From an uncultured Clostridia bacterium (GTDB lineage: Bacteria; Bacillota; Clostridia; Christensenellales; UBA3700): a stretch of 32,492 nucleotides of DNA. The stretch lies in NCBI GenBank assembly GCA_944383935.1, contig CALWRK010000006.1, forward strand, positions 1-32,492, written 5' to 3'. Each line of letters opens with the position of its first letter. The stretch's first letter is position 1. A program made the position numbers and the translations under genes. Positions 1 to 32,492 of this stretch are shown piece after piece. The notes beneath the pieces were generated by a model. The model ran no database searches, was not told the DNA's origin, and saw only the letters and a program-made list of their open reading frames with translations.

Positions 1-240
1 TTCGGCCTCTTCCTGCGCGCCTTCTTCTGCGGCTGCCTTACGGGCGGCCTCTTCTTCGGCAGCTTTGCGAGCAGCCTCTTCCTGCGCGGCTTTTTCGGCA
101 GCAGCTTTGCGAGCAGCCTCTTCCTGCGCGGCTTTTTCGGCAGCAGCCTTGCGAGCGGCCTCCTCCTGCGCGGCTTTTTCGGCAGCAGCCTTGCGAGCGG
201 CCTCTTCCTCGGCAGCTTTGCGAGCAGCCTCCTCCTGCGC
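1..240. repeat. 42-bp coding tandem repeat (Ala/Glu/Lys linker)
   Basis: Near-identical units recur every 42 bp: the CTGCGCGGC core begins at 82, 124 and 166, and more degenerate units lie on both sides. The period is a multiple of three and encodes 14-residue helical units in the reverse-strand protein. Such arrays change length by slippage or recombination, and they are also where short-read assemblies collapse, so the copy number here may be unreliable. Confidence 0.8.
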
Positions 241-450
241 TGCCTTAGCGGCTTCTTCTTCCGCCTGTTTTGCGGATTCGTCCGCTTCCATGGCAGCTTG
301 CTTCTTCTTATGAGCGGCGGTTGCGGCTATGGCCGAACCTATTATGATGGCGATCAATGCGACCGCGACGATAATCAATGCATAGAGCGGGAAATCCGTT
401 CCGTTGATGGAGAACATGGGAGTTTCCATAGTATGAGCGAAATCATTCAT
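1..450 (-). CDS. Membrane-anchored Ala/Glu/Lys-rich coiled-coil repeat protein (partial)
   Basis: The reading frame starts at the ATG at 450-448 (reverse strand) and stays open to the window edge, giving 150 residues with the C-terminus missing. A purine-rich ribosome site (GGAGAGA, about 457-463) supports this start. Residues 1-20 are a short polar head, about 21-47 form one hydrophobic segment (beginning LYALIIVAVALIAIII), and then HKKK leads into a charged Ala/Glu/Lys/Arg/Gln tract. The tract is made of near-identical 14-residue units (QEEAARKAAAEKAA), matching a 42-bp DNA period. I infer an N-terminally anchored protein, with a short outside head, a basic stop-transfer and a long cytoplasmic helix; TolA and other repeat linkers look similar. 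The missing C-terminal domain would decide the function. I do not recognise the gene. Confidence 0.75.
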   Translation of the reverse strand, partial: MNDFAHTMETPMFSINGTDFPLYALIIVAVALIAIIIGSAIAATAAHKKKQAAMEADESAKQAEEEAAKAAQEEAARKAAEEEAARKAAAEKAAQEEAARKAAAEKAAQEEAARKAAAEKAAQEEAARKAAEEEAARKAAAEEGAQEEAE

Positions 451-480
451 AAAAAATCTCTCCTTTTTATTAATAATATT

Positions 481-509
481 ATTATATCATCGCGCGCGCG
501 AAAAGTAAA
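481..509 (-). promoter_or_regulatory. Promoter of the coiled-coil repeat protein
   Basis: On the reverse strand TTTACT (509-504) is followed after 17 bp by TATAAT (486-481), which is preceded by TG one base upstream (extended -10). The expected start is near 474, about 24 nt before the ATG at 450. The spacer contains a (CG)5 tract at 491-500, which is unusual in an otherwise AT-rich spacer region. Confidence 0.65.
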
Positions 510-520
510 CTCTTATTAAG

Positions 521-540
521 TGAATTTTACGAAAAATTCA
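521..540. promoter_or_regulatory. Inverted repeat in divergent intergenic region, possible operator
   Basis: TGAATTTT (521-528) and AAAATTCA (533-540) form a perfect 8-bp inverted repeat with a 4-nt loop between the divergent coiled-coil gene and the ZIP transporter gene. There is no GC-rich stem and no trailing T-run, so it looks more like a protein-binding palindrome than a terminator. A metal-responsive repressor site is a guess from the neighbouring transporter only. The rest of 451-647 shows only the two promoters listed. Confidence 0.35.
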
Positions 541-612
541 ACAGCATACTGTTTAATTTACAGGGCATTTACATAGACGGAGGACGATAAAATTTTTCAC
601 GGAAAATTTAGC

Positions 613-639
613 TTGCATATCGCACAAAAAAGATATAAA
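613..639 (+). promoter_or_regulatory. Putative promoter of the ZIP transporter gene
   Basis: TTGCAT (613-618) and TATAAA (634-639) are separated by 15 bp, which is shorter than the ideal 17. Initiation about 7 nt after the -10 would fall near 646, two bases before the ATG at 648. No Shine-Dalgarno sequence precedes that ATG, so the transcript would be essentially leaderless if both calls are right. Confidence 0.45.
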
Positions 640-647
640 ATATACCT

Positions 648-1409
648 ATGTGGTGGGAAGCATTATTGTGGAGTATGTTGGCAGGAGTGGGCGGCACTTT
701 GATAGGCGCCCTCATTCCCGTATCTGTTCACGGCAGGGGCGAGAAGATTTTAAGCGCGCTCATGGCATTCACCGCCGGATTTATGGCGGCGCTGGTGTTC
801 TTGGACGTATTGCCCGAATCGCTGGAAGCCGGCGGGCGGATATGGATAACTCTGCTGTTCGCCTTTTTGGGAGCGGCAATCGTGTTTTGTGCCGGACTTA
901 TATTGGACAAGAGGACGGGAGAACACAAGCACGATGAGGAAGAATCTCTTCCCGATTTGCACAGTGCGGAGGGGAAGAGGGAGTTATATGTGGGGCTGTC
1001 GCTCGCAGTGGCGCTGGTATTGCACAATATTCCGGAAGGCATGATGATCGGCACTCTTGCGGGGGAAGGCTCTGCATGGTTTGCAGCCCTGCTCATAGCC
1101 CTGCACAACATCCCGGAGGGTATAGCCATGTCTGCGGCATTCGGCAAATCGGGCATGAGGCGATGGCTGGGCGTGCTGATAGCCGCGTCTACCGGACTTG
1201 CGGCGGTGGCGGGCGCACTGATAGGGTATTTCGTAAGCAATATTTCGGGAGTACTCACGGGTATGTGCCTGGCTCTGTCTGCGGGCGCGATGCTCTACAT
1301 CATCTTTGACGATATGCTCGCAGAAGCGTATGCGCGCACCAAATGCAAGAAGGTGGCGGCGTTCGCCATACTTGGCATAATTGCGGGTGCACTCATACTT
1401 TGGGAGTGA
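648..1409 (+). CDS. ZIP family divalent metal transporter (ZupT-like)
   Basis: A 253-residue membrane protein with about eight hydrophobic segments. The two ZIP signature motifs are explicit: HNIPEG at residues 126-131 and again at 153-158, in the fourth and fifth membrane helices, where family members bind Zn2+, Fe2+ or Mn2+. A loop rich in His and acidic residues (EHKHDEEE, about 92-99) lies between helices 3 and 4, the usual place for the variable metal-binding loop. ZIP proteins move metal into the cytoplasm; substrate cannot be told from sequence. The gene ends one base before the sua5 start, so the two are probably co-transcribed. The ATG at 648 has no ribosome site; an in-frame ATG at 675 is the alternative. 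Confidence 0.9.
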   Translation: MWWEALLWSMLAGVGGTLIGALIPVSVHGRGEKILSALMAFTAGFMAALVFLDVLPESLEAGGRIWITLLFAFLGAAIVFCAGLILDKRTGEHKHDEEESLPDLHSAEGKRELYVGLSLAVALVLHNIPEGMMIGTLAGEGSAWFAALLIALHNIPEGIAMSAAFGKSGMRRWLGVLIAASTGLAAVAGALIGYFVSNISGVLTGMCLALSAGAMLYIIFDDMLAEAYARTKCKKVAAFAILGIIAGALILWE

Positions 1410-1410
1410 T

Positions 1411-2403
1411 ATGAAAACGGAAATATTAAGCGGAAAAGAAGGCATAATAAAAGGCGCGGCGATAGTCCGTGCCGGAGGCGTGGTGGCATTTCCCACGGAA
1501 ACGGTGTACGGGCTTGCGGCAAACGCATACAATCCGGACGCGGTGAGGGCGGTGTTTGCCGCAAAGGGCAGACCCATGGACAACCCCCTTATAGTTCATC
1601 TGTCCGACAAAAGGGATATCCCGCAAGTTACCCGCGGGTTTGACAGGAAGTACGAAGCGCTCATAAACGCATTCATGCCCGGACCTTTGACGCTGGTCAT
1701 GCCCAGGAAGGAGAATATCCCCGACGAAGTTACGGCGGGATTGAACACAGTGGGCGTGCGCGTACCGTCCAATAAGACGGCGTCCGAGTTCATAGCCGCG
1801 TGCGGCGTGCCCATAGCCGCTCCGTCTGCAAACCTCTCCACCCGAATAAGCCCCACTACCGCCATGCACGTTTATGAGGATATGAAAGGCAGAATCCCCC
1901 TTATAATAGACGGAGGAGAGTGCAACGTGGGCATAGAATCCACAGTGCTGGATATAACGGGCGATGTGCCCGTAGTGCTGCGTCCGGGCGCCGTAACTGC
2001 GGAGATGATAGCGGCGGTGCTGGGCGCGGACGTGAAATCGCATACGGGTAAGGTGCTGGCGGCGGCGCCCGCTCCGGGCATGAAGTACAAGCATTACGCC
2101 CCCTCGTGCGAGTGTGTGGTGGCAGAGAACATCGCCTCTGCGATAAACTGTTACGAAAGGCAGAAGGAGGAGGGAAAAGACCCCATCATTTTGTGCAGGA
2201 GGGAGCATCTACCCCAGCTAATAGGAAAGAGGTGCATAGATTTGGGAGAGGGGGACGCAGAGGTGTGTCGCAACGTATATTCCGCTCTGCACAGAGGGGA
2301 AAAGATAGCCGATTTCATCATATGCGAAGATTTGGGAGCGTCGGGAGTGGCTGCTTCCGTTATGAACAGGGTGAATAAAGCGGCGGGAGGAAAGAGAGTA
2401 TGA
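1411..2403 (+). CDS. Threonylcarbamoyl-AMP synthase (Sua5/TsaC family)
   Basis: The 330-residue product has the full two-domain Sua5 layout. The N-terminal YrdC domain includes FPTETVYGLAANA (about 27-39), KGRPMDNPL (52-60), the PGPLTLVM segment and the SANLS strand, which bind ATP, threonine and bicarbonate. A PGMKYKHYAP linker leads to the smaller C-terminal Sua5 domain. The enzyme makes threonylcarbamoyl-AMP, which TsaB/D/E use for the t6A37 modification of ANN-decoding tRNAs. The ATG at 1411 is chosen because GGGAG lies 5 nt upstream and because the MKTEIL start matches the family; an upstream TTG is possible but overlaps the transporter gene. The stop overlaps the next gene (ATGA). Confidence 0.93.
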   Translation: MKTEILSGKEGIIKGAAIVRAGGVVAFPTETVYGLAANAYNPDAVRAVFAAKGRPMDNPLIVHLSDKRDIPQVTRGFDRKYEALINAFMPGPLTLVMPRKENIPDEVTAGLNTVGVRVPSNKTASEFIAACGVPIAAPSANLSTRISPTTAMHVYEDMKGRIPLIIDGGECNVGIESTVLDITGDVPVVLRPGAVTAEMIAAVLGADVKSHTGKVLAAAPAPGMKYKHYAPSCECVVAENIASAINCYERQKEEGKDPIILCRREHLPQLIGKRCIDLGEGDAEVCRNVYSALHRGEKIADFIICEDLGASGVAASVMNRVNKAAGGKRV

Positions 2404-2855
2404 AAGTTTTATTTGTATGCACGGGCAACACTTGTCGCTCGCCCATGGCGCAGGCGATACTCACGCACAAGGCAAAACAGCAGCGTTTGGATATCAGCGC
2501 GGACAGCGCCGCCATCATGATGACATACGGGGAGAGGATGAATCCAAAGGCGATTGAGGCGCTTAAAAAAATGGGGATAACCGGTTTTTCACACGCTTCT
2601 CAGCCCGTTACGCCGCGCCTTGTGAACGAGAGCGATTTTGTCGTTACAATGACGTGGGAACAGCGTGCAACCCTCGCGGTGGTGATAGACGACGATAAGC
2701 TCGCGTCGTTCAGCGAAGTAGCGCCTTACGGCGATATAACCGACCCCTACGGCGGAGATCAGGCGGAATACGACAGATGCGCGCAGGTGCTGGATAAGGC
2801 GATAGACTGCCTCATTTCTTATATAAAAGGCAGATTTTTCGAGGGAAAAGCGTAA
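2400..2855 (+). CDS. Low-molecular-weight phosphatase, probable protein-arginine phosphatase (YwlE-type)
   Basis: A 151-residue protein beginning with the P-loop CTGNTCRS: Cys7 would be the nucleophile and Arg13 binds phosphate, and DPYGG carries the general acid Asp115. This is the whole low-molecular-weight protein tyrosine phosphatase fold at normal length. Threonine at position 11, in place of the bulky residue of tyrosine-specific enzymes, is the published determinant of phospho-arginine specificity in Bacillus YwlE. I therefore infer that it reverses McsB-type arginine phosphorylation; the McsB kinase is not in this window. The start overlaps the sua5 stop, suggesting translational coupling. 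Sua5, YwlE and RpiB are also neighbours in Bacillus subtilis. Confidence 0.88.
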   Translation: MKVLFVCTGNTCRSPMAQAILTHKAKQQRLDISADSAAIMMTYGERMNPKAIEALKKMGITGFSHASQPVTPRLVNESDFVVTMTWEQRATLAVVIDDDKLASFSEVAPYGDITDPYGGDQAEYDRCAQVLDKAIDCLISYIKGRFFEGKA

Positions 2856-2927
2856 AGACCTATCTTTACGGGATTGCGGCGGACGTGAGATTACGGCAAA
2901 ATTTACCTTTTTGTCTAAAATTACATC

Positions 2928-2956
2928 TTGAAAAAGAAAATACATTGTGATATAAT
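2928..2956 (+). promoter_or_regulatory. Promoter of rpiB and probably the V-ATPase operon
   Basis: TTGAAA (2928-2933) and TATAAT (2951-2956) with a 17-bp spacer and an extended -10 TG at 2948-2949. This is among the best sigma-A-type promoters in the window. Transcription would begin near 2963, just upstream of the GGAGG ribosome site at 2969-2973. Confidence 0.8.
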
Positions 2957-2977
2957 GTTGACAAATACGGAGGTTTC

Positions 2978-3427
2978 ATGAAAATAGCCATAGGATGTGA
3001 CCACGGCGGCATAATATTAAAGCAGGCGGTCACGGAAGAATTGAAAAAAAGAGGAATACAGGTGGAGGATAAGGGGTGCTTCGATACCTCATCCGTGGAT
3101 TATCCCGATTATGCATTGGCGGTGGCGGAGGACGTATCCTCCGGCAGGTGCGACAAAGGCATACTCATGTGCGGAACGGGCATAGGCATCTCCATCGCAG
3201 CGAACAAGGTCAAGGGCATAAGATGCGCGGTGTGTCACGACGTATTCACCGCGACTATGTGCTCCGCGCACAACAACGCAAATATCCTCGCCATGGGCGG
3301 CAGGGTGATAACTCCCGAACTGGCGGAGAAGATGGTCGCGGCATGGCTGGACACTCCCTTTGAAGGGGGCAGGCACACAAGCAGGGTTAACAAGATAACG
3401 GCAATAGAGGAAAAATATTTCAAATAA
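2978..3427 (+). CDS. rpiB: Ribose-5-phosphate isomerase B
   Basis: The 149-residue protein matches the RpiB/LacAB fold along its length: KIAIGCDHGG at the N-terminus (Asp8, His9), SVDYPDYA, and the MCGTGIGISIAANK loop holding Cys65, the catalytic base of the family, then CSAHNNANILAMGGR. It interconverts ribose 5-phosphate and ribulose 5-phosphate in the non-oxidative pentose phosphate pathway. GGAGG lies 4 nt before the ATG. Only 17 nt separate its stop from the first V-ATPase gene and no terminator is visible, so the strong upstream promoter probably also drives the ATPase genes. An allose-6-phosphate isomerase role is possible for this family but there is no allose gene nearby. Confidence 0.93.
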   Translation: MKIAIGCDHGGIILKQAVTEELKKRGIQVEDKGCFDTSSVDYPDYALAVAEDVSSGRCDKGILMCGTGIGISIAANKVKGIRCAVCHDVFTATMCSAHNNANILAMGGRVITPELAEKMVAAWLDTPFEGGRHTSRVNKITAIEEKYFK

Positions 3428-3444
3428 ACTCTCTAAGGGAAATT

Positions 3445-3778
3445 ATGATGGAAGAAAAAAAGCCGGATATGGGCGAAGTCGTCAAAAACATCCTTGAAGC
3501 GGAGGCGCGGGCGGAGGAGATAACCGCAAACGCCAAGGCAAAGTGCAAGGAGATAACCGCCGATGCCGAGGCGGAAGCCGCCGCCATAAAAGCGCAGAGC
3601 GAAGAGCAGGTAAAGGACAAGCTGCGTCAGGAGGCGGGAGAGGCGGCGCTTAGGGCAAACCGTTTGAGCGAACTTGCGCGCAAGCAGTGCAGTGAAGAGC
3701 AAGAAAGACTTGCCAAATTGGCGCACGACAACTCATCGCAGGCGGTGAAGATAATTTTGGAGCGGTTGACAAACAGAT

Positions 3779-3789
<11 letters not shown>
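3445..3789 (+). CDS. V-type ATPase peripheral stalk subunit (G/H, NtpF-like)
   Basis: A 114-residue, highly charged, almost wholly helical protein rich in Ala, Glu and Lys, expected to form a long coiled coil. Together with subunit E it should make the stator stalk that holds the A/B head against the membrane sector. Assignment rests on composition, length and its position immediately before subunit I, as in the Enterococcus ntp operon (F-I-K-E-C-G-A-B-D). Two consecutive ATGs (3445 and 3448) are possible; the AAGGGA ribosome site is 4 nt from the first and 7 nt from the second. The 3' end overlaps the subunit I gene by 11 bp. Confidence 0.82.
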
Positions 3790-6267
<2,478 letters not shown>

Positions 6268-6270
6268 GAT

Positions 6271-6855
6271 ATGAACGATAAGAATGCGGTAATAGCCAAG
6301 ATAATATCGGACGCAGAGGCGGCGGCAGGCGAACGGGAGCGCATTGCGTCGGAAAAGGCGGAAGCGCTCGTATCATCCGCGCGCAAGGCGGCAGCGGCGT
6401 ATATGCAAAAGATGCTCGCCGGCGGAGATGAGCGGGTGGAACAGATACTTTCCCGCTCGCGCAGCGTGGACGCGTTGGATACGCGCCGCGAACTTTCCGC
6501 GTGCAAGAGTAGGCTTACGGACGAGGCGTTTTCCGCCGCGGCGCAAGAGTTGAAAAAGGACAAAAAGGCGTATAAGGCATTTCTCACGCGCTGCATTTCC
6601 GCAAATGCGGAGGACGGGGACGAAGTGGTCATATGCGCAGAGGACGAAAAAGTTATTACGCCCGCATTTGTAGCCGGCATAGCCAAAAGCGCGAAGATAA
6701 AGCTGAAACTCTCTTCAAAAAGAGGGAGCTTTGCGGGCGGCGTGATACTTTCGGGCAAGAAATACGACAAGAATCTCACGCTGGAAGAAGAGCTGCGCCT
6801 TGTCAGGCAGGAGTGCGAAGCAGAGGTGGCGGCGGCTTTGTTCAAGGGAGAATAA
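6271..6855 (+). CDS. V-type ATPase subunit E (peripheral stalk)
   Basis: A 194-residue protein with an N-terminal helical half (IAKIISDAEAAAGERERIASEK) that pairs with the G/H subunit and a C-terminal alpha/beta half with the family pattern SFAGGVIL followed by LRLVRQECEAEVAAALF, which caps the A3B3 head. Length is typical for bacterial NtpE. The gene lies 3 nt after the K stop and abuts the C gene. Sequence identity in this subunit is always low, so the call leans on operon position as well as the SFAGGVIL region. Confidence 0.88.
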   Translation: MNDKNAVIAKIISDAEAAAGERERIASEKAEALVSSARKAAAAYMQKMLAGGDERVEQILSRSRSVDALDTRRELSACKSRLTDEAFSAAAQELKKDKKAYKAFLTRCISANAEDGDEVVICAEDEKVITPAFVAGIAKSAKIKLKLSSKRGSFAGGVILSGKKYDKNLTLEEELRLVRQECEAEVAAALFKGE

Positions 6856-7821
6856 ATGGCTGAACTCATTTACGCAGCATCCATAGCCAGGTCGCTGGAA
6901 AACACCCTTCTGGGATCGGAAAAGATAACCAGAATGGTTTTTGCCGAAAATTATGAGGCGGCGGTCAAGATATTGCAAGAGAGCGGCTTCGGGAATATGA
7001 GCGACGGCGGCGTGGACGGAATGATAGCCGCCGAGGAGGTAAAGCTCGCGCGGTTCATGAAAGAGGCGGGAGGAATAAAAGGATTGTCCGGCTTTGCGCT
7101 GACAAACGACTATCACAACGCCAAGGCGCTGATGAAGGCGAAGTACGGAGGAATATCCGACCCCTCGTTTATGCTTGCGCCCGCAGGAGAGATAGACGTC
7201 GACTTACTCAAAGACGCCGTTATGAACGACAGTTACGACGCACTCTTTCCTCGGCTTGCCCAGGCGCTCACGCATATAGACGTGTATTTTGCCTCCAATC
7301 CGCACTCCGGCAGGTATATCGACGAGGTCTTGGACAAGGCGATGTACGCGCACATTCTTGAAGTGAGCAAGAAGGTCAAGAGTGTGGAAAAGTATTGGGT
7401 GACGGAGATAGATTACGCCAATGTCGAAAGCCTTTTACGCATAAAGAAAGCGGGCGGGCGCGAGAGTGAATTCAAATCTGCGTTTATTTCCGGCGGGAGT
7501 ATAGGAGAGGACGCACTCTGCGCGCTTTTTGAGGAAGAAGAGGCGGTTGTGGAGGAAAAACTCAAATACACCTCCGTATCTAGGGGTATGGCGGAGTACG
7601 CTTCCACCAAATCTTTTGCCCGGCTGGAAGCGTGCAAGGACAATGCGCAGCTGGAAATATTCAAAGCAGACAGGTACGATGTGTTCTCCGTGGCGCCAAT
7701 CGCGGGATATTATGTGGCAAAAAAATCCGAATTAAAGGCGGTGAAGATGATAACCACGCTGCAAAAGATAGGCGCGGATAAATCGCTCATAAAAGAGAGG
7801 TTGAGGGAGTTCTATGTATAG
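6856..7821 (+). CDS. V-type ATPase subunit C (NtpC, d-type central stalk)
   Basis: A 321-residue, mostly helical protein of the V-ATPase AC39/subunit d family, which forms the funnel linking the rotor ring to the central shaft (D and F). Family features are the YAASIARSLENTLL start, the ALTNDYHNAKALMKAKYGG region and the C-terminal EIFKADRYDVFSVAPIAGYY segment with the closing [10 protein letters not shown]. The start follows the E stop directly, and the last 8 bp overlap the start of the F gene. Expected length is about 320-340 residues, so it is complete. Confidence 0.92.
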   Translation: MAELIYAASIARSLENTLLGSEKITRMVFAENYEAAVKILQESGFGNMSDGGVDGMIAAEEVKLARFMKEAGGIKGLSGFALTNDYHNAKALMKAKYGGISDPSFMLAPAGEIDVDLLKDAVMNDSYDALFPRLAQALTHIDVYFASNPHSGRYIDEVLDKAMYAHILEVSKKVKSVEKYWVTEIDYANVESLLRIKKAGGRESEFKSAFISGGSIGEDALCALFEEEEAVVEEKLKYTSVSRGMAEYASTKSFARLEACKDNAQLEIFKADRYDVFSVAPIAGYYVAKKSELKAVKMITTLQKIGADKSLIKERLREFYV

Positions 7822-8140
7822 CGATAAACTTGCCGTAATAGGGGATAAAGATATAGTTCTCGCCTTCAAGGCGGCGGGTATGGACGTATTTGCCGCCCAA
7901 AGCGCGTCGGAGGCGGAAGGAGTGCTGAAAAAGCACGCGAAAGAATACTGCGTCATCTTCATCACGGAAGATCTGGCGGCAGGCATGGGCGAAACGTTGG
8001 AAAAATATAAGCGCAAGGCGTATCCCACGCTCATCCCCATCCCTTCGTCCTCGGGCAGTACAGGACTGGGAATGGCGGGAATAAAGGCGGACGTGGAGCG
8101 CGCCGTAGGCACGGATATATTGTTTAACAAGGAAGGCTGA
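7814..8140 (+). CDS. V-type ATPase subunit F (NtpG)
   Basis: A 108-residue Rossmann-like protein of the ATP-synthase F family: [22 protein letters not shown] near the start, [11 protein letters not shown] in the middle, and [31 protein letters not shown] at the end, which matches the conserved IP-x-G-x-G-x6-I-x-VERAVG region (only short segments are conserved). Subunit F binds D in the central rotor and modulates ATP hydrolysis. It sits between C and A, the standard operon place, with an 8-bp overlap with C and 2 nt before A. Confidence 0.93.
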
Positions 8141-8142
8141 TC

Positions 8143-9906
8143 ATGGCAAGCAAGAAAAAGGGTAAGATAGTAAAGGTGGCAGGGCCGCTCATCGTTGCGG
8201 AAGGTCTGGACGACGCCAAGATGTTCGACGTAGTGCGCGTCAGTTCCCGCAGTCTCATCGGAGAGGTGATAGAGATGAGAGGGGACAGGGCGTCTATACA
8301 GGTATACGAGGAAACGGGCGGTTTGGGACCGGGCGAGGAAGTCGTCACCACGGGAGCTCCGCTCTCCGTAGAGTTGGGTCCGGGGCTGCTGGAAGGCATA
8401 TATGACGGCATACAGCGCCCGCTGCGCAAGCTGATGGAAGTGAGCGGAGAGAGAATAGGCAGAGGCATAGATATGCCCGCCATAGACCATGAAAAAAAGT
8501 GGAAATTCACTCCCGCCGTGAGTAAGGGAGTTGCGGTTACGGGAGGCGACATAATAGGCACTGTCAGGGAAAACAGCGTAGTGGAGCACCGCATAATGGT
8601 GCCGCCGAATGTATCCGGCACTATTAAGAGCATAAAAGAGGGCGAATTCACCGTGGACGAGGTCGTGTGTACGCTGAACGGCGCAAAAGGGGACATAAAG
8701 CTCACCATGATGCAGAAGTGGCCCGTGCGAATAGGGCGTCCGTATAAGGGGAAGATGTCCCCCGCTATGCCTCTCATATCCGGACAGAGGGTGATAGACA
8801 CCTTCTTCCCGGTAGCCAAGGGCGGTGCGGCGTGCATTCCCGGACCTTTCGGCAGCGGCAAGACGGTGGTCCAGCATCAGTTGGCGAAATGGGCGGATGC
8901 GGACATAATCGTCTATGTCGGTTGCGGAGAGCGCGGCAATGAGATGACGGACGTGTTGAACGAATTTCCGCAGCTTACAGACCCCAAGAGCGGTCAGCCG
9001 CTGATGAAGAGGACGGTGCTCATAGCCAATACGTCGGATATGCCCGTGGCGGCGCGCGAAGCCTCCATATATACGGGAATAACCATAGCGGAATACTTCC
9101 GCGACATGGGGTATAACGTGGCTATCATGGCGGACTCATCTTCACGCTGGGCGGAAGCGCTCAGGGAGATGTCCGGCAGACTGGAAGAGATGCCGGGCGA
9201 AGAGGGATATCCCGCATATCTGTCCTCCCGTCTTGCAAGCTATTATGAGCGTGCGGGCGTGGTGCGCACTTTGGGAACGGACAACAGGGTAGGTTCAGTT
9301 ACTGCCATTTCCGCCGTATCGCCTCCGGGCGGAGACCTCTCCGAGCCAGTATCACAGGCTACGCTGAGAATAGTTAAGGTATTCTGGGGGCTTTCCTCCT
9401 CCCTGGCGTATAAGAGGCATTTTCCCGCGATAGATTGGATAGCCAGCTACTCCCTCTATGCGGACAAGATGACGCAGTGGTATGGAGAAAATGTAAATTC
9501 TCGCTGGGTGGAACAGCGCAACGCCGCCATGGCTATTTTGCAAGAGGAGTCGGGTTTGAACGAGATAGTCAGACTCGTGGGCATGGACGCGCTTTCCCCC
9601 GAGGACAGGCTGACCATGGAAACGGCGAAATCCATAAGAGAGGACTATTTGCATCAGGACGCTTTCAACGAAGTGGACACATATGCGTCCCTGCAAAAGC
9701 AATACGCCATGCTAAAACTCATACTGGATTGCTACAAACTGTCCAAGGACGCGCTGGAAAAAGGCGCGGATTTGGACGACCTTTTGGCTGTGAGCAGCCG
9801 TGAGAAGATAGGCAGATGTAAATATATTCCGGAAAACGAAATGGGCAGATTCGAAGAGATAGGCAGGCAGATGGCAGGCGAGATAAAGCAGCTGATAAAT
9901 GCGTGA
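8143..9906 (+). CDS. V-type ATPase catalytic subunit A
   Basis: A 587-residue catalytic subunit. An N-terminal beta-barrel is followed by the non-homologous bulge domain (about 115-185) that marks A-type subunits, then the nucleotide domain with Walker A GPFGSGKT (234-241) and the catalytic glutamate in GCGERGNE (Glu263). The arrangement [29 protein letters not shown] is also diagnostic (only part is quoted). It hydrolyses or makes ATP at the A/B interface. AAGGAAGG precedes the ATG at a normal distance. Length agrees with bacterial NtpA, and no key residue is missing. Confidence 0.97.
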
Positions 9907-9914
9907 GGTGAAGT

Positions 9915-11315
9915 ATGCTTAAAGAGTATAAGACGATAAGAGAGATAGTCGGACCGCTCATGCTGGTGGAAGGTGTGGAAGGCGTGAAGTATGACGAGTT
10001 GGTGGAGATAGCCGCGGCGGACGGGGAAGTTCGCCTGGGCAAGGTGCTGGAGGTAGATGGTGACAACGCCATGGTTCAGTTGTTTGAAAGCTCTCAGGGC
10101 ATACAGATGTCCACTTCCAAAGCCAGATTTTTAGGCAGGAGCATGGAGCTTGCCGTAAGCGAGGATATGCTGGGCAGGGTGTTCGACGGCTTGGGCAGAC
10201 CCAAGGACGGCGGGGCGCCCGTCATAGCCGAAGCCAGACTGGACATAAACGGCAGACCGATAAATCCCGCAGCGCGCGATTATCCGGACGAATTCATACA
10301 GACCGGTATTTCCGCCATAGACGGTTTGAACACGCTGGTCAGAGGGCAAAAGCTGCCCGTGTTCAGTATGTCCGGGCTGCCTCATGCGGAACTGGCGGCG
10401 CAGATAGCCCGTCAGGCAAAGGTGCTGGATGACAGTGAAAAATTCGCCGTGGTGTTTGCGGCAATGGGTATCACTTATGAGGAAGCGGATTTCTTTATGT
10501 CCGATTTCAGGCGCACGGGCGCGATAGAGCGCAGCGTGATGTTCATCAATTTGGCAAACGACCCCGCGGTGGAGCGCATCTCCACTCCGAGAATGGCGCT
10601 TACTGCGGCGGAGTATTTGGCATTTGAAAAGGATATGCACGTCCTTGTAATCATGACGGACATAACCAACTATTGCGAGGCTTTGAGAGAGGTTTCCGCC
10701 GCCAGAAAGGAAGTGCCGGGCAGGCGCGGATATCCGGGTTACCTCTATACCGACCTTGCCACCATGTACGAGCGTGCGGGCAGGATAATAGGGAAGAAAG
10801 GTTCTATCACTCAAATACCCATCTTGACCATGCCGGAGGACGACAAGACGCATCCCATTCCCGACTTGACGGGATATATTACCGAAGGGCAGATAATTTT
10901 GAGCAGAGAGTTGTATAAAAAGAGTATCAATCCTCCCATCGACGTGCTGCCCTCGCTGTCCAGGCTCAAACAAAAGGGCATAGGCGCGGGGAAGACGCGG
11001 GAGGACCACTCGGACAACATGAATCAGCTTTTCTCTGCATATGCTCAGGGTAAGGACGCAAAAGAACTGGCAGCGGTGCTGGGAGATGCGGCGCTTACGC
11101 CTACGGACAGGTTATACGCAAGTTTCGCGCAAGAGTTCGAGAAGGTATACCTGAACCAGGGATTTGAGTGTAACAGAAGTATAGACGAAACATTGGATAT
11201 AGGCTGGAAATTGCTGGCTATGCTGCCGGAGAGCGAGATGAAGCGCGTGAGGGACGCTTTCTTGGATAAGTACTATCGTCCCGCCGTAGCCGCTCGCAAG
11301 GCAGAGGAGGAGTGA
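9915..11315 (+). CDS. V-type ATPase regulatory subunit B
   Basis: A 466-residue homologue of A that lacks a Walker A lysine: the equivalent segment is [14 protein letters not shown] (about 155), so it binds but does not hydrolyse nucleotide. Other family marks are [34 protein letters not shown] and the arginine-finger region [20 protein letters not shown]. Three A and three B subunits alternate in the head. It starts 8 nt after the A stop with a GAGGTGA site, and its own stop overlaps the start of D. Confidence 0.97.
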
Positions 11316-11947
11316 TGGCGGAGAGGCTGAACGTAAATCCCACGAGAATGGAGTTGCGCAACTTAAAGCGCAGGCTCGCCACGGCGGTCAAGGGGCATAA
11401 GATGCTCAAAGACAAGTCGGATGAAATGGTACGCCGCTTCGTGGAACTCGCCAAAGAAAATAAACGGCTCAGGCAGGAAGTGGAGAGTGAACTTGCCGGG
11501 GCGCTGCACGATTTTGCCTTGGCGCGCTCGTGTTGCGAGGATTATGTGATGGAAGAAGCGCTCGCCATGCCCTCAAAGAGCATAAAGATACGCGCGGGCG
11601 TGAGCAATATCATGAGCGTCGTCGTGCCCGATATGCGCATGGAAGAAGAGAGCAAAGGGGAGGATTTTCCCTATTCCTTTGCTCGCGTAACGGCACAGTT
11701 GGACGCCTCCATAGTCACCGTTACCAAACTCGCGGAAAAGTTGGTACAGCTGGCGCAAGTGGAAAAATCGTGCAATATGCTCGCCATAGAGATAGAGAAG
11801 AATCGCCGCCGCGTGAACGCCTTGGAGTACGTCATGATCCCGCAGACGGAAGAAACCATTCGCTACATTACAATGAAGCTGGATGAAAACGAACGATCTT
11901 CCACAGTGCGCCTTATGAAAGTCAAGTCGATGATTCAAGATAGATAA
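11315..11947 (+). CDS. V-type ATPase central shaft subunit D
   Basis: A 210-residue protein forming the rotating shaft. The start [20 protein letters not shown] and the KMLKDKSDEMVRRF segment are typical of the family, as is the C-terminal helix with RRVNALEYVMIPQ. Long N- and C-terminal helices make the antiparallel coiled coil. The ATG at 11315 is preferred to the adjacent GTG at 11312 because GAGGAGGAG lies just upstream and family members begin MAE; the ATG shares a base with the B stop. It is the last gene of the run. No convincing terminator follows, so reading into the next gene is possible. Confidence 0.94.
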   Translation: MAERLNVNPTRMELRNLKRRLATAVKGHKMLKDKSDEMVRRFVELAKENKRLRQEVESELAGALHDFALARSCCEDYVMEEALAMPSKSIKIRAGVSNIMSVVVPDMRMEEESKGEDFPYSFARVTAQLDASIVTVTKLAEKLVQLAQVEKSCNMLAIEIEKNRRRVNALEYVMIPQTEETIRYITMKLDENERSSTVRLMKVKSMIQDR

Positions 11948-12102
11948 GTACAAATAAGGGCGGTATTTTTCGCGCAAGTTGCCGCCGGCGCTCGCATGAC
12001 TGCCAAATTGAACGGGGCATGGTGCGGAAGTTTTAACAATTTTTTCGCAAGGGTATATTTTGTCTCATACGCACATATGATTTAACGTCACAGGAGGTGC
12101 GT

Positions 12103-12831
12103 ATGAAAAGAAAAATTTTACTTGCTTTTGCGGTGATATCAATAATAGTCGTCGCCGCGGGCGTGTGCGCCTGCACGCAGGAAGAGGAATTCAAACTCGA
12201 AGACACGTTGAGTTATGACCAGTATATGTACTATTTCGGGCAGACGGAAGATTTCGAAGCGGAAGTTACGGGCGTGAACAGGGAAGAACTGTTCATATCC
12301 GACGGCGAAGTCGGGGAGAAAAAGGATGTGGTAACTCTTTCGATCCGTCCTCTCAAACCGGCAATGCTCAATTACGAATACAGCTATACGCTTACGGGTG
12401 AAAGCGGAACTTTGCAGGGCAGCTTGGAAAAGGACAGCTTCGGCGTGTCTTCTAGCGCGCGGCTGGAAAATATAGCGGATATAGGCAAAATTATCTCCGT
12501 AACGCTCACTTACGGGGAAAATACCGCGGAGATTGCGCTTGAAAACGCCATAACCGAGATAGATAATGTTAAGGCGCTGGAAATCGCATATACCGCATTT
12601 CAAGCGGAGATAGACGAAGCGGTGGCAAACGGCGGCTTCGGCAGAGAAACGTATGTGAAAATAGTGCGCAACGATCACAGCCCAGAGGGCGGATATTACT
12701 GGTTTGTATCATTTATCAAAGATAGGGACGACTATTGGGCGGCGCTGATAGACAGTAAGACGGGAGAGGTGGTGTCCACCCGTAAATCCGCCGCGCAAGA
12801 GGACGAGTCCGCAGACACGATGACCGTATAG
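12103..12831 (+). CDS. Putative lipoprotein with C-terminal PepSY-like region
   Basis: A 242-residue predicted lipoprotein. Residues 1-4 are basic, 5-20 hydrophobic, and VCAC ends in Cys24, a reasonable lipobox, so it should be attached to the outer face of the membrane. About 35-140 looks like a beta-rich extracellular domain that I do not recognise. The C-terminal part (ALEIAYTAF, then GGYYWFVSF, then AALIDSKTGEVVS) has the pattern of PepSY domains, which are often found in proteins that modulate cell-surface peptidases. AGGAGG (12092-12097) lies 5 nt before the ATG; an in-frame GTG at 12097 overlaps this site and is rejected. It stands alone between the ATPase operon and a terminator. Confidence 0.7.
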   Translation: MKRKILLAFAVISIIVVAAGVCACTQEEEFKLEDTLSYDQYMYYFGQTEDFEAEVTGVNREELFISDGEVGEKKDVVTLSIRPLKPAMLNYEYSYTLTGESGTLQGSLEKDSFGVSSSARLENIADIGKIISVTLTYGENTAEIALENAITEIDNVKALEIAYTAFQAEIDEAVANGGFGRETYVKIVRNDHSPEGGYYWFVSFIKDRDDYWAALIDSKTGEVVSTRKSAAQEDESADTMTV

Positions 12832-12852
12832 AAAAAGCGCGTTGCGGAATAT

Positions 12853-12883
12853 AAAAAGGGCTACATAGATTGTAGCCCTTTTT
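12853..12883. terminator. Bidirectional rho-independent terminator
   Basis: A perfect 13-bp stem, AAAAAGGGCTACA at 12853-12865 and its complement at 12871-12883, with a 5-nt loop. It gives a GC-containing stem followed by a T-run on both strands, so it ends both the lipoprotein gene (+) and the GH3 gene (-), which converge here. Confidence 0.9.
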
Positions 12884-12890
12884 AATCTGT

Positions 12891-15539
12891 TTATTGCTTT
12901 TTCTTGTCGTCTTTTTTGTCGTCGCCTGAGGAGAAGAAAGAGGAAAATCTCTCCCTCATGCTGGGCGAGGAAGCCTTGGATTCCTCCTTCTTGGCGGCTT
13001 TTTCCGCCTTGGTTTTCGCCTCTTCTTCCTCCGCCTTTGCCTTGGCTTCGGCTTTGGCGCGTGCCGCTTCTTCGCGTGCGGCTTTGCGCTCGTCGCGTTT
13101 GAGCGCCTTTTCCACCTTTTGCTTGGACACATTGCCCAGCGTCGCGAAAAGACCCGCTATGATTAAGAGCAGTCCTTTGAGGCGGTGTTTGTTGCCCCAC
13201 TCCATCATGCCGCGAATGACTCTTATATCCGCTATGCCACCGGAGATGCCGATAAGACCGCGCAAGGGCAATTCTTTCATTCCCTGCATGAGCATGAGCA
13301 TGGTGGTCATATCCGGGTTTTCCACCTGCCCCTTTATTACGGCGGGAGCCACTTTGATTATGAGCTTACCTATAAGGCAGCAGCTCAGTTCTCCCAGCGT
13401 CGTAGTCAGGTCGAATTCGCCGCGCTTGGAGGGCAGATTGGAGGGCAGCTTCTTGCCGTAGAGGCGGGAAAACTCGTCGTCGCCAATCTCCTCCGCATTC
13501 CCGATGTCAAAGTAAGAAGGGCACTTACTCTCGTAGTCGGGCATGGGCGCCACGGGACGGGAGGATATGGTTATCCTGCCGGAAAGACGTATATCCCTAG
13601 AGCTTGCGCCCACCATTATTTCGTAGTCGCAGTTCTCCACATACCAGTCGTCTATTTCGGTGTTGTAGAAGGCAAAACATCTGTCGTCCAGAGTGAAGGT
13701 CACGGTAGTGGATTGACCTTTTTTGAGGAAGACTTTTACAAAGCGTTTCAATTCCTTTTCCGCCCTGAATACGCGAGAATTGCGCGCGCCCACATACAGT
13801 TGGCACACCTCCGCGCCGTCCCTGTCGCCCGTGTTCGTCACGGTAAAGGACACCTTGCCGTCGTCTATCTTCAAGTCGGAGTATTCAAACGTCGTATAGG
13901 ACAGACCGTAGCCGAAGGGGAAGAGCACGTTCTTATGCGCGCTGTCGTAGTAGCGGTATCCCACGAATATACTCTCGCGATGTTCCACTACTTTGGGACC
14001 CATTCCGAAATATTTGGAGGGCAGATAGTCATCTAGGCAGAGCGGATACGTTTCCGCAAGTTTTCCGCTGGGATTCACCTTACCGTAGAGCAGTCGGCAT
14101 ACCGCTTCTCCGCCCGCTTCTCCGGGGAGATATGCGTTGAGCACCGCCTCTACGCCGTCTATCCACGGCATGGTCACGGGAGAGCCGCCATACAGCACGA
14201 CTATCACGTTGTCGCATACCTTTGTCAGCTCGTTCAACAATTTATTCTGCGCGGCAGGAAGGTCGATATGAGAGCGGTCATACCCCTCGCACTCATAGTC
14301 TTCGGTAAGTCCTATTGCCACCACCACCGTATTCTTGGTGCGAGCCAGTTCCACCGCCTGCGTTATCAGATTCTCGTCCGGATTTGCGTTGTCCGTGCTG
14401 TATCCGGGAGCAAATACGAATTTCTTTCCCTCCGCTGTCATCGCCTCGGTCAAAGATACCAGCTTATAGGGGTTTATGCGAGAACTGCCCGAGCCCTGGT
14501 ATCTGCTGGTGCGCGCAAGTTCTCCGATGAGAGCGATGTCGTCATCATCCGAAAGGGGAAGCGCCTTGTTTTCGTTTTTCAAAAGGACGGCGGAGCTTTC
14601 CGCGATATGGCGAGCAAGCAGATGCCCGCGTTCATAGTCCGCCTCCACGCCGCTGTACTGGTTGGACGCGCATTTATACACGAATTCCAGCACTCTGCGC
14701 ACCACCTTATCCAATTCTTCTTCTTTCAGTTCTCCGCTTTTAACCGCCTTGACTATGTACTTGTCGGTAAGTCCGCCGGAATAGGGCATCTCCAAATCCA
14801 AGCCCGCCTTTACGCCTTCCACACGATTGTTGGTGGCGTTCCAGTCGCTCACCACCAGACCCTTAAAGCCCCACTCGCCGCGCAAAATATCAGTTAGCAG
14901 GCGCTTATTGTCGGAGGCGTATTCACCGTTTATGCGGTTATATGAACACATTATCGTCCAAGGTTGAGCCTCCTTGACAGCACTTTCGAATGCGGGCAGA
15001 TATATCTCGCGAAGGGCGCGCTCGTCCACCACCGCATTTATGGTCATGCGGCGCGATTCCTGGTTATTGGCGCAAAAATGCTTTACCGAGGTGCCCACAT
15101 TGTGCTTTTGTACGCCGTTCACATAGCTCACGCACATACGCGAAGAAAGATAGGGGTCCTCGGACAGATACTCGAAATTACGCCCGCACAGAGGGGAACG
15201 CTTTATGTTTATGCCGGGTCCCAAAATCACCGACACGTCCTGGTCAAGGCATTGAATGGCTATCTCTTCCCCCATCTGAGCGGCGATGGATACATCCCAA
15301 GAACTTGCGAATGTGACTGCGGGCGGAAAAGCCGTAGCGGGATAAGATTCGTTCATGGACTTGTCGTTATCCTCTTTTTCCAGTCTCAGACCGTGAGGTC
15401 CGTCGGACATACGTCCCGTAGGTATTCCCAGACGGGGCACGGGTTTTGTGGTCCAGTAGTCACGTCCGCTGCAAAGTCCCGCTTTTTCTTCCAAAGTCAG
15501 CTTGGAAAGCAGCTCGTCGATATTCACTTCGCCGTTCAT
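12891..15539 (-). CDS. Glycoside hydrolase family 3 (beta-glucosidase-like) with membrane/coiled-coil C-terminal extension
   Basis: An 882-residue protein without a signal peptide. The GH3 TIM-barrel (about 1-310) includes RMSDGPHGLR, KHFCANNQE and the nucleophile Asp232 in VVSDWNA. The alpha/beta sandwich (about 311-520) has ECEGYDR, whose Glu418 is the likely acid/base. A fibronectin-III-like domain (about 540-660) follows. These predict an exo-acting beta-glycosidase acting on short oligosaccharides in the cytoplasm; exact sugar unknown. Residues 670-882 are extra: a conserved-looking segment with MKELPLRGLIGISGG, a hydrophobic stretch (about 787-802), then a Lys/Glu/Ala coiled coil and a Ser/Asp/Lys tail. 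The extension suggests attachment to a membrane or partner. GGAG precedes the ATG. Confidence 0.92.
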   Translation of the reverse strand: MNGEVNIDELLSKLTLEEKAGLCSGRDYWTTKPVPRLGIPTGRMSDGPHGLRLEKEDNDKSMNESYPATAFPPAVTFASSWDVSIAAQMGEEIAIQCLDQDVSVILGPGINIKRSPLCGRNFEYLSEDPYLSSRMCVSYVNGVQKHNVGTSVKHFCANNQESRRMTINAVVDERALREIYLPAFESAVKEAQPWTIMCSYNRINGEYASDNKRLLTDILRGEWGFKGLVVSDWNATNNRVEGVKAGLDLEMPYSGGLTDKYIVKAVKSGELKEEELDKVVRRVLEFVYKCASNQYSGVEADYERGHLLARHIAESSAVLLKNENKALPLSDDDDIALIGELARTSRYQGSGSSRINPYKLVSLTEAMTAEGKKFVFAPGYSTDNANPDENLITQAVELARTKNTVVVAIGLTEDYECEGYDRSHIDLPAAQNKLLNELTKVCDNVIVVLYGGSPVTMPWIDGVEAVLNAYLPGEAGGEAVCRLLYGKVNPSGKLAETYPLCLDDYLPSKYFGMGPKVVEHRESIFVGYRYYDSAHKNVLFPFGYGLSYTTFEYSDLKIDDGKVSFTVTNTGDRDGAEVCQLYVGARNSRVFRAEKELKRFVKVFLKKGQSTTVTFTLDDRCFAFYNTEIDDWYVENCDYEIMVGASSRDIRLSGRITISSRPVAPMPDYESKCPSYFDIGNAEEIGDDEFSRLYGKKLPSNLPSKRGEFDLTTTLGELSCCLIGKLIIKVAPAVIKGQVENPDMTTMLMLMQGMKELPLRGLIGISGGIADIRVIRGMMEWGNKHRLKGLLLIIAGLFATLGNVSKQKVEKALKRDERKAAREEAARAKAEAKAKAEEEEAKTKAEKAAKKEESKASSPSMRERFSSFFSSGDDKKDDKKKQ

Positions 15540-15571
15540 ATTTTTCTCCGTATAAATAGTTTATCTAATTA

Positions 15572-15600
15572 AGTATAACAAATAAAGTAAATATTTTCAA
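15572..15600 (-). promoter_or_regulatory. Promoter of the GH3 gene
   Basis: On the reverse strand TTGAAA (15600-15595) and TATACT (15577-15572) are separated by exactly 17 bp. The expected transcript starts near 15565, about 26 nt before the ATG, leaving room for the GGAG ribosome site. No sugar-responsive operator palindrome is evident around it. Confidence 0.75.
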
Positions 15601-15689
15601 CAGACCGCGCACAAAAATTCAAAATATATTATTAAATCTGCCTTTTTGCGCGTTTGCAAGTCAAATGCGGGCAAACTCGCGCAATGTGT

Positions 15690-15718
15690 TTGACTTTTTC
15701 AAGCGTATGTAATAAAAT
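15690..15718 (+). promoter_or_regulatory. Promoter of guaB
   Basis: TTGACT (15690-15695), a 17-bp spacer and TAAAAT (15713-15718) place the start near 15725. The 32-nt leader contains AAAGGAG before the ATG. A nearby TATAAT at 15722-15727 lacks a -35 at the right distance and is less likely. The leader is too short for a purine riboswitch. Confidence 0.7.
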
Positions 15719-15726
15719 AGGTATAA

Positions 15727-17211
<1,485 letters not shown>

Positions 17212-17222
17212 CGGCAGAGAAC

Positions 17223-17241
17223 GGGCGGCGCTTTGCCGCCC
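17223..17241 (+). terminator. Probable terminator of guaB
   Basis: A 7-bp GC-only stem (GGGCGGC at 17223-17229 and GCCGCCC at 17235-17241) with a 5-nt loop starts 11 nt after the guaB stop. The following TAGATTTTA is only moderately T-rich, so termination may be inefficient. Confidence 0.6.
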
Positions 17242-17257
17242 TAGATTTTAGCGCGTT

Positions 17258-17429
17258 AAGTGCATAAAAAATACATTGAAATATTAAAAAGCGCCGCTGT
17301 GAATATCTTTCCTATTAAGGCATTTAGTCACATTCGGCGCATTTTCCAAATATGAGAAAAGGCAGTTATGTGCTTATTTGGTAAACACATATATCGCGTA
17401 TATTTTACTAAGTGCATAAAACATACATT
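17258..17429. repeat. Direct repeat pair and inverted repeats between guaB and glyS
   Basis: A 20-bp sequence beginning AAGTGCATAAAA occurs at 17258-17277 and at 17410-17429 with a single mismatch. Both copies are followed by A-rich DNA leading to a GCGCCGC motif, so the similarity extends imperfectly to about 40 bp. Between them lie an inverted repeat GCGCCG/CGGCGC (17291-17296 and 17335-17340, with GTGA/TCAC nested inside) and TATGTG/CACATA (17367-17372 and 17386-17391). No gene is visible in 17242-17440. It could be a duplicated terminator region, a small RNA, or the remains of a miniature element. Confidence 0.6.
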
Positions 17430-17443
17430 ATTTGACGAAAAAT

Positions 17444-17468
17444 ACGGGCGCCGCAATGTAGCGCCCGT
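17444..17468 (-). terminator. Rho-independent terminator of glyS
   Basis: ACGGGCGC (17444-17451) and GCGCCCGT (17461-17468) form an 8-bp stem with a 9-nt loop. On the reverse strand the stem is followed by ATTTTTCG. It lies about 20 nt beyond the glycyl-tRNA synthetase stop. Confidence 0.8.
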
Positions 17469-17488
17469 GACAGACATATTTATCCTGC

Positions 17489-18874
17489 TTAGTAAGCCAA
17501 GTTCTCTTCGAAGTATTCTTTCAGTCTTTCGATGGGCAGTCTTACCTGAGCCATGGAATCGCGCTCGCGCACCGTCACCGTATCGTTTTCAAGCGTTTCA
17601 AAATCCACCGTCACGCAGTAAGGAGTGCCGATTTCATCCTGCCTCCTGTAACGCTTGCCTATGGAGCCGCTCTCGTCGTAGGTGCAGGAGAAGTACTTGC
17701 AAAGCTGCCTGTATATCTCTTCGCTCTTTTCTCCCAACGCTTTCTTTTGCAGGGGGAGGACTGCCACTTTGTAGGGAGCTAGGGCATGATGCAGACGCAT
17801 AACCACGCGCGTTTCTCCCTCTGTTTCCTCTTCGTCATAGGCGTTGCACAGCAGTGCCAGCACCATTCTCTCCACGCCCAGGGAAGGTTCTATTACATAG
17901 GGCACATATTTTTCGTTTGTATTGGGGTCGGTGTATTCAAGCGACTTTCCGCTCACCTTCATATGCGCTTTGAGGTCGTAATCCGTCCTGTCCGCCACGC
18001 CCCACAATTCGCCCCAGCCGAAGGGGAATTTGAATTCGAAGTCGGTGGTGGCATTGGAATAGAACGCCAATTCCTCCGGGTCGTGGTCGCGCAGTTTGAG
18101 ATTCTCCTCCTTTATGCCTAACCCGAGCAGCCAATTTTTGCAGAATTCCTTCCAGTAGGCGAACCACTCCAAGTCCGTGCCGGGCTTGCAGAAGAACTCC
18201 AATTCCATCTGTTCGAACTCCCTCACGCGGAAGATAAAGTTCCCGGGGGTAATCTCGTTTCTGAAGCTCTTGCCTATCTGACCTATTCCGAAGGGCACTT
18301 TCAGGCGAGAAGTGCGTTGCACGTTTAGAAAGTTTACGAATATTCCCTGCGCGGTTTCGGGGCGCAGATATAGGGTGCTCACGCTGTCCTCAGTCACGCC
18401 CTGAAAGGTCTTGAACATCAGGTTGAACTGTCTTACGCCGGTAAAATCGCTTTTGCCGCATATGGGGCAGGGGATCTTGTGGTCGGCGATATACTTTTCC
18501 ATCTTGGCGTTGTCCCATCCCGCTATAGATTCCTCGCAGTGGTGTTTTTTCATGTAATCTTCTATGAGATTATCCGCACGATGGCGGGACTTGCACGCAC
18601 GGCAATCCATGAGCGGATCGCTGAATCCGCCGACGTGGCCGCTTGCCACCCATACGTTGGGATTCATCAATATGGCGCAGTCTATGCCCGTATTCAGCGG
18701 ATTTTCCTGCACGAACTTCTTCCACCAGGCGCGTTTGACGTTGTTTTTCAACTCCACGCCGAGGGGACCGTAATCCCAAGTATTTGCCAGACCGCCGTAG
18801 ATTTCGCTTCCGGGGTAGATAAAGCCTCTGCCTTTGCACAGGGCTACCAATTTGTCCATTGTCAAATTTGCCAT
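17489..18874 (-). CDS. glyS: Glycyl-tRNA synthetase, single-chain dimeric type
   Basis: A 461-residue class II synthetase of the alpha2 type (not the split alpha/beta form). It starts [23 protein letters not shown]; motif 2 is [19 protein letters not shown] and motif 3 is [21 protein letters not shown] and, about 50 residues later, CPICGKSDF give two Cys-x2-Cys pairs that look like a zinc-binding insertion. The C-terminal anticodon-binding domain begins near [10 protein letters not shown]. The enzyme charges tRNA-Gly. GGAG precedes the ATG. The distance from the promoter to the ATG is about 30 nt, so there is no T-box leader, although many clostridial glyS genes have one. Confidence 0.96.
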
Positions 18875-18908
18875 AATAAGCTCCGTATGATTAAATTATA
18901 TCTATGCT

Positions 18909-18938
18909 ATTATATAACCGCTCATACATATTTGTCAA
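18909..18938 (-). promoter_or_regulatory. Promoter of glyS
   Basis: On the reverse strand a consensus TTGACA (18938-18933) is followed after 18 bp by TATAAT (18914-18909); TATATA with a 16-bp spacer overlaps it. Expected initiation near 18902 leaves a leader of about 28 nt containing GGAG. Confidence 0.8.
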
Positions 18939-19019
18939 ACGGCGGTAACACTTTTCCTCTATTTTGCGTATTGTGAATTAGAAGGCGAAGAAAACGCCAA
19001 TAATATGGAGGCAAACGTG

Positions 19020-19190
19020 ATGAATAACTTTGATTTCGGCGGTTGCGACTGCCTGTGGATCATACTTTTACTTATGTGCTGCGGCGGCTTGGGCAATAGC
19101 TGCGGCAATTCCGGCGGCTGCAACTGCAATATCATACCCGTACTCGTGGCACTCAGCTGCTGCGGCGGCTGCGGGAATTCCTGCAACTGA
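19020..19190 (+). CDS. Cysteine-rich hydrophobic microprotein (56 residues)
   Basis: The predicted 56-residue peptide contains 11 cysteines, mostly in CC, CxC and CGGCG patterns, with many Gly and Asn and two hydrophobic stretches (CLWIILLLMCC, about 11-21, and IIPVLVAL, about 38-45). The ATG at 19020 is chosen because GGAGG (19007-19011) lies 8 nt upstream; the earlier in-frame ATG at 19005 overlaps that site. There is no obvious signal peptidase site, leader/core boundary or modification enzyme nearby. Similar Cys/Gly-rich hydrophobic small proteins occur in clostridia, sometimes annotated as high-cysteine chorion-like proteins, but no function is known to me. Metal binding, redox or membrane roles are open. 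Confidence 0.65.
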   Translation: MNNFDFGGCDCLWIILLLMCCGGLGNSCGNSGGCNCNIIPVLVALSCCGGCGNSCN

Positions 19191-19199
19191 TTCAGTTGC
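19183..19199 (+). other. Hairpin spanning the microprotein stop codon
   Basis: GCAACTG (19183-19189) and CAGTTGC (19193-19199) form a perfect 7-bp stem with a 3-nt loop, and the TGA stop lies at the loop boundary. No T-run follows, so it may stabilise the 3' end of the message rather than terminate it. Confidence 0.6.
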
Positions 19200-19216
19200 C
19201 GAAAGTACATTATTAG

Positions 19217-19242
19217 GGCGCCTTCCGTTGGGTGGCGGCGCC
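19217..19242. repeat. GGCGCC inverted repeat
   Basis: Two GGCGCC hexamers (19217-19222 and 19237-19242) can pair across a 14-nt loop. This is the second hairpin in the structured region after the microprotein gene. Confidence 0.45.
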
Positions 19243-19249
19243 GGGAACG

Positions 19250-19275
19250 GGCAGTCCCGCCGCGGCGGGACTGCC
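19250..19275. repeat. 26-bp near-perfect palindrome
   Basis: GGCAGTCCCGCC at 19250-19261 and GGCGGGACTGCC at 19264-19275 form a perfect 12-bp inverted repeat around a GC centre; the central GC is itself self-complementary. It is followed by ATTATAATTAT, so on the plus strand it could act as a weak terminator. Its right arm is the beginning of the 45-bp tandem repeat downstream, which suggests that the palindrome seeded the array. Confidence 0.85.
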
Positions 19276-19400
19276 ATTATAATTATACTTGCGTAATGGC
19301 TCCCGCCATGCGGGACTGCCATTATAATTATACTTGCGTAATGGCTCCCGCCATGCGGGACTGCCATTATAGTTATACTTGCGTAACGGCTCCCGCCATG
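19266..19400. repeat. 45-bp tandem repeat, three copies, each with two alternative hairpins
   Basis: Units start at 19266, 19311 and 19356 and are nearly identical over 45 bp; a degenerate remnant continues to about 19412. Within a unit GCCATTA and TAATGGC can pair across a 14-nt loop, while at unit junctions CCCGC-CAT-GCGGG flanked by ATGGC/GCCAT forms another hairpin. The two cannot form together because they share the ATGGC/GCCAT arms. The reverse frame is open through the array, but this follows from a period divisible by three. No gene is seen in 19191-19492. REP/BIME-like element or structured RNA are the candidates. Confidence 0.85.
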
Positions 19401-19457
19401 CTGGAATGTATTTTATAACGCTCGCCTCTTAATTATGTTATGTATTGAAAATATTAC

Positions 19458-19486
19458 TTGACCGAATTTTACCATTGCGGTATAAT
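19458..19486 (+). promoter_or_regulatory. Promoter placed immediately before the gene at 19493
   Basis: TTGACC (19458-19463), 17-bp spacer, TATAAT (19481-19486). Initiation 7 nt beyond the -10 falls on 19493, the A of the predicted start codon, so the message would be leaderless. Confidence 0.75.
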
Positions 19487-19492
19487 TTTGAT

Positions 19493-19801
19493 ATGAGGAA
19501 ATTTAATTTTTTCACATGGATGATAAGTTATGACGCAAAGCCCTTATCCTATCGCATATGGGTGATGGTCGTATTTCCCATACTGTTCATCATGTGGCTG
19601 AGCGTGCAATTCGTGTTCACGCAGCTGGTGGGAGAGTATTTCCTCTATTTTGCGCTGCCGTTTGCTGCGGTGGGGCTGGCGTGGGACGCCGCGATCTATT
19701 TTTACTATCGCCATATAGGCGCATTCGATGAAAACGGCTGTTTGAAAGAGGGATTTCCCCGTAAATTTTCCCTGAGGAAGAAGGCGGACAAGGGGCAATA
19801 A
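19493..19801 (+). CDS. Small membrane protein of unknown function (102 residues)
   Basis: A basic, aromatic-rich N-terminus (MRKFNFFTW) is followed by two membrane segments (about 22-44 and 49-71, the second ending WDAAIYFYYRH) and a basic C-terminal tail rich in Lys. I do not recognise the family. The ATG at 19493 is preferred over an upstream TTG at 19445 because the strong promoter overlaps that longer reading frame. No ribosome site precedes it, and the promoter position predicts a leaderless transcript. The next small membrane protein gene follows 27 nt later, so the two may be transcribed together. Confidence 0.6.
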   Translation: MRKFNFFTWMISYDAKPLSYRIWVMVVFPILFIMWLSVQFVFTQLVGEYFLYFALPFAAVGLAWDAAIYFYYRHIGAFDENGCLKEGFPRKFSLRKKADKGQ

Positions 19802-19828
19802 AGGAGCTTTTTGCGCATATAATCTAGC

Positions 19829-20251
19829 GTGAACGGAATGCGCATTGTGAAATATCTTTGGGCTGCGGCGCTTTCAATGGGCGTCGTATTGATTTTTTGT
19901 TCTCTCTCTTCGTTTGTGGGCGTATATCTGGGCGGAAGGGAGCGCACTCTCACGTTAAACTTGCTTTGGGGTGCGGATTATGCTTGCATCACCGCCGCCA
20001 TGACTCGGCTGGCGGTGAAGGGGAGATGGAGGACATATTTTGCCTGCATAGCCCTGCTTATCTTATATATATTTCGCCGCGCCGCCACCGCAGCGGGTGC
20101 GGACATAGCGCCCGCCATAATGGTCGTGATATCCGTATATTCGGCTTTTATTTGCTTTTTTGCGTCCAAAGAGGGGCTTGGCGGGATTCTCTTTTTTCCC
20201 GTCGTACTCTGGCACATATATCTGAGCGGTCAAATGCTCGGCTTGTTTTAG
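19829..20251 (+). CDS. Small polytopic membrane protein of unknown function
   Basis: The product is 140 residues from GTG 19829 or 137 from ATG 19838. It is strongly hydrophobic, with about five membrane segments (approximately 8-30, 41-60, 68-84, 91-112, 116-136) and short basic loops. I see no family motif. Neither start has a nearby ribosome site: an AAAGGAG at 19800-19806 is too far away, and a TATAAT at 19818-19823 would start a transcript near 19830. The in-frame stop just upstream (TAA, 19820-19822) limits where translation can begin. Location after another small membrane protein suggests a pair, but there is no evidence of a joint role. Confidence 0.55.
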   Translation: MNGMRIVKYLWAAALSMGVVLIFCSLSSFVGVYLGGRERTLTLNLLWGADYACITAAMTRLAVKGRWRTYFACIALLILYIFRRAATAAGADIAPAIMVVISVYSAFICFFASKEGLGGILFFPVVLWHIYLSGQMLGLF

Positions 20252-20273
20252 GGGAGTTTTTCCCGTCAATTAC

Positions 20274-20302
20274 TTGCAGTAATCGCGCGTATTTGATATA
20301 AT
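20274..20302 (+). promoter_or_regulatory. Promoter of the panT-coaX-hom operon
   Basis: TTGCAG (20274-20279), 17-bp spacer and TATAAT (20297-20302), with an extended -10 TG at 20294-20295. Initiation should be near 20309, leaving a leader of about 100 nt before the ATG at 20411. Confidence 0.8.
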
Positions 20303-20308
20303 AGACAA

Positions 20309-20410
20309 ACAAGGTATATCGTAGCGGAGGTACATTCGACCTTACGCCGCAAGAGATATGGCTTGGAATAAGGCTTAGATAGGCATCGCAAGAGCCTAAT
20401 CGGAGAGTAC
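20309..20410 (+). promoter_or_regulatory. Structured 5' leader of the pantothenate transporter operon (candidate riboswitch or cis-RNA)
   Basis: The leader can fold into at least two hairpins. The first pairs GCGG (20324-20327) with CCGC and AGGT with ACCT around ACATTCG, leaving a 4-nt bulge on the 3' side; it may be enclosed by ATATC/GATAT. The second pairs GATAGGC (about 20378-20384) with GCCTAATC (about 20394-20401), one bulge, directly before the GGAGAG ribosome site. No terminator T-run is present, so any control would act on translation. It does not match the riboswitch cores I can recall (TPP, FMN, cobalamin, THF, preQ1). Reading it as a regulator is inference. Confidence 0.4.
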
Positions 20411-21202
20411 ATGAAAAGGAAAATATCCGCAAAAACGATAGCCATAACGGCTATATTAACGGCATTGGAGATAATATTTGTCTTCGTGCAGACGCCGCCG
20501 ATCGCCGGCGCAACGCTCGCTTTCTGTCTGGTCCCGGTACTCGTTTCGGCTATGACGCAAAAGAAGGGAGTCACGGCGTTCTTGTCCGTCTTAATGGCGT
20601 GCGGTATGCTTGTTTCGGCATATACGGTGGGCGCAGGGTCGTTGCTCGCTCCCGTATTCCGAAATCCGCTTGTGGCAATTCCGCCCAGACTTATGGTGGG
20701 TGTGGTGGCGTATCTGTCTTACCACGGGCTGAATAAAAGAGTGGATCGGCGGTTTAATGTCAAATTAGCTGCCCTTCCTCCGGACAGCGTGGAATATAAG
20801 GCGACGAACAGGAAAAAGCAGGCGGCTGTATACGGCGTTTCCGGCTTCACCGCTTTTGTGGGAACGCTCACTAACACCGCGCTGGTGTGCCTCATGATAT
20901 GGCTTTGCTACATCGTGGGCGATATGGAGATAGACAGTGCGCTTCTGCCGCAATTCTTCCAAGTAACGCTTGCGGTGAACGCGTCCATAGAAGTGGCGGC
21001 TTTCACGATATTGGTACCGCCCATCGTCGCCGCTTTGCATAAGGCGGGGTATGGAGTGAACAAGGGCGTGAAGAGTGTGCGTGCCGCGTCTGAAACGCAG
21101 GGCGCAGCGGAGGAGGCTTCTTCAAAAGCCACTCTTATTCAAGAGGACGAGCGAGAAGACGCCTTGACGCAGGAAGATATAGGGGAAGATAAAAAGGTAT
21201 GA
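20411..21202 (+). CDS. ECF transporter substrate-binding (S) component, probable pantothenate (PanT-like)
   Basis: A 263-residue membrane protein with about six hydrophobic helices and the ECF S-component pattern: a basic KRKISAKTIAITAIL start, the loop RNPLVAIPPRLMVG, and later GTLTNTALVCLMIW. The S component binds the vitamin and works with a shared EcfA1-A2-T module, which is not encoded here. Pantothenate is inferred from the 4-bp overlap with the pantothenate kinase gene. The helices end near residue 215 and a long acidic, probably disordered tail follows, which is unusual for this family and does not look like a transport element. GGAGAG lies 3-4 nt before the ATG. Confidence 0.8.
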   Translation: MKRKISAKTIAITAILTALEIIFVFVQTPPIAGATLAFCLVPVLVSAMTQKKGVTAFLSVLMACGMLVSAYTVGAGSLLAPVFRNPLVAIPPRLMVGVVAYLSYHGLNKRVDRRFNVKLAALPPDSVEYKATNRKKQAAVYGVSGFTAFVGTLTNTALVCLMIWLCYIVGDMEIDSALLPQFFQVTLAVNASIEVAAFTILVPPIVAALHKAGYGVNKGVKSVRAASETQGAAEEASSKATLIQEDEREDALTQEDIGEDKKV

Positions 21203-21987
21203 TACTTGCTATAGACATAGGCAACACAAATATAAAAGTTGGCTTGTTTTCGGGGAACGAGCTGGTGCACGCATGGCGTTTTTCCGTCACGCTGCGCACC
21301 GCCGACGAGATAGGCGCGGAGCTGAAAATGCTGCTCATGAATGAGATAGACGACATCTCGCGCATAAAAGGCATAATAATGTCCTCTGTCCAGCCCGATC
21401 TCAACTACACCATGGAGCACGCCTGTCAGTATTACTTCGGTTTCAAGCCGATAATGGTCGGAGTGGGCATAAAGACGGGTCTGAAAATAAAATATACCAA
21501 TCCACAGGAAGTGGGCGCGGACAGAATAGTAAACTGTGTGGCGGCATATAAGCTGTATAAAGGTCCGTGCATAGTCGTGGATTTCGGCACTGCCACCACC
21601 TTCAACTACGTCACAAAAGACGGGGAGTTCATGGGTGGTTGCATAGCCCCCGGCATTAAGACGAGTTTGGACAGCCTTGTGGAGCATACCGCCCGTCTGC
21701 CCAAGATAGAGCTTATCCGCCCGGAAACTATAATCTGCCGCAACACGGGCAATAATATGCAGGCGGGGCTTATTTACGGCTATACCGGGCTTGTGCAGTA
21801 CATCTTGGAGCGCATGAAGAGGGAGTGCGGAGAAGAGGACGTTAAGGTGGTGGCAACGGGCGGTTTAAGCGAATTGGTGCGTTCCGTGCCCGATGAAAAG
21901 ATAATAGATATCGTGGACAGATCTCTTACATTAAAGGGATTGAAGATAATATACGACATGAATAATACCAAAAAGACAAAGGAGTGA
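21199..21987 (+). CDS. coaX: Type III pantothenate kinase
   Basis: A 262-residue ASKHA-fold enzyme. DIGNTN (5-10) is the ATP phosphate-binding motif, GADRIVN (106-112) carries the catalytic Asp108 and pantothenate contacts, DFGTATTF (128-135) is the second phosphate motif, and GGCIAPG and VVATGGLSE follow. It phosphorylates pantothenate, the first step to coenzyme A, and as a type III enzyme it should need a monovalent cation and escape CoA feedback inhibition. Its ATG overlaps the end of the transporter gene, giving an uptake-and-trap pair. All family motifs are present at normal length. Confidence 0.96.
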   Translation: MILAIDIGNTNIKVGLFSGNELVHAWRFSVTLRTADEIGAELKMLLMNEIDDISRIKGIIMSSVQPDLNYTMEHACQYYFGFKPIMVGVGIKTGLKIKYTNPQEVGADRIVNCVAAYKLYKGPCIVVDFGTATTFNYVTKDGEFMGGCIAPGIKTSLDSLVEHTARLPKIELIRPETIICRNTGNNMQAGLIYGYTGLVQYILERMKRECGEEDVKVVATGGLSELVRSVPDEKIIDIVDRSLTLKGLKIIYDMNNTKKTKE

Positions 21988-21990
21988 GAT

Positions 21991-23265
21991 ATGAAAAAAG
22001 CTGGCGTAGCCATACTCGGAATGGGAGTAGTAGGCGGAGGTACTTACAAGATCTTGGTAGACAGGAAACAGGCGATCATGGACGAATACGGCGTGGAAGT
22101 TGAGGTGAAAGCCGTGTTGGACAAGATTCCTTCGCGCCTGACGGCGGCGGGAGCGGATTTGTCATTGCTGGCAAATTCCATAGATGAAATAGTCGCCCGC
22201 GACGATATAGACATCGTCGTGGAATGTATGGGCGGCGTCGAGCCTGCCAAGACTTTTCTCATCAAGGCGCTTTCTTCCGGCAAGAGTATCGTCACCTCAA
22301 ATAAGGAGATGTTTGCCAAGAGTTGGCCGGAACTTGAAGCGGCTGCGGCACCTACGGGCGCGGGACTTTACTATGAAGCCACCACCGGCGGCGGTATGCC
22401 CATCATAAGGGTGATGACGGCTGCCATGCAGGCAAACCGCATTTTGGAGATAAAGGCGATTATAAACGGCACCACCAACTATATCCTCACGCGCATGGCG
22501 CAGGAGGGGCTGGATTACGGCGCGATACTCAAAGACGCGCAGGCGCTGGGATATGCCGAAGCCAATCCCGTGGCGGATGTGGAGGGCTTCGATTCCAGCT
22601 ACAAACTGAGCATATTGGCGTCTTTGGCATTTAATAAGCGCGTACCGGTGGATCTCATCTATCGCGAGGGTATTACGCACATTACTTCCGTGGATATAGA
22701 ACAGGCGGATAAGCTGGGTTATGTGATAAAGCTGCTTGCCATAGCAAAAAGCGGCAACGGAGGCAAGATAGAAGCGCGTGTGCATCCCGTATTCCTGCCC
22801 AAAGATCATCCGCTTGCGAACGTGAACGGCTCTTTCAATGCCGTATTCTTGGTGGGTGACGCGGTGGGCGACATCATGCTTTACGGCAGGGGAGCGGGCG
22901 ATCTTCCCACGGGTAGCGCGATAGTTTCCGACATCGTATATTGCGCACGACAGATAGAGCACGCCAGATACAGCGAGATGAACGTGAGCATGACGCAAAA
23001 GGAGATTATTTCCGACTTTAACTCGCGTTACTATCTGCGTCTTAACGTGCACGACGTGGCGGGCGTGGTTGCGGATATAGCCAACGTGTTCAAAAAGTAT
23101 AAGGTATCCATAGCGCAGATGCGCCAAGACGAGGGCAAGGAGGTAATATCCATAGTGTTCGTTACACACCTTACCACGGAAAAAGCCATGAATAAGTCGG
23201 TGGAAGAGATCTCCCGCCTGTCCAACGTGATAAGCGTGGAGAACGTGATAAGAGTGGAGAGGTAA
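21991..23265 (+). CDS. hom: Homoserine dehydrogenase
   Basis: A 424-residue enzyme with an N-terminal NAD(P) fold (AILGMGVVGGGTYKIL; Gly-rich loop 10-17), a catalytic domain with TSNKEMFAK, YEATTGGGMPIIR and NGTTNYILTRM, and a C-terminal ACT domain (about 350-424, starting near LRLNVHDVAGVVADIANVF) expected to bind threonine as inhibitor. It reduces aspartate semialdehyde to homoserine for threonine and methionine synthesis. It starts 3 nt after coaX and its TAA stop shares a base with the next ATG. The other threonine genes are not in the window, so linkage with CoA synthesis is probably organisational. Confidence 0.96.
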   Translation: MKKAGVAILGMGVVGGGTYKILVDRKQAIMDEYGVEVEVKAVLDKIPSRLTAAGADLSLLANSIDEIVARDDIDIVVECMGGVEPAKTFLIKALSSGKSIVTSNKEMFAKSWPELEAAAAPTGAGLYYEATTGGGMPIIRVMTAAMQANRILEIKAIINGTTNYILTRMAQEGLDYGAILKDAQALGYAEANPVADVEGFDSSYKLSILASLAFNKRVPVDLIYREGITHITSVDIEQADKLGYVIKLLAIAKSGNGGKIEARVHPVFLPKDHPLANVNGSFNAVFLVGDAVGDIMLYGRGAGDLPTGSAIVSDIVYCARQIEHARYSEMNVSMTQKEIISDFNSRYYLRLNVHDVAGVVADIANVFKKYKVSIAQMRQDEGKEVISIVFVTHLTTEKAMNKSVEEISRLSNVISVENVIRVER

Positions 23266-23648
23266 TGGATACTCGCAAGCTGCTGGGCTATCTCGTCGAA
23301 AACATAGTCGGCGACAAGTATAAGGTGTTCGACAAATCGGAACTTACCGCCGTATCGCCGAGTGCGGAAGAGGAGCTGAATATGTTGAAGACCAACGGTT
23401 ATGTCGTCATCAAGTACGCCGACGAAGAGGAGGTGTGCCTGTGCGTTACGGTGAGCGGCAGGGCGGCAGCGGAGAAAAATGCAGACAACGCCGTAAGGGA
23501 GACTGCGGGCGCGGAGGAGAGTCCTTTACCTGTAAAAGTTTCCCTTTGGCATAGGTGGAAAACAGCTGTCATCGCGGCGGTGAGCGGACTGTTCGGCGGC
23601 GTGATAGGCGGCGCGATAATATATCTTATCTTATCGGTGGCGGCATGA
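23265..23648 (+). CDS. Tail-anchored protein with possible winged-helix head (127 residues)
   Basis: I do not recognise this gene. Residues 1-70 look like a small helix-rich domain ending in a beta-wing pattern (AEEELNMLKTNGYVVIKYAD, then EVCLCVTVSGRAAAE), reminiscent of winged-helix folds. An Ala/Glu-rich linker (about 71-90) leads to basic residues and one C-terminal membrane helix (about 97-125) with a GGVIGG motif. It is translationally coupled to hom and, by an ATGA overlap, to the next gene, which has the same layout. The pair might be membrane-bound regulators or protein-protein interaction domains; DNA binding is not shown. Confidence 0.6.
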   Translation: MDTRKLLGYLVENIVGDKYKVFDKSELTAVSPSAEEELNMLKTNGYVVIKYADEEEVCLCVTVSGRAAAEKNADNAVRETAGAEESPLPVKVSLWHRWKTAVIAAVSGLFGGVIGGAIIYLILSVAA

Positions 23649-24007
23649 TAAACGCAACGCAAAAGGCAATTATGAGCGCGATATACAAGCGTGCGGCGGA
23701 CAAGGGAGGAACCTGCCTTATCCGTCCGGTGGAGTTGCTCTCCGCCATACCGTACAGCGTGAGGTTTAAGCGCGACGATCTTCCGGCATATCTGAAATCT
23801 CTGCAAACAGACGACTATTTCGAGATGATTGAAACGGAGAAGAAAGGGGATATGCACTACTGCTTCACGCTGCATCAGAACGGATACGCCGTTATAAGGC
23901 AGATAAAGAACGAAAGGCGGCAGGTGATCTTCAAGATAGTTCTCACCGTGGCGGGAGCATTGCTCAGCTTTGCCATAGGTATGATTTTACGCAGCATCTT
24001 TTCATAA
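23645..24007 (+). CDS. Second tail-anchored protein with possible winged-helix head (120 residues)
   Basis: The product has an N-terminal helical region (TQKAIMSAIYKRA), a segment RDDLPAYLKSLQTDDYFEMI, and a two-strand wing-like part (HYCFTLHQNGYAVIRQIKN), followed by a single C-terminal membrane helix (about 96-118). This mirrors the preceding protein, particularly the xxLKTNGYVVI/LKSLQTDDYFEMI and SGRAAAE/NGYAVIRQ alignments, so the two are probably paralogues or members of one fold. The ATG at 23645 is chosen over a far upstream alternative because it overlaps the previous stop (ATGA). No homologous system is recalled. It is the last gene before the uvrB promoter. Confidence 0.6.
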   Translation: MINATQKAIMSAIYKRAADKGGTCLIRPVELLSAIPYSVRFKRDDLPAYLKSLQTDDYFEMIETEKKGDMHYCFTLHQNGYAVIRQIKNERRQVIFKIVLTVAGALLSFAIGMILRSIFS

Positions 24008-24011
24008 AAAG

Positions 24012-24040
24012 TTGCCGTTTGCGAACATATGTGCTATAAT
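24012..24040 (+). promoter_or_regulatory. Promoter of uvrBA
   Basis: TTGCCG (24012-24017), 17-bp spacer, TATAAT (24035-24040) with extended -10 TG at 24032-24033. Initiation near 24047 would leave about 4 nt before the uvrB ATG at 24051, with no ribosome site. No LexA box (Bacillus type GAAC-N4-GTTC) is present, although the sequence GCGAACATATGTGC overlapping the spacer is partly palindromic. Confidence 0.7.
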
Positions 24041-24050
24041 ATAAAATATC

Positions 24051-26012
24051 ATGTTTGAGTTGCATTCTAAATATAAGCCGTGCGGAGATCAGCCGCAGGC
24101 GATAGAAAAACTCGTGGAGGGTGTGCGGGACGGACTGCGCACTCAGGTTTTGCTGGGCGTGACGGGTAGCGGTAAGACGTTCACCATGGCAAACGTCATA
24201 CAGCAGCTGAACAGACCTGCGCTCGTGATTGCCCACAACAAGACGCTTGCGGCGCAGCTTTGCAATGAGTTTCGAGAGTTTTTTCCCAATAACAGGGTGG
24301 AATATTTCGTATCCTACTATGACTATTATCAGCCGGAAGCGTACATTCCGCGCAGCGATACTTATATAGAAAAGGATATGTCGGTAAACGACGAGATAGA
24401 TCGTCTGCGCAACTCCGCCACGAGCGCGCTGTGCGAAAGGCGTGACGTGATTGTGGTGGCATCGGTGTCGTGCATATATGGCTTGGGCGCACCCATGGAG
24501 TATTTCAGTATGGCGATTTCCCTCAGAGAGGGGATGACCATAGACAGGGACGAGCTGGTGGACAGGTTGATAGAGATACAGTACAACCGTTCGGACTTGG
24601 ACTTGCAGCGCTCCACCTTCCGCGTGCGCGGAGATGTTGTAGAGGTGGTGCCTGTAGAAAATGACAAGGTGGCTATTAAGATAGAGTTCTTCGGCGATGA
24701 GATAGAGAGCATCTCGCATATCGACCCGCTCACGGGAAAACCGATAGAAACGCTCAAACACGTCAATATCTTCCCCGCCAGTCAATATGTAGTGGAAAAG
24801 GAAAAACGCGACGCGGCGTTAAGGCAGATAGGCGCGGATATGATAGAGCGCGTAAAGTACTTTGAAGAGCGCGGAAAACTGATAGAAGCGCAGCGCATAC
24901 GCGAGCGCGTCAGTTACGACATGGAGATGATCAGGGAGATGGGCTATTGCAGCGGCATAGAAAATTATTCCCGCTACTTTGACGGCAGGAGTGAAGGACA
25001 GCCCCCATACACGCTGCTTGACTTTTTTCCCGAGGACTTCATCTTGTTCATAGACGAGAGTCATATGACGATTCCCCAGATAAGAGCCATGTATAACGGC
25101 GATTTGGCGCGCAAGAAAAATTTGGTGGATTACGGCTTTCGTCTGCCGGCAGCTTACGACAATCGCCCCCTAAAATTCGACGAATTTGACGAGCGGGTGG
25201 GACAGATGGTGTGCGTGTCCGCCACCCCGGGACCATACGAGATGGAACAGGCGGGGCAGGTGGTGGAACAACTTATCCGCCCCACGGGACTTGTGGATCC
25301 GGAAGTGGAAGTGCTGCCCGTAAAGGGTCAGATAGACGATTTAATAGGCAAGATACGCGTTACTACGGAAAGCGGAGGCAGGGTGCTTGTGACCACTCTC
25401 ACCAAAAAGATGGCGGAGGATTTAACCGCATTTTTGAAGGACAATCAGATAAAGGTGCGCTATATGCATTCGGATATAGACACCTTGGAGAGGATAGACA
25501 TAATCACCTCGCTCAGAAAGGGCGATTTCGACGTATTGGTGGGAATAAACCTGCTGCGCGAAGGATTGGATTTGCCGGAAGTAAAGTTGGTGGCGATATT
25601 GGACGCGGATAAGGAGGGATTCTTGCGCAGCGAAACGGCGCTTATTCAGACGATAGGGCGCGCCGCGCGTAACGCCGAGGCAAAAGTGGTGATGTATGCG
25701 GACGTGATAACGGGCAGTATGCAGCGAGCCTTGGACGAAACGGACAGAAGGCGACAGGTGCAAAAGCAATATAACAAAGAGCACAACATCACACCGCAGA
25801 CGATAGTAAAGCCGATAAACAACACGATAGAGATAAGCAAGAAGGTGGAAGAAAAGCCCATAGAGGACATGGGAGCTATAAGGGCGGAGATAGAACGGCT
25901 CACCTCGTCCATGAAGCTGGCGGCGAGCAGCCTCGACTTCGAGCTTGCCATAAAGTACCGCGAGGAGATAGCCGCATTAAAGAGGAAATCGGAAAGTAAG
26001 AGGAAAAAGTGA
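24051..26012 (+). CDS. uvrB: Excinuclease ABC subunit B
   Basis: A 653-residue helicase-like repair protein. Walker A is GVTGSGKT (36-43), the damage-probing beta-hairpin region is [20 protein letters not shown], the DExH box is DESH, and motif VI is QTIGRAARN. The C-terminal UVR domain (about 612-648; [16 protein letters not shown]) should contact UvrC. UvrB is loaded on damaged DNA by UvrA and prepares it for incision in nucleotide excision repair. The UvrC gene is not here. [17 protein letters not shown] right after the start shows that the ATG at 24051 is the true start despite the lack of a ribosome site. The stop overlaps the uvrA start. Confidence 0.97.
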
Positions 26013-28834
26013 TGCAGGACAAGATAATCATAAAGGGAGCAAGGGTGCATAACCTGAAAAATATAGACGTTACAATTCCGCGCGACAAGCTGGTGGTGCT
26101 CACCGGGCTGAGCGGTTCGGGGAAATCTTCTCTGGCGTTTGACACTCTTTTTGCGGAGGGACAGCGCAGGTATATGGAATCCCTATCATCCTATGCCCGA
26201 CAATTTTTGGGACAGATGGACAAGCCGGATGTAGACTATATAGAGGGACTTTCTCCCGCCATTTCGATAGATCAAAAGACCACGTCGCACAACCCCCGTT
26301 CCACCGTGGGTACGGTGACGGAGATATACGACTATCTGCGCCTTTTATACGCCAGAATAGGCGTGCCTCACTGTCCCAAGTGCGGAAAGGAGATAGTGCG
26401 CCAGACGGTGGATCAGATAGCGGACAAGATAATGGCGCTGCCAGAGGGGAGCAAGATAATGGTGGTATCCCCCGTGGTACGCGGCAGGAAAGGTGAATTC
26501 GCCAAGTTGCTGGAAAGTTTCAGGAAGAGCGGATATATGCGCGTGGAAGTGGACGGCGTCCGCTATGACGATGGGGCGGCAGAGGTGGATTTGGACAAGA
26601 ACATAAAGCATACCATCTCTGTGGTGGTGGACAGGCTGGTGATAAAACAGGGCATAGTCCGCCGCCTCACAGATAGCTTGGAAGCGGCGCTCAAACTTTC
26701 CGAAGGGCTGGTGGAGTGCGTTAACGGGGAAGAGGTCACACTGTATTCCACCAAGTATGCGTGCCCGGATTGCGATATCGCCATGGAAGAGCTCACTCCG
26801 CGCTTATTCTCCTTCAACTCCCCCTTCGGGGCCTGTCCCAAGTGCTTTGGCTTGGGATTCAGCATGGTGCCCGATCTGAACAAGTTTGTCAAGTGGGACA
26901 AATCGCTTGCGGAGGGGGCGGTGGATATAAAGGGATGGAGCTTTGATACTTGCAAGGTGAACGCAGCCATGATGCGCGCCCTTGCAAAAAAGTATAATTT
27001 TTCCCTCACAACGCCCTTTAAGGACTTGCCGGAGAAGATACAAAAGATAGTGCTCTACGGCGACAACAAGCCGCTAGATGCGGATATGCGCGGCGTGTTC
27101 AACAATGGTTTTTACTCCAAGGTATACGAGGGCGTATGCAACATCATGAGTAGGAGATATACCGAAACCACCTCCGACCTTACAAAGATGGAGTTGGAGA
27201 GGTTCATGTCCCCCGTCCCCTGCGACGTGTGCCACGGCAAGCGCTTGAAGAAGGAGGCGCTCGGCGTGACCGTGGGAGGCTTGAATATAGCCGAGTTGTG
27301 CGATTTGTCCATAGACGAGGAGTTGAAGTTTTTCAATGAGCTTAAACTCAATGAGCGAGATGCGGTAATCGCCGCGCAGGTGATAAAGGAGATAAAGGGC
27401 AGGCTGGGCTTTATGGTGAACGTGGGACTAGACTATCTCACGCTTTCGCGCTCATCTTCCACTCTGTCGGGAGGAGAGAGTCAGCGCATACGCCTCGCCA
27501 CGCAGATAGGTAGCGGTCTTACGGGTGTATTGTATATTCTGGACGAACCCAGCATAGGACTTCATCAGCGCGACAACGGCAGACTGCTGGACACGCTCAC
27601 CCGTCTTCGCGACTTGGGCAATACCCTGATAGTGGTGGAGCACGATGAAGAGACTATGGAGAAGGCGGACTATATCGTGGATATAGGACCGGGAGCGGGC
27701 GTTCATGGCGGAGAAGTAGTCGTAGCCGGCACTCCGCAGCAGGTGGCGGCTTGCACCAAATCAATAACCGGCGACTATCTGAGCGGAAGAAAGAGTATAC
27801 CCGTGCCCGACAAGCGCAGGGAGGGGAACGGCAAGTTTATCACCGTCAAGGGCGCGAAGAAGAACAACCTCAAAAATATCGGCGTGAAAATTCCTCTCGG
27901 CAAATTCGTGGCGATTACGGGCGTTTCCGGTAGCGGCAAGAGTTCGCTCATAGGCGAGATACTCCAACCAGCCCTTGCAGCCAAACTCAACGGCGCACGC
28001 ACGGTAAACGTGGAGTGTAAGGACATCACGGGCATAGAAAATTTAGATAAAGTGATATCCATCGACCAAAGCCCGATAGGCAGGACTCCGCGCTCCAATC
28101 CCGCGACGTATACAGGCGTTTTCACCCCTATAAGAGAGCTGTTTGCAAAGTTGCCCGACGCCAAAGCGCGCGGATACAATGCGGGCAGATTCTCCTTTAA
28201 CGTGTCGGGCGGCAGGTGTGAAAATTGCGGGGGCGACGGCATAATAAAGATAGAGATGCACTTCCTTTCCGACGTATATGTACCCTGCGAGGTGTGCGGA
28301 GGCAAGCGCTACAACCGCGAAACGCTGGAAGTGAAGTACAAGGGAAAGAGCATATATGACGTGTTGGAGATGACCGTGGACGAAGCGTGCGAATTCTTCC
28401 GCAACGTGCCGCAGATATATAACAAGATAAGTACCTTGCAGCAGGTGGGCTTGGGGTATGTGAAGCTGGGGCAGCCCGCCACCACTCTTTCCGGCGGTGA
28501 GGCGCAGAGGGTAAAGCTCGCTACTGAGCTTTCCAAGCGCGGTACGGGTAAGACGGTATATATCCTCGACGAACCCACAACGGGACTGCATACAGACGAC
28601 GTGAAGAGGCTGATAGCCATCTTGGACAAGTTTGTGGACAAGGGCAATACGGTCATAGTGATAGAGCATAATCTCGACGTGATAAAGGTAGCCGATCACA
28701 TAATAGACCTGGGACCCGAGGGCGGAAACAAGGGCGGCACCATCGTGGCGCAGGGTACGCCCGAGGAGGTGGCGGAGGTAAAGGGCAGCTATACCGGGCA
28801 ATATCTGCGCGGGAAGCTGGGTATGGACAAATAA
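26012..28834 (+). CDS. uvrA: Excinuclease ABC subunit A
   Basis: A 940-residue ABC-type ATPase that finds DNA damage. The first ATP site is [20 protein letters not shown] near residue 32 and the second is [10 protein letters not shown] near residue 640. Both ABC signature motifs are seen ([12 protein letters not shown] and [12 protein letters not shown]), each followed by an ILDEP Walker B. Zinc-finger cysteines are seen at CPDCD/CPKCFG and CENCGG/CEVCGG. The ATG at 26012 overlaps the uvrB stop and is preferred to the GTG one codon earlier. uvrB and uvrA are adjacent in many Bacillota. The protein is complete. Confidence 0.97.
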
Positions 28835-28860
28835 AAAGGGGCGCAGGGCGCCTCTTTTTT
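28833..28860. terminator. Bidirectional terminator between uvrA and the DUF4363 gene
   Basis: AAAAAGGGGCGC (28833-28844) pairs with GCGCCTCTTTTT (28848-28859), one G-T pair, around a 3-nt loop. It ends in T-runs on both strands and overlaps the stop codons of both converging genes. Confidence 0.88.
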
Positions 28861-29242
28861 ACAGCACGTTTTTCCATTTGAAAGACAGGAGATTTTTGCT
28901 GTTTTCTACGCTACACGTCAGGGAAATACTCCGTTGCAGACTGTCATCGTACATTTGTGCGGACAGTGCGCCCTGTAAGTCGCCTATGGCGGTCATTATG
29001 CCTTTTACGTCGTTATTCGGACAGAGGAATTCCAGTACATCTCTTTCTTTTTTCCACCAGTCGGAAAGGGCGTTTGTCGCTGCTTGTGCGCCTTCGTAGT
29101 TTTCCGCTCGTATGAGCGCGGTTATCTCTTCCGACTTTTGAACGGCTTTGTCAAAAGTGGAGCTGATATATGCCTGTTCGCCTATCCCCAGTCCGATAAT
29201 GAGTATGAGCAGTCCCACTGCCAGCCACACCTTACCCCGCAT
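28859..29242 (-). CDS. DUF4363-like membrane-anchored protein
   Basis: A 127-residue protein with an N-terminal membrane segment (VWLAVGLLILIIGLGIG, about 5-20) and a helical outer domain containing the heptad-like ESSEELxxLI-type stretch (KAVQKSEEITALIRAENYEGA) and ALSDWWKKERDVLEFL. This pattern fits DUF4363, which in clostridia is commonly encoded directly after a DUF421 protein. The function is unknown. The ATG at 29242 has a GGAGG site and overlaps the DUF421 stop by 11 bp, so the two are coupled; a longer start at 29269 is possible but lacks a ribosome site. Confidence 0.7.
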   Translation of the reverse strand: MRGKVWLAVGLLILIIGLGIGEQAYISSTFDKAVQKSEEITALIRAENYEGAQAATNALSDWWKKERDVLEFLCPNNDVKGIMTAIGDLQGALSAQMYDDSLQRSISLTCSVENSKNLLSFKWKNVL

Positions 29243-29942
29243 TTTCCTCCTCCAAGCTGCCCGTGACATATCTGCCCGATATGGGCTGCAAGTAGTAGTT
29301 CTTTCCGCCCGTCACCGTCATAAGCAGCACGTTTTTTTGTTTGAGATTGTGGTTTTGCAATGTCTTTTCCACGCGAGAGTAGTCGATATTTCCCTTTCTC
29401 ACGTTCTCGGACATCTTCTTGCCCTCGCATATCACGGCATAGGGGAGTTTTGCTTCGCTTGTTTGCAGAGCGAGATCCCCTGCGGTGACGGGGCGGTTGC
29501 ACGCCTTCGGAATCACGCTTACATCACCGTTCGTTTCGAATATGGCGTATTCCAGTTCGTCGGGGGATAGGTAGTTCTTCTCCCTCAGCGCTTCCAGCAG
29601 GTCGTTCACCGTGAGGTCGAGCATACTTATCGCACGATAGTCTATGCCACATGGATTTATGACTATCACCGGTTTGCCGTTTATCAGGCGGCGAGCCTTG
29701 ATAGAATGTTTTATTATTTTAGTTAGGGCAAATTGCACTATAAACAGTGTGAATATGGGCACCAATCCGTATATGACGGGTACGGTGGTGTCCGACATGG
29801 GTATGCACGCCAGTTCCGCCATAATCAGCGTGACGGCGAATTCAAAAGGCTGTAACTCGCCCAGCTGTTTTTTGCCCATCAGCCGCATGGCGATGAGTAA
29901 AAAAATATATATAAGCACAGCGCGTACAAATACGATAAGCAT
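29232..29942 (-). CDS. DUF421 (YetF family) membrane protein
   Basis: A 236-residue protein with about three N-terminal membrane helices (FVRAVLIYIFLLIAMRLMGK, the FAVTLIMAELACIPM helix and PVIYGLVPIFTLFIVQF) and a cytoplasmic domain with the family motifs GKKQLGELQPFEF, RRLINGKPVIVINPCGID and DLLEALREK. The family is widespread in spore formers; members occur in spore membranes (the 2Duf type) and affect spore resistance, but the biochemical role is unknown. It sits between an SpoVB-like gene and DUF4363 on the same strand, which suggests a sporulation-related set. There is no clear ribosome site before the ATG. Confidence 0.88.
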   Translation of the reverse strand: MLIVFVRAVLIYIFLLIAMRLMGKKQLGELQPFEFAVTLIMAELACIPMSDTTVPVIYGLVPIFTLFIVQFALTKIIKHSIKARRLINGKPVIVINPCGIDYRAISMLDLTVNDLLEALREKNYLSPDELEYAIFETNGDVSVIPKACNRPVTAGDLALQTSEAKLPYAVICEGKKMSENVRKGNIDYSRVEKTLQNHNLKQKNVLLMTVTGGKNYYLQPISGRYVTGSLEEENAG

Positions 29943-29975
29943 ATGCTTAGTATCTTACGCCGAAAGAAAATTATG

Positions 29976-31460
29976 CTACTTTCGGATATAGCCTATAAGA
30001 CCGGACGGCTTTGGCATATATCCGGTAACGCGCAATGCGAAAAAGTAGAGGACAGCCGCTATCGGCAGACATATCAGGCAGGATACGATATTCCCCAGAT
30101 AACGGGTGTATGAGGATATGGACCCAATGAGCAGGGCTATGGCGCACGATACCGCAATCAGCGCCGCTCCGGCATAGCTTTTCTTGCGCGGGAGCACCCG
30201 ATTTAACTGTATGTAGTTGCTTAAAAGCGTTACGCAATGATATATGAAAAAGGAGGTATAATAGCCGTATATCCCCATAAACCGCGGCAAGATCACTATC
30301 CCCGCCGCCAGGAAAATATAGCCTATCACACTTGACATGAAAGTCTTGTTCTCTTTCCCCAGAGAATTGAGGGATGTGGCGGTTATCGCGTTCAAGGAGA
30401 GCGGTAGCACCATGAATGCGGCAAATGAGAGTTGACTCCCCACCTTTTCATCCGCGTAAAGGATGCTTCCTATCTCTCGTCCGCAGGAGGCAAAGGCTAT
30501 GAATGCCGCGCACGCCACGGCGCAAGTGAAGTCGGTGGAGCGATCTATCGCGCTGTTTAAGTTCTTTCCGCCACCCGCGTTCCTGGACGCAATTTCGGGT
30601 ATCATGACCACGGAAAGGCTGCCTACCACGGAGGAGGGAGCCAAAAGCAGCGGCATCACCATTCCCGAGGCCCTTCCGAATTCTGCGGTGGCTTCTGCAG
30701 AAGTCAGTCCCGCGCCGTTTACCAAGACTGCGGGCAAAGCCAGGGATACGAACATGGACATCATGCTTCCGCATAGGCGCGTTACGGTGAGAGGAGCGGC
30801 AGATTTTACTATTGCCTTGCCCGAAAGGGGCGCCGCCGGTCTGCCGCCGCTCGTAAAAAATACAACTATGAGCGCAAGAGCTACTATACAATCGCTCGTC
30901 AATATCGCATATGCCAGCGTATATTCAACGGCTATGACCTGTTGCAACAGGAAGATGAACAGAGTGCACGCCGCGACTTTGAGAATTTCATCGCCCGCTT
31001 CCGCAAGCGAGTACACTACATAATTTTGCTTTCCCCAGAAGTGGCTTCGGATTACGGAGTATATGCTCGAAGTTATCATGGTAGGCAAAATTATCATGAA
31101 CAGTCTGCCGCATCTGTCGTCAGTGAAAAATAGTTCGCACAGCTCCGGAAAGGTATAGAAGATAGTGCATATCGTCATGGAGATCATCAGGCTGATAAGC
31201 AGTGCGGTGGTGAACGCCCTGCGCTGTCCCTGTATATCGCCCAACGCCTGCGTTTCCGCGGTTATGCGAGAGAGGGTGACGGGGATACCGCTCACGGCGA
31301 GAGCGGCAAATAAACCGAATACGGAAAAGCATATCTGATATACGCCCATGATCTCCGCTCCCAGCTCGCGTGAGATAAAAATTTTGAATATAAAGGAAAT
31401 TCCGCGGGTTATCACGGAGATGGAGGTCACGGTGAAGAACGCTTTGAAAATTCTTTTCAT
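29976..31460 (-). CDS. SpoVB/MurJ-like polysaccharide or lipid II flippase
   Basis: A 494-residue membrane protein with about 14 helices of the MVF/MOP exporter superfamily. The start (SISVITRGISFIFKIFISRELG) and the segment GVYQICFSVFGLFAALAVSGIPVTLSR, shown only in part, are typical of stage V sporulation protein B and related putative polysaccharide exporters. SpoVB-type proteins are thought to flip lipid-linked cell wall precursors for spore cortex; some organisms use relatives for vegetative wall synthesis. The ATG at 31460 has no ribosome site, and a TATAAT lies directly against it. DUF421 and DUF4363 genes follow on the same strand. Confidence 0.85.
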   Translation of the reverse strand: MKRIFKAFFTVTSISVITRGISFIFKIFISRELGAEIMGVYQICFSVFGLFAALAVSGIPVTLSRITAETQALGDIQGQRRAFTTALLISLMISMTICTIFYTFPELCELFFTDDRCGRLFMIILPTMITSSIYSVIRSHFWGKQNYVVYSLAEAGDEILKVAACTLFIFLLQQVIAVEYTLAYAILTSDCIVALALIVVFFTSGGRPAAPLSGKAIVKSAAPLTVTRLCGSMMSMFVSLALPAVLVNGAGLTSAEATAEFGRASGMVMPLLLAPSSVVGSLSVVMIPEIASRNAGGGKNLNSAIDRSTDFTCAVACAAFIAFASCGREIGSILYADEKVGSQLSFAAFMVLPLSLNAITATSLNSLGKENKTFMSSVIGYIFLAAGIVILPRFMGIYGYYTSFFIYHCVTLLSNYIQLNRVLPRKKSYAGAALIAVSCAIALLIGSISSYTRYLGNIVSCLICLPIAAVLYFFALRVTGYMPKPSGLIGYIRK

Positions 31461-31510
31461 ATTATAGGATATTAAGATGGGCGTGCAAATATAATTTATC
31501 GGAGGCGAAA

Positions 31511-31795
31511 ATGCAGATATACAGAGTAAGGAGAGGGGAGAGTATAGAGGACATAGCCCGCCGTTTCGGAGTGGGCGCGGAGAAGATACTTTCGGACAGT
31601 AATTGCAGGCGGGAGCAGGTGGATGAGGGGATCAGGCTCGTCATCATGCGTCCCGACGGGGAAGAGTATATCGTAAAACCTTTCGATACGCTGGAAGGCA
31701 TAGCCGTGCGCTTCAACGTAAGCGAAAAATATATAGAGGAGAACAATAATCTGTCCTCCTCCGCCGTATTTATAGGTCAAAAATTATATATCTGA
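31511..31795 (+). CDS. Tandem LysM domain miniprotein
   Basis: A 94-residue protein made almost only of two LysM domains: residues 1-45 (IYRVRRGESIEDIARRFGV) and 50-94 (YIVKPFDTLEGIAVRFNVS, ending VFIGQKLYI). LysM binds N-acetylglucosamine polymers such as peptidoglycan. There is no signal peptide, so the protein would stay in the cytoplasm or, in a sporulating mother cell, coat the developing spore as SafA does. GGAGG (31501-31505) lies 5 nt before the ATG. It is divergent from the SpoVB-like gene, and its last 12 bp overlap the converging acetyltransferase gene. Confidence 0.88.
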   Translation: MQIYRVRRGESIEDIARRFGVGAEKILSDSNCRREQVDEGIRLVIMRPDGEEYIVKPFDTLEGIAVRFNVSEKYIEENNNLSSSAVFIGQKLYI

Positions 31796-32359
31796 CTGGA
31801 TTTTCTTGATAATCTTTGCCGGGACTCCCGCCACTATGCATCTTTCGGGGACGTCCTTGCTCACCACGGCGCCGGCGGCAACTATACTCCCGTCGCCTAT
31901 GTTTACGCCGGGCAGTATCGTAGCGTGAGAACCCACCCATACGCTTTTGCCGATGGTGACTTTTTTCGGAGTCATGCTCGCGCGGGTGTCGGGATTCAGA
32001 TCGTGGTTCAACGTGGCTATCACCACCTGGTGTCCGATGAGGCAACCGTCGCCTATGAATATTCCGCCCTGGTCTTGGAAACAGCAGCCGGAATTTATAA
32101 ACACGTTTTTTCCTATATGCAAATTTTTTCCGTAATCGCTGTATATGGGCGGGAACAGACGGAAGGTTTCATCCACTTCATATCCCACCAGCTCCGATAC
32201 CAACTCGCGCAATTCCTCTTGCGTATGGTAGGCGCCGTTAATCTTTGCGGTAACCGCCTGTGCTTTTGCGGCGGCGTCGTCCATGAATTTCTGCACCTGA
32301 GAAGAAGCGTCCAAAGGCAAGCCCTTTGCCGTCATTTCATTGTATTGTCTTACGTCCAT
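31784..32359 (-). CDS. Maltose/galactoside O-acetyltransferase family protein
   Basis: A 191-residue hexapeptide-repeat acyltransferase. The N-terminal Mac domain (about 5-55) is followed by the left-handed beta-helix (NLHIGKNVFINSGC, FIGDGCLIGHQV, VTIGKSVWVGSHATILPGV) and the family close VVSKDVPERCIVAGVPAKI. His119 in ATLNHDLNPD is the expected catalytic base. It should transfer acetyl from acetyl-CoA to a sugar hydroxyl; Maa, LacA and NodL belong here, and the true acceptor is unknown. GGAGGT precedes the ATG. It converges on the LysM gene with a 12-bp overlap. Confidence 0.93.
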   Translation of the reverse strand: MDVRQYNEMTAKGLPLDASSQVQKFMDDAAAKAQAVTAKINGAYHTQEELRELVSELVGYEVDETFRLFPPIYSDYGKNLHIGKNVFINSGCCFQDQGGIFIGDGCLIGHQVVIATLNHDLNPDTRASMTPKKVTIGKSVWVGSHATILPGVNIGDGSIVAAGAVVSKDVPERCIVAGVPAKIIKKIQSDI

Positions 32360-32376
32360 CTCTTACCTCCGAATAT

Positions 32377-32385
32377 ATTATATCA
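32377..32385 (-). promoter_or_regulatory. Extended -10 promoter of the acetyltransferase gene
   Basis: Reverse-strand TATAAT (32382-32377) preceded by TG at 32385-32384, an extended -10 like others in this window. No good -35 hexamer lies 16-18 bp upstream. Beyond it, 32386-32492 shows no gene. Confidence 0.5.
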
Positions 32386-32492
32386 TAGGATGCGTACCTT
32401 TACCCAACCGCGCCCGAACACATTTTACAAATATAATTGATTTTATCTGATATATGTTTTTTGCCTGTATTACTAGTTACCTGTAAAATGCT

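Follow-up and report, generated by a model that had tools for sequence, protein, structure and literature searches.

Riboswitches that respond to THF, TPP, FMN and cobalamin occur before vitamin transporters. Coenzyme A is a conspicuous gap among the ligands of such RNAs (PMC9971707), and the described RNA most similar to the one considered here is the pan motif (RF01749, Weinberg et al. 2010), for which the published downstream genes are panB, panC and the gene of aspartate decarboxylase (PMC2864571). Its discoverers suggested that it binds a protein (PMC2864571), PMC4342826 lists it as pan-panBCD, and the open-licence literature that we searched gave no ligand for it and described it only with biosynthesis genes (PMC2864571; PMC4342826). 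Here we present a leader from an uncultured Clostridia bacterium that, as judged by comparison of sequences, has the build of a pan RNA and is very probably related to pan.

The window, i.e., the whole stretch of DNA that was analysed, is 32,492 nt long, and the leader occupies positions 20303-20410 of its forward strand, between a TATAAT box and the start codon of an S-component gene at 20411. The putative promoter (20274-20302, + strand), recognised from its sequence and from relatives with a like layout, is made of TTGCAG at 20274-20279, a 17-nt spacer and TATAAT at 20297-20302, and this placement makes a transcript start near 20309 plausible. The original prediction had called the promoter strong; its -35 box, however, agrees with the consensus at 3 of 6 positions and is so weak that the promoter is absent from a consensus promoter scan. 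The genes 3′ of the leader, earlier described as those for pantothenate uptake and its kinase, can now be named with more precision: panT (20411-21202, + strand) encodes an ECF transporter S-component (PF12822, 5.8e-13) and adjoins coaX (21199-21987, + strand), encoding a type III pantothenate kinase (PF03309, 5.4e-73; NCBIfam NF009855 above cut-off), after which comes a homoserine dehydrogenase gene. The best PDB matches of the panT product are weak, namely 4rfs_S (E 0.036) and 6zg3_C (E 0.2), both of which we take to be ECF pantothenate transporters. Directly 5′ of the leader, positions 19493-20251 hold two small ORFs that match nothing in Pfam or NCBIfam, and at 19250-19400, 5′ of two small unassigned ORFs, a sequence of about 60 nt (GGGACTGCCATTATAATTATACTTGCGTAATGGCTCCCGCCATGC) is repeated in tandem in near-identical copies.

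The whole conserved element, a putative panT-type pan RNA, spans 20322-20413 (+ strand), which is the extent matched by two covariance models: R1, built from family leaders with the window's genus in training and no pan locus, and R2, built without the window's genus and with three pan loci. Two hairpins on the + strand form its core, P1 (20324-20347) and P2 (20378-20401), each backed by covariation in alignments A1, A3 and A4 and by a descriptor test. P1 has an outer GCG/CGC, a middle stem of 5 bp, GAGGU/ACCUU (20327-20331 with 20339-20343), and bulged adenines at A20332 on the 5′ side and A20344 on the 3′ side; P2 has an outer GA/UC, a middle stem of 5 bp, UAGGC/GCCUA (20380-20384 with 20394-20398), bulged adenines at A20385 (5′ side) and A20399 (3′ side), and an inner UC/GA that closes a GCAA loop. 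The Shine-Dalgarno GGAG (20402-20405, + strand), identified from its sequence, begins right where P2 ends, 5 nt 5′ of the start codon, and its placement directly 3′ of P2 is kept in relatives, which have GAGG or GGAGG there. The expectation of two hairpins, with the second reaching the ribosome site, is upheld by the relatives. An outer stem, P0 (20310-20365, + strand; 20310-20320 with 20355-20365), appears in the minimum-energy fold and is found in the window's genus only, whose members pair there with different sequences, most clearly in G003 (AUGCCGAACGU/GCGUUCGGCAU). The minimum-energy fold also offers a slightly shifted register for P1 (GCGG/CCGC); this is disfavoured by the relatives, and 20324-20347 is preferred. 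For the 108-nt leader the predicted folding energy is -31.1 kcal/mol (z = -3.3, equalled by 0 of 200 shuffles), although folding of a single sequence is modest evidence because other cuts of the leader give weaker z values of -1.4 and -2.5. The descriptor, which asks for both hairpins with two bulged As each, 5 pairs between them and 2 outer pairs, matches the window and 2 of 30000 shuffles.

Each of the 6 genomes of the genus has the S-component gene, as do 43 of 46 in the family. The element lies 5′ of panT in nearly all the same-family genomes sampled, and it recurs before panT in further families of the order and throughout the class. Most family leaders carry GAU-GGGU-A-UC...GA-ACUC-AAGCGAGG directly 5′ of the start codon, and an upstream hairpin of the form NNNN-R-CGGU-AC...ACCG-UA-NNNN is likewise common to most of them. 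P2 reads AGGC/GCCU in the window's genus and GGGU/ACUC in most relatives, its outer stem is reduced in the window's family, and the bulged As are invariant or near-invariant among relatives. An exact-pattern scan of GTDB contigs returned 18 records, all bearing the names Clostridia, Clostridiales or Christensenellaceae/Christensenella. Some relatives depart from the common form: in L026, L030 and L031 about 20 to 190 nt are inserted in the P2 loop with the core of the element intact, and in L027 and L032 P2 is kept while P1 is unrecognisable at its usual place, with Ns nearby in L032 and a possible insertion in L027.

When 33 family leaders were aligned with MAFFT, 97% of the cells were paired, 12 of 17 pairs had double-sided changes, and the covariation score was 0.605, compared with 0.294 +/- 0.017 for shuffled alignments and at most 0.14 with the partner strand slid; a second MAFFT alignment scored 0.691. 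Double changes were seen in 18 of 19 pairs among 48 sequences running from the window type to the panB type, in an alignment that was fitted to the covariance model (score 0.691 vs 0.245 +/- 0.013 shuffled). RNAalifold recovered both hairpins unaided, plus the pair that positions a bulged A. This comparative evidence is decisive, and the leader is a conserved, covarying RNA. The original prediction had proposed a structured leader, and had named homologous leaders devoid of conserved structure as the finding that would speak against it; covariation was run on the panT leaders of relatives, and structure is conserved there, in favour of the proposal.

Over the genomes of the class, R2 finds the element in 56 of 391, with E-values down to 1e-10. 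Thirty loci were read, among which 25 enter an S-component-like start codon directly, 3 precede an OPT-like gene and 2 have no ORF called; all 8 downstream proteins tested match PF12822, one of them just below cut-off, and coaX comes next after the S-component in most loci. Elsewhere, in further families and orders, the RNA stands before an S-component gene, mostly with coaX, and no hom gene was detected nearby. An amino acid of the hom branch (threonine, homoserine), once thought conceivable as the ligand, is therefore unsupported, and was rejected on gene context. RF01749 pan RNAs occur in 39 of 291 class genomes, with the same five-pair distance between the bulged As, and several loci bridge the two types: 5 of 16 panT-type loci score above the RF01749 cut-off, and panT-type loci in other orders reach 37-43 bits; G293, a genome of the class, has a pan RNA above cut-off followed by an S-component and CoaX; and G532, G353 and G338 each contain both types, at different loci.

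Other neighbours were also observed. In L129, L131, L160, L164 and L168, which come from related genomes (f57), the pan RNA ends at the ATG of an ORF of about 10 codons, some 160 nt 5′ of an OPT-family gene; to our knowledge, no OPT protein carries pantothenate. Many class pan RNAs, among them those at L104, L105, L107 and L109, precede a Rossmann-type reductase-like protein (IGFIGAGKVG..., with PF01408/PF03807 matches) that is possibly a ketopantoate reductase, an enzyme absent from the published list of pan genes. At L171, a Clostridiales-2 RNA (RF02937, 81.8 bits; 2447-2527, + strand) lies 3′ of the panT-type locus.

Regarding the signal, a search of the 45 family genomes, in which the positive controls worked, detected PanB in none and PanC above cut-off in none, so import of pantothenate is predicted for these organisms and a biosynthetic intermediate is unlikely to be sensed. 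Ketoisovalerate, ketopantoate, pantoate and beta-alanine are thus unlikely, and the signal would most simply be pantothenate, its phosphorylated forms or CoA. The tie to pantothenate and CoA suggested at the outset is upheld, and the role of the leader is probably regulatory.

Our best explanation, which we regard as likely, is that the leader is a divergent cis-regulatory RNA of the pan family, of a translational panT type, that would repress panT-coaX when pantothenate or CoA is ample. Architecture, covariation, gene linkage, the absence of PanB/PanC from the family and profile similarity to pan RNA all point to it; the direction of control, the identity of the signal, and the nature of the effector, be it metabolite or protein, are what we infer on top of them. 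Transcription would begin near 20309, and the RNA would fold into a tandem pair of like hairpins, in each of which an outer stem is followed by a bulged A in the 3′ strand, a middle stem of five base pairs, a second bulged A, this one in the 5′ strand, and an inner stem capped by a loop. With ample pantothenate, or a product such as coenzyme A, an effector on the hairpin pair would stabilise P2 and mask the panT Shine-Dalgarno; since the latter starts directly where P2 ends, stabilisation of this hairpin should obstruct the ribosome, with less translation of panT and of the coupled coaX, and scarcity would leave the site open. Repression in times of plenty is what the logic of uptake would suggest.

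The leader of the window has no intrinsic terminator, P2 being directly followed by the start codon, and with the Shine-Dalgarno set against P2 the control is probably translational. Neither a conserved anti-Shine-Dalgarno strand nor a linker helix was found (total pairing score 347 vs 360 for shuffled linkers), so the switching step is built on the adjacency of P2 and the Shine-Dalgarno; in two genera, UUACC/GGUAG or UACC/GGUG does occur with constant spacing. A loose scan with no shuffle control placed a terminator-like hairpin near 23 of 26 panB/C/reductase-type pan loci. Such hairpins there, and the abutting Shine-Dalgarno at panT, suggest the same RNA unit with two likely outputs.

Two finer versions of the best explanation differ in the effector. 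According to the first, to which we give nearly an even chance, the tandem hairpins would bind pantothenate, 4′-phosphopantothenate or CoA with no protein involved, either as one site or as two cooperative sites. The broad distribution in the class with pathway genes in common, the conservation of the bulged As and of the inner-stem letters, the need for a signal that exists without synthesis in a family lacking PanB/PanC, and the place of CoA as a noted gap among riboswitch ligands (PMC9971707) all speak for direct binding, but the hairpins are of simple build and hold few unpaired letters that are conserved, and the discoverers of pan proposed a protein as the binder (PMC2864571). The second version, possible but rather doubtful, has a dimeric protein, CoA-sensing or operon-encoded such as CoaX, binding both bulged-A hairpins and blocking translation. 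Two equal hairpins would suit a dimer, as proposed for pan (PMC2864571), and CoaX comes after panT in most loci; however, the first gene after the pan RNA in the loci read is a pathway enzyme or a transporter and no regulator.

Whether the leader belongs with pan at all was addressed with profile searches. In Rfam 15 the leader of the window has no match at cut-off or at E 10, RF01749 included (its gathering cut-off is 36.2 bits), and no match to any validated riboswitch class. Since it fails this score test, we name it a divergent variant and not an Rfam member. Matches to Yar_1, Gut-1 and other families scored under the cut-off, lay outside the leader and were discarded. Over the family genomes, the best RF01749 match in G010 is exactly the panT leader, at 25.5 bits against the cut-off of 36.2 (E 0.026 over that genome), with a weaker match in G042, and when 20 leader-only pieces were compared with 4227 Rfam families, pan was the sole family reported, in 2 of them (25.5 and 25.2 bits). 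In the opposite direction, R1 scores the window element at 49.0 bits, its genus being in training, and also picks up the pan loci L132, L130, L129, L127 and L131, in each case on the pan site, with a best score of 23.3 bits (E 0.007); its weak matches at L099, L101 and L102 have no S-component gene downstream and were taken as chance. R2 locates the element at 20322-20413 with 26.4 bits (E 4.8e-4 in 32 kb; the next site in the window scores 11.9) and recovers four other members of the window's genus, although its filtered genome-wide search missed G000, found only in the unfiltered window search. Among the 26 panB/C/reductase-type pan loci it matches more than half, either on the pan site or in overlap with it, a result not fully independent as R2 included three pan loci. 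The original statement that the leader fits no familiar riboswitch core stands as far as Rfam is concerned, but has to be set against the architecture, gene context and weak-to-moderate profile likeness that it has to the orphan pan motif.

The blank Rfam result and P2 letters unlike those of panB-type pan RNA are what a separate RNA class, convergent on the two-bulged-A design, would predict; this seems improbable given the models that cross-match both ways (RF01749 to the leaders, R1 to the pan loci) and the bridging panT-type leaders above the pan cut-off 5′ of the same genes. A plain untranslated leader whose hairpins arose by chance, or a stability element of the genus only, would agree with the modest fold z-score of some cuts, yet is contradicted by the covariation and class-wide conservation and has next to no likelihood.

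Taking the divergent pan-family reading forward, the link of pan RNA to uptake genes in genomes with no detectable PanB/PanC suggests that this orphan RNA responds to pantothenate or coenzyme A. We tentatively propose, at somewhat less than even confidence, that pan RNAs, including the translational panT type, are the missing natural CoA/pantothenate riboswitch, with the two bulged-A hairpins as the binding unit. If this is true, the panT-type leaders of predicted pantothenate auxotrophs would be minimal test constructs, and short translational leaders are handy for in-line probing and reporter assays. The widened motif should also help to recognise panT genes among ECF S-components, many of which carry no label.

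Among known systems, the THF, TPP, FMN and cobalamin riboswitches resemble this locus as vitamin-linked leaders 5′ of an ECF S-component, but in Rfam the leader matches none of them. The guanidine-II riboswitch (mini-ykkC) also has two small tandem hairpins and was formerly considered a protein site, which makes it a lead for metabolite binding by such a design; there the loops are conserved and not the bulges, the window has no Rfam match to it, and we know of no sequence relation between the two. From pan RF01749 the window differs in lying below detection by the Rfam model, in its P2 letters, in an outer stem of GA..UC instead of CUG..CAG, and in preceding panT-coaX and not panB, panC or aspartate decarboxylase; many panB/C/reductase-type pan loci have terminator-like hairpins 3′ of the RNA, whereas the window has a Shine-Dalgarno abutting P2. 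With RF01749 it shares the tandem arrangement, which most pan RNAs have, of hairpins whose stems are interrupted by a pair of bulged As with 5 bp separating the two, a similar inner stem, and the genes of the pantothenate/CoA pathway 3′ of an apparent 5′ UTR.
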